40,521 bases of DNA from Moraxellaceae bacterium (GTDB taxonomy: Bacteria > Pseudomonadota > Gammaproteobacteria > Pseudomonadales > Moraxellaceae). The notes under the pieces are model-generated. The model saw nothing but the letters and a program-made list of their open reading frames with translations. It was not told where the DNA came from and ran no database searches. This document shows positions 1 to 40,521 of this stretch, one piece after another; position 1 is the first letter of the stretch, and every line of letters begins with the position of its first letter. The DNA is taken from contig JANYEL010000158.1 in NCBI GenBank assembly GCA_025363155.1, forward strand, positions 1-40,521, given 5' to 3'. Both the position numbers and the translations under genes were made by a program.

Positions 1-139
1 GGGTTTGTTCTTGCTCAAGAACTAACTTAACCGCTTCGGCTTTGAACTCTGGACTGTATCTTTGACGCATGAGATGTAACTCCTTTTGACTGAATTATAT
101 CTCTTAAAATTTCGTCCTTATTTTTCAGCAGGGGTCACT
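1..139 (-). mobile_element. IS3-family insertion sequence, 5' end only
   Basis: Read on the minus strand, an ATG near position 70 opens a frame beginning MRQRYSPEFKAEAVKLVLEQ, which continues out of the window. This is the typical N-terminus of an IS3-family OrfA, a small helix-turn-helix protein that with OrfB makes the transposase. A GGAG-type ribosome site precedes it, and a TTTTAAGAGATATAAT-like stretch further upstream could be its promoter. The right boundary is probably near 127-139, where the minus strand reads TGAGTGACCCCTGCTGAA; IS3-family ends commonly begin TGA. The other end and the target duplication lie outside the window, so boundary and intactness cannot be judged. Confidence 0.7.
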
Positions 140-267
140 CAGAGTTGGTGTCAAAACCATAGCGATCAAAATATGAACAAGTCACCAAATAGTCACATTT
201 TGGTCACAAGGTAAGTTTTTTTCAGAATCGTAATGCTCACTTTTTGAGTGATCAGTTTATTGAAGCC

Positions 268-295
268 TTGACACGCTTAGATAAATCGCTAGAAT
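268..295 (+). promoter_or_regulatory. Promoter of tRNA-Gly
   Basis: TTGACA (268-273), a 16-bp spacer and TAGAAT (290-295) match a sigma-70 promoter and lie 12 bp before the mature tRNA-Gly start, a usual distance for a tRNA gene. Confidence 0.75.
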
Positions 296-306
296 AGCCC
301 CACATC

Positions 307-382
<76 letters not shown>

Positions 383-399
383 AATTTGAAATACTCGCA

Positions 400-428
400 A
401 AAAAGCCAGACTCATGTTCTGGCTTTTT
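400..428 (+). terminator. Intrinsic terminator of tRNA-Gly
   Basis: The stem AAAAAGCCAGA / TCTGGCTTTTT with a 7-nt loop ends in a run of Ts directly downstream of the tRNA. It separates the tRNA transcript from dapA. A possible dapA -10 element, TATACT, follows at 462-467. Confidence 0.85.
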
Positions 429-554
429 TGTTTTAGTCTTTTGTTGGTTTTAAGAATTGCGTATACTCTAATGTTTAGCGGTTTGTGTTTCTATAAAAAA
501 CTATGAACCAAATCACGCGAACCAGTTTAATTTAAAAAATGCAGGAGTGATGGC

Positions 555-1472
555 ATGTCATCGCAGGGTAATACACCACGAATTCAAGGTTCTATCGTCG
601 CAATCGTCACACCAATGCATGATGACGGTAAGGTAGACTTTGACGCGTTGACACGTCTGGTTGAATGGCACATTGCCGAAGGGACTGATGCCATTGTTGC
701 AGTCGGTACGACTGGCGAATCAGCAACACTTGATGTTGTTGAACATGCTAGCGCCATTGAGCATGTGATCAAAGTCGCTGCGCGTCGCATTCCGATCATC
801 GCAGGCACAGGCGCGAACTCAACTCGCGAAGCCATCGAACTCACCCAAACTGCCAAAAAACTCGGTGCAGATGCGGCGCTTTTAGTCACGCCGTATTACA
901 ACAAACCCACACAAGAAGGACTGTATCGCCACCATCGCGCGATCGCAGAAGCAGTTGATTTACCACAAATGCTCTATAATGTTCCAGGCCGTACAGGCGT
1001 GGATATGCATAACGATACAGTGGTTCGCTTGGCGCAAGTCGACGGCATTGTTTCAATCAAAGATGCAACTGGCGATCTCGCCCGTGGACACGAACTGATT
1101 ACGCGTCTGAATGCTTTGCCGAATGGCGGCATTGATGTGTTATCAGGTGACGATCCAACAGCGTGGCAATTGATTGGTTTGGGCGCAAAAGGCAATATTT
1201 CTGTGACTGCAAACGTTGCTCCTCGTGCAATGCATGAGATTTGCCGTGCTGCCTTAGAAGGCAACGCTGCGCTTGCAGAGCAACTGAACCAGAAAATTGC
1301 CATCCTTCATCAGATTTTGTTCTGCGAATCCAATCCGATCCCTGTCAAATGGGCTTTGTATGATATGGGTAGAATGGGACTCGGTTTGCGTTTACCACTG
1401 ACTGTACTGGCAAATGAATATCAAGCTCAGGTTCACGCCGCTTTGGTTGAATCTGGGATATTACCTCGTTGA
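555..1472 (+). CDS. dapA: 4-hydroxy-tetrahydrodipicolinate synthase
   Basis: DapA condenses pyruvate with aspartate semialdehyde, the committed step of the diaminopimelate/lysine pathway, in the cytoplasm. The 305-residue product has the family landmarks in order: the GTTGES substrate loop near residue 52, the YYNKPTQEG segment, YNVPGRTG with the catalytic tyrosine, and SIKDATGD with the Schiff-base lysine. It is about ten residues longer than the usual 292-297 because of a short N-terminal extension. The ATG at 555 follows AGGAG at 543-547; the nearby ATG at 550 and GTG at 547 are out of frame. The bamC-like gene follows after 120 bp and purC after that, an order typical of Acinetobacter and also seen for dapA-bamC-purC in enterics. 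Confidence 0.96.
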   Translation: MSSQGNTPRIQGSIVAIVTPMHDDGKVDFDALTRLVEWHIAEGTDAIVAVGTTGESATLDVVEHASAIEHVIKVAARRIPIIAGTGANSTREAIELTQTAKKLGADAALLVTPYYNKPTQEGLYRHHRAIAEAVDLPQMLYNVPGRTGVDMHNDTVVRLAQVDGIVSIKDATGDLARGHELITRLNALPNGGIDVLSGDDPTAWQLIGLGAKGNISVTANVAPRAMHEICRAALEGNAALAEQLNQKIAILHQILFCESNPIPVKWALYDMGRMGLGLRLPLTVLANEYQAQVHAALVESGILPR

Positions 1473-1592
1473 TTTTATTATGATCGGTTGATTCTGATGT
1501 CAGTTGATTGAATGTCAGTGCGATTTTAAGGTTGCAGCCAGATCGAATCAGCGTAAAGGTAATAATTGTCCTGACTAACGATCTATTGAGCG

Positions 1593-2261
1593 ATGAGAGA
1601 CATGATTATGCTGCAACGTGGTTTACGCTTTAGCGATGTATTGAACAACACTTCAAAACGCGTAGTGACAACACTGTCCATGACCGCACTCAGTGTGGCG
1701 GTCACAGGTTGCAGCAGTTGGGGTATCAACAACGGTTCGATGGACTATAAAAACGCGCAAAGTATTGCGCCAGTTCAAGTGCCTGAAGAGTTTAAAACAC
1801 GACAAATTGCACCGCTTTATCCAGTGCCTGTCGTACCAAGCAATAGTGCCTCAGAAGCCCTAGTCATCAGCAATTCAAAAGGTAATGTCTTTGTCGTACC
1901 GAAGCCAAAGCCGCTGGATGAAGCCAAGATCTCCATCGCTCAAGTGGGTGACGGTACGCCATCTGCACCACAACTGGTGATTGATGGCAATGGCTACCCG
2001 ATTTTGAAAGTGTCTGGTGATTCCAGCAAAATTTGGGACATCATCAACCGCACATTGAGTGTGGCGAATGTTGATGTTAAGTCACGCAACGCAGCGGCAA
2101 GTCGCTTTGATGTGGTGATTGACAAGACAACCTACCAACTTCGACTAGGTCGTATTGGCAATGTCACCACAGCTACGCTGCAAAAAGCAGATGATTCGCT
2201 GGCTGATAAAACCATTGCCACTGAACTGCTTGAACGTATTACCCAGAATTGGTCAGCGTAA
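1593..2261 (+). CDS. bamC: Outer-membrane lipoprotein, BamC/NlpB-like
   Basis: A 222-residue predicted lipoprotein. A basic N-region and a hydrophobic stretch lead to the lipobox VTGC, with the lipidated cysteine at residue 40 followed by SS, which suggests sorting to the outer membrane. The DYKNAQSIAPVQVPEE and PLYPVPVVP segments after the cysteine resemble the unstructured N-terminal region of BamC, which contacts BamD in the outer-membrane assembly complex. It is much shorter than E. coli BamC (about 340 residues), with room for only one helix-grip domain (about residues 110-220). The assignment leans on its position between dapA and purC. The start is uncertain: in-frame ATGs at 1602 and 1608 would shorten the signal peptide without harming it. 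Confidence 0.75.
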   Translation: MRDMIMLQRGLRFSDVLNNTSKRVVTTLSMTALSVAVTGCSSWGINNGSMDYKNAQSIAPVQVPEEFKTRQIAPLYPVPVVPSNSASEALVISNSKGNVFVVPKPKPLDEAKISIAQVGDGTPSAPQLVIDGNGYPILKVSGDSSKIWDIINRTLSVANVDVKSRNAAASRFDVVIDKTTYQLRLGRIGNVTTATLQKADDSLADKTIATELLERITQNWSA

Positions 2262-2307
2262 TTGCTGATATATTGTTATTAAAAACCGCTTAATTGGATC
2301 ATGATTC

Positions 2308-3027
2308 ATGCAAAAACAAGCACTACTGTACACTGGCAAAGCCAAATCCGTTTATGAATCAACTGATGCAGATCATCTGATTCTCGTGTTCCGTGACGAC
2401 ACATCAGCATTTGACGGCAAACGTGTTGAACAGCTCGCCCGTAAAGGTCGCGTGAACAACTTGTTCAATGCATTCATCATGCAAAAATTGGCTGAAGCAG
2501 GCATTCCGACGCATTTTGAAAAATTGCTGACTCCAGATGAAGTGCTGGTTAAACGCTTGAACATGATTCCAGTGGAATGTGTGGTGCGTAACTATGCAGC
2601 TGGCAGCTTGTGCCGCCGTCTCGGTTTAGAAGAAGGCCGTCCTTTGACACCGCCTACTTTTGAATTGTTCTACAAAGACGATTCATTGGGCGATCCAATC
2701 GTCAATGAATCAGTTTCTATCACACTCGGCTGGGCAACTGCCGAACAACTCGCGACCATGAAAGCGCTGACTTACCAAGTGAATGACGTACTTAAAGCAT
2801 TGTTCGACAAAGGTAATATGATGCTGGTTGACTTCAAACTTGAGTTTGGCGTGTTCCATGGTCAAATCGTGTTGGGCGATGAATTCAGCCCAGATGGTTG
2901 CCGTTTGTGGGACAAAGACAGCAAGAAGAAACTCGACAAAGATCGTTTCCGTCAAGGTCTTGGCGATGTGGTTGAAGCCTACGAAGAAGTCGCTAACCGC
3001 ATTGGCGTTGATTTAAGCAGCATCTAA
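2308..3027 (+). CDS. purC: Phosphoribosylaminoimidazole-succinocarboxamide synthase (SAICAR synthase)
   Basis: PurC joins aspartate to CAIR using ATP in de novo purine synthesis. The 239-residue length is standard. Family landmarks are the N-terminal [12 protein letters not shown]-binding segment, FDGKR near residue 36, [10 protein letters not shown] in the middle, DFKLEFG near residue 177 and [12 protein letters not shown] towards the C-terminus. Translation starts at the ATG at 2308 with only a weak GGA-type ribosome site. The gap to the bamC-like gene is 46 bp, so the two may be cotranscribed. A tRNA-Ser gene follows 80 bp downstream with its own promoter. Confidence 0.97.
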
Positions 3028-3069
3028 TACCCTGACTGATTTTCACAAGGCATTTTAAATGGAACTGTC

Positions 3070-3098
3070 TTGTGTTTATCAGAATGGCAGCATAAAAT
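3070..3098 (+). promoter_or_regulatory. Promoter of tRNA-Ser
   Basis: TTGTGT (3070-3075), a 17-bp spacer and TAAAAT (3093-3098) form a sigma-70 promoter ending 10 bp before the tRNA. Confidence 0.6.
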
Positions 3099-3108
3099 GC
3101 CCGCCGTC

Positions 3109-3198
3109 GGAGAGGTGGCAGAGTGGTTGAATGTACCGCACTCGAAATGCGGCGTAGGGTTAAACCTATCGAGGGTTCGAATCCCTCCCTCTCCGCCA
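3109..3198 (+). tRNA. tRNA-Ser (anticodon CGA)
   Basis: A 90-nt class II tRNA. GGAGAGG pairs with CCTCTCC in the acceptor stem, the discriminator base is G and CCA is encoded. The anticodon stem CCGCA/TGCGG encloses CTCGAAA, giving anticodon CGA for UCG codons. The long variable arm (GCGTAGGGTTAAACCTATC region) is the serine hallmark, and the T-arm has GGTTCGAATCC. Confidence 0.96.
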
Positions 3199-3207
3199 AT
3201 CAATTCA

Positions 3208-3244
3208 AAAAAAGCCCTACTCAATAATGAGTGGGGCTTTTTTA
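3208..3244 (+). terminator. Intrinsic terminator of tRNA-Ser
   Basis: AAAAGCCCTACTCA pairs with TGAGTGGGGCTTTT (one G-T pair) around an ATAA loop and runs into Ts. It sits 10 bp after the tRNA. Symmetry lets it also stop minus-strand transcription leaving the monooxygenase gene. Confidence 0.85.
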
Positions 3245-3281
3245 TGTACTTGCGTAATGGTTCAACTAACGCTTACTTGTC

Positions 3282-4853
3282 CTATTCGCACAACTCAAAA
3301 CGCGAAGTAGGATGCGAGGCCATAGAGGTGACTCTGCGTTCGGCACCTCCGTATTCAACCTGATAATCATTCAAGTCCAATGATTTCAGTCGCTCTTTTA
3401 ACTTTGCCAATGACCAAGGCCATGCCGCAAAGTTACGACCATTCGCATCCAGATAGTAGCTCTTACAGCCACCCGCATTGAACACCGTCGTTTTAATGTT
3501 CTTTTGCACAAGATCATTATGCTTGTTGATGACGTCAGGTTTGATCATCATCTTGCTAATGCCCTGCGTCTTGATCTTCATCAAACCATCGATGATGAAA
3601 TCAAGCTGAGCTTCAGCCAGCCCAATAAATGAATCATAGACCAAGACGTTTGGACCTAATACAAGAAAAGCATTCGGGACATTTTCAAGGCTCGCCCCCA
3701 AATACGCTTGAGGCGAAGTATTTTTCCAAAGATCAGCCAATATCTCGCCTTTCACATTGGTCACGCGTTTGCCAATCGGCGGATGCGACACCTCAAAACC
3801 TGTTCCCCAGATGATGACATCGACTTCATGACGTTCGCCATTGGCAGCGATCACAGTGTTGCCTTCCACTTTGACCAAGCCATGTGGAATCAGTGTGGTA
3901 TTCGGTTGTTGCAATGCAGGGTAATAGTTGTTTGCAAATAATAAACGCTTACAACCAATGGTAAAGTTTGGCGTTACGTTTTTCAGCAGTTCAGGGTCTT
4001 TCACTTGTACTTTAAGCACTTGCTTAAACAACTCACCCACTGGTTTTAACACCGCTGGATTGCGCAAACCAAAGTTAATGGCATTGAGTGACTGTGCCAC
4101 TGCCTTACGCCAACCCTTTTGGATGAATGGATATTTGGCTATGATGGATTTGCTGAATTCACCGAGATCGGTATCTGGTTTTGGCACAACCCACGGTGCC
4201 GTACGTTGGAAGACATACAACTCTTTTGCCAATGGTTGAATCTGTGGCACAAACTGAATCGCTGAGGCGCCTGTTCCAATCACCGCAATTCGCTTACCCG
4301 TTAAATCATAATCATGATTCCATCGGGCGGAGTGGAACATTTCACCTTTAAACGTATCCAGCCCTTCCAGACGTGGAATTTGCGCTTCAGTGATCGGCCC
4401 TGTTGCAAACACAACGGTTCTGGACAAATACTGCCCACTGGTCGTCTCCAACACCCACAGATGACGCTCGTCATCCCATACCGCACTCAGGAGTTCATTG
4501 TTGAATTCAATACGTGACGTCACATTAAAATTTTCGCTAACTTCTTCCAGATAATTGAGGATTTCTGGCTGTCTAGCAAACAGATGACTCCATTTGGCAC
4601 TCGGTGCAAACGAATAAGAATACAAAGCCGATGGCACATCACAGCCACAGCCTGGGTACGTATTTTCACGCCATGTGCCACCGACGCGACTCGCTTTTTC
4701 AATAATCTTGTAATTGCTATAGCCGACCTGATCCAAACGAATGGCCGTCGCAATCCCTGAAATACCAGAGCCAACAATAAAACTATCAAAGATGTGGGCA
4801 GAGTGCTCTGCGGTTTTCTCGATAGAATCTGTGGTTTTAATTTGAGCAGTCAT
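3282..4853 (-). CDS. Flavin-binding monooxygenase, Baeyer-Villiger type
   Basis: A 523-residue NAD(P)H- and FAD-dependent monooxygenase. The FAD Rossmann motif GSGISG is at 28-33 and the second (NADPH) motif GTGASA at 193-198. The Baeyer-Villiger fingerprint FKGEMFHSARW at 168-178 fits FxGxxxHxxxW, and the longer fingerprint GGTWRENTYPGCGCD at 58-72 is also present. Such enzymes insert oxygen into ketones or aldehydes, or oxidise heteroatoms; the substrate cannot be read from the sequence. It is the last gene of a three-gene minus-strand operon, 23 bp after an SDR gene, so an alcohol-to-ketone-to-ester sequence is a reasonable inference. The pairing recalls the M. tuberculosis mymA operon. 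It is not close to AlmA as I recall that sequence. Confidence 0.9.
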   Translation of the reverse strand: MTAQIKTTDSIEKTAEHSAHIFDSFIVGSGISGIATAIRLDQVGYSNYKIIEKASRVGGTWRENTYPGCGCDVPSALYSYSFAPSAKWSHLFARQPEILNYLEEVSENFNVTSRIEFNNELLSAVWDDERHLWVLETTSGQYLSRTVVFATGPITEAQIPRLEGLDTFKGEMFHSARWNHDYDLTGKRIAVIGTGASAIQFVPQIQPLAKELYVFQRTAPWVVPKPDTDLGEFSKSIIAKYPFIQKGWRKAVAQSLNAINFGLRNPAVLKPVGELFKQVLKVQVKDPELLKNVTPNFTIGCKRLLFANNYYPALQQPNTTLIPHGLVKVEGNTVIAANGERHEVDVIIWGTGFEVSHPPIGKRVTNVKGEILADLWKNTSPQAYLGASLENVPNAFLVLGPNVLVYDSFIGLAEAQLDFIIDGLMKIKTQGISKMMIKPDVINKHNDLVQKNIKTTVFNAGGCKSYYLDANGRNFAAWPWSLAKLKERLKSLDLNDYQVEYGGAERRVTSMASHPTSRFELCE

Positions 4854-4876
4854 AGACGTTTACCTATAAAATTCTG

Positions 4877-5710
4877 TTATTTAAAAAACTGGTACGACGT
4901 ACCCAAAAATTTTGCGTAGAGACTTGGCGATGTACGTTTCATCAGCCAGAACAGCTTCGCGTCGATTTGCGGAACGGTATACAGCTGACCTTTATCCAGA
5001 CGATCCAGAGTCAGGGTGGCAACTGAATCACTCGTCGTAAAGGCATAATTCATCAAAGCGTTATCAGCGAGTTTGGAATAACGATCTGGGATACGACCAT
5101 TTTTGATGATGTTGGTCGGTACCAGCGTTGGGCACAGCACATTAACTTTGATCTTGAATTTTTGCAGCTCCGCTGACAATGTCTCTGACAGTGCAAGCAC
5201 ACCCGATTTGGTGACGTTATAAGCAGTCATTTCTGGAGCAGCGGTATAACCTGCCGCAGACGCGACGTTGATAATCGCACCGTAGCCAAGTTGTTTAAAC
5301 TTCGGCACAAAATAATGGCAACCATGGATCACACCCCATAAGTTGACATGCATACACCATTTCCAATCATCCAGCGTTAGTTCGTCGAACTTGCCGCCTA
5401 AGCCCACGCCTGCATTGTTGATGACCAATGTGGTCGGGTGCTGCATCAGCACTTCCGCTTGTTCGGACAAAGACTTCACCTGCTCTGCGTCGCCAACATC
5501 ACACTGAATCGCAAATCCTTTCGCACCCAACTGCGCCAGCAAGCCAACGGTCTCTTCAGCGGCGGCTAGGTTGATGTCGGCACAGACGACCGTACCACCG
5601 CGTTTTGCGAGCTCTAGTGCAAAACTACGACCAATACCACTCCCCGCGCCAGTCACAACTGCGTAGGCTTGCTGACTCGGCTTTTTACTTTTCTTACCAA
5701 ATAAACTCAT
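4877..5710 (-). CDS. SDR-family NAD(P)-dependent oxidoreductase
   Basis: A 277-residue classical short-chain dehydrogenase. TGAGSGIG (20-27) binds the cofactor, NNAG is near 98-101, the catalytic serine is in NVASAAG (S151) and the YNVTK motif gives Y164 and K168. The acidic residue after the second strand (CADIN) hints at NAD preference. The C-terminal hydrophobic/basic tail (FWLMKRTSPSLYAKFLG) is common in SDRs acting on lipophilic substrates. It lies between the diiron protein gene (68 bp upstream) and the monooxygenase gene (23 bp downstream) on one transcript. It probably interconverts an alcohol and a ketone or aldehyde feeding the monooxygenase; the substrate is unknown. Confidence 0.92.
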   Translation of the reverse strand: MSLFGKKSKKPSQQAYAVVTGAGSGIGRSFALELAKRGGTVVCADINLAAAEETVGLLAQLGAKGFAIQCDVGDAEQVKSLSEQAEVLMQHPTTLVINNAGVGLGGKFDELTLDDWKWCMHVNLWGVIHGCHYFVPKFKQLGYGAIINVASAAGYTAAPEMTAYNVTKSGVLALSETLSAELQKFKIKVNVLCPTLVPTNIIKNGRIPDRYSKLADNALMNYAFTTSDSVATLTLDRLDKGQLYTVPQIDAKLFWLMKRTSPSLYAKFLGTSYQFFK

Positions 5711-5778
5711 GATTTATCCAACAATAATTAAGAGAAAAGACCAACCATCGTTGAGATGGCTGGTGATTGAGATAATGC

Positions 5779-6747
5779 TTAGGCTGCTTTCACTTTCGGG
5801 ATAATTTCTTTGGTCAGATAGCGCGCAAGCAAACCATCTTTACGGGTTAATAATTTTTCTTTGTAATAGACCAAATATTCAGACGTATCGTGGTCATTGG
5901 GATGAAAATCAGGGCGCACGTAATCAAGAATATGCCCAAAGGTACTACCAAATACGCCGTCTCTAGGGCCAAATAATAGACCAACACCGCGTACCGCATC
6001 TTTCCAAAATGCTGGACGGATCAAATTGCTTGGCTTGCGAAGGAATGGAATCGCCACAGCACCTGCGGATACGCCACCAAAAATGACCAACGTTGCCAGC
6101 GCAAATCCAGACATACGCAACACATAACTACCAGAGAGTGTTTGATACACATCATACGCAATGTCTTTATGCTCTGATTCTTCCAACATATGCCATTGCC
6201 ACATGGCTTTGGTCTTATCATCATCGGTGATCAGGTCAAACACCGACTCATGCTTCATCATGTACTCGGCCAGTACCGCCGTAAAATGCTCAATACCTGC
6301 CATCATGGATAACTTCATTGGCTGAGGAAGCTTTAACAAGCCGTGATCAAAGACTTGTTTCGCCAAGAAACGATAGAACGTGACCGGAAAATTATGCTCG
6401 ATCAAGGTGTCATTCCACTCATCATGAATTTTAGAATGAATCGCTTCTTGACCGATCAAGGCCGTCACACGTTGTTTAAGGATTGGATCCGTCAGGAAAT
6501 CACGATGATAGCGTGCGGTTTCAATGACCAGATCTTCACCAAAAGTCAGAAAAATCGATAACGCCTCAAAATACGCTGATGCAAATTCCGAATGCAGATA
6601 AAATTTGTCATTCAAATCCGCCGCATTAAACTTAAAATCAAAGTGACGAATCGGAATCAGGTCTTTCTTGGAGAAATCCCTGATCACCACTTGATTCTTG
6701 GTTTTAAATTTAGCAAAGACTGAGCTTTTGATTGCTGGCGCGTTCAT
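5779..6747 (-). CDS. Ferritin-like diiron protein, PF10118 'metal-dependent hydrolase' family
   Basis: A 322-residue protein resembling the PF10118 family, often annotated as metal-dependent hydrolase. Candidate metal ligands have the spacing of a ferritin-like diiron centre: E71 in FGEDLVIE, E101-x2-H104 (EAIH), E153/H154 in GIEHFTAVLAE, and E190-x2-H193 (EESEHKD). This points to an oxygen-using diiron enzyme rather than a hydrolase; that is inference. A hydrophobic stretch near 212-235 (GFALATLVIFGGVSAGAVAIPF) suggests membrane association. It is the first gene of the operon with the SDR and monooxygenase. AAAGGA precedes the ATG. The promoter about 120-145 bp upstream carries an operator-like repeat. 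Confidence 0.8.
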   Translation of the reverse strand: MNAPAIKSSVFAKFKTKNQVVIRDFSKKDLIPIRHFDFKFNAADLNDKFYLHSEFASAYFEALSIFLTFGEDLVIETARYHRDFLTDPILKQRVTALIGQEAIHSKIHDEWNDTLIEHNFPVTFYRFLAKQVFDHGLLKLPQPMKLSMMAGIEHFTAVLAEYMMKHESVFDLITDDDKTKAMWQWHMLEESEHKDIAYDVYQTLSGSYVLRMSGFALATLVIFGGVSAGAVAIPFLRKPSNLIRPAFWKDAVRGVGLLFGPRDGVFGSTFGHILDYVRPDFHPNDHDTSEYLVYYKEKLLTRKDGLLARYLTKEIIPKVKAA

Positions 6748-6866
6748 AGCAATTCCTTTAACGAAGTACTTACTGGAAGAGAGTAAAAAAATATGAAGTG
6801 ATGTGCAGATTGGTATACATAATCAATGCATCAAGGGGAGTTGAGGTAATCTTTGTGCACTAGCAT

Positions 6867-6894
6867 CGTATACCGAACTTTTGTTCGGATTCAA
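6867..6894 (-). promoter_or_regulatory. Promoter with embedded operator for the monooxygenase/SDR/diiron operon
   Basis: On the minus strand TTGAAT (6889-6894) is followed by a 16-bp perfect inverted repeat, CCGAACAAAAGTTCGG (6873-6888), then TATACG (6867-6872). The repeat fills the spacer between -35 and -10 exactly, where a repressor would block polymerase. An extra half-site, TCCGAA, lies just upstream of the -35. A 6-4-6 repeat suits TetR-family dimers. Neither TetR gene in this window is adjacent, so the regulator is unassigned. Confidence 0.6.
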
Positions 6895-7390
6895 TTCGGA
6901 TAATTGATAGCGGCATTGCTCAGATGAACATCCTTCTATGACCATAGAGATTTCGTTAAAAAAAACCTCTTACGGCTCACAGTTTATATTAATAAGTAAT
7001 AAAAACTATTTAATATCATTTACTTAAAAATTTATTACTATAAATAAAGCCCATATTTACCATTCAACAACCTTCTAAGATGATGGCTTACTCATGACTC
7101 AGTCATTGGTAAGAGTATTGATGATTTACCTAAAAAAATATGAAACCCGATCAACGATCATTGCTCATTCGGATTTGGTGGGAACCTAAATGATTACTCA
7201 TATATCGTGATATCAAAAATACGTAGCAGATCCTACGCTACTGATAGGTCAGTCTTCGATGGTGCTGTGAAAATTTTACAGCCAATTTTTATTGTTATGC
7301 GAACTATCAAAATATTGATTAATAATGTTTTTCTATGATATCACTCGTTAATATAAAATAATTTCAAAGTGTTTTTCCAATGCCTACCTC
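6895..7390. other. AT-rich intergenic spacer without a credible gene
   Basis: No reading frame here has a plausible start, ribosome site and protein-like composition. The most ordered element is the 13-bp perfect palindrome ATGACTCAGTCAT at 7094-7106, flanked by TTAC and GTAA, which also pair. A GTAGC/GCTAC pair surrounds position 7230. The rest is low-complexity AT-rich DNA. Confidence 0.6.
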
Positions 7391-7419
7391 TTGGGCAAAA
7401 GTACGATAGCGTGTAGAAT
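7391..7419 (+). promoter_or_regulatory. Promoter of the glycine-riboswitch transcript
   Basis: TTGGGC (7391-7396), a 17-bp spacer and TAGAAT (7414-7419). The predicted transcript start near 7426 leaves about 50 nt before the first aptamer and a leader of about 287 nt before the start codon at 7713. Confidence 0.6.
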
Positions 7420-7473
7420 AGCGACTGAATCTGCTGAATTGACGGTGCAACTGCAAAGTTCACTGTAAGACGC

Positions 7474-7656
7474 TGCAGGAGAGACTGGGTCACTTTTGCA
7501 ACATCCAGCGCCGAAGGAGCAACCACCCCGGAAACTCTCAGGCAAAAGGACTGTAGCGTCAATCGAAAATCTGGAGAGAGGCAGTTCGACTGCCCACCGA
7601 AGGGGATGGTATCGCCTAGCCGATGCCGAAGCTCTCAGGTACCGTGACAGATGGGG
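7474..7656 (+). ncRNA. Tandem glycine riboswitch
   Basis: Two glycine aptamers lie head to tail. Aptamer 1 opens with GGAGAGAC (7478-7485), has the core CGCCGAAGGAGCAACCACCC and closes with ACTCTCAGGCAAAAGGACTG. Aptamer 2 opens with GGAGAGAGGCAG (from 7573), has CACCGAAGGGG and closes with GCTCTCAGGTACCGTGACAG. These cores are diagnostic of the glycine riboswitch. The expression platform is less clear: ATGGGGTGAT at the end of aptamer 2 could pair, with one bulge, with ATCATTACCCAT just upstream of the ribosome site, which would suit translational control. The controlled gene is the DadA-type oxidoreductase, suggesting glycine turns on its own oxidation. Confidence 0.95.
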
Positions 7657-7712
7657 TGATCCGCTGAAATTTTTTTCGGCTCATAAATCATTACCCATTC
7701 TTTAGGTACGCT

Positions 7713-8966
7713 ATGACTCATATTCTCGTGATCGGCGCCGGTATTACTGGTGTCACAACTGCCTATTCCTTATCCCAATTGGGTTATCAAGTCACTGTTT
7801 TAGATCGTCATCTCTATCCTGCGATGGAAACATCATTTGCCAATGGCGGACAGCTTTCTGCCAGTAACGCAGAAGTGTGGAATAGCGAAGCAACCATTTT
7901 GAAAGGCTTAAAATGGATGTTTAAGAACGATGCACCGCTCTTAATGAACCCCTCTCCCTCTATCCATAAATACTCATGGATGTTTGAGTTTGTGACGAAT
8001 ATTCGCAATTATCGTGATAACACCATTGATACCACCAAACTGGCGATTGAGGCGCGTAAACATCTTTACGCGATGGCAGAAAAAGAAAATATTGAATTCG
8101 ATCTTGAGCGCCGTGGCATTCTGCATTTCTATCATGATGCTGCGTCATTTGCGGTTGCTGATAAAACCAACCAACTGTTAGTTGAAGGCGGACTTGAGCG
8201 TTTTGCTGTCACGCCAGAAGAAATGAAAGCGCTTGAGCCAACGCTGCAAGGTCATTATTACGGGGGTTACTTTACGCCGTCAGATGCAACGGGCGACATT
8301 CATAAATTCACCCGTGGTCTTGCCAAAGCCTGTGAAAAATACGGTGTACGTTTCATTCAGGGCGTGGATGTTCAATCCATCAAGACTGACAAAAAAGGCA
8401 TGAAGATTCAGTATAAAGCGATTGATACGACTGATCCGTCCAAAGGACATAGCGACGATACTGCAGAAATTAGTGGTGATGCGCTGGTCGTCTGTGCCGG
8501 CGTTGGCAGCTATCACATCGCCAATTTACTCGGCGATCGCGTCAACATTTACCCAGTCAAAGGTTACTCGATCACTGTTCATCTCGATGATGAAGAGAGT
8601 GTTAATGGCGCACCTTGGGTGAGTTTGCTCGACGAAAGTGCGAAAATTGTGACCAGTCGTTTAGGCGCGAATCGTTTCCGCGTTGCGGGAACTGCTGAAT
8701 TTAATGGCTACAACCGCGATATTCGTGCGGATCGCATCGAGCCATTAGTGGCTTGGACACGTCGTAATTTCAACATCAACACTTCACGTGTTGTGCCGTG
8801 GGCAGGTTTGCGTCCGATGATGCCTGACATGATGCCGCGCGTTGGTAAAGGTCGCGCACCGCATGTATTCTATAACACGGGTCATGGTCATTTAGGTTGG
8901 ACGTTGTCAGCGGCAACAGCAGCGATTACGGCTCAGAATATTTTTGAAACGTATCCAGTGGAATAA
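7713..8966 (+). CDS. DadA-type FAD-dependent D-amino-acid/glycine dehydrogenase
   Basis: A 417-residue FAD oxidoreductase of the DAO/DadA fold. The N-terminal Rossmann motif is VIGAGITGVTTAYSL (residues 5-19) with the ribose-binding acidic residue in TVLDRH. The SFANGGQLSASNAEVW segment is characteristic of DadA, and the C-terminal NTGHGHLGWTLSAATA completes the FAD site. DadA enzymes deaminate D-amino acids to 2-oxo acids and pass electrons to the respiratory chain at the inner membrane. The tandem glycine riboswitch directly upstream implies that glycine, giving glyoxylate, is the physiological substrate; this is inference. There is no alr/dadX neighbour, unlike the alanine-catabolic dadAX operon. 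The ATG at 7713 has a weak TTAGGT ribosome site, compatible with riboswitch control. Confidence 0.88.
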   Translation: MTHILVIGAGITGVTTAYSLSQLGYQVTVLDRHLYPAMETSFANGGQLSASNAEVWNSEATILKGLKWMFKNDAPLLMNPSPSIHKYSWMFEFVTNIRNYRDNTIDTTKLAIEARKHLYAMAEKENIEFDLERRGILHFYHDAASFAVADKTNQLLVEGGLERFAVTPEEMKALEPTLQGHYYGGYFTPSDATGDIHKFTRGLAKACEKYGVRFIQGVDVQSIKTDKKGMKIQYKAIDTTDPSKGHSDDTAEISGDALVVCAGVGSYHIANLLGDRVNIYPVKGYSITVHLDDEESVNGAPWVSLLDESAKIVTSRLGANRFRVAGTAEFNGYNRDIRADRIEPLVAWTRRNFNINTSRVVPWAGLRPMMPDMMPRVGKGRAPHVFYNTGHGHLGWTLSAATAAITAQNIFETYPVE

Positions 8967-9012
8967 ACCCTTCGGGTGATTTTCAAAAATCGCTGTAAAT
9001 AAAAATCCCGCC

Positions 9013-9120
9013 AGAGTGAACTGCACCCCAAAAGTTGGACACCCTCCAACTGATTAAGGTGCAGTTTTTTATGAGTAAGCACTCATTGAAACAACCACTT
9101 TTTCAACTTCAACGACTGAT
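9013..9120 (+). mobile_element. IS150-type insertion-sequence end, decayed relic
   Basis: AACTGCACCCCAAAAGTTGG, then ACACC, CTCCAACT, a short spacer and AGGTGCAGTTTTTTATG are hallmarks of the left end of IS150-group IS3 elements. After the ATG at 9071 the reading is MSKHSLKQ, where the usual OrfA start resembles MSKHSFET; loss of one T in TCATTTGAAAC explains the shift, and the frame stops at about 9148. The rest of the element is gone. The nested inverted repeat (AACTGCACC...GGTGCAGTT enclosing AGTTGG...CCAACT) ends in six Ts, so the relic can also act as a terminator for the DadA-type gene 50 bp upstream. Confidence 0.65.
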
Positions 9121-9125
9121 GTGCC

Positions 9126-10694
9126 TCAATATTGCGGATAATGCGTAATCTTACGTATCGCACGATATAGCGGCTGTAAACTTGGATAAATCTGACTATA
9201 CACTTGCTTATAGAGCTGATCATAGAGCTCGACATGCTCGGCTTGCGGATGAAAGACTTTGCCTTGATGGCTCATGGCTTTCACAGCGGCAGCATGATTA
9301 CGATAATAACCCGCGCCCACCGCAGCATTGATCGCAGCGCCTAAACCCGAAGTTTCGAAGGTATGTGGTCGCTCAGCAGTGATTCCAAAAATATTGGCAG
9401 TGATCTGCATAATTTCATCACTTTGCGAGCCGCCGCCAGCCACTTTCAAACGAGTGATCGGTTGACCATTCCGTTTCTCAAGTGTGGTTCTGCCCTGACG
9501 CAGAGCGTAGCAAATACCTTCAATAATCGCGCGGTACATATGCGCACGCGTATGCACATCACCGAAACCAATGATCGATCCTTTCGCTTCGGGCCCAGGA
9601 AACTTCACGCCTGGTGTCCAGAAAGGTTGCAACATCAAACCCATCGCACCCGGTGGCGATTGACGGAGTAAGTCCTCAAACAATAATTCTGGCTCAATGC
9701 CTTGCGCTTCTGCTGCCATCACTTCTTGAGCCGCAAATTCACGTTTAAACCAATTCACCATCCAATAACCACGGAAAACCATAAACTCTGAGTTATAAGC
9801 ATGTGGTACTGCTGCTGGATAGGCAGGCATAAACGGGAGAGGCTCAACATATTTTGAATTGCCCGTATTCAGCGTTGCCGTTGTTCCGTAGCTTAGACAG
9901 CCGACATCTGGCGTAATCGCACCAGCCGCCAACACTTCACACGCCTTGTCCGCGCCAGCCGCATAGAGAACCAAGCCTTCTGGAATACCCGTTTCGCGCG
10001 CTGCATGTTTACTAATGGTACCTAATGGCTCGCCCGCTTGTACCAGTGGTGGTAATTGATGAGGCTTAACTGTCAATGCTCGCCATTTTAAATCGAGCGC
10101 AGATGCCCATTTTTGGTTTTTATAATCGAAAGGAATATAGCCAATTTGCGAAGCAACAGCATCATTGAGTTTATCCGTCAGTTTGAGAGTGAGATAGGCA
10201 GACAGCTGCACAAAATGCTTAGTCTTCGCCCAAACATCTGCATGATCAGCCGCCAACCAATTACACTCAGCTTTCGACTGAAACTGGCGCATGATGGGTT
10301 CTTGACCTGCAACTTTGATCCCTGTTTTCAGCCAAAGCGGTAATTCTGGATAATGATCCGTACGCCGTGAATCCAACCAAATCGTTGCTGGGCGCAGTGG
10401 TTGTAAATCCTTATCGAGACACAACATGGTGGCACGCTGACAAGCGAGAGACACAGCAACCACGCGGTGTTTCAGTTCAGGATGAACGTTCCATAAACTG
10501 TGACAGGCAACAATCACATTTTCCCAGAAATAACTCGCATGCTGCTCCGCCCAATTCGGATGCTCAGAAAAGTACGGCTCAATATGCTGTTGGGATTTGG
10601 CAACCAGTTGACCCTCTAAATCAAACAACATCGCGCGAACGCTTTGTGTGCCTTGATCAATAGCCAAAAATAAATCTTGTGATGACATCGTCAT
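9126..10694 (-). CDS. FGGY-family carbohydrate/polyol kinase
   Basis: A 522-residue sugar/polyol kinase with the ASKHA fold. The N-terminal phosphate-binding segment is AIDQGTQSVRAMLF (11-24), the catalytic aspartate is predicted as D249 in GADKACE, and the C-terminal ATP-binding segment is VAGGGSQSDEIMQ. It is a distinct FGGY member, not canonical GlpK: the usual GlpK signature around WTQSLFD is not seen. It is the last gene of an operon with a GlpD-type dehydrogenase (76 bp upstream) and an alkyl-DHAP-synthase-like flavoprotein. That context suggests it phosphorylates glycerol or a 1-O-alkylglycerol to a 3-phosphate for the dehydrogenase. Other polyols remain possible. Confidence 0.88.
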   Translation of the reverse strand: MTMSSQDLFLAIDQGTQSVRAMLFDLEGQLVAKSQQHIEPYFSEHPNWAEQHASYFWENVIVACHSLWNVHPELKHRVVAVSLACQRATMLCLDKDLQPLRPATIWLDSRRTDHYPELPLWLKTGIKVAGQEPIMRQFQSKAECNWLAADHADVWAKTKHFVQLSAYLTLKLTDKLNDAVASQIGYIPFDYKNQKWASALDLKWRALTVKPHQLPPLVQAGEPLGTISKHAARETGIPEGLVLYAAGADKACEVLAAGAITPDVGCLSYGTTATLNTGNSKYVEPLPFMPAYPAAVPHAYNSEFMVFRGYWMVNWFKREFAAQEVMAAEAQGIEPELLFEDLLRQSPPGAMGLMLQPFWTPGVKFPGPEAKGSIIGFGDVHTRAHMYRAIIEGICYALRQGRTTLEKRNGQPITRLKVAGGGSQSDEIMQITANIFGITAERPHTFETSGLGAAINAAVGAGYYRNHAAAVKAMSHQGKVFHPQAEHVELYDQLYKQVYSQIYPSLQPLYRAIRKITHYPQY

Positions 10695-10770
10695 GATCCT
10701 GTTTAATTCATTCCGAGCATCCCTGCTCTATTAATCAATTTGGATGATTCAAAAAAACCGAGTCAAAAAA

Positions 10771-12261
10771 TCATGCTGGCACTGAATATGAGCTAGCGAT
10801 AATCTGCTGATAACGCGCCAACTCCTGTAGCCAACGCGACTCATCCCACGCTAAATATTGCACGCATAATGCTTTAATGGTGTCCAAAATTTCAGCCCCA
10901 CCATTTGGCATCATATTGCCAGCACGGATACGACGCAGCATCAAATCATCCAAATGCTGAACCATCTCGTTTTGTAAAATCCATTCCACTTGAGTTTTCA
11001 ACTGAGCGTTATTCGGCACCGCCACCAACGGCGAACTCAAATCACAAGGATCTTCAACGTGATGATTGAAGCAACGTAATTTACGATTATTTTGTGCATC
11101 TTTGAGCTGTTTATCATTGATGATACACAGCGCATGCAGTACATCCAATGCGATCAATCTGAAGGTGGTGAGTTTGCCTCCAGACACCGTTACAACGCCA
11201 TTACTGCCTGTCCACACCAAATGATCACGGCGTTCTTTTGACGGATCATTACCCGTACCAGAACCTATAATCGGACGAACACCCGCCATGGTTGAAATAA
11301 TATCTGCACGGGTAAGTGACACGGTCGGCAACTGTTTATTCGCCACTTTCAGCAAATAATCAACTTCTTGTGATGTACAGAACGGCTCGGTATTGACTGA
11401 TTCACGATGATCTAAATCGGTCGTCCCAATGCTGATCTGACCTTTCCATGGGTAGATAAATACTGGACGATTATCGTCTGGATGCATCACCGTCAGGCAA
11501 TCATGAATCGGCATTTTTGCTGCAGAAATAAAAATATGACTGCCGCGTTGTGGACGAACTTTAGCACCCGTCGCGGAGAGAATATCTGCCCACGCGCCTG
11601 TCGCATTGACCACTTGCTTAGCCTTAAATTCAACCGTTTCACCCGTCACAGTATCTTTGACTGAAAGGTTAAATCCTTCTGACGTTGGATTAACTGCACT
11701 GACTTGGCTGTAGTTATTAGCCGTTCCACCTTCTAGCACAGCCTCATGTAGCACGCGCAAGACTAAACGCGCATCATCCACCAGCGCATCGGTATAACGC
11801 ATTCCACCTTTTAAGCCTTCGGCGTTTAAGATCGGATATTGCTGCAACAACTTATCACGCGAAAGCCAATTGTGATCTGATACTCCAGCCAGTTTGTCAT
11901 ACATAGTCAAAACGGCGGTCATCGCGATACGACCCGGAAAACTGCCTTGGCGAATCGGGAAAATATATGGAAAACGAACCACCATATGTGGCAATTCAAC
12001 CAATAAGCGTTCGCGTTCATGCAAAGAGTGCTTCGTCAGCCCCACATCACCTTGTGCGAGATAACGCAAACCACCATGCACCATTTTTGATGAACGGCTG
12101 GATGTGCCCCACGCAAAGTCTTGTTGTTCGAGCAGTAATGTTTTTTGGCCTAAGCGCGCCGCTTCAAGCAAAATGCCCGCACCCGTGATGCCACCACCAA
12201 TCACCACTAAATCCCAATCGGTTTTACTCAGTTCACTCAACGCTTGCCGATGACCCAGCAT
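10771..12261 (-). CDS. glpD: Glycerol-3-phosphate dehydrogenase (FAD), GlpD-type
   Basis: A 496-residue FAD enzyme. The Rossmann motif VIGGGITGAGI sits at 20-30, followed by the GlpD signature GTSSRSSKMVHGGLRYL (52-68) and the later segments ISIGTTDLDHR and MAGVRPIIGSGTG; the C-terminal domain of about 110 residues matches the aerobic GlpD family. It oxidises sn-glycerol-3-phosphate to dihydroxyacetone phosphate at the inner membrane, reducing quinone. It lies between the FGGY kinase and the AGPS-like flavoprotein on one transcript (gaps 76 and 96 bp). No glpF, glpK or glpR is nearby, so the substrate may be an alkylated glycerol phosphate rather than free G3P; this part is inference. Confidence 0.87.
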   Translation of the reverse strand: MLGHRQALSELSKTDWDLVVIGGGITGAGILLEAARLGQKTLLLEQQDFAWGTSSRSSKMVHGGLRYLAQGDVGLTKHSLHERERLLVELPHMVVRFPYIFPIRQGSFPGRIAMTAVLTMYDKLAGVSDHNWLSRDKLLQQYPILNAEGLKGGMRYTDALVDDARLVLRVLHEAVLEGGTANNYSQVSAVNPTSEGFNLSVKDTVTGETVEFKAKQVVNATGAWADILSATGAKVRPQRGSHIFISAAKMPIHDCLTVMHPDDNRPVFIYPWKGQISIGTTDLDHRESVNTEPFCTSQEVDYLLKVANKQLPTVSLTRADIISTMAGVRPIIGSGTGNDPSKERRDHLVWTGSNGVVTVSGGKLTTFRLIALDVLHALCIINDKQLKDAQNNRKLRCFNHHVEDPCDLSSPLVAVPNNAQLKTQVEWILQNEMVQHLDDLMLRRIRAGNMMPNGGAEILDTIKALCVQYLAWDESRWLQELARYQQIIASSYSVPA

Positions 12262-12357
12262 AGTTCACACTCATTTAGAAAATATTGATATTAATAACAA
12301 TCAAAAAGTGAGCTGATCAATCGAAACGCTCACTTTGATTATAATTCAGACAACAGC

Positions 12358-13959
12358 TTAAGCTTCGAGGATCAAACAACCCGGATTGAGCTGCTTATTC
12401 GGATCGAAATGCTTGATCATCGTGTCGATCAAAGCAATGCCTTCCGCTCCCTTCTCCACATGAAGCCACTGCGCATGATCGCGTCCGATGCCATGTTGAT
12501 GGCTCGCTGTGCCGCCCATCCTGGCAATAGAATCGCCTGCGGCTTGCTTGTATTTTTTCCAGCGCTCAAGGATTTCAGGATAGTGATCTGAGTTCTTAAA
12601 AATATAGGTCGTATAAATGCTACAGCCTTGGCCATACATGTGCGACAGATGCGTAAATACTTGTACAGGATGCTCATCGCTCGCATCACGAATCGCTTGT
12701 TCCATCTCATTCATACACGCCGTGACTTTATCCCAATTGATACACGTCTCAAAGGTATCTACCGAATAGCCATGTTCCCATAAACCATTACGGAAGTATG
12801 GCGAACGGAAGCGCGAATGCTCCCAGATACCGCCCATGAAACTACTGGCAATGTAGGTACCGCCCGCAGCATTGATGGCGCGTTTTGCTTCGGCAAGGGC
12901 AAATTTGGCTTGACGATTGCTGCCCGTCACACCAAAGGTAAACATACAACGTTCACCATTACGGCATTTTTTAAGCTTTAACAAACCATCATAGGCTTTA
13001 AACAGCGGATGATTACCACCCAATGACAGATGAGATTCCGTTTCAGCGGCATTCGATAAGCGCATCAGCGATAACTGCACTTTGTTTTGTGCAAGTTCGC
13101 GAACCATCTTGATACCCGCTTCCCAATTCGGCGCAAAGCCAACGTGGAAAGACTCATGCTCAGGCAATGCCGTTACGCGTACCTTTACTTCGGTAATCGC
13201 ACCCATGCGACCCTCACTACCCAATACTACTTCGCGTAGATCAGGGCCTGCGGATGAGGCTGGAATATCTTTAATTTCAAGCGTGCCGCGTGGCGTTTCC
13301 ATTTTGCAGCCAGCAAACATTTGCTCGATGCGACCATAGCGCAACGATTGCTGCCCTGACGAACGACTCGCAACCCAACCACCAACCGTCGCCAACTCCC
13401 AAGATTGTGGGAAATGACCGAGTACATAACCATGCTTTTTCAATTGTTTTTCAAGCGCTGGGCCAGGTGTTCCTGCACCAAAAGTTGCGATTTGGCTTTC
13501 ACGATTCAGGTCGAGCAGTTTATTCATTTTTTCTAAAGACAAGGTCAATACAGGCTTATCTGATGCTTGCACATTGATATGCCCAGCCACTGACGTACCG
13601 CCACCATAAATGATAACGATGAACCCATTGTTGTATGCCCATAAAAGGACTTCACGTACTTCATCGCCATTTTTTGGCAACGCAACGCCATCAGGGAAAT
13701 AACCAAAATCACCCGAATGCTTCGCAATCCAATCTGGAAAGCTTTCACCACGCGCATGACGCACACGCACCTCTAGATCTTGCGAAACGAGTGGATGGAC
13801 AGGCAATCGCGACTTTGGAACTTTGGCTTTGACTTCCGCCAGACTCGCGTCGACAAGAATGGGGCCTTTACCACCCAGCTTCTCTCCTAAAAACTCAAGT
13901 CCTTTCGATTTGAGCGGAAAATCTGTTGCATCATCACCCCAGCCATTCCAACGACGCAT
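12358..13959 (-). CDS. Alkyldihydroxyacetonephosphate synthase-like FAD-linked oxidase
   Basis: A 533-residue vanillyl-alcohol-oxidase-type flavoprotein. The PCMH FAD-binding domain (about 85-265) contains YGGGTSVAG, LGHFPQSWELATVGGWVASRSSGQQS and YGRIEQMF, which strongly resemble alkyl-DHAP synthase (AGPS), the ether-lipid enzyme exchanging the acyl chain of acyl-DHAP for a fatty alcohol. A C-terminal FAD-linked oxidase domain ends with LNPGCLI. The active-site region of AGPS has three histidines; here it reads SHQHGIG (H487-Q488-H489). It is the first gene of the operon with the GlpD-type enzyme and FGGY kinase. I infer a role in making or, more likely given the partners, breaking ether bonds of alkyl-DHAP. 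A plain 2-hydroxyacid or glycolate-type dehydrogenase is the alternative. Confidence 0.8.
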   Translation of the reverse strand: MRRWNGWGDDATDFPLKSKGLEFLGEKLGGKGPILVDASLAEVKAKVPKSRLPVHPLVSQDLEVRVRHARGESFPDWIAKHSGDFGYFPDGVALPKNGDEVREVLLWAYNNGFIVIIYGGGTSVAGHINVQASDKPVLTLSLEKMNKLLDLNRESQIATFGAGTPGPALEKQLKKHGYVLGHFPQSWELATVGGWVASRSSGQQSLRYGRIEQMFAGCKMETPRGTLEIKDIPASSAGPDLREVVLGSEGRMGAITEVKVRVTALPEHESFHVGFAPNWEAGIKMVRELAQNKVQLSLMRLSNAAETESHLSLGGNHPLFKAYDGLLKLKKCRNGERCMFTFGVTGSNRQAKFALAEAKRAINAAGGTYIASSFMGGIWEHSRFRSPYFRNGLWEHGYSVDTFETCINWDKVTACMNEMEQAIRDASDEHPVQVFTHLSHMYGQGCSIYTTYIFKNSDHYPEILERWKKYKQAAGDSIARMGGTASHQHGIGRDHAQWLHVEKGAEGIALIDTMIKHFDPNKQLNPGCLILEA

Positions 13960-14337
13960 GATTTAAACCTCTTGATCTTTATAGAATTAATAAAATGATT
14001 GGCTTTATTCCCTTAAACCAAAGCATCGCCACTTGCGAAAAATCTTAATTTTCAGCTAAATTTTGTGACCGTGCATGTCAACAAAAAGGTGGCTGACACA
14101 TCACAGATTTGAATTTGCGCGCAATATCATGCCAAAGTTATGCAAATCAAAATTGACTCTAGATGACCATGTTTTTAACATTTCGCGCCAAGAGTTGTCG
14201 TGATTAGCATAATGCCTAATATCGACTCGGTTGTATGAAGATTGCTAACACGATAAAGAGAAAATGCTACACCCATGCGCTAAGACGAATCGACATCAAT
14301 TGCCCATTGAAAATCAAAATCAGATGACCAATCAGGC
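13960..14337. other. Intergenic region upstream of the AGPS-like operon
   Basis: 378 bp between the starts-side of the AGPS-like operon and the stop of the diiron protein gene. It holds no credible gene and should contain the operon promoter on the minus strand. TTGCGCGCAA, a 10-bp perfect palindrome, is at 14115-14124, and TGTCA/TGACA arms flank about 14078-14098. I could not settle on one -35/-10 pair. Confidence 0.45.
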
Positions 14338-15198
14338 TTATGAAGACGTCAGAATATCCGACTTCATATGACTGCATGACATAGAAAATTGATGGTTCCA
14401 GAACTCATTCCACAAGTCGCAATATTCTAGGCATGTTTTTTTTAATAATTCATAATCTTCTGGAGTACAGGCTTGTGTTAACGCTTGCCAAAGGTCATTT
14501 TCATGATCGTCATCAGCCGCATCCGTTGCGCCATCCGAAGTCACCCCATGAACATGGTAGTAGCCATGCTCAACATTGATACCTACTGCTTTCGTCGCCT
14601 CTCTTAACGGCGGACTAAAGACAATAACCTGTAATTCAGCCACCGCTAACAGGGCAACGACATCGGTATAACTCGAGTAAGAACTCTCCAGAAAACCTCT
14701 CACTAAGGCGGAATAATGAGTCGGTACATAGTTTTGGCGCTCTTGCTGTGACACCCCCAAATCATTTAACACATCTTCAAACAACGGGTAATGTGCATAC
14801 GCTGGATTGCCTTGATAGTATCCATCACGATCATGGCCTGGCTGAAAACCAAATTCGTCCAATACATTTAATGTGAAAAGGAAGCGGGCAGGAATTTTAG
14901 AACTTGGGCGCAATCGAGGCTCTAATTGTCGTGTTTGGAATTGAGCCATCAATAGTGCATCGGTAAATATCTGAACGATCGCATGACGATATTCTAAGTG
15001 TATTTTTTTGATGGCTTCGAAATGAAAGGTACCCTTGTTCAGCATATCAATGATCGGATTTGTGATCAGAGTATGTTGCTTAATTTGACAGCGCAACGAT
15101 GTCACAAAATCATGATTAGACACCCAAACATCTGGCTCAACACTCTCTTTCAACGCGTTGATTGCACGTTCTCTTGGAGAATCTAACTTCGTACTCAT
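14338..15198 (-). CDS. Haem-oxygenase-like diiron protein ('iron-containing redox enzyme')
   Basis: A 286-residue, mostly helical protein resembling the haem-oxygenase-like diiron oxidase superfamily that includes UndA and the PqqC-like fold. The motif NVLDEFGFQPGHDRDGYYQGNPAYAHYPLFEDVL (111-144) matches the family pattern NxxxE...H, giving E115 and H136 as candidate iron ligands, with E188 in AVAELQ and H217 plus nearby acidic residues in HVHGVTSDGATD as the others. Members use Fe2 and O2 to cleave C-C or oxidise C-N bonds of fatty or amino acids. The substrate is unknown. The gene diverges from a TetR regulator 179 bp away with two palindromes between them, so it is probably that regulator's target. 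The ribosome site is weak (GATGG). Confidence 0.7.
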   Translation of the reverse strand: MSTKLDSPRERAINALKESVEPDVWVSNHDFVTSLRCQIKQHTLITNPIIDMLNKGTFHFEAIKKIHLEYRHAIVQIFTDALLMAQFQTRQLEPRLRPSSKIPARFLFTLNVLDEFGFQPGHDRDGYYQGNPAYAHYPLFEDVLNDLGVSQQERQNYVPTHYSALVRGFLESSYSSYTDVVALLAVAELQVIVFSPPLREATKAVGINVEHGYYHVHGVTSDGATDAADDDHENDLWQALTQACTPEDYELLKKTCLEYCDLWNEFWNHQFSMSCSHMKSDILTSS

Positions 15199-15260
15199 GA
15201 TCCATCATCTCAAAATTATAAATTATATGAATTTAATAATATTATCTTCAGATACATCCT

Positions 15261-15280
15261 AGTATCAGATACTTAGTCAA
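15261..15280 (-). promoter_or_regulatory. Operator-like palindrome in the predicted promoter of the diiron gene
   Basis: AGTATCAGATACT (15261-15273) is a perfect 13-bp palindrome. On the minus strand it lies immediately downstream of TTGACT (15275-15280), a good -35 for the diiron gene, so it occupies the promoter spacer. The matching -10 is weak (TGTATC). The AGATAC half is repeated at 15250-15255. Confidence 0.45.
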
Positions 15281-15308
15281 CTTTACATTGGTACTACATC
15301 CAAAACCA

Positions 15309-15320
15309 CAGACTAGTCTG
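15309..15320. promoter_or_regulatory. Operator-like palindrome between the diiron gene and tetR
   Basis: CAGACTAGTCTG is a perfect 12-bp palindrome about 58 bp before the TetR start codon and 22 bp before a possible -10 (TATAGT, 15342-15347) of that gene. AGAC...GTCT arms are common in TetR-family operators, and autoregulation is the usual arrangement. Confidence 0.45.
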
Positions 15321-15377
15321 CACTATGTCCACTTGTGTTACTATAGTCAATTGGTTTGCATAATTTAGGCAAAGAAA

Positions 15378-15956
15378 ATGAATATCGGCATAAAATCCAA
15401 GCAGGAGGACATCTTAGACACAGCGACGAGTTTGTTTTCTGAATTCGGATATCATGCGGTAGGCATTGATAGAATTATTGCTGAATCTAAGGTTGCCAAA
15501 ATGACGCTTTACAAGCACTTCCCTTCCAAAGATTTTCTCATTGAAAGCGTATTAGTTCGCCGTGATTTTATGCTGCGCGAAAGCATTATCGATAATCTCA
15601 ATAAAGAAACGACGCCCCTACTAAAATTGAAATCAATTTTTGATTGGTACGCGAGATGGTTTCAGAGTGAAGATTTTCACGGTTGTATGTTCATTAAAGC
15701 GACTGAAGAGTTCTCTGACATCACCTCGAACATCCGCAAGTTTTCCCAAGATCACAAAGTCTGGATCACAGACCTGATGGAATCTTTACTTAAAGAAGTC
15801 GGCGTAAAAAACGCTGATGCAATGGCAGCACATTTGATTGTGATTTTGGATGGTTTAACGGTACAAGCGAATATGTTTACGACCGACCGTGTCGAACAAA
15901 TCAATTACGCTTGGAAATACGTTGAATATGTCGCAGTCAGCGCACCATCTATGTAA
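15378..15956 (+). CDS. TetR-family transcriptional regulator
   Basis: A 192-residue regulator. The N-terminal TetR DNA-binding domain runs from ILDTATSLFSEFGYHAVGIDRIIAESKVAKMTLYKHFPSKDFLIE (about 12-56), with the recognition helix in KVAKMTLYKHF. The C-terminal half is the ligand-binding domain with the FHGCMFIKATEEF segment common in the YcdC/AcrR-like group that often senses aldehydes or electrophiles. It is divergent from the diiron protein gene, and the shared intergenic region contains two palindromes, so it probably represses that gene and itself. GGCAAAG precedes the ATG at 15378. The effector is unknown. Confidence 0.92.
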   Translation: MNIGIKSKQEDILDTATSLFSEFGYHAVGIDRIIAESKVAKMTLYKHFPSKDFLIESVLVRRDFMLRESIIDNLNKETTPLLKLKSIFDWYARWFQSEDFHGCMFIKATEEFSDITSNIRKFSQDHKVWITDLMESLLKEVGVKNADAMAAHLIVILDGLTVQANMFTTDRVEQINYAWKYVEYVAVSAPSM

Positions 15957-16661
15957 TGGATCACTGTCGTAAAAGTGCAGACTGACGCTCATTTACTGAC
16001 TTTAAAACACTCAATGATGGACTCACCATCAAAACAGCAACCCAAAAAATTAAAGCACCATTTATAGATAGGGTTCTCTATAAATGGTGCTTAGTGGTTG
16101 GTTTATTTTTGTTGTATTGTGCTGTTGTTATTATCTTTTGTTATTTTTACTTTAAAAAACCGATTTAATAACCAACGACTCAAAACTTTACGGAACAATC
16201 AAACTTAATAAACTGTACATTCGCTCCTGCAATGACTTTTTAAAAAATCACTCCAAGTGATCTATCAGGAAAAACAGATATATTCGGCTTGTGCATATGG
16301 CTGGATGTCCAAAATTGAATCTAATCTGGAAGAACAACATCACAAGTTGAGATATTTATACCAATTACATACAGGTCTGTCTACCTGACATTTCTAACAG
16401 TTATATAACGGTTTCTATACAAATTTTCCGAATTGTAACCAGTAGGTTCTATTAGTAACGCTAATAAGCTTGGTAAGCCTACCTAACAAATTTAATAATT
16501 ATTAATATAAATCAACAAAATAATATCTAAAATACACAATTGACCGTATCCCCCGCGAACACACGGGTTTTATCTCCCCCGAATATAAAAACTTTTATTT
16601 CGATCTAAATATTTATAAAAAAGATGTAAGCAGATTTATAAAAACGACCATATTTTAATCT
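15957..16661. other. AT-rich gene-free region of about 700 bp
   Basis: No credible coding frame on either strand. It contains the strong hairpin at 16053-16092, a CAGGT/ACCTG inverted repeat near 16374-16389 and a nested repeat around 16441-16482 (GTAGGTT...AGCCTAC enclosing CTATTAG...CTAATA). The right part is long AT tracts. It may be a decayed gene or an accumulation of regulatory structure; the sequence alone does not decide. Confidence 0.5.
16053..16092 (+). terminator. Perfect 16-bp hairpin, possible terminator of tetR
   Basis: AAGCACCATTTATAGA (16053-16068) pairs perfectly with TCTATAAATGGTGCTT (16077-16092) around an 8-nt loop, 96 bp after the TetR stop. No T-run follows immediately on the plus strand (TAGTGGTTGGTTTATTTTT), so it may instead be a repeat, a processing signal or a small-element remnant. 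Confidence 0.4.
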
Positions 16662-17831
16662 TTAATTTTTTATTGCTCGTAATGTAATCAACGTAATTTC
16701 AGACGGTACGCCAGTCCTTAACGGCGGCCCCCAATATCCTGTTCCGCTATTGACGTAAATCCACATATTTTCATATCGGTTTAAGCCTTTATAGAAGCGC
16801 TGAAAAAACCGAATAAAGAAGTTAAATGGGAAATATTGCCCTGCGTGCGTATGTCCTGAAAGTTGTAAATCAAACCCCGCTTCATGTGCGGCTTGATAAC
16901 TGGCCGGCTGATGGGCAAGTAAAATTTTCACCAAATTGGGTGGCGCACCTTCTAGTGCTTTCACCGGATCTGAGGCATGGACTGGCCCACCTCTGCCCCG
17001 CATCGAATAATCTGTAACGCCAGCCAATACAATGTCAGCGCCATTGTGCTTAATGAGTCGGTGTTCATTGGCAAGGACATCTGCACCGAGGGTCCGAAAC
17101 GCCTCCATCCATGCAGAAGCATTCCAATAATACTCATGATTTCCCATCACAAAGAAACTGCCATGCGTAGCACGAAGTTGAGAGAGCGGCGCTAAATCCC
17201 CGATTAAATCCTCAACCGTGCCATCGACAAAATCACCCGTCAGTGCGATCAAATCGGGTTTTAAGCCATTGGCAATATTGACGACGTTCTGCGTGTAGTT
17301 GTAACCGATGGTTGGACCCACATGAAGATCAGAAATCTGGACGATTTTAAAACCATCAAATTCAGCTAGCAGATTCTCAAGTGGGATTTCAACTTTACGG
17401 ACCGAGGGACCAACAAAGGCTTGGCGAATGCCAATGATCGTTGTACCGATTATTAATACGCCCAATGTCAGCAGCGCACGGCGATCAAAATCAACAGGGT
17501 TAGCGGGTGCTGCAATCCATTTCCAGATGAAGCTGACGATGTCAGTCGCGATTGCATAAACCACGAGAAACGATAAAACTCCAAACGCCAAATAGGATGC
17601 CCAATCCAGTACGAAAACCAGTGTCTCGGCATCGTATGCTTTTTTCAGTCTAGGAAAAATTAAACGGTCGCCAAAAGGTGCCAGCAGTTGTAAGGCAAAG
17701 AAACCAAAAAACAATAAGCAGGTAAACACTAGATGCTCGCCCGCCCAAGCCCAACGCGTAATAATGCGCGATGCCGCGTACAAATTCAGTAGCGCCAGCA
17801 AGCCAATTACAATCATCATTCGCGTTAACAT
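16662..17831 (-). CDS. Membrane-anchored metallophosphoesterase
   Basis: A 389-residue protein with an N-terminal membrane part and a C-terminal calcineurin-like phosphoesterase. Hydrophobic segments lie near 5-20, 33-52, 72-92 and 118-132. The catalytic domain shows the dinuclear-metal motifs in order: QISDLHVG, LTGDFVDG, VMGNHEYYW, LLAHQP and LSGHTHAGQYFP. This layout matches the YaeI/YkuE group, some members of which hydrolyse UDP-2,3-diacylglucosamine or other phospho-lipid substrates at the membrane. The actual substrate is unknown. It diverges from the alpha/beta hydrolase gene across 229 bp. Confidence 0.9.
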   Translation of the reverse strand: MLTRMMIVIGLLALLNLYAASRIITRWAWAGEHLVFTCLLFFGFFALQLLAPFGDRLIFPRLKKAYDAETLVFVLDWASYLAFGVLSFLVVYAIATDIVSFIWKWIAAPANPVDFDRRALLTLGVLIIGTTIIGIRQAFVGPSVRKVEIPLENLLAEFDGFKIVQISDLHVGPTIGYNYTQNVVNIANGLKPDLIALTGDFVDGTVEDLIGDLAPLSQLRATHGSFFVMGNHEYYWNASAWMEAFRTLGADVLANEHRLIKHNGADIVLAGVTDYSMRGRGGPVHASDPVKALEGAPPNLVKILLAHQPASYQAAHEAGFDLQLSGHTHAGQYFPFNFFIRFFQRFYKGLNRYENMWIYVNSGTGYWGPPLRTGVPSEITLITLRAIKN

Positions 17832-17911
17832 GAGGTTTCCTTGTTTATGTTTTTGGCTTCATTTCAGGTGATTAAACGGCACATCCGTGTTTTAAAAATT
17901 TCTTGAGCCAA

Positions 17912-17943
17912 TTGACAACCTTACAGACTGACCGTCAGACTAG
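17912..17943 (+). promoter_or_regulatory. Possible promoter/operator of the alpha/beta hydrolase gene
   Basis: TTGACA (17912-17917) is followed by a symmetric stretch: CTGACCGTCAG (17928-17938) is an 11-bp palindrome, and CAGACT occurs twice (17924-17929, 17936-17941). CAGACTAG at 17936-17943 equals the left part of the palindrome at 15309. The -10 is not obvious. Confidence 0.3.
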
Positions 17944-18060
17944 CAAAGTACAAATTGCAAAGAATTGCAAAGCTGTATTCGTATTATAAAAACGAAAAAT
18001 GACTCTTTGAAAATCATATTTCAAGAGCATTCCAACGATAAAGATCAAGGAGCTGTCGCT

Positions 18061-18993
18061 GTGCGCATTATTAAATGGTTCTTGGCGTGTCTTGCACTGC
18101 TTGTAATTGGTTTAATTGTGTTTATTCAACTATCGCCAGAAGTGGCAACCAAATTTGCGGTGGACTCAGAGCGTTCGCGTGCGGGTTTAACTAAGCATTC
18201 GATTCAACTCGATGATGGACTAACTTACGTTTACCTTGAAGGCGGTAGCGGCGAACCGTTGCTCTTATTGCATGGTTTCAATGCTAATAAAGACAACTTC
18301 ACCCGCATCGCAGGCAAGCTGACTTCGAAATATCACGTCATCATTCCTGACCATATTGGCTTTGGCGAATCAAGTCATCCAACCAATGTTGCGTATGACA
18401 CAGATGCGCAAGCACAACGTTTACATCAACTTCTCACCAAGCTGAATATTAAGCAAGTTCATATCGGTGGCAGTTCGATGGGTGGTGCGATTTCTGTTGC
18501 CTATGCCGCGCGTTATGGTTCAGAAGTAGAAAGTATATGGCTGCTAGATCCAGGTGGTGTGTCGAGTGCACCAAAAACTGTGACGTTTGAGACATTTGAT
18601 AAGACGGGAAAATTTGCACTGATTGCGCGTACCCCGGAAGAATACGAAGCGGTGTATAAGCTCGCTATGAACAACCCACCGTATGTCCCGAAATCAATGC
18701 TTCATGTCTTCGCCAAGGAAAGCATTGCAAATGCTGACTTAGAATATCAAATCATCAAGCAACTGCTGCCTGATTCGATCGAAGAACGCGCTAAACAAAT
18801 TAAAGCCCCAACCTTGATTGTTTGGGGTGATAAAGATCAGTTATTGAGTGTCAAAGGCGCTGAGATTCTGCATAAATTGATCCCACAATCTCAAGTTGTG
18901 ATCATGCCAAATATTGGTCATTTACCGATGCTTGAAGATGTCGGTCAAACGGCTAAGGATTATTTGGCGTTTCGAGCGTCGATTGGAAAGTAA
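18061..18993 (+). CDS. Alpha/beta hydrolase, membrane-anchored lipase/esterase-like
   Basis: The chosen start is the GTG at 18061, eight bases after AAGGAG (18047-18052); an upstream ATG at 17965 adds a 32-residue stretch without homology-like features and no good ribosome site. The 310-residue product begins with an N-terminal membrane anchor or uncleaved signal (WFLACLALLVIGLIVFIQL). It has the oxyanion-hole motif LLLHGFNANKDNF, the nucleophile elbow GGSSMGG, the acid in IVWGDKDQLL and the histidine in NIGHLPMLE. This is typical of periplasm-facing lipases or esterases in Acinetobacter. A lipolytic role is inferred; no lipase chaperone is adjacent. Confidence 0.88.
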   Translation: MRIIKWFLACLALLVIGLIVFIQLSPEVATKFAVDSERSRAGLTKHSIQLDDGLTYVYLEGGSGEPLLLLHGFNANKDNFTRIAGKLTSKYHVIIPDHIGFGESSHPTNVAYDTDAQAQRLHQLLTKLNIKQVHIGGSSMGGAISVAYAARYGSEVESIWLLDPGGVSSAPKTVTFETFDKTGKFALIARTPEEYEAVYKLAMNNPPYVPKSMLHVFAKESIANADLEYQIIKQLLPDSIEERAKQIKAPTLIVWGDKDQLLSVKGAEILHKLIPQSQVVIMPNIGHLPMLEDVGQTAKDYLAFRASIGK

Positions 18994-19000
18994 GTAAAAA

Positions 19001-19094
19001 GTCAAAAGAAAATCCTCCCCAACCCTCCTTTTTCTAAGGAGGGGGTATGTTCCTCCCTTTAAGAAAGGGAGGTTAGGAGGGATTTGCTTTTGAC
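19001..19094. repeat. Intergenic palindromic repeat element with terminal inverted repeats
   Basis: The ends are GTCAAAAG (19001-19008) and CTTTTGAC (19087-19094), perfect inverse complements. Inside are two hairpins, CCCTCCTT/AAGGAGGG (19023-19043) and CCTCCCTTT/AAAGGGAGG (19052-19072), and an imperfect outer stem AAATCCTCCCCAACC / GGTTAGGAGGGATTT. It lies between two convergent genes and could terminate both. GCTTTTGACnTTAAATA at its right end recurs at the element near 35.7 kb, which supports a dispersed family. Confidence 0.65.
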
Positions 19095-19107
19095 GTTAAA
19101 TAAGCCA

Positions 19108-20106
19108 TTACCCCACCTCACCCACCAACTTCACAACCTCCATCAAGCGATTCGAATAGCCCCATTCATTGTCATACCATGCATAAATCTTCACTTGTGT
19201 GCCGTTAATCACCATCGTGGATAACGCGTCGATAATGGATGACCGCGGATCAGTTCGATAGTCCACTGACACCAGCGGACGTTCTTCATAACCCAAAATG
19301 CCGCGCAAAGAACCTTCTGAGGCTTCTTTTAAAAGTTGATTCACTTCCGCGACTGTCGTCGCTTTTTCAACTTCAAACACGCAATCGGTCAATGATGCAT
19401 TGGCAAGTGGTACGCGCACGGCATGTCCATTGATCAGACCTTTCAGCTCGGGAAATATTTCACCAATGGCTGAGGCTGAACCCGTAGTACTTGGAATCAA
19501 GCTAATGCTGGATGCGCGTGCAAGCCTTAGATCATTCAGTGGCTGATCGAGAATGCTTTGGGTATTGGTCAGATCATGAATCGTGGTCATCGAACCATGG
19601 CGAATTTTTAAGTGTTCATGAATGACTTTAACCACAGGCGCAAGGCAATTGGTCGTACAAGATGCAGCGGTGACCACTTGATGTTTGGCAGGATCAAACA
19701 GATGATCATTCACCCCCATCACGATATTCAACACACTCTGAGCAGGAGCGGAAACGACAACGCGTTTGACGCCTTGATCGAGATAGGCTTGTGCAGCAGC
19801 GGCGGTTTTAATTCTGCCGCTCGATTCAATCACGACATCACAGCCTGACCAATCGGTATCTGCAATGTCTTTGTGATGCGTCACAGGAATACGATGTTTG
19901 CCAATCACCAAAATATCGCCGTCACTCCTAGCTTCATGCTGCCAGCGACCATGGACAGAATCAAAATTAAGCAAATGCGCATAAGTCGCAGTTGTGCCTG
20001 TGGGATCGTTGATATGGACAAACTCAAAAGCTGGATTTCCCCACGCAGCACGCAGGGCCAAATGCCCAATCCGACCAAAACCGTTAATGCCAATTTTAAT
20101 TGCCAT
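19108..20106 (-). CDS. Glyceraldehyde-3-phosphate dehydrogenase, ArsJ-associated type
   Basis: The chosen start is one of two adjacent ATGs (20106, 20109) just after AGAAGGA; the open frame extends further upstream without support. The 332-residue protein has NGFGRIG for NAD binding, the catalytic cysteine in [13 protein letters not shown]-like context ([12 protein letters not shown]) and the C-terminal [12 protein letters not shown]. The segment [13 protein letters not shown] and [12 protein letters not shown] differ from canonical glycolytic GAPDH (TVHAYTATQ) and, as I remember that family, resemble the GAPDH paired with ArsJ, which makes 1-arseno-3-phosphoglycerate for export. No ArsJ or other ars gene is in the window. 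An ordinary glycolytic or Epd-like role is the alternative. Confidence 0.8.
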
Positions 20107-20355
20107 CATCAAATTCCTTCTTCTAATGGACAATATTTTTAGAGAATTTTTATTAAAAAGATGCCAGAGACCTTTCTTAATAATCCTCTCAAGGCTGCGC
20201 TTAGTCAATGAGAACTCGTGTTCGATACAACATCATTTTTTTCCAATTTTTTATAATTTTAAAGATGATTGAGCTATGCTAACGCACGTCTGATTGACCC
20301 CCAAATTTTAGTCACTGACTCGCAACCTAACAACATTAACTTACAAGAATGACTC

Positions 20356-22335
20356 ATGACGAATAAGCCTCTTAAGAAAATTCCAAAAAAAATTTTCAAA
20401 AAAATCACACTCACAACTTACTGTGCAGGCCTCATTAGTTTTTATTGTCTTACGGGATATGCAGCAACTCCCGCTGAAACCGATCGCGGAGCAAGTGAGT
20501 TACAATCTGCTGTTCCGGATGTACACGAAAAAATTCTGCAAGTACCGACAGACAATTCACCGCCTGTATTACTCCAAGTCACCGTGTATACGCCTGACGG
20601 CACAGGGCCATTCCCTTTGGTGGTCATTAATCATGGCAATGCTGACGAACCCCCTAAAGACCAACCTCGATCCAGACTGTCCTATGCAAGCCTGTATTTT
20701 TTATCGAGAGGCTACGCAGTCGTTCAACCCATGATGCGTGGATATGCAGGTTCTGGCGGAAAGCAAAGTCAGAATGGTTGTGATCTCGTCGCAGGAAATA
20801 TGAATAATGCCTTTGACATTAAAAGGGTCATTCAATATATGAGTGATCAGCCTTATATCGATGGCAGTCGAGTGATCGTTGCAGGTCAGAGTTTTGGTGG
20901 ATATAACACCCTTGCGGTGGGTGCACTCAACCTACCTGCGATCAAAGGCATCATCAACTTTAACGGCGGCATGGGCATCAAAGAATGCTCAGAAGCAGTC
21001 GATCGTATGGTCGATACTGCTGGTTATTTTGGCGCGCACACCCAAATACCATCCGTCTGGTTTTACGGTAGCAATGACATCCTGATCCCTGAGTCGACTT
21101 GGCGTGCTGCCTATCGCCGTTACAACCTCATGGGTGGCAAAGCGACTTTAGTTTCAATTGGCAACTTTAAAGACAATTCACATAATTTTCTGGGTCATGT
21201 CGAAGGCGTATCGATCATTGCACCGCCACTAGATGCCTTTTTGCATCAATTAGGCTTGCCCAATACCGTTAAATACCCTGACTTTGTTCCTCCATCAAAT
21301 CCAACATCAAGCCACTTTGCGAACATTAACGATGTTAATGCGGTGCCCATCAGTCCTGAAGCACGCGTGCAATATCAGAAATTTTTAACGATGCCCAGCC
21401 CGCGCGTTTTTATGATTAAGGAAAACGGCGGAATCACCATTTCCTCTGGAGGCGTCAATCCCCTAGTGCCAGCCTTAAATTCCTGTAAACAACAACACCA
21501 GCAATGCTGGCCTTATGCCATCGATCAGACGGTGGTTTGGGATAAAACCAGATTCACGCCAATTCCACCACCCAGTCATTATGCCGATATCAATGATGTC
21601 AATGCAGTGCCCATCAGCGCAGAGGCCCATGCGGAATATCAAAAATTCCTCAACTCACCACTCCCTCGCGTGTTCTTTATTGCTAAAGACTTCGTCACGA
21701 TGGTCAGTGGCGGTTTGGATCCTTTGGGTCGAGGCTTAAAATTCTGTGAGCAACAACATCTACAGTGCTGGCCGTATGCTATCGATAATCAGGTGGTTTG
21801 GGTCAAGCCAATCCTGACGCCAATACCACCTGCAAGCCACTTTGCAGATATCAATGCCGTACCAGTGATCGGTCCTCAAGCGCGAGAAGCGTATCAAGCC
21901 TTTCTAAAAATGCCACTCCCTCGCGTCTTTGCATTGACCGATGACCGAGAAACTTATGAGGCTAGCGGCGGCTTAGATCCACTCGGTCATGTGCTCGATT
22001 CCTGCCAGAAAAATGCAAAAATTTGTGCACCTTATGCCGTGGACAATCAGGTTGTTTGGTCACCATCAGCCGCATTTTTGCATCCAACTCATTTTGCCGA
22101 CATACGAGATCTTGATGCGATTCCGTATATAAATCTAATCGGTCGAAAGACGTATCAAAAGTTTCTAACAGCGCATAGTCCGCGTGCTTTTGTGATCGCA
22201 CCAGACGGCGCATCATTCCTAGCTACCAGCGGATCGCAACCATTACAAACAGCAATGGAACAGTGCGCCAGCACCCATCGCGGCTGCGCTGCTTATGCTT
22301 TGGATAATGATGTGGTTTGGGTTTCACATCGATAG
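20356..22335 (+). CDS. Exported dienelactone-hydrolase-like enzyme with four C-terminal repeats
   Basis: A 659-residue predicted secreted protein. A lysine-rich N-region and hydrophobic core end at about YAA (residue 37). Residues 50-300 form an alpha/beta hydrolase: INHGN, nucleophile S179 in GQSFGG, acid D241 in GSNDIL and a histidine in DNSHNFLGH (H276 or H281). Residues 320-655 are four tandem units of about 76 residues (320-395, 408-482, 495-568, 579-655). Each has a H-[FY]-A-[ND]-I start, YQ[AK]FL, P-R-[VA]-F, a C-x6-C pair (377/384, 464/471, 550/557, 637/644) and PYA[IV]D...VVW or a close variant at the end. The linkers of the first two units are PIPP-rich. The cysteine pairs suggest disulfides in the periplasm or outside. 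I do not recognise a function for the repeat; substrate or wall binding is a guess. Confidence 0.85.
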   Translation: MTNKPLKKIPKKIFKKITLTTYCAGLISFYCLTGYAATPAETDRGASELQSAVPDVHEKILQVPTDNSPPVLLQVTVYTPDGTGPFPLVVINHGNADEPPKDQPRSRLSYASLYFLSRGYAVVQPMMRGYAGSGGKQSQNGCDLVAGNMNNAFDIKRVIQYMSDQPYIDGSRVIVAGQSFGGYNTLAVGALNLPAIKGIINFNGGMGIKECSEAVDRMVDTAGYFGAHTQIPSVWFYGSNDILIPESTWRAAYRRYNLMGGKATLVSIGNFKDNSHNFLGHVEGVSIIAPPLDAFLHQLGLPNTVKYPDFVPPSNPTSSHFANINDVNAVPISPEARVQYQKFLTMPSPRVFMIKENGGITISSGGVNPLVPALNSCKQQHQQCWPYAIDQTVVWDKTRFTPIPPPSHYADINDVNAVPISAEAHAEYQKFLNSPLPRVFFIAKDFVTMVSGGLDPLGRGLKFCEQQHLQCWPYAIDNQVVWVKPILTPIPPASHFADINAVPVIGPQAREAYQAFLKMPLPRVFALTDDRETYEASGGLDPLGHVLDSCQKNAKICAPYAVDNQVVWSPSAAFLHPTHFADIRDLDAIPYINLIGRKTYQKFLTAHSPRAFVIAPDGASFLATSGSQPLQTAMEQCASTHRGCAAYALDNDVVWVSHR

Positions 22336-22341
22336 GCGATA

Positions 22342-22366
22342 AAGGGGATTCATCTGCAATCCCCTT
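22342..22366. terminator. Shared hairpin between convergent genes
   Basis: AAGGGGATT (22342-22350) pairs with AATCCCCTT (22358-22366). It lies between the stops of the four-repeat hydrolase and the LplT-PlsC gene and could end both transcripts; the following T-run is short and delayed. Confidence 0.5.
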
Positions 22367-22389
22367 CTCGCTTTTTGCTTTAGATGTTT

Positions 22390-24282
22390 CTACTTAAAAT
22401 CACCGCGCAAAGCAGCAACCTGCTCTTGCAGCTTTTCCATGCACACTTCATCGGGTGCAATGGGTGCAGCGACAATGAGTTCAACACGGTTAAAGAAGCC
22501 ACGTCGAAATGGTCTGATCATCGCTGTTTCACGTTCAACACGAGAAAAGAAACTGCCCCACAAACCGCGTAATGCCATTGGCACCACAGGCACAGGTTCA
22601 CGTTTCAGAATTTCCAACATCCCATTGCGAAAGGTGTTGAACTCGCCAGTTTTGGTCAATGTGCCTTCTGGAAAAATCATCACCAAATCACCATCGCGCA
22701 AGGCCTGCGCGGCAGCATCAAAGGCTTTTTCTTTCAAAGATGGATCTTCTTTTGACGATGCAATCGGGATCGCTTTCATGGTTCGAAAGAAGCTGCCTAG
22801 TACGGGCGTTTTGAAAATATTATGATCCATGATGAAGCGCGGTGGGCGCGCGGTTTCAGAACCAATAATCAACGCATCAACATACGACACATGATTACAC
22901 ACTAGCAGCGCTGGACCATTTTCTGGGATGTGTTCTAAACCTTCGGTACGCACTTTATAGATGGTATTGATCAACAGCCACACCACGAAGCGCATCATAA
23001 ATTGCGGCACTAAGGTGAAAATATAGATCGCCACCACCGCATTCAGAATCGCCACAGCGAGAAATAACTGCGGAATGCTCAGGTTCAATTTAAACAAGAG
23101 AATCGCGAATAAAGCGGATGCGACGATAAAGATCGCATTAACGATATTGTTTGCAGCAATCACACGTGCACGTTGCGTCGGTTCAGCGTAGCTTTGCAAC
23201 ATCGCATACAACGGCACGATATAAAAACCACCAAACATACCAATGAACGCCAACGTCACCATCACTTTCCAGCTTTGCACATCTTGTAAAAATTGCATGG
23301 CAGTCAATACGTTTCCTGTTGCGACAGCAGTCGGTTGGATCACGACCAAGATCAACGCAAATACCGTTAAACCAAATGCACCAAACGGCACTAGTCCAAT
23401 CTCAACCCGACCACGTGAGAGCTTTTCGCAGAGTAATGAACCAGCACCAATTCCAATTGAAAACACCGCTAAAAGTACAGTTGTGACCGTCTCATTACCA
23501 TGAAGAATTTTCTGCGTATAACTTGGAATTTGCGCAAGGATAATTGCGCCGTAGAACCAAAACCAAGAGTTACCGAGAATCGCCAAACGCAAAGGACGAT
23601 TGACTTTAATCATTTGCCAGTTGTGGAGTGTTTCTGAGAACAAGTTCCAATTGATTTTTAACTGCGGCGCATCGGCGGGTGAATCTGGAATCGAGCGGCT
23701 GCAGAGATAACCGATCACCGCGCAGCTCAGTGTTACGAATGCAACGACCATGGCGCCATTGGCATGATCCGCCATCAGGACGCCGCCCAATAGCGTCCCC
23801 CCGAGAATGGCAACATACATGCCTGTCTCAACTAAACCATTACCACCAGTCAGTTCGGCATCACTCAAATGCTGCGGCATAAAGCTATATTTCACTGGGC
23901 CAAATAAAGCGGACTGACAACCGAGACCAAAAAGCATGAGGAACAACAACGACACATTATGGAAATAAAATCCCGCCGCGCCAATAATCATCAGTCCGAT
24001 TTCTAATAATTTAATCCATCGAATTAAACCTGATTTCTCAAATTTATCCGCAAGCTGTCCAGCCGTAGCTGACAATAAAATATACGGCGCAATGAAAATA
24101 GCACCTGCCATATTGACCAATTCAGTTGAACCGAGACCGAACAGTTGTAAGCCTTGGAAAGCAACCAGAATCACGAGGGCATTTTTATAAATATTATCGT
24201 TGAACGCGCCGAGGAACATTGTCCAGAAAAAAGGCGCGAAACGACGTTGTTTGAGCAGGGCGAATTGATTAGGTGAACTCAT
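22390..24282 (-). CDS. LplT-type lysophospholipid transporter fused to a PlsC-type acyltransferase
   Basis: A 630-residue inner-membrane fusion. Residues 1-430 are a major-facilitator domain with about twelve hydrophobic helices; FFWTMFLGAFNDNIYKNAL and GPVKYSFMPQHL are typical of LplT-type lysophospholipid flippases. Residues 440-630 form a 1-acylglycerol-3-phosphate acyltransferase domain with NHVSYVD (463-469, HX4D catalytic motif) and FPEGT (537-541). In E. coli LplT works with Aas, which couples an acyltransferase to an acyl-ACP synthetase. Here transporter and acyltransferase are one chain and the synthetase domain is absent, so the acyl donor must come from elsewhere. The likely role is retrieval and reacylation of lysophospholipids. 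The gene is transcribed convergently with the four-repeat hydrolase. Confidence 0.9.
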   Translation of the reverse strand: MSSPNQFALLKQRRFAPFFWTMFLGAFNDNIYKNALVILVAFQGLQLFGLGSTELVNMAGAIFIAPYILLSATAGQLADKFEKSGLIRWIKLLEIGLMIIGAAGFYFHNVSLLFLMLFGLGCQSALFGPVKYSFMPQHLSDAELTGGNGLVETGMYVAILGGTLLGGVLMADHANGAMVVAFVTLSCAVIGYLCSRSIPDSPADAPQLKINWNLFSETLHNWQMIKVNRPLRLAILGNSWFWFYGAIILAQIPSYTQKILHGNETVTTVLLAVFSIGIGAGSLLCEKLSRGRVEIGLVPFGAFGLTVFALILVVIQPTAVATGNVLTAMQFLQDVQSWKVMVTLAFIGMFGGFYIVPLYAMLQSYAEPTQRARVIAANNIVNAIFIVASALFAILLFKLNLSIPQLFLAVAILNAVVAIYIFTLVPQFMMRFVVWLLINTIYKVRTEGLEHIPENGPALLVCNHVSYVDALIIGSETARPPRFIMDHNIFKTPVLGSFFRTMKAIPIASSKEDPSLKEKAFDAAAQALRDGDLVMIFPEGTLTKTGEFNTFRNGMLEILKREPVPVVPMALRGLWGSFFSRVERETAMIRPFRRGFFNRVELIVAAPIAPDEVCMEKLQEQVAALRGDFK

Positions 24283-24462
24283 TGCATTCCTTGCATATTT
24301 TCATTGTCAGAGCGATTCACAGGATTGTATCAGGTTTATTTCAATGCACCCTACCAAGTTATCTTGCTGAAATTATGATCAACAGATACATTAGGAATGC
24401 AAAACACTAGCATAATACAAACAATTATTCGCATTTTAGATATTCTTCAAAAGGATTTATGG

Positions 24463-26775
24463 ATGAATACGCCACAACAACACTTCCGCACCTGCCACCT
24501 CTGTGAAGCCATGTGTGGCGTCGTCATCGAACATCAAGATGGTGAGATTCTGTCGATAAAAGGCGACAAAGCGGATGTGCTCAGTAAAGGTCACATTTGC
24601 CCCAAAGCCGTTGCCTTAAAAGACTTACAAGAAGACCCAGACCGTATTCGTCGCCCAATGAAACGGATCGGCAGTGAATGGGTAGAAGTGAGCTGGAACG
24701 ATGCGTTCGATATGGTCGAGAAGAACATTAAACGCATTCAAGCAGAACATGGTCATGATGCGGTCGGTGTCTACATCGGCAATCCAACGGCGCATCACCC
24801 TGGCGCGCTACTCATGTTGGGACCACTACTTGCTACGATCAAAACTGGCAGTCGTTTTAGTGCCTCAAGCGTTGATCAACTCGCTGTTATGTTTGCGACT
24901 CACGAAATGTTGGGCAGCCCTGCCTTGATGACCGTGCCCGATTTAGATCGCAGCGATTTCCTTCTCATGATTGGCGCAAACCCTGCAGCATCCAATGGTA
25001 GTCTCATGTCTGCTGGCGACCCCATGGGGAAAATTCAAGCCATAAGTACACGTGGTGGACGCGTCGTTGTAGTCGATCCACGACGTACTGAAAGTGCAGT
25101 CAAAGCGGATCAGCATTTGTTTATTCGCCCCGGAACGGATGTGTTTTTGTTGGCGGCGATGCTGCAAGTATTGTTTGCTGAAGATCGTATTGATTTAGGA
25201 CACTTAGCGACATTTACCGATGGCTTAGAGCAGTTACGCAATGCTGTATCAGGCATTACCCCTAAATCTGTGGCAGAGATTACGGGGATTAGTGCAGCGG
25301 AAATTCGTGCGCTGGCGCGTGACTTTTCTGCGGCGGAACGCGCAGTCTGCTATGGACGTATTGGTTCGAATGTCCAAGAGTTTGGTGGACTCACCGCTTG
25401 GCTGATCTATGCACTGAACATCGTCACAGGCAATCTTGATCGTGAAGGCGGCGCGATGTTTACTCAGCCTGCGATTGATATTATTGGTTTGAGCGGCGCG
25501 ACTGATCTGGCTGGTGGTTTGAACACGGAGCGGACGCGCGTACGCGGCTTGCCAATCTTCGCAGGTGAAAAACCTGTCGCTGTAATGGCTGAAGAAATGC
25601 TGACTAAAGGCGCAGGACAGATTCGTGCGTTGATTACCCACGCAGGCAATCCCGTTCTGTCTACACCAAATGGTCGTCAGTTAGATGAAGCCTTGGCAGG
25701 GCTTGAATTCATGGTCTGCATTGATATTTATCTCAATGAAACCACTCGCCATGCCAATTTAATTTTGCCACCGACTGGTGCATTGGAACGTGGACATTTT
25801 GATTTACTACTTAATGCTTGGGCTGTGCGCAATATCGTGAAGTACTCGCCGCCTCTTTTACCCGCGCCTGTTGATTCACGTCATGATTGGCAAATCATGT
25901 TGGAATTGATCGTACGGTTAAATTCTAAAAATGCTTTTGATCGCACCTTATGGCGTGGTTTACAGCGCGGTCTTGAAGCGCTGAAAATGGAAGGCATGCT
26001 CGACTTGATGTTGCGCGTTGGCCCATACGGTTATCGTCCAAAATCATTGTCACAATTAGATCAACTATTAAGTGATTTCTTCTTTAGCAGTAAACCTTAC
26101 ACGCTAAGTAAAAAAACACTAAGCGCTTGGCTCGGCAGCAGTCGATTTAAACCACTCGCCGATGCAACCAGTATTTTCAGCATGCGCACTCGTCGATTAA
26201 ATCTAAAGATGATCGAAGCCGAGCCGCATGGTATTGATCTGGGGCCGTTGCAATCGGTATTACCGAGACGTCTATTTACTGCTGATCGTCGGATCAAACT
26301 TGCGCCAGAAATTTATCTGAACGACATGGCGCGCGCACGAGCGCGTCTGCATGGTCAATCGCCAAAAACTGATCGCGCAGAAATGCTTTTAATCGGTCGC
26401 CGTCATGTTCGAAGCAACAATTCATGGATGCACAACTCTCATCGTTTGGTGAAAGGCAAAAATCGTTGCACCGCTATGCTCCATCCCGAAGATGCAGCGC
26501 GATTACAGATTGAAAATGGTTCGCTAGTACGGATTAGTAGCCGCGTGGGTAGCATCGACCTTCCTGCTGAAATCACCTCGGAAATTATGCTGGGTGTGGT
26601 TTCTGTGCCGCATGGTTTTGGCCATGATCGAGATGGCATCAAACTCGGCATTGCCAGCCAACATGCAGGTGTGAGTCTGAACGACATCACGGATGAGCAG
26701 TATTTCGATGCACTAACAGGCGTAGCGGCATTGAACGGCTTGCCCGTGCAAATCGAGTCATTAATCAGTAAATAA
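24463..26775 (+). CDS. Molybdopterin-dependent oxidoreductase, DMSO-reductase family
   Basis: The ATG at 24463 has AAGGA (24450-24454) eight bases upstream; an earlier in-frame ATG at 24397 has no such site. The 770-residue protein has a 4Fe-4S motif C11-x2-C14-x3-C18-x27-C46, the molybdopterin domain with LLMIGANPAASNGS, VVVDPRRTESA and LITHAGNPVLSTPNGRQLDEAL, and a C-terminal dinucleotide-binding domain (LLIGRRHVRSNNSWMHN, VSVPHGFGHDRDG). There is no twin-arginine signal peptide, so it is cytoplasmic. No electron-transfer subunit, membrane anchor or molybdenum chaperone is adjacent. Members of this cytoplasmic group in Acinetobacter and Pseudomonas have no settled substrate; formate or nitrate activity should not be assumed. 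Confidence 0.9.
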   Translation: MNTPQQHFRTCHLCEAMCGVVIEHQDGEILSIKGDKADVLSKGHICPKAVALKDLQEDPDRIRRPMKRIGSEWVEVSWNDAFDMVEKNIKRIQAEHGHDAVGVYIGNPTAHHPGALLMLGPLLATIKTGSRFSASSVDQLAVMFATHEMLGSPALMTVPDLDRSDFLLMIGANPAASNGSLMSAGDPMGKIQAISTRGGRVVVVDPRRTESAVKADQHLFIRPGTDVFLLAAMLQVLFAEDRIDLGHLATFTDGLEQLRNAVSGITPKSVAEITGISAAEIRALARDFSAAERAVCYGRIGSNVQEFGGLTAWLIYALNIVTGNLDREGGAMFTQPAIDIIGLSGATDLAGGLNTERTRVRGLPIFAGEKPVAVMAEEMLTKGAGQIRALITHAGNPVLSTPNGRQLDEALAGLEFMVCIDIYLNETTRHANLILPPTGALERGHFDLLLNAWAVRNIVKYSPPLLPAPVDSRHDWQIMLELIVRLNSKNAFDRTLWRGLQRGLEALKMEGMLDLMLRVGPYGYRPKSLSQLDQLLSDFFFSSKPYTLSKKTLSAWLGSSRFKPLADATSIFSMRTRRLNLKMIEAEPHGIDLGPLQSVLPRRLFTADRRIKLAPEIYLNDMARARARLHGQSPKTDRAEMLLIGRRHVRSNNSWMHNSHRLVKGKNRCTAMLHPEDAARLQIENGSLVRISSRVGSIDLPAEITSEIMLGVVSVPHGFGHDRDGIKLGIASQHAGVSLNDITDEQYFDALTGVAALNGLPVQIESLISK

Positions 26776-26782
26776 GCTATGT

Positions 26783-26816
26783 ATGAAACGTGTGAAAGAT
26801 AAACTCACACGTTTTT
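26783..26816 (+). terminator. Intrinsic terminator of the molybdopterin oxidoreductase gene
   Basis: AAACGTGTGA (26786-26795) pairs with TCACACGTTT (26805-26814) and continues into TT, 11 bp after the stop codon. Confidence 0.8.
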
Positions 26817-26842
26817 ATGAGTAAAATCAGTAAACACGACAC

Positions 26843-26880
26843 AAAAAAAATCCCTTGATATACGGCTATATTCAAGGGAT
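26843..26880 (-). terminator. Minus-strand intrinsic terminator without an assigned gene
   Basis: On the minus strand ATCCCTTGAATATA pairs, with one bulge, with TATATCAAGGGAT and is followed by eight Ts. The nearest minus-strand gene upstream of it (the AraC gene) is over 1.2 kb away, across a plus-strand gene. It may stop antisense transcription or end an unannotated small RNA. Confidence 0.6.
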
Positions 26881-27202
26881 ACGAGAAGTGGTAATGACTT
26901 ATAAATGATCGTTTTTTATTATTGTTAAATTAAAGCAGATAGAACCAATTATTTGAATTATTTCAAATTCATTCAAATAACTTACTTTTTCATTATATTG
27001 AGCGTCAATCGTTTATAAAAATAATAGTTCTTGATAACCAAACCACTTTTTGAGATTAGGACGAGTGTTTCTAACACTTTCAACCAACAATTTTGGCTGA
27101 AAATGTGCTGTACAACTTAGACACTCTCCTGTACAAAACGAGTGCGCAAAACACATATTATTCGTGAACAATAAACAGCCGCATGAATCGAGAGTCATCC
27201 CT
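26881..27202. other. Intergenic region before the methyltransferase gene
   Basis: About 320 bp, AT-rich in its left half. No plausible protein gene; the minus-strand frame that overlaps the methyltransferase start looks like a shadow. TATAAT on the minus strand near 26990-26996 could start a small transcript ending at the terminator at 26843-26880, but no convincing -35 accompanies it. Confidence 0.4.
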
Positions 27203-28072
27203 ATGAAAGCAGGACAACGAAGCCGCACAGCCGAAGGCGCCGCAGCTTTACGTGCAAGCCACACGCTCTATGCTGAGAACCCACTGTTCTCTGATCCGTA
27301 TGCGATCAAATTCACCAGTTCTGGCTGGAGACGCATATTAAAAAGCAGAAAGTGGCGTCATTTCTTGCAGCCTCGCGCATTTAGTCCTGTCGGCTTACTC
27401 ATCGGACAAGTGATCGGACGCGCACGTTATGCCGAAGACCAACTTGCCGCAGCGGTGGCACAAGGCGCAAGCCAATACGTCTTGGTCGGCGCAGGTTTGG
27501 ACTCATTCTCTTTACGCCAAAGCAAAGCAATGTCTGCACTCAAGATTTTTGAAGTGGATCATCCAGATAGCCAACAATCCAAGAAAGAACAAATGACATT
27601 GCTTGGCACAATTCCTAGTAACGTTGAATTTGTGTCGATTAATTTTGAAGAAGAATCGTTATTTGAAGCACTGGTACGCAGCAGCTATCAACAAGACCAA
27701 GTCAGCTTTTTTTCATGGTTAGGGACGACGCATTACCTGCAACCAGAAACCACGTTGAATACACTGCGTGCAATTGCCAAAGTCGCAGCGACAGGTAGTG
27801 AAGTCGTGTTTGATTACTCTATTCCATATCACAAGCTCTCAGGCGCGGAACGCTTAGGCAGCATGGCTTTATCACGTTTCACGAAATACATGAGTGAACC
27901 ACTGATTGGTCAGTTCGAGCCTGAACAGCTCCATGCTGCGCTAAATGAAATCGGTTTTGATGTGCTAGAAGACTTATCTGGCGCGGCGCAAAACCAACGC
28001 TATTTTGATGACCGTGGCGATGATCTAACGACAACGGCAGCGACGCATTTGATTCATATTCGATTGCGTTAA
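27203..28072 (+). CDS. Class I SAM-dependent methyltransferase, PF04072 (leucine carboxyl methyltransferase-like)
   Basis: The ATG at 27203 is preferred over a GTG at 27164 because the family normally starts just before the SRTAEGAAALRA segment and GAGAG lies eight bases before it; the product is 289 residues. It has YVLVGAGLDSFSLRQ for SAM binding, IFEVDHPDSQQSK with the acidic residue for the ribose, FVSINFEEE, and SFFSWLGTTHYL. Bacterial members are putative O-methyltransferases of carboxyl or hydroxyl groups, often near secondary or lipid metabolism; the substrate is unknown. The gene runs convergently with the AraC regulator, their stops only 10 bp apart. Confidence 0.88.
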   Translation: MKAGQRSRTAEGAAALRASHTLYAENPLFSDPYAIKFTSSGWRRILKSRKWRHFLQPRAFSPVGLLIGQVIGRARYAEDQLAAAVAQGASQYVLVGAGLDSFSLRQSKAMSALKIFEVDHPDSQQSKKEQMTLLGTIPSNVEFVSINFEEESLFEALVRSSYQQDQVSFFSWLGTTHYLQPETTLNTLRAIAKVAATGSEVVFDYSIPYHKLSGAERLGSMALSRFTKYMSEPLIGQFEPEQLHAALNEIGFDVLEDLSGAAQNQRYFDDRGDDLTTTAATHLIHIRLR

Positions 28073-28082
28073 TGGTTCAACA

Positions 28083-28874
28083 TTAACTCAACTCATCAAA
28101 AAACCGACTCGGCGGCACGCCAAACTGTCGCTTAAACATCGTTGCAAATGCACTTGGGCTGTTATAACCCAGCCCGAGCGCCACACTCAGCACCTTCTCC
28201 CCTTGCGCCAATCGTTCCAGCGCAGTCAACAGTCGAGCCTGCTGCCGCCATTGCCCAAACGTCATGCCCGTTTCTTTGAAAAACAAACGATGAATAGTTT
28301 TTGGAGTAATGCTTAATCTCTCTGCCCACAATTCAACAGTCGTATCGTCTTCTGGATTTAGACTCAACGTTTTAGTGATTTGCATCAAACGTGGATCTTG
28401 CGGATTCGGCAGTTGCAATGAAAAAGGCTGCACATCTTTAATTTCATCGACTAATAACTGCATCAGATGACCATCACGTGAATCCGCTGTGTATGGCAAC
28501 TCAACATTAATCGCCGCAAGCAAAAGCTCGCGTAACAACGCCGTCACACCGACGACCCGACAAGCAGTTAATAAATCGGGCGCAGCATCAGGACGTATGT
28601 ATGCGGTACGCATATGCACTTCGCCAATCATCCGCACCCAATGATCAATATGCGCTGGCATCCAGATCGCCCGTGATGGCGGTACAATCCATTGCCCCTG
28701 ATCGGTGCTGACCAACATCACGCCGCGCACCGCATAAATCAATTGTGCGTGTGGATGTGAATGCCGATCCGTGGTTTGACCATGCACATAATCCTTCGCC
28801 AATGCAGTGACTGGCATATCACTATGATCAAATTGCGTATAGTGCAAACGCTCATGGCTGGAACTTAAAGGCAT
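28083..28874 (-). CDS. AraC-family transcriptional regulator with N-terminal cupin
   Basis: A 263-residue regulator. The N-terminal half is a cupin sensor (HSHPHAQLIYAVRGVMLVSTDQGQWIVPPSRAIWMPAHIDHWV). The C-terminal half has two helix-turn-helix motifs: VELWAERLSITPKTIHRLFFKETGMTFGQW and VLSVALGLGYNSPSAFATMFKRQFGVPPSRFF. It is divergent from an Fsr-type efflux gene, with direct repeats and a palindrome between them, so it probably controls that pump. This AraC-MFS pairing is common for drug or metabolite exporters. Confidence 0.92.
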   Translation of the reverse strand: MPLSSSHERLHYTQFDHSDMPVTALAKDYVHGQTTDRHSHPHAQLIYAVRGVMLVSTDQGQWIVPPSRAIWMPAHIDHWVRMIGEVHMRTAYIRPDAAPDLLTACRVVGVTALLRELLLAAINVELPYTADSRDGHLMQLLVDEIKDVQPFSLQLPNPQDPRLMQITKTLSLNPEDDTTVELWAERLSITPKTIHRLFFKETGMTFGQWRQQARLLTALERLAQGEKVLSVALGLGYNSPSAFATMFKRQFGVPPSRFFDELS

Positions 28875-28917
28875 GATGCGATTCCGTTGATGATCAACAT
28901 TTAAAATGAATAAAACA

Positions 28918-28970
28918 GAATGTCACTTTTGCAATATATATTGCCATATTCTCGCAGGAATGTCGTTTTA
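28918..28970. promoter_or_regulatory. AraC/Fsr intergenic control region: direct repeats flanking a palindrome
   Basis: GAATGTCACTTTT (28918-28930) and GAATGTCGTTTTA (28958-28970) are near-identical direct repeats 40 bp apart, about four helical turns, the arrangement AraC proteins often bind. Between them is the 14-bp perfect palindrome GCAATATATATTGC (28931-28944). All lie between the AraC start and the Fsr start. Confidence 0.5.
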
Positions 28971-29044
28971 GAGTGGCGTATGATCTAACCATAAAATCAA
29001 CATCATCCCATGAATGTTGTCATTCACGCGCCATCGAGGTTGTT

Positions 29045-30274
29045 ATGGAATCCGCAGAAACTGATCAATCAAACGCCACGCATACAAAAGACACGACTCC
29101 TGAAAATCTCACGCGCTTTCGTGTGCTGGGTGCGATCAGTTTTAGTCATTTTATTAATGACATGTTGCAAGCTCTTCTATTGGCGATTTATCCCATTCTC
29201 AAAGGCGGTTTTAACCTCACTTTTGCCCAAATTGGTTTGGTGACTTTCACCTATCAGATCACAGCGTCTGTGTTGCAGCCGATCGTTGGCTCATATACCG
29301 ATAAACATCCAAAACCGTATTCGTTGGTGTTTGGCATGACCTCAACCATGACAGGGATCATCCTGCTCGCCTTTGCACAAAACTACACCATGTTACTGGT
29401 TGCTGCGCTATTTATGGGTACCGGCTCGTCGATCTTTCACCCAGAATCATCACGGGTTGCACGTTTGGCTTCGGGTGGAAAACATGGTTTGGCGCAATCG
29501 ATTTTTCAAGTTGGAGGTAATGTAGGTAGCGCAACAGGCCCTTTGCTTGCCGCGATCTTTATTGTGCCGCATGGACAAAATAGTACCGCGTGGTTTGCGC
29601 TAGCCGCACTCGTCGGTATTGCTGTCCTATGGAAGGTTGGTGGCTGGTATAAAGAACAGCAGCGCATCAGCGCGACCAAACCTAAAAATTCTGCACCAAC
29701 CAATGCTCTCCCACGTCGTCGGGTACTGATTACAGTGGCGGTATTGATGGGCTTAATGTTCTCCAAGTTTTTCTATTTGACCAGTCTCACCAGCTATTAC
29801 ACCTTTTATTTGATAGAAAAATTCCAATTATCCATCCAGTCAGCGCAAGTCTATTTGTTCATCTTCTTAGGCGCGGTCGCGGCGGGAACCATCCTCGGTG
29901 GGCCGATTGGCGATCGCATTGGACGTAAGCAAGTCATTTGGGTTTCGATCCTTGGCATTGCGCCATTTACCTTGGCTTTGCCTTACGCAGACCTGATGTG
30001 GACAAGTATTTTAAGTATCATTATTGGCTTTACATTGGCATCGGCCTTCCCTGCCATCGTCGTATTTGCGCAAGAATTGATGCCCAATAAAGTCGGCATG
30101 GTGTCAGGTTTATTCTTTGGTTTTGCCTTCGGCATGGGCGGGATTGGCGCAGCAGTTCTCGGCAAAGTTGCAGACGTATATGGTATTGAATTTGTTTATC
30201 ACCTTTGTGCATTTCTACCACTGATTGGTCTCATCGCAATCTTTCTGCCGAACCTGCACAAGACGAAAGTTTAA
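29045..30274 (+). CDS. MFS transporter, fosmidomycin-resistance (Fsr) type
   Basis: The ATG at 29045, preceded by GAGG, is preferred over an ATG at 28973 inside the regulatory repeats; the product is 409 residues. It has about twelve hydrophobic helices. The segments AISFSHFINDMLQALLLAIYPILK, FTYQITASVLQPIVGSYTDKHPKPY, FMGTGSSIFHPESSRVARLASGGKHGLAQSIFQVGGNVGSATGPL and GGPIGDRIGRKQVIW are close to E. coli Fsr, an inner-membrane exporter giving fosmidomycin resistance. The natural substrate is unknown. It is probably regulated by the divergent AraC protein. Confidence 0.88.
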   Translation: MESAETDQSNATHTKDTTPENLTRFRVLGAISFSHFINDMLQALLLAIYPILKGGFNLTFAQIGLVTFTYQITASVLQPIVGSYTDKHPKPYSLVFGMTSTMTGIILLAFAQNYTMLLVAALFMGTGSSIFHPESSRVARLASGGKHGLAQSIFQVGGNVGSATGPLLAAIFIVPHGQNSTAWFALAALVGIAVLWKVGGWYKEQQRISATKPKNSAPTNALPRRRVLITVAVLMGLMFSKFFYLTSLTSYYTFYLIEKFQLSIQSAQVYLFIFLGAVAAGTILGGPIGDRIGRKQVIWVSILGIAPFTLALPYADLMWTSILSIIIGFTLASAFPAIVVFAQELMPNKVGMVSGLFFGFAFGMGGIGAAVLGKVADVYGIEFVYHLCAFLPLIGLIAIFLPNLHKTKV

Positions 30275-30306
30275 TAACTCCGAAGTGAATCTATGTATTT
30301 CTAAGT

Positions 30307-30346
30307 CTGTCGAAGTGTTTTTGGTATGCAAATCAGGCTTCGACAG
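30307..30346. repeat. Dispersed TTCGACAGG-type palindromic repeat
   Basis: CTGTCGAAG (30307-30315) and CTTCGACAG (30338-30346) form an inverted repeat downstream of the Fsr gene. The same core occurs at 38062-38130, and a related one (TTCGACTCC) at 35748-35799. Such sequences are scattered in intergenic regions of many proteobacteria, where they may end transcription. Confidence 0.6.
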
Positions 30347-30390
30347 GCTCAGCCAACTCATTATAATTATTAAGCTCAACCTACCTATGT

Positions 30391-30645
30391 TTAACCAATA
30401 GCACAGTTGCGGATTTCAACCAAAGCTTGGATATTTATTATGGCAGACAGTTCTAGCGCACTGACAACAACATCTTCTCGTCCATTTAAATCAAAATACT
30501 CCCCAGCTTTAATAAAATAATCATTTTTATCATTTTTACAAGTTAGCCATACCGAACCTGCTAAACAAAATAGACAGTGATCCACATCATTCTGAAGACG
30601 TAAAGGTCGGTTATTCAGTTGGCAGTACACGATTTTACTCCTCAT
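30391..30645 (-). CDS. DUF2917-family small protein
   Basis: An 84-residue protein if started at the ATG at 30645. A GTG at 30630, with AGGAG seven bases upstream, has the better ribosome site and would give 79 residues. CLAGSVWLTCKNDKNDYFIKAGEYFDLNG matches the DUF2917 pattern (GxVWLTxxxxxxDxxLxAGxxxxL), a small cupin-like beta domain of unknown function. It is divergent from a MocR-type regulator, an arrangement seen for DUF2917 genes elsewhere. Likely a target of that regulator. Confidence 0.75.
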   Translation of the reverse strand: MRSKIVYCQLNNRPLRLQNDVDHCLFCLAGSVWLTCKNDKNDYFIKAGEYFDLNGREDVVVSALELSAIINIQALVEIRNCAIG

Positions 30646-30706
30646 CTCTGTAGAGGATTATTGTGCAAGGAATCAACAAACAGCAACAGATACACAGAAT
30701 ATATAT

Positions 30707-30773
30707 TGTACCTATAACAGATTAGCTGCTTGTATATCTGTTATCTTTAACAAAGATAAGTACTGTACCTATA
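30707..30773. promoter_or_regulatory. Repeats between DUF2917 gene and mocR-type regulator
   Basis: TGTACCTATA occurs twice as a direct repeat (30707-30716 and 30764-30773), 57 bp apart. Between them TAACAGAT (30715-30722) and ATCTGTTA (30736-30743) form an inverted repeat. MocR regulators typically bind direct repeats upstream of their own and the divergent gene. Confidence 0.45.
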
Positions 30774-30790
30774 TCCGCGGAAAAAAAATA

Positions 30791-32338
30791 ATGCCTGTCT
30801 TAAACAGTCCCTTGCTAGAAGTCCATACAGCAGCCAATATGCTAAATTCGAACTTGTCAGCCTTAGAGTTGCAAAACAACCCGATTACTCCGCTTAGTAA
30901 TCACTCGGCACCACGATATCGAAAAATAGCAACTCAGTTACAACAACTCATTGAACAAGGAGCTCTTCCGAGTGGAAGCCGTCTACCATCAGTGAGAATG
31001 CTGGCAGCACAAGAGCAAACCAGCCCTGTCACTGCATTAACTGCTTTACGTTATTTAGAAAACCTTGGCTTAATCGAAGCACGTCCGAAATCAGGTTACT
31101 ACGTACGGGCGAAATCTGTGTTATTACAAGAACCCCGCGAAATAGTGGGACTAAATACAGCCAGCGAAGTTGATCTGAATCAAACGATAATGCGAGTTAT
31201 TACAGCTGCTAGTCGGCCTAATCTCATTCAACTTGGCGCAGCAACACCTAACCATGCACTATTCCCAGTCAATCGCTTACGTAAACTATTAGCTGCAAAT
31301 AATCGGACCATGCTAGATGCCATTGGCCACTACGACATGAGCATGGGACATACGGAACTACGCACACAAATCATGCGACGCTACGCCCATTATTCCGTAT
31401 TACTTAAACCAGAAGAAATTATTGTCACCGTTGGGGCAATGGAAGCTCTAAATTTGTGTTTACGTGCAGTGACTCAGCGTGGAGATACGGTGGCGGTGGA
31501 ATCACCTATCTATTTCGGGATTCTGCAAATTATCGAAAGTCTTGGATTAAAAGCACTAGAAATTCCAACCAATGCACGCACAGGTATTTCTATCGAGGCA
31601 CTCGAACTTGCAACACGCAATACGGGACAAGTCAAAGCGCTCATCATTATGCCAACAATTCAAAACCCATTGAGTAGTGTCATGCCCGATGAACACAAAC
31701 AATATGTGCTGGAACTGATGACCGCGCGCGGGATTCCAATCATTGAAGACGATATTTATGGAGAACTGTACTTCGAACTCCACCGGCCAAAACCACTAAA
31801 AGCGTGGGATACAACTGGGAATGTCATGCTGTGTAGTTCATTTACTAAAACCATCGCGCCGGGCTTTCGAGTTGGATGGGTTGCCGCTGGTCGCTGGCAA
31901 CAAGAAATTACTCATCTCAAATTCACCAGTAGCGTGGCAACGGCAGCATTATTCCAAATCACCCTCGCGCGCTTTATGGAAACAGGGGGCTATGACCACC
32001 ACTTACGGCATTTACGCGAAACTTTTCAGCTACAAATCCACCGCGTATCCGAAGCCATTGAACGGCACTTTCCCGCTGAAACATGTCTCACTCGACCACG
32101 CGGAGGATATTTACTATGGGTCGAACTGCCAAAAAATTGCAATACACTTCAGTTATTTGATCTTGCAATGAACGAAGGAATTTTTATCATGCCTGGTAAG
32201 ATATTTTCAACCAGTGACCGATTTGACCATCATTTACGCATTAATTGCGGCGACTTATGGACGCCTCAGATTGAACAAGCACTGAAACGATTAGGCGAAT
32301 TAAGTCATCAGTGCATGGTGGACTGTGCTGAACAATAA
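30791..32338 (+). CDS. MocR-type regulator (GntR helix-turn-helix plus class I aminotransferase domain)
   Basis: A 515-residue two-domain protein. Residues 40-108 form a GntR winged helix (RYRKIATQLQQLIEQGALPSGSRLPSVRMLAAQEQTS...SGYYV). Residues 130-505 form a fold-type I aminotransferase domain with QNP (N292), EDDIYGE (D320-Y323), the PLP lysine K353 in SSFTKT and R360 in PGFRVGW, so PLP binding looks intact. MocR proteins sense an amine or amino acid through PLP and regulate neighbouring genes. The start could also be an internal ATG at 30839. The neighbours are the divergent DUF2917 gene and, 52 bp downstream on the same strand, a BenE-type transporter gene. Confidence 0.9.
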   Translation: MPVLNSPLLEVHTAANMLNSNLSALELQNNPITPLSNHSAPRYRKIATQLQQLIEQGALPSGSRLPSVRMLAAQEQTSPVTALTALRYLENLGLIEARPKSGYYVRAKSVLLQEPREIVGLNTASEVDLNQTIMRVITAASRPNLIQLGAATPNHALFPVNRLRKLLAANNRTMLDAIGHYDMSMGHTELRTQIMRRYAHYSVLLKPEEIIVTVGAMEALNLCLRAVTQRGDTVAVESPIYFGILQIIESLGLKALEIPTNARTGISIEALELATRNTGQVKALIIMPTIQNPLSSVMPDEHKQYVLELMTARGIPIIEDDIYGELYFELHRPKPLKAWDTTGNVMLCSSFTKTIAPGFRVGWVAAGRWQQEITHLKFTSSVATAALFQITLARFMETGGYDHHLRHLRETFQLQIHRVSEAIERHFPAETCLTRPRGGYLLWVELPKNCNTLQLFDLAMNEGIFIMPGKIFSTSDRFDHHLRINCGDLWTPQIEQALKRLGELSHQCMVDCAEQ

Positions 32339-32390
32339 AGTTTACTCCAAACTAACGTAATCTCACACCTCACTAAAATGACTACTTTCA

Positions 32391-33563
32391 ATGCCTATTC
32401 TTAAAGACTTCTCAATTTCAACGTTGGTGGCGGGTTTCGTCACCGTTTTGGTCGGATTCACCAGTTCAGGAGTGTTGATCTTTCAAGCAGCACAATCCCT
32501 TGGCGCATCGCCAGCAGAAATCGCTTCGTGGATTTGGGCACTAGGCTTAGGCATGGGTCTCACCACGCTGGGCTTGTCGCTGTATTACCGTATGCCGATT
32601 GTCACCGCATGGTCTACACCTGGCGCGGCACTGCTAATCGGCAGTAGCAGTGGTTTGTCTCTGGCTGAAGCGGTGGGCGGATTTATAATCTCGGCGGTGC
32701 TCATTATCCTGACGGGATTTTCGGGTGTGTTTGAACGCGCCATGCGTAAAATTCCGATATCGCTTGCCTCAGCCATGCTCGCAGGCGTATTGCTCAAGTT
32801 CGGCATGAACGTCTTTGTCGCCATGCAAACTCAGCTCGCGATGGTCCTTGGAATGTTTATCTTGTATCTGGTCATGCGCCGTCTTTCAGCACGTTATGCG
32901 GTAGTCGTTACGCTGGCGTTTGGGATTAGCTATGCCGCCATTAATCAGCAATTAACGTTTAACGCTATGCATTTCCAATTCGCACAGCCGATCTGGACAA
33001 TGCCCGTGTTTACAGTGCATTCACTTGCCATTGCGATTCCACTGTTTATAGTCACCATGGCCTCACAGAATATTCCGGGTGTTTCGGTGTTACGCGGATC
33101 AGGTTACAACGTTCCACTTTCACCAGTCATTGGTTGGATCGGTACGGCAAATGCGGCGTTTGCACCTTTTGGCGGTTATGCGTTGAATTTGGCAGCGATC
33201 ACAGCGGCAATTTGTACGGGACGCGAAGCGCATGAAGACCCGAAAAAGCGCTACACCGCAGCGATTTCAGCAGGTGTTTTTTATTGTTTAATTGGCATTT
33301 TTGGCGCGACGATTACATCGTTATTTTTAGCATTTCCAACAGAGTTGATTTTGGCTATTGCAGGATTGGCGTTGTTTAGAACCATTGGTAATGGTCTAGC
33401 AACTGCACTCTCAAAGGAGTCCGAACGCGAAGCCGCGCTGATTACTTTTTTAGTGACTGCGTCTGGGATAACGCTGTTTGGATTGGGTGCAGCATTTTGG
33501 GGATTATTGGCAGGCATTGCAGCGCTCGCGATTGGGCGCTTACGTACAGTTTCTATTGGCTAA
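32391..33563 (+). CDS. BenE-family transporter
   Basis: A 390-residue, highly hydrophobic inner-membrane protein with about eleven or twelve helices. FTSSGVLIFQAAQSLGASPAEIASWIWALGLGMG, YRMPIVTAWSTPGAALL, VTMASQNIPGVSVLRGSGY and TAAICTGREAHEDPKKRY are characteristic of the benzoate/H+ symporter (BenE) family. No ben catabolic genes are present. It follows a MocR-type regulator by 52 bp and may be its target, in which case an amine or amino-acid-like substrate is more likely than benzoate. That is inference; the family includes transporters of unknown specificity. Confidence 0.88.
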   Translation: MPILKDFSISTLVAGFVTVLVGFTSSGVLIFQAAQSLGASPAEIASWIWALGLGMGLTTLGLSLYYRMPIVTAWSTPGAALLIGSSSGLSLAEAVGGFIISAVLIILTGFSGVFERAMRKIPISLASAMLAGVLLKFGMNVFVAMQTQLAMVLGMFILYLVMRRLSARYAVVVTLAFGISYAAINQQLTFNAMHFQFAQPIWTMPVFTVHSLAIAIPLFIVTMASQNIPGVSVLRGSGYNVPLSPVIGWIGTANAAFAPFGGYALNLAAITAAICTGREAHEDPKKRYTAAISAGVFYCLIGIFGATITSLFLAFPTELILAIAGLALFRTIGNGLATALSKESEREAALITFLVTASGITLFGLGAAFWGLLAGIAALAIGRLRTVSIG

Positions 33564-33605
33564 AAAATAGAACCGCCCATTGAGTTGAGTGGCTCTCATT
33601 GATAT

Positions 33606-34364
33606 TTACTTAACGCTCGACTTAGACGCGTTAGCAAAAGCTTTCTGGTTTTCAGGCAACATAAAATGTGAAAAAAACGATTCGTACAACACCATACATG
33701 CCGCCAACAGCTCTTCCACAGACTCTTTAAAACCACTGACCGCCCAACGCGTTGCGAGATGGGACACATAGCCCGTCAAACCTGTTGAAATCAATGACAC
33801 CAAAGACATATTTTCTTGGGCCTGTGGAACCATTAATGCAATAAAAGACTGCGTCATCAAGTCAAAACGCTTCACCGCTTTATAAATACTCTTACCGTCA
33901 TTTTCATGCACTAGAATCGCATCAATAAACAAAATTCGCGTAACGCGCTGATCATCACTCAAGCTTTGGAAAAATGCCGTCAAACCCAGTTTAATCATTT
34001 GCTTAGGATCAGGCGCACCTTGCATCACAGCCGTTAAAATCCGCTGCTGCAATTCTTCCACTAAACGCATATAAATCGCATCAAAAAGTGCGCCGCTATT
34101 TTTAAATGATTCATAAAAATAACGTTCGGTCAGCTTCGCTTCGACGCACACATCGCGCACAGTCACAGAAAAGAAACCGAGTGTGCCGTAAGACTGCAAC
34201 GCCGCTTCCATCAGCCGCTCACGTCGTTCTGCCTGACGAACTTCCAAGCTCATGCCTTTAAAACTACGACGTTTGACCGTAGTAGACTCCGCGTCGATCG
34301 ACGTCTCTTGTTCTACTGAATCATTCGCTGCGATGATTTCACTTTCTGGCACTGAACTTCCCAT
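33606..34364 (-). CDS. TetR-family transcriptional regulator
   Basis: The ATG at 34364 follows AAAGGG by seven bases; the longer frame begins with TTG and is less likely. The product is 252 residues. An unusual hydrophilic N-terminal tail of about 45 residues precedes the helix-turn-helix domain (RRERLMEAALQSYGTLGFFSVTVRDVCVEAKLTERYFYESFKNSGALF). The remainder is an all-helical ligand-binding domain. It is divergent from an SDR gene over a spacer containing a perfect 20-bp operator-like repeat, so it probably represses the SDR gene. The effector is unknown; lipophilic alcohols or acids would fit an SDR target. Confidence 0.9.
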   Translation of the reverse strand: MGSSVPESEIIAANDSVEQETSIDAESTTVKRRSFKGMSLEVRQAERRERLMEAALQSYGTLGFFSVTVRDVCVEAKLTERYFYESFKNSGALFDAIYMRLVEELQQRILTAVMQGAPDPKQMIKLGLTAFFQSLSDDQRVTRILFIDAILVHENDGKSIYKAVKRFDLMTQSFIALMVPQAQENMSLVSLISTGLTGYVSHLATRWAVSGFKESVEELLAACMVLYESFFSHFMLPENQKAFANASKSSVK

Positions 34365-34413
34365 ACTGACACCCTTTCTCAGCAAAAACGCACTATCGTA
34401 TTTGCCTGATATT

Positions 34414-34495
34414 ATCTGTTATTTTACAGATTGTATCACGCTATTATCTTCAATACATTTTGATATTGACAATGTATATTGTCAAATACTATAGT
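34414..34495 (+). promoter_or_regulatory. Promoter and operators of the TetR/SDR pair
   Basis: TTGACAATGTATATTGTCAA (34466-34485) is a perfect inverted repeat. Its left end is the -35 (TTGACA, 34466-34471), and TATAGT (34490-34495) lies 18 bp after it, so a bound repressor would cover the promoter of the SDR gene. A second repeat, ATCTGT...ACAGAT (34414-34431), is closer to the TetR start. Confidence 0.7.
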
Positions 34496-34567
34496 AGCGG
34501 CTGTGTTGTACACTTCCTATTCACAAATTAAAAGTCACCGACAAAGACGCCGCTTAAGGAATTAACC

Positions 34568-35443
34568 ATGAAAGTTTTAAAAGGCAAAGTTGCAGCAATT
34601 ACAGGTGCTGGTTCAGGTATTGGTCAGCAATTGGCGGTTTTATTAGCAAAAGAAGGCTGCAATCTTGCTTTGGCAGATGTCAATGAAAAAGGCTTAGCCG
34701 CAACTGTTGAACTCGTTAAAGCGTCAAACGTAAAAGTGACCACACAAAAAGTGGATGTTTCTAAGCTCGAACAAGTTTCTGCATGGGCAAAAGCTGCTGA
34801 AAAAGAACACGGCAAAGTAAATATCATCATCAACAACGCGGGCGTCGCCATGGGCAGCACGGTTGAAGGCATGAGCTACGAAGATCTCGAATGGATGATG
34901 GGCATCAACTTCTGGGGCGTGGTTTACGGCACTAAAGAATTTTTACCGCTCCTTAAGAAAAGTGGCGATGGTCATATCGTCAACATTTCAAGCCTATTCG
35001 GTCTGACTGCACAACCAACGCAGAGCGCGTATAACGCCAGCAAATTTGCGGTTCGTGGCTTCACCGAATCACTACGCCAAGAACTCGACATGCAAAAATG
35101 CGGTGTCAGCTCAACCTGCGTTCATCCAGGCGGCATCCGTACTAACATCGCCAAAGCTGCACGCATGAGCGATAGCATCAGTTCACTCGGCATGAATGCA
35201 GAAAAAAGCATTGCTGAATTCGATAAAATGCTGCGCACACCACCTGAAGAAGCCGCGCGTCAAATTATTGAAGCCATTCGCCATGACCAACGTCGTCTGT
35301 TGATCGGTAACGATGCAAAAGTGTTGGATATGATGCAACGCATCCTGCCGCAAGGTTATCAAAAAATCTTTGGTACAGTAACCAAAATGCAAAGCCGTGC
35401 GATTGCAAAGAAACAAGCCAAAAAACTCGCCGCCAAGTCATAG
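34568..35443 (+). CDS. SDR-family oxidoreductase
   Basis: A 291-residue classical short-chain dehydrogenase. TGAGSGIG (12-19) and ADVNE set the cofactor site with likely NAD preference, NNAG lies at 89-92, S141/S142 is the catalytic serine and YNASK gives Y155 and K159. The basic C-terminal tail (AIAKKQAKKLAAKS) may aid membrane contact. AAGGA precedes the ATG. It is controlled from a strong promoter overlapped by an operator and is probably repressed by the divergent TetR protein. The substrate is unknown; homologues beside TetR genes in Acinetobacter are usually annotated as acetoin- or acyl-type dehydrogenases without proof. Confidence 0.92.
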   Translation: MKVLKGKVAAITGAGSGIGQQLAVLLAKEGCNLALADVNEKGLAATVELVKASNVKVTTQKVDVSKLEQVSAWAKAAEKEHGKVNIIINNAGVAMGSTVEGMSYEDLEWMMGINFWGVVYGTKEFLPLLKKSGDGHIVNISSLFGLTAQPTQSAYNASKFAVRGFTESLRQELDMQKCGVSSTCVHPGGIRTNIAKAARMSDSISSLGMNAEKSIAEFDKMLRTPPEEAARQIIEAIRHDQRRLLIGNDAKVLDMMQRILPQGYQKIFGTVTKMQSRAIAKKQAKKLAAKS

Positions 35444-35463
35444 TTCCCACGTTCCAAACGCAC

Positions 35464-35492
35464 AAAAGCCGAACATTTCTGTTCGGCTTTTG
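35464..35492 (+). terminator. Intrinsic terminator of the SDR gene
   Basis: AAAAGCCGAACA (35464-35475) and TGTTCGGCTTTT (35480-35491) form a perfect 12-bp stem with a 4-nt loop ending in Ts, 20 bp after the stop. Confidence 0.9.
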
Positions 35493-35643
35493 GCATTCTA
35501 ACGCCTAGGTGTAGTGGTTACCCACCCCAACAAAGATCCGAGCCTGCTTTGCAGCAGAATTAGAATTTACGAGTCGGCTCAAGGACTCGATGCGAAGACT
35601 AGAGAGTTTGGAGTGTGAAGTCAATTAAATTAAGAATGCTTGT

Positions 35644-35722
35644 CTCCTTCCCCTTGAGAAGCACTGCTTCGCAAGACGAAGCGCAGCGTAGTAGGGAAGG
35701 TTGGGATGGGGCTGCTTTTGAC
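35644..35722. repeat. Second copy of the CTTTTGAC-ended intergenic repeat
   Basis: CCTTCCC (35646-35652) pairs with GGGAAGG (35694-35700), enclosing GCTTCG/CGAAGC (35666-35682). The right end GCTTTTGAC followed by TTTAAATA matches the right end of the element at 19001-19094. The left terminal repeat is not well conserved. No gene lies in this 361-bp gap between the SDR and the pump gene. Confidence 0.5.
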
Positions 35723-35747
35723 TTTAAATATCTCAATCAAAGTTCAC

Positions 35748-35799
35748 TGAGCGGAGTCGAAGTAGACATCTCAAATACCGCCCATTTCGACTCCGCTCA
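35748..35799. repeat. 14-bp perfect inverted repeat downstream of the MFS pump
   Basis: TGAGCGGAGTCGAA (35748-35761) and TTCGACTCCGCTCA (35786-35799) are perfect inverse complements 24 nt apart. It sits 6 bp from the stop of the minus-strand pump gene and may act as its terminator. It belongs to the TTCGAC-type dispersed repeats. Confidence 0.6.
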
Positions 35800-35804
35800 A
35801 TGAG

Positions 35805-37037
35805 CTAAACTTTAGTCTCCCGCTGCGCCATCGCGCGCTTCAATACCCCCGGCAACAACACAAAATAAAGCACCGCAAAAATCGACAACATCACAAATAA
35901 ACCCGTCGCCGAAAAACGGTTATACAACCAAGCTGCTAACTCCAGCTCCAGCGCATAACCCGCCATCAACAACATCCCAACCGCCGCGCCCATCACACCC
36001 ATTCTATGATCTGCCGAAGTCATCACAAAACGATACATCACCGCAAACGCCAACCCCTGCGCAAACGCAAAACAAGTCATACCCAAGATAATAAACAGCG
36101 CCATATGACTTGGAAAATACAACACAGGCAACATCAGCAACAATCCCACAATCGTAATCACAGGCGAGAATTTCATCGGACGATCCAGCGGCCATTTGTC
36201 GGTGACTTTCATTAGCAAGATGTTGCCAATGATCAACGCGCCAATCACAGGAAGCTGGCACAGACCATATTCCATAGGCGTCATACCTGAATCTTTAATC
36301 AAAATCACAGGCGACAAACCAATCCATACAATCAGCGGTACGCCAAACAACGACATACATAGCGCCGCCTTCACAAAAGGCGCTTCACGGAACAATGCTA
36401 AATAATCGGCACACACAACCTTCAGCGATATGGTTTGCTTCGGTGCATCTTTATTCACAATCATGGTTTCTGGCATATTGAAATACAAACCAACAACGCT
36501 GAGCACAGCAACCACAGCGATCAGCACAAAGCTCATCTGCCATGGCCAAATTGAAATCACCGCCGCACCCGCAACAGGTCCAATCAGCGGTGCAAGTAAA
36601 GCGACATTCGCCATCATTGCCATGACTTTGATCGCGGCCTTTTCTTCAAAAGCTTCTTGGATCGCCGCATAGCCTACCGCCAAGATATAGCACAATCCCA
36701 AACCCTGAACGATGCGTATCAGCATGAAGGTTTCGATGTTCCATGCAAATAAAATCAACAGCAACGATACCGCAAACATCACAGCGCCAAACAACATCAC
36801 AGGCCGTCTACCCAAACGATCCGACAAAGGCCCCAACAACCACGTAATCAACGTACCACCAATCAAATACGCCGTCAGCGAACGCGCAACCCATTCAGCA
36901 TTCACATGAAAATCGGTAATGACCGCAATCATCCCTGGCTGAATCATGTCGTTAGCGATGTAAACACAAAATTCAAAGAGAACAATCGCCAGCGGAAACA
37001 TCAGCGTTTTTCGATTTAGAACATTAATTTTATTCAT
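35805..37037 (-). CDS. MFS multidrug efflux pump, MdfA/CraA type
   Basis: A 410-residue proton-driven exporter with about twelve hydrophobic helices. The first helix, LMFPLAIVLFEFCVYIANDMIQPGM, has acidic residues E22 and D30 eight apart, the same spacing as the functional acidic pair in MdfA (E26, D34). GPLSDRLGRRPVMLFGA is the MFS motif A and LLAPLIGPVAGAAVI resembles motif C of antiporters. Similarity by eye is closest to Acinetobacter CraA, a chloramphenicol exporter. Substrates of this protein are not known. It stands alone on its transcript. Confidence 0.9.
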   Translation of the reverse strand: MNKINVLNRKTLMFPLAIVLFEFCVYIANDMIQPGMIAVITDFHVNAEWVARSLTAYLIGGTLITWLLGPLSDRLGRRPVMLFGAVMFAVSLLLILFAWNIETFMLIRIVQGLGLCYILAVGYAAIQEAFEEKAAIKVMAMMANVALLAPLIGPVAGAAVISIWPWQMSFVLIAVVAVLSVVGLYFNMPETMIVNKDAPKQTISLKVVCADYLALFREAPFVKAALCMSLFGVPLIVWIGLSPVILIKDSGMTPMEYGLCQLPVIGALIIGNILLMKVTDKWPLDRPMKFSPVITIVGLLLMLPVLYFPSHMALFIILGMTCFAFAQGLAFAVMYRFVMTSADHRMGVMGAAVGMLLMAGYALELELAAWLYNRFSATGLFVMLSIFAVLYFVLLPGVLKRAMAQRETKV

Positions 37038-37210
37038 TGAACAGGAAACTTAAAGAGCGGCTAGGCTCGCATTATAAAGTGTTCAGGTTTCATAATTTGT
37101 ATGATTCGGTATTGAATAATAAATGGTATGATAATTAGAGCACTTACCCTAATTTAGTTGTAATATTAAGAATCAGGCTGATTAGCTCATCATTTTTATT
37201 CGGGTGCACT

Positions 37211-37456
37211 ATGTTAAAAATGAAAAGTGAATGCGAAAAATGCGGTGCAAAAACACCTTTAGATGGAACTGCTTATATCTGTTCTTTTGAATGTAATTTT
37301 TGTGAAGCGTGTTCAACCGCGATGAATGGCATTTGTCCGAACTGTTCTGGTGAATTGTTACGCAGACCTAAACGTGTGAAAAAGCCAACTGAAGTTGCCG
37401 TCGATCTCATGAAGAAAAAAGTTCAAGGCGTCTTTTCATCGCTTTCGAAGAAATAG
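37211..37456 (+). CDS. DUF1272-family small zinc-ribbon-like protein
   Basis: An 81-residue protein with seven cysteines. CEKCG, then CSFECNFCEAC and CPNCSGELLRRPKR match the DUF1272 family, whose paired CxxC motifs suggest zinc binding. The function is unknown. The basic C-terminal tail (LMKKKVQGVFSSLSKK) exceeds the family core. An internal ATG at 37220 is an alternative start. It is separate from both neighbours (173 bp after the pump start; convergent with the thioesterase gene). Confidence 0.85.
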   Translation: MLKMKSECEKCGAKTPLDGTAYICSFECNFCEACSTAMNGICPNCSGELLRRPKRVKKPTEVAVDLMKKKVQGVFSSLSKK

Positions 37457-37469
37457 CGACTCGCGCTCA

Positions 37470-37907
37470 TCAACCCACCTGATATGCCGCTTTAAACTCT
37501 TGCGGCATCCGCTGTGGTCGTCCTGTTGCGATTGAAATACACACCCAATGCGTATGCGCTTCAAATACCACTTTCTGATCGGCAACCCGAGTAAAACGAT
37601 AATAACGATGTAGATTAAATCCATCGTTATGATCCAACCACGTTTCAAACTGCACAGTCTCATCCAAAAACAACGCCGCGAGATATGTCATTCGATGCTC
37701 ACGCGCAACCATCGCCGAACCAATCCGCTGAAACTCATCCACATCTAAACCCAACTGTGTCGAATGCGCCCAAGCCAAATTTTCCATCAAACGCAGGTAA
37801 ACCGTATTATTCATATGTCCTAAACCATCAATGTCACTCTCTTGCACAACATACGTGGTTTTATAATACAGTGATGATGGCTCACCTAAATGGTCATGTT
37901 TACTCAT
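37470..37907 (-). CDS. Acyl-CoA thioesterase, hotdog fold (4HBT family)
   Basis: A 145-residue single-hotdog thioesterase. YVVQESDIDGLGHMNNTVYLRLMEN carries the family motif with the catalytic acidic residue and GHMNN; the FETWLDHNDGFNLHRYYRF and HTHWVCIS strands complete the fold. Such proteins hydrolyse acyl-CoA or aryl-CoA thioesters in the cytoplasm. Specificity cannot be read from the sequence. It converges with the DUF1272 gene, their stops 13 bp apart. Confidence 0.88.
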   Translation of the reverse strand: MSKHDHLGEPSSLYYKTTYVVQESDIDGLGHMNNTVYLRLMENLAWAHSTQLGLDVDEFQRIGSAMVAREHRMTYLAALFLDETVQFETWLDHNDGFNLHRYYRFTRVADQKVVFEAHTHWVCISIATGRPQRMPQEFKAAYQVG

Positions 37908-37974
37908 TGCTCTTTTTTCTCATGGTTCAATAACAACACATTCTAATATATACAACTCTATTCCACAGAAAAAT

Positions 37975-38042
37975 GTAGGGTGCGCACCGCGCACCAAATT
38001 CAATGTTGATACTTAACAATAGGTGCGCAATGCGCACCCTAC
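37975..38042. repeat. GTAGGGTGCGCA-type palindromic repeat
   Basis: Two 21-nt arms, 37975-37995 and 38022-38042, are inverse complements with two mismatches (GTAGGGTGCGCA then GCGCACC). It lies in the 300-bp gap between the thioesterase and dnaK. This core is a widely dispersed intergenic repeat in many bacteria. Confidence 0.7.
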
Positions 38043-38061
38043 TCGACTGAGCACTATAGCT

Positions 38062-38130
38062 CATTGAGCCTGTCGAAATGTGCGGCGCATACCACAGAAG
38101 TCCGAGATGTCCACTTCGACAGGCCCAGTG
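38062..38130. repeat. TTCGACAGG-type palindromic repeat
   Basis: CATTGAGCCTGTCGAA (38062-38077) and TTCGACAGGCCCAGTG (38115-38130) form a long inverted repeat with two mismatched positions (allowing G-T pairs) and a 37-nt loop. Same family as 30307-30346. Confidence 0.7.
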
Positions 38131-38158
38131 AACTTAGATAGTGGCAAATAACATGCAT

Positions 38159-38187
38159 AAAAAAACGCCCCTTACGGAGCGTTCTTT
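38159..38187 (-). terminator. Intrinsic terminator of dnaK
   Basis: On the minus strand AACGCTCC and GGGGCGTT (with G-T pairing) enclose GTAA and run into seven Ts, 20 bp after the dnaK stop. Confidence 0.88.
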
Positions 38188-38207
38188 ATTGATTCAGAAT
38201 CTAAGAA

Positions 38208-40127
38208 TTACTTCTTATCTTCTTTCACTTCTGTGAACTCAGCATCTACAACGCCATCATCATGCGCTTGACCCGCTGGCGCTTCGCCGCCTTCTGGTTG
38301 TTGCGCAGCTTCAGATTCTGCATAAACACGTTGCATCAGTGGCATAGAAACCGCTGACAATGCTTCGATTTTTGCTTTGATTGCATCGACATCGTTATCT
38401 TTCGTTGCCAATTCAAGCTCATCAATCGCCGCATCAATCGCTTTCTTCTCTTCTTCAGTGGCTTTGTCGCCCAAGTCTTTCACAGCTTTTTGCGTGCCAT
38501 GAACCAATTGGTCAGCTTCGTTACGCGCTGCAGCGAGATCAACAAATTTCTTGTCTTCTTCTGCATTCGCTTCAGCATCACGAATCATTTGTTGAATTTC
38601 TTCATCCGACAAACCTGAGTTCGCTTTAACTTGGATACTTTGCGCTTTGCCCGTGCCTTTGTCTTTTGCAGATACGTTCAAAATACCGTTCGCGTCGATG
38701 TCAAACGTCACTTCGATTTGTGGCATACCGCGTGGTGCTGGCGGAATATCATTCAGATCAAAACGACCCAATGATTTGTTCTGTGCAGCCATTTTACGTT
38801 CACCTTGGTAAACTTGAATGGTTACAGCAGGTTGGTTGTCATCAGCAGTCGAGAACACTTGTGATTTCTTGGTAGGAATCATGGTGTTCTTTTCGATGAT
38901 ACCCGTCAACACGCCACCCATGGTTTCGATACCAAGAGTCAATGGGGTCACGTCGAGCAACAATACGTCTTTCTTGTCGCCTGACAGAACCGCACCTTGA
39001 ATCGCCGCGCCAATCGCAACCGCTTCATCAGGGTTAACGTCTTTACGTGGCTCTTTGCCGAAGAACTCTTTCACTTTGTCCATGACTTTCGGCATACGTG
39101 TTTGACCACCGACCAAAATCACGTCAGCGATGTCATCTACAGTCAAACCAGCATCTTTCATTGCAATACGGCATGGCTCGATGGTACGCGCGATCAGGTC
39201 TTCAACCAAACCTTCCAATTTTGCACGGGTAATGGTCACGACCAAATGTTTCGGGCCAGTCGCATCAGCAGTGATGTAAGGCAAGTTTACTTCGGTGCTT
39301 TGTGCAGAAGACAATTCGATCTTCGCTTTTTCAGCGGCTTCTTTCAAACGTTGCAATGCGAGTGGATCATTTTTCAGATTCACGCCTTGTTCTGATTTGA
39401 AGGTTTCAACCAAATAATCCATCAAACGCGCATCAAAATCTTCACCACCAAGGAATGTGTCACCGTTGGTTGCCAAAACTTCAAACTGTTGATCGCCGTC
39501 TACGTCAGCAATTTCAATGATTGAAACGTCGAATGTACCGCCACCCAAGTCGTATACAGCGATTTTACGGTCGCCTTCACGTTTATCCATACCGAACGCC
39601 AATGCCGCAGCAGTTGGTTCGTTGATGATACGTTTTACGTCCAAACCAGCGATCAAGCCAGCGTCTTTTGTCGCTTGACGTTGCGCGTCGTTGAAGTATG
39701 CAGGAACGGTAATAACCGCTTCGGTCACTGGCTCGCCCAAGTAATCTTCTGCAGTTTTCTTCATCTTTTTCAAGATTTCAGCAGATACTTGCTGTGCAGC
39801 CAATTTTTTGCCATTGACATCAACCCATGCGTCGCCGTTTTCAGCTTGCACGATTTTGTAAGGCACCATGCCGATGTCTTTTTGTACCACGTCATCGCTA
39901 TAACGACGACCGATCAAACGTTTGATCGCAAACAATGTATTTTTTGGATTGGTGACGGCTTGGCGTTTTGCGCTTTGACCGACCAAAATTTCTGAATCTT
40001 TATAAGCAACGATCGACGGCGTAGTACGCGTACCTTCGATGTTTTCGATTACTTTAACTTTGTCGCCTTCCATCACGGCGACACATGAGTTGGTTGTACC
40101 TAAGTCAATACCAATAATTCTACCCAC
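38208..40127 (-). CDS. dnaK: Molecular chaperone DnaK (Hsp70)
   Basis: A 639-residue Hsp70. The nucleotide-binding domain has [10 protein letters not shown] (phosphate 1), [14 protein letters not shown] and [10 protein letters not shown]; the interdomain linker is [12 protein letters not shown]; the substrate domain covers about 390-600, with the disordered acidic C-terminus ending [10 protein letters not shown]. It folds and refolds proteins with DnaJ and GrpE. The start codon is GTG at 40127, seven bases after AAGGAG, where most relatives use ATG. grpE lies upstream on the same strand across 241 bp, the order typical of Acinetobacter. Confidence 0.98.
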
Positions 40128-40233
40128 GGTGTTGCTCCTTATCTAAATACGCGTTAATCGAAAAGGCCTAGACAGGCTCATTCCAACAACAAACTGTAAA
40201 ATTGTGTATAGCAGCGTTGCTGCATGTGCTATT

Positions 40234-40263
40234 CAATATGCGACTGATACGCAGATTTTCAAG
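40234..40263 (-). promoter_or_regulatory. Possible dnaK promoter in the grpE-dnaK spacer
   Basis: On the minus strand CTTGAA (40258-40263) is followed, 16 bp later, by GCATATTG. The -35 equals the heat-shock sigma-32 consensus and the -10 is a partial match (CCCATnTA). It could equally be read as sigma-70 (TTGAAA with CATATT). The spacer holds no gene. Confidence 0.35.
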
Positions 40264-40368
40264 TCAGCACAAAAAATATTCTTTAAAAAATCTCTACATT
40301 GAACATCTTAAGCGATACGTTTAAAGAGAGTTCTGAGCTAGATCAATTACTCAAACGCTTTTTAAAAC

Positions 40369-40521
40369 TTATTGACCCACAGTGACCATCGCGGGACGCA
40401 ACAAACGACCTGACAAGCTGTAGCCTTTTTGCAGTACATTCGCCACTTGACCTTCTGGGGTATTCGGATCAATACCGACCGCTTGATGTTGTTCCGCATC
40501 AAACGCTTGGCCAGCAGGATC
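40369..40521 (-). CDS. grpE: GrpE nucleotide-exchange factor, C-terminal 50 residues (partial)
   Basis: Only the 3' end is in the window; the gene continues past the right edge. The frame reads [20 protein letters not shown], then [20 protein letters not shown] and [10 protein letters not shown] before the stop. This is the conserved GrpE beta-domain (F-DP-xxHEAV-like, VxxVLQKGYxLxxRLLRPAxV). GrpE releases ADP from DnaK. Its position directly upstream of dnaK supports the call. Confidence 0.95.

Follow-up and report, generated by a model that had tools for sequence, protein, structure and literature searches.

The three-gene cassette described here, carried by a Moraxellaceae bacterium on a 40,521-nucleotide stretch of DNA (the window), may encode the catabolism of 1-O-alkylglycerols, the cores of ether lipids, by way of alkyl-G3P and alkyl-DHAP to DHAP and a fatty alcohol, a reading to which sequence comparison leads us to give an even chance. 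An FGGY kinase would convert 1-O-alkyl-sn-glycerol to 1-O-alkyl-sn-glycerol-3-phosphate, and a GlpD-like flavoprotein would oxidise C2, with the electrons going to quinone, to yield alkyl-DHAP. An AGPS-like flavoprotein would then run AGPS chemistry backwards, its flavin taking the DHAP part as the fatty alcohol departs, and water (or a fatty acid) would free DHAP (or acyl-DHAP). DHAP could then enter central metabolism, and the alcohol could be oxidised towards acyl-CoA. We propose the substrate, direction, chemistry and electron acceptor from the gene order, conservation, families, folds, residues and neighbours that we observe. The operon occupies positions 9126-13959:

12358..13959, minus strand: first gene, AGPS-like FAD flavoprotein (ORF, Pfam; 533 aa), proposed alkyl-DHAP ether-opening enzyme
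10771..12261, minus strand: second gene, GlpD-like FAD dehydrogenase (ORF, Pfam; 496 aa), proposed alkyl-G3P dehydrogenase
9126..10694, minus strand: third gene, FGGY-family kinase (ORF, Pfam; 522 aa), proposed alkylglycerol kinase
13960..14337, minus strand: putative promoter-bearing stretch upstream of the first gene (378 bp; sequence read)

An earlier note on this DNA had described three minus-strand genes with gaps of 76-96 bp; all the open reading frames lie where it placed them, the gaps are 96 and 76 bp, and its family calls (AGPS-like, GlpD-type and FGGY) are upheld by Pfam and, for the first two, by the best PDB sequence matches. As none of the three proteins reaches the NCBIfam cut-off for GlpD, GlpK or GlcD, they appear to be off-type members of their families. 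An AAGAGG-like ribosome-binding site lies 5' of the first gene's ATG, as read from the sequence of 13960..14337, and the promoter was not located because that stretch holds no recognisable minus-strand sigma-70-like site; a scan for promoters and terminators gave 13 and 7 sites, where shuffled sequences gave 12.7 and 6.1. No acyltransferase or reductase partner adjoins the AGPS-like gene in the window, judging by Pfam searches of its neighbours. The upstream PF14518 (haem-oxygenase-like) and TetR genes were considered as parts of the system and rejected: of the 149 genomes, 30 carry the PF14518 enzyme, and 23 of these belong to genus g209, where no cassette flavoprotein was found; a TetR homologue accompanies the PF14518 gene in 12/12 fetched loci, that of the window included; and in a genus-mate (G238) the PF14518 gene lies ~58 kb away from the cassette.

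The three genes are grouped far beyond chance, since 62 of the 80 related loci share order and strand and the flavoprotein and kinase occur together across the window's family. In its 149 genomes, 43 have both, one has the flavoprotein only, none the kinase only and 105 neither, so that the kinase is present in 43 of the 44 genomes with the flavoprotein and in none of the 105 without it; 39 of the 43 pairs share one contig and strand. Among ten Chloroflexota loci, six have the flavoprotein and GlpD with no FGGY gene recognised alongside, and one has the flavoprotein and kinase without GlpD. Genes in related loci were called by codon-usage scoring, longest-ORF calling being poor in GC-rich loci, and gap lengths there hinge on the caller's choice of starts.

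The operon is not in itself new, as it is already known from Pseudomonas aeruginosa: PA3026-PA3024, described in 2021 as part of the GliR regulon (PMC8151288), comprises the same three families, and the window's genes, all on one strand, follow the same order. In the passages of that paper drawn on here, activation of the operon goes together with that of a phospholipase C and a YegS kinase, its deletion leaves growth unaffected on the media mentioned, and the authors' guess is towards synthesis, drawn from glycerol through G3P to DHAP, with acylation by another enzyme and then alkyl exchange. This was the only study bearing on a tested function for the cassette that we found among open-licence PMC papers. 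A GliR-type AraC gene lies divergent and directly upstream in 31/80 related loci, and the one tested, at L006, scores above the cut-off of the NCBIfam GliR model (666 vs 570 bits), whereas no such gene adjoins the cassette in the window.

The flavoprotein (FAD_binding_4 and FAD-oxidase_C by Pfam) finds its best PDB sequence match in AGPS (E = 7.3e-64 to 2uuu and 3.4e-55 to 4bby), and the top 37 PDB fold matches of its AF2 model (pLDDT 79) are all AGPS, the next, D-lactate dehydrogenase, being at least 8 orders weaker. A 2-hydroxyacid dehydrogenase, the identity that the earlier note had set against its own proposal, can be discarded as nearest family: AGPS scores 219 bits vs 68 for D-lactate dehydrogenase, and the fold search agrees. 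The NCBIfam GlcD score is 112 bits vs a cut-off of 568. In all 80 cassette flavoproteins (a length filter dropped 1/80 loci, L059) the AGPS residues H300, R419, R515, Y578, H615 and H617 (guinea pig numbering) are kept and Gln replaces D303 and H616. Asp303 and His616 are found in the AGPS of guinea pig, Dictyostelium and locus L091. We take these to be active-site positions; no literature on their roles was found among open-licence PMC papers, and PDB titles record solved structures of the mutants R419H and Y578F. The window's protein thus resembles AGPS of animals and Dictyostelium in sequence, fold, R419, Y578 and most active-site positions, but differs in Gln303 and Gln616, in its identity of about 27.5% and in its place in the tree, where cassette flavoproteins group separately from AGPS proper. 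Its partners also differ, being a kinase and GlpD where those of AGPS are an acyltransferase and a reductase.

The second protein (DAO and DAO_C by Pfam) has glycerol-3-phosphate oxidases and dehydrogenases as its best PDB matches and scores 258 bits vs the 360 of the NCBIfam GlpD cut-off. In 70/70 cassette GlpD-like proteins (6/75 loci were dropped by a length filter) R54, Y55, H233, R317, R332 and K354 (E. coli GlpD numbering), which we take to be G3P-site residues, are retained, and N14, Y275 and Y334 are substituted in nearly all.

The kinase (FGGY_N and FGGY_C by Pfam) is unlike canonical glycerol kinase, as the earlier note had held, with a score of 142 bits vs the NCBIfam GlpK cut-off of 590. 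Of the GlpK positions compared, D246, R84 and W104 are kept in all 62 cassette kinases (2/63 loci fell to a length filter) and E85, Y136, Q247 and F271, presumably the glycerol-contact residues, in none; the host's own GlpK keeps all four. XylB shares one of these four changes, a deletion at F271. The pattern says 'not glycerol' and does not say 'alkylglycerol', and the fold was ruled out as a guide to substrate, since the AF2 model (pLDDT 86.5) is a generic FGGY fold equally near LsrK, XylB and GlpK.

The earlier note had also argued against plain glycerol use from the absence of glpF, glpR and a canonical GlpK. This holds within the window and fails genome-wide, where another contig carries a full GlpK (719.6 bits, cut-off 590) and MIP-channel matches occur on three contigs; the draft host genome yielded no regulator of the DeoR type (GlpR-like). 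The correction in fact helps the breakdown reading, because a cell with a true GlpK needs no second one. A set for glycerol or G3P salvage, with the flavoprotein carrying out some unrelated oxidation, would fit two observations: at E 1e-20 the draft host genome yields no GlpD-like gene other than that of the cassette, and the 25 GlpD genes of the E. coli type that occur outside the window's genus all belong to cassette-less genomes. It is nonetheless very unlikely, given that GlpK is matched at E 1e-100 in 41/44 cassette genomes (two of these matches being fragments), that the kinase residues are not of the glycerol type and that the flavoprotein is AGPS-like.

Neighbouring genes in relatives point to lipids. 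A FadR_C regulator lies directly upstream of the cassette in eight loci (8/8 checked), and FadR-type regulators can activate synthesis genes too. At the Streptomyces fungicidicus and Tsukamurella loci, GlpD and TetR precede the flavoprotein and a YegS-type lipid kinase directly follows it, an arrangement that we take Mycobacterium tuberculosis Rv2249c-Rv2252 to resemble; these two actinobacterial clusters (L086, L090) share with the cassette an AGPS-like flavoprotein (36% identity), GlpD and a kinase, but the kinase is YegS-type, the flavoprotein has HHH and the TetR gene is inside the cluster. A further relative from the actinobacteria (L089) matches GlpD and TetR but not YegS. A GMC oxidoreductase, with cholesterol oxidase as its nearest, weakly matching, named family, is found near five loci and is possibly a fatty-alcohol oxidase. 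The pointers to a lipid substrate would fit equally well with acyl substrates, that is, monoacylglycerol converted through lyso-phosphatidate to acyl-DHAP, with the flavoprotein exchanging or hydrolysing the acyl group, and acyl-DHAP is the normal AGPS substrate according to the relevant part of PMC9131029. We consider this route improbable, as ordinary lipases open esters and three enzymes with a redox step would bring no clear gain.

Glycerol ethers lacking a fatty chain, such as the head groups of betaine lipids or glycol ethers of industrial origin, might be suggested by more distant plasmid relatives in Xanthobacter dioxanivorans, which degrades dioxane, and Sphingopyxis macrogoltabida, which degrades polyethylene glycol, where GMC oxidoreductase, acyl-ligase and GST genes are clustered (12 records inspected among 40 listed, of 70 with a relative). 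Such substrates seem quite unlikely, however, because the FadR-type and phospholipase links indicate fatty chains, the plasmid relatives form a group separate from cassette flavoproteins in the tree, and a third relative, from Mycobacterium dioxanotrophicus, lacks genes of this sort within the region around it that was inspected.

Could the cassette instead make alkyl-DHAP for ether lipids? In animals and Dictyostelium, which provided the nearest solved structures, AGPS acts as a synthase; synthesis is the direction proposed for the P. aeruginosa operon (PMC8151288), and the Myxococcus AGPS homologue has, in the text available from PMC9131029, a minor role in ether-lipid synthesis. Its operon, MXAN_1674-1676, shares a bacterial AGPS homologue with the cassette but, with MXAN_1676 compared by description, pairs it with FAR1/GNPAT-like and epimerase-type proteins (PMC9131029). 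The counter-evidence to breakdown includes SDR and NAD-epimerase genes, both of them types met with in synthesis operons as well. In one related genus they directly precede the cassette on its own strand in two genomes out of three (G007 and G248), with no acyltransferase near the G007 pair among the genes tested. An acyltransferase gene lies two genes upstream at an Alcanivorax locus (L005), a further counterpoint, as are the six kinase-less Chloroflexota loci and L089; it is, however, the only one of the synthesis kind among 30 neighbour genes tested. A search of the host for FAR with PF07993 was non-discriminating, 14/14 control genomes matching. The sole synthesis-type cluster found, L091, similar in kind to the Myxococcus operon (PMC9131029), combines an SDR, a PlsC-type acyltransferase and an AGPS with D303 and HHH that groups with eukaryotic AGPS, apart from cassette flavoproteins. 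Moreover, glycolysis supplies DHAP, which would make a dedicated kinase and quinone-linked dehydrogenase pointless, the kinase lacks glycerol-type residues and the flavoprotein falls outside AGPS proper. Synthesis thus appears unlikely, and the evidence favours breakdown because of the host GlpK, the kinase residues, the YegS loci, the FadR regulator and the contrast with L091; the lipid-related, catabolic role first suggested from the window gains comparative support, and the cassette is probably catabolic.

The ether bond that the breakdown cassette would open is that opened by alkylglycerol monooxygenase (AGMO), a tetrahydrobiopterin-dependent membrane oxygenase as characterised in the portion cited of PMC3617469, but the protein and chemistry are unrelated. 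It is tempting to speculate, at a little under an even chance, that the cassette represents a widespread pterin- and oxygenase-free pathway in which a new FGGY subfamily serves as alkylglycerol kinase and AGPS chemistry, once C2 has been oxidised, runs in reverse to open the ether bond. If so, the flavin route would be a second solution, present in several bacterial phyla (cf. the parts cited of PMC9192799 and PMC7911779), and would explain how bacteria recycle ether lipids, and some genes now counted as ether-lipid makers would be degraders. In the section used of PMC11868695, Agps homologues with at least 30% identity and E <1e-30 were taken as potential for ether-lipid synthesis and found, with a Myxococcus query, in 56/558 Chloroflexota and 42/932 Proteobacteria MAGs; cassette flavoproteins could be among them, and Agps-based environmental surveys would then partly count degraders. 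Should the reading hold, the two Gln positions (303 and 616) would provide a cheap marker to split the groups.

The three minus-strand genes read as an operon in the earlier note lie in the window as it described them, in the transcribed order below, with intergenic gaps of 96 bp and then 76 bp.

12358-13959, minus strand: alkyl-DHAP synthase (AGPS)-like FAD protein gene, transcribed first (ORF and family)
10771-12261, minus strand: GlpD-like FAD protein gene, transcribed second (ORF and family)
9126-10694, minus strand: FGGY kinase gene, transcribed third (ORF and family)

Among named sequences, the flavoprotein's nearest match comes from a Moraxellaceae MAG (96%), and the family of the window is accordingly taken as Moraxellaceae. 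None of the three proteins passes the NCBIfam curated cut-offs of GlpD, GlpK and GlcD. The three genes are a real unit. A species-genome scan with the flavoprotein gave 97 relatives, and among the best 80 of these the order flavoprotein, GlpD, kinase on one strand recurs at 62 loci; 14 have flavoprotein and GlpD without the kinase (eight stop at a contig edge, six are Chloroflexota with sequence to spare), one has flavoprotein and kinase, and in three the flavoprotein is at a contig edge. By the gene starts called in this analysis, junctions overlap or touch in 46/75 and 31/61 cases. A genome survey of co-occurrence agrees: in the window's family the flavoprotein is found at E 1e-60 in 44 of 149 genomes, with the kinase in 43 of those 44 as against 0 of the 105 flavoprotein-free genomes, and GlpD at E 1e-60 in 42 of the 44 plus 11 genomes without the flavoprotein (genome G309, one of the two misses, has a weaker GlpD in place). 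The Fisher tests of co-occurrence in these 149 genomes ignore shared ancestry; within genus g203 of this family, some species have both flavoprotein and kinase genes and others neither. Flavoprotein and kinase share contig and strand in 39 of 43 pairs, the remaining four being split between contigs, and their spacing is 54 bp in one pair and 1.5-2.1 kb in the others, which leaves room for one gene. At locus L113 (genome G234, contig C10) the kinase directly follows the flavoprotein and a GlpD-like gene is on another contig. Beyond the family, the cassette flavoprotein is thinly spread, with matches in 9 of 229 class genomes, the weakest at 32% identity.

The operon itself is already known in print: PA3026-PA3024 of P. 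aeruginosa is the same trio, activated by the AraC regulator GliR together with the phospholipase C PA3464 and the lipid kinase PA3023, and the sections of that study drawn on here demonstrate regulation, not enzyme function (PMC8151288). The route drawn in those sections runs from glycerol through G3P to DHAP, followed by acylation and then alkyl exchange; on the media named there, deleting the operon is described as giving no growth phenotype, and the word 'ether' is absent from the main text (PMC8151288). A search of open-licence PMC papers found no later functional test of an operon of this type.

When 62 cassette kinases, that of the window included, were aligned to E. coli GlpK, the catalytic Asp246 and likewise Arg84 and Trp104 were kept in all 62. 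At the glycerol-contact positions, Glu85 is kept in none (Gly 44, Ala 15, Ser 2, Gln 1), nor is Tyr136 (Phe 55, Leu 5, Val 2), while Gln247 is Lys and Phe271 lies inside a deletion in every one. The host's own GlpK keeps each of the compared residues. At E 1e-100, 41 of 44 genomes with the cassette have a GlpK match, fragmentary in two of them, as do 72 of the other 105. E. coli XylB also has the Phe271 deletion and LsrK retains Glu85; neither has the whole pattern. By itself the pattern would mean only 'not glycerol', and it is compatible with a substrate having one capped hydroxyl; the predicted fold is a plain FGGY one, to which LsrK, XylB and GlpK are equally near.

In the GlpD-like proteins, R54, Y55, H233, R317, R332 and K354 (E. 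coli numbering), all G3P-site residues, are kept in 70/70, and nearly all of the proteins differ at N14, Y275 and Y334. The head group and stereochemistry of 1-O-alkyl-sn-glycerol-3-phosphate are those of G3P. Since no GlpD-like gene other than the cassette copy was found in the draft genome of the host, and three genus-mates additionally have an E. coli-type GlpD, the cassette enzyme may serve ordinary G3P as well, a point against the proposed ether-lipid breakdown.

The flavoprotein resembles AGPS in sequence and in predicted fold, the latter in a model whose flavin region is weak in parts (pLDDT <50). H300, R419, R515, Y578, H615 and H617 (guinea pig numbering) are kept in 80/80 flavoproteins, and D303 and H616 are both Gln in 80/80. 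In a 41-row tree the cassette flavoproteins form a single group of 27 rows (100/100), 19 of them with a kinase gene called alongside; the guinea pig, Dictyostelium and Streptomyces L091 AGPS form their own group (97/96), the two eukaryotic rows as long branches; three actinobacterial flavoproteins, with His at the H616 position, form a third; and proteins of PEG and dioxane plasmids with their kin stand apart. AGPS chemistry proceeds through a flavin adduct. In the proposed breakdown, alkylglycerol would be phosphorylated to alkyl-G3P at the expense of ATP, alkyl-G3P would be oxidised to alkyl-DHAP via FAD and quinone, and an AGPS-like flavin adduct, then hydrolysed, would yield DHAP and a fatty alcohol; our guess is that the Gln found invariably in place of H616 could let water replace the alcohol.

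Gene neighbours supply the link to lipids. In Streptomyces fungicidicus and Tsukamurella, the flavoprotein is flanked on one side by TetR and GlpD genes and on the opposite side by a YegS/diacylglycerol-kinase-type gene, which reaches the NCBIfam family cut-off in Streptomyces but not in Tsukamurella; a lipid kinase in the place of the FGGY enzyme points to lipids. The third actinobacterial locus, L089, has GlpD and TetR matches, and no YegS match was found there; three Pseudomonas loci have YegS matches ~1 kb past the kinase. FadR is an acyl-CoA sensor, and a GntR regulator with a FadR_C domain is encoded directly upstream at eight loci (8/8 checked), seven of the 10 from Chloroflexota and one from Bacillota; of two FadR models in NCBIfam, the single regulator tried passes one. 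Xanthobacter dioxanivorans degrades dioxane and Sphingopyxis macrogoltabida PEG, and their plasmids carry more distant flavoprotein relatives clustered with GMC oxidoreductase, acyl-ligase and GST genes, which we count for breakdown. The FAD proteins listed here are candidate ether-opening enzymes.

L083, 7860-10215 (X. dioxanivorans plasmid): AGPS-related FAD protein gene, then GST gene
L085, 7860-10208 (S. macrogoltabida plasmid): AGPS-related FAD protein gene, then GST gene

A Mycobacterium dioxanotrophicus plasmid relative has no GMC oxidoreductase, acyl-ligase or GST neighbours in the stretch seen. Three betaproteobacterial-type cassettes (L016 11185-13349, L020 5510-7063, L032 14792-17054) have, immediately 3' of the kinase, a conserved protein of ~170-200 aa with no Pfam match, followed by a GMC oxidoreductase; sulfatase genes lie upstream in L016 and L032.

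The opposite direction, synthesis of ether lipids, is the look of one cluster only among those found:

L091, 3169-6434 (Streptomyces sp. NBC_01450 plasmid): SDR, PlsC-type acyltransferase and Dictyostelium-like AGPS genes in tight succession

Asp303 and HHH are present in its AGPS, and its 5-kb flanks gave no match to GlpD, FGGY or YegS. This actinobacterial candidate for an alkyl-DHAP/alkyl-G3P synthesis operon resembles the type described for Myxococcus (PMC9131029), and its contrast with the cassette favours breakdown for the latter. So does the likelihood that a kinase and dehydrogenase of this type would be unneeded to supply DHAP for synthesis. Phosphorylation of alkylglycerol by alkylglycerol kinase, a known mammalian step in the portion of PMC9131029 used here, we also count for breakdown. 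Against it, SDR and epimerase-type (NAD-epimerase) genes immediately precede the flavoprotein on its own strand in two genomes of genus g2 (loci L129 and L108), G007 and, as homologues, G248, and would fit the reductase of a synthesis route, the third g2 genome, G259, having none; an acyltransferase gene lies two genes upstream at locus L005; and the six Chloroflexota loci have no kinase beside flavoprotein and GlpD. An alkyl and an acyl substrate are indistinguishable by sequence. The breakdown reading of the earlier note is upheld in part, by neighbours, kinase residues and the contrast with L091, evidence that goes beyond what the note had to draw on, and the pathway as stated could as easily prove wrong as right.

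Elsewhere in the window, a PF14518 haem-oxygenase-like iron enzyme gene (14338-15198, minus strand) and a divergent TetR gene (15378-15956, plus strand) make up a pair whose conservation does not depend on the cassette: the enzyme is present in 30 of 149 genomes, with a TetR homologue beside it in 12/12 fetched loci, and one copy, in genome G236, has an internal TGA. At 3282-6747 (minus strand), genes for an FMO-like monooxygenase, an SDR and a PF10118 metal-dependent hydrolase are consecutive on one strand.
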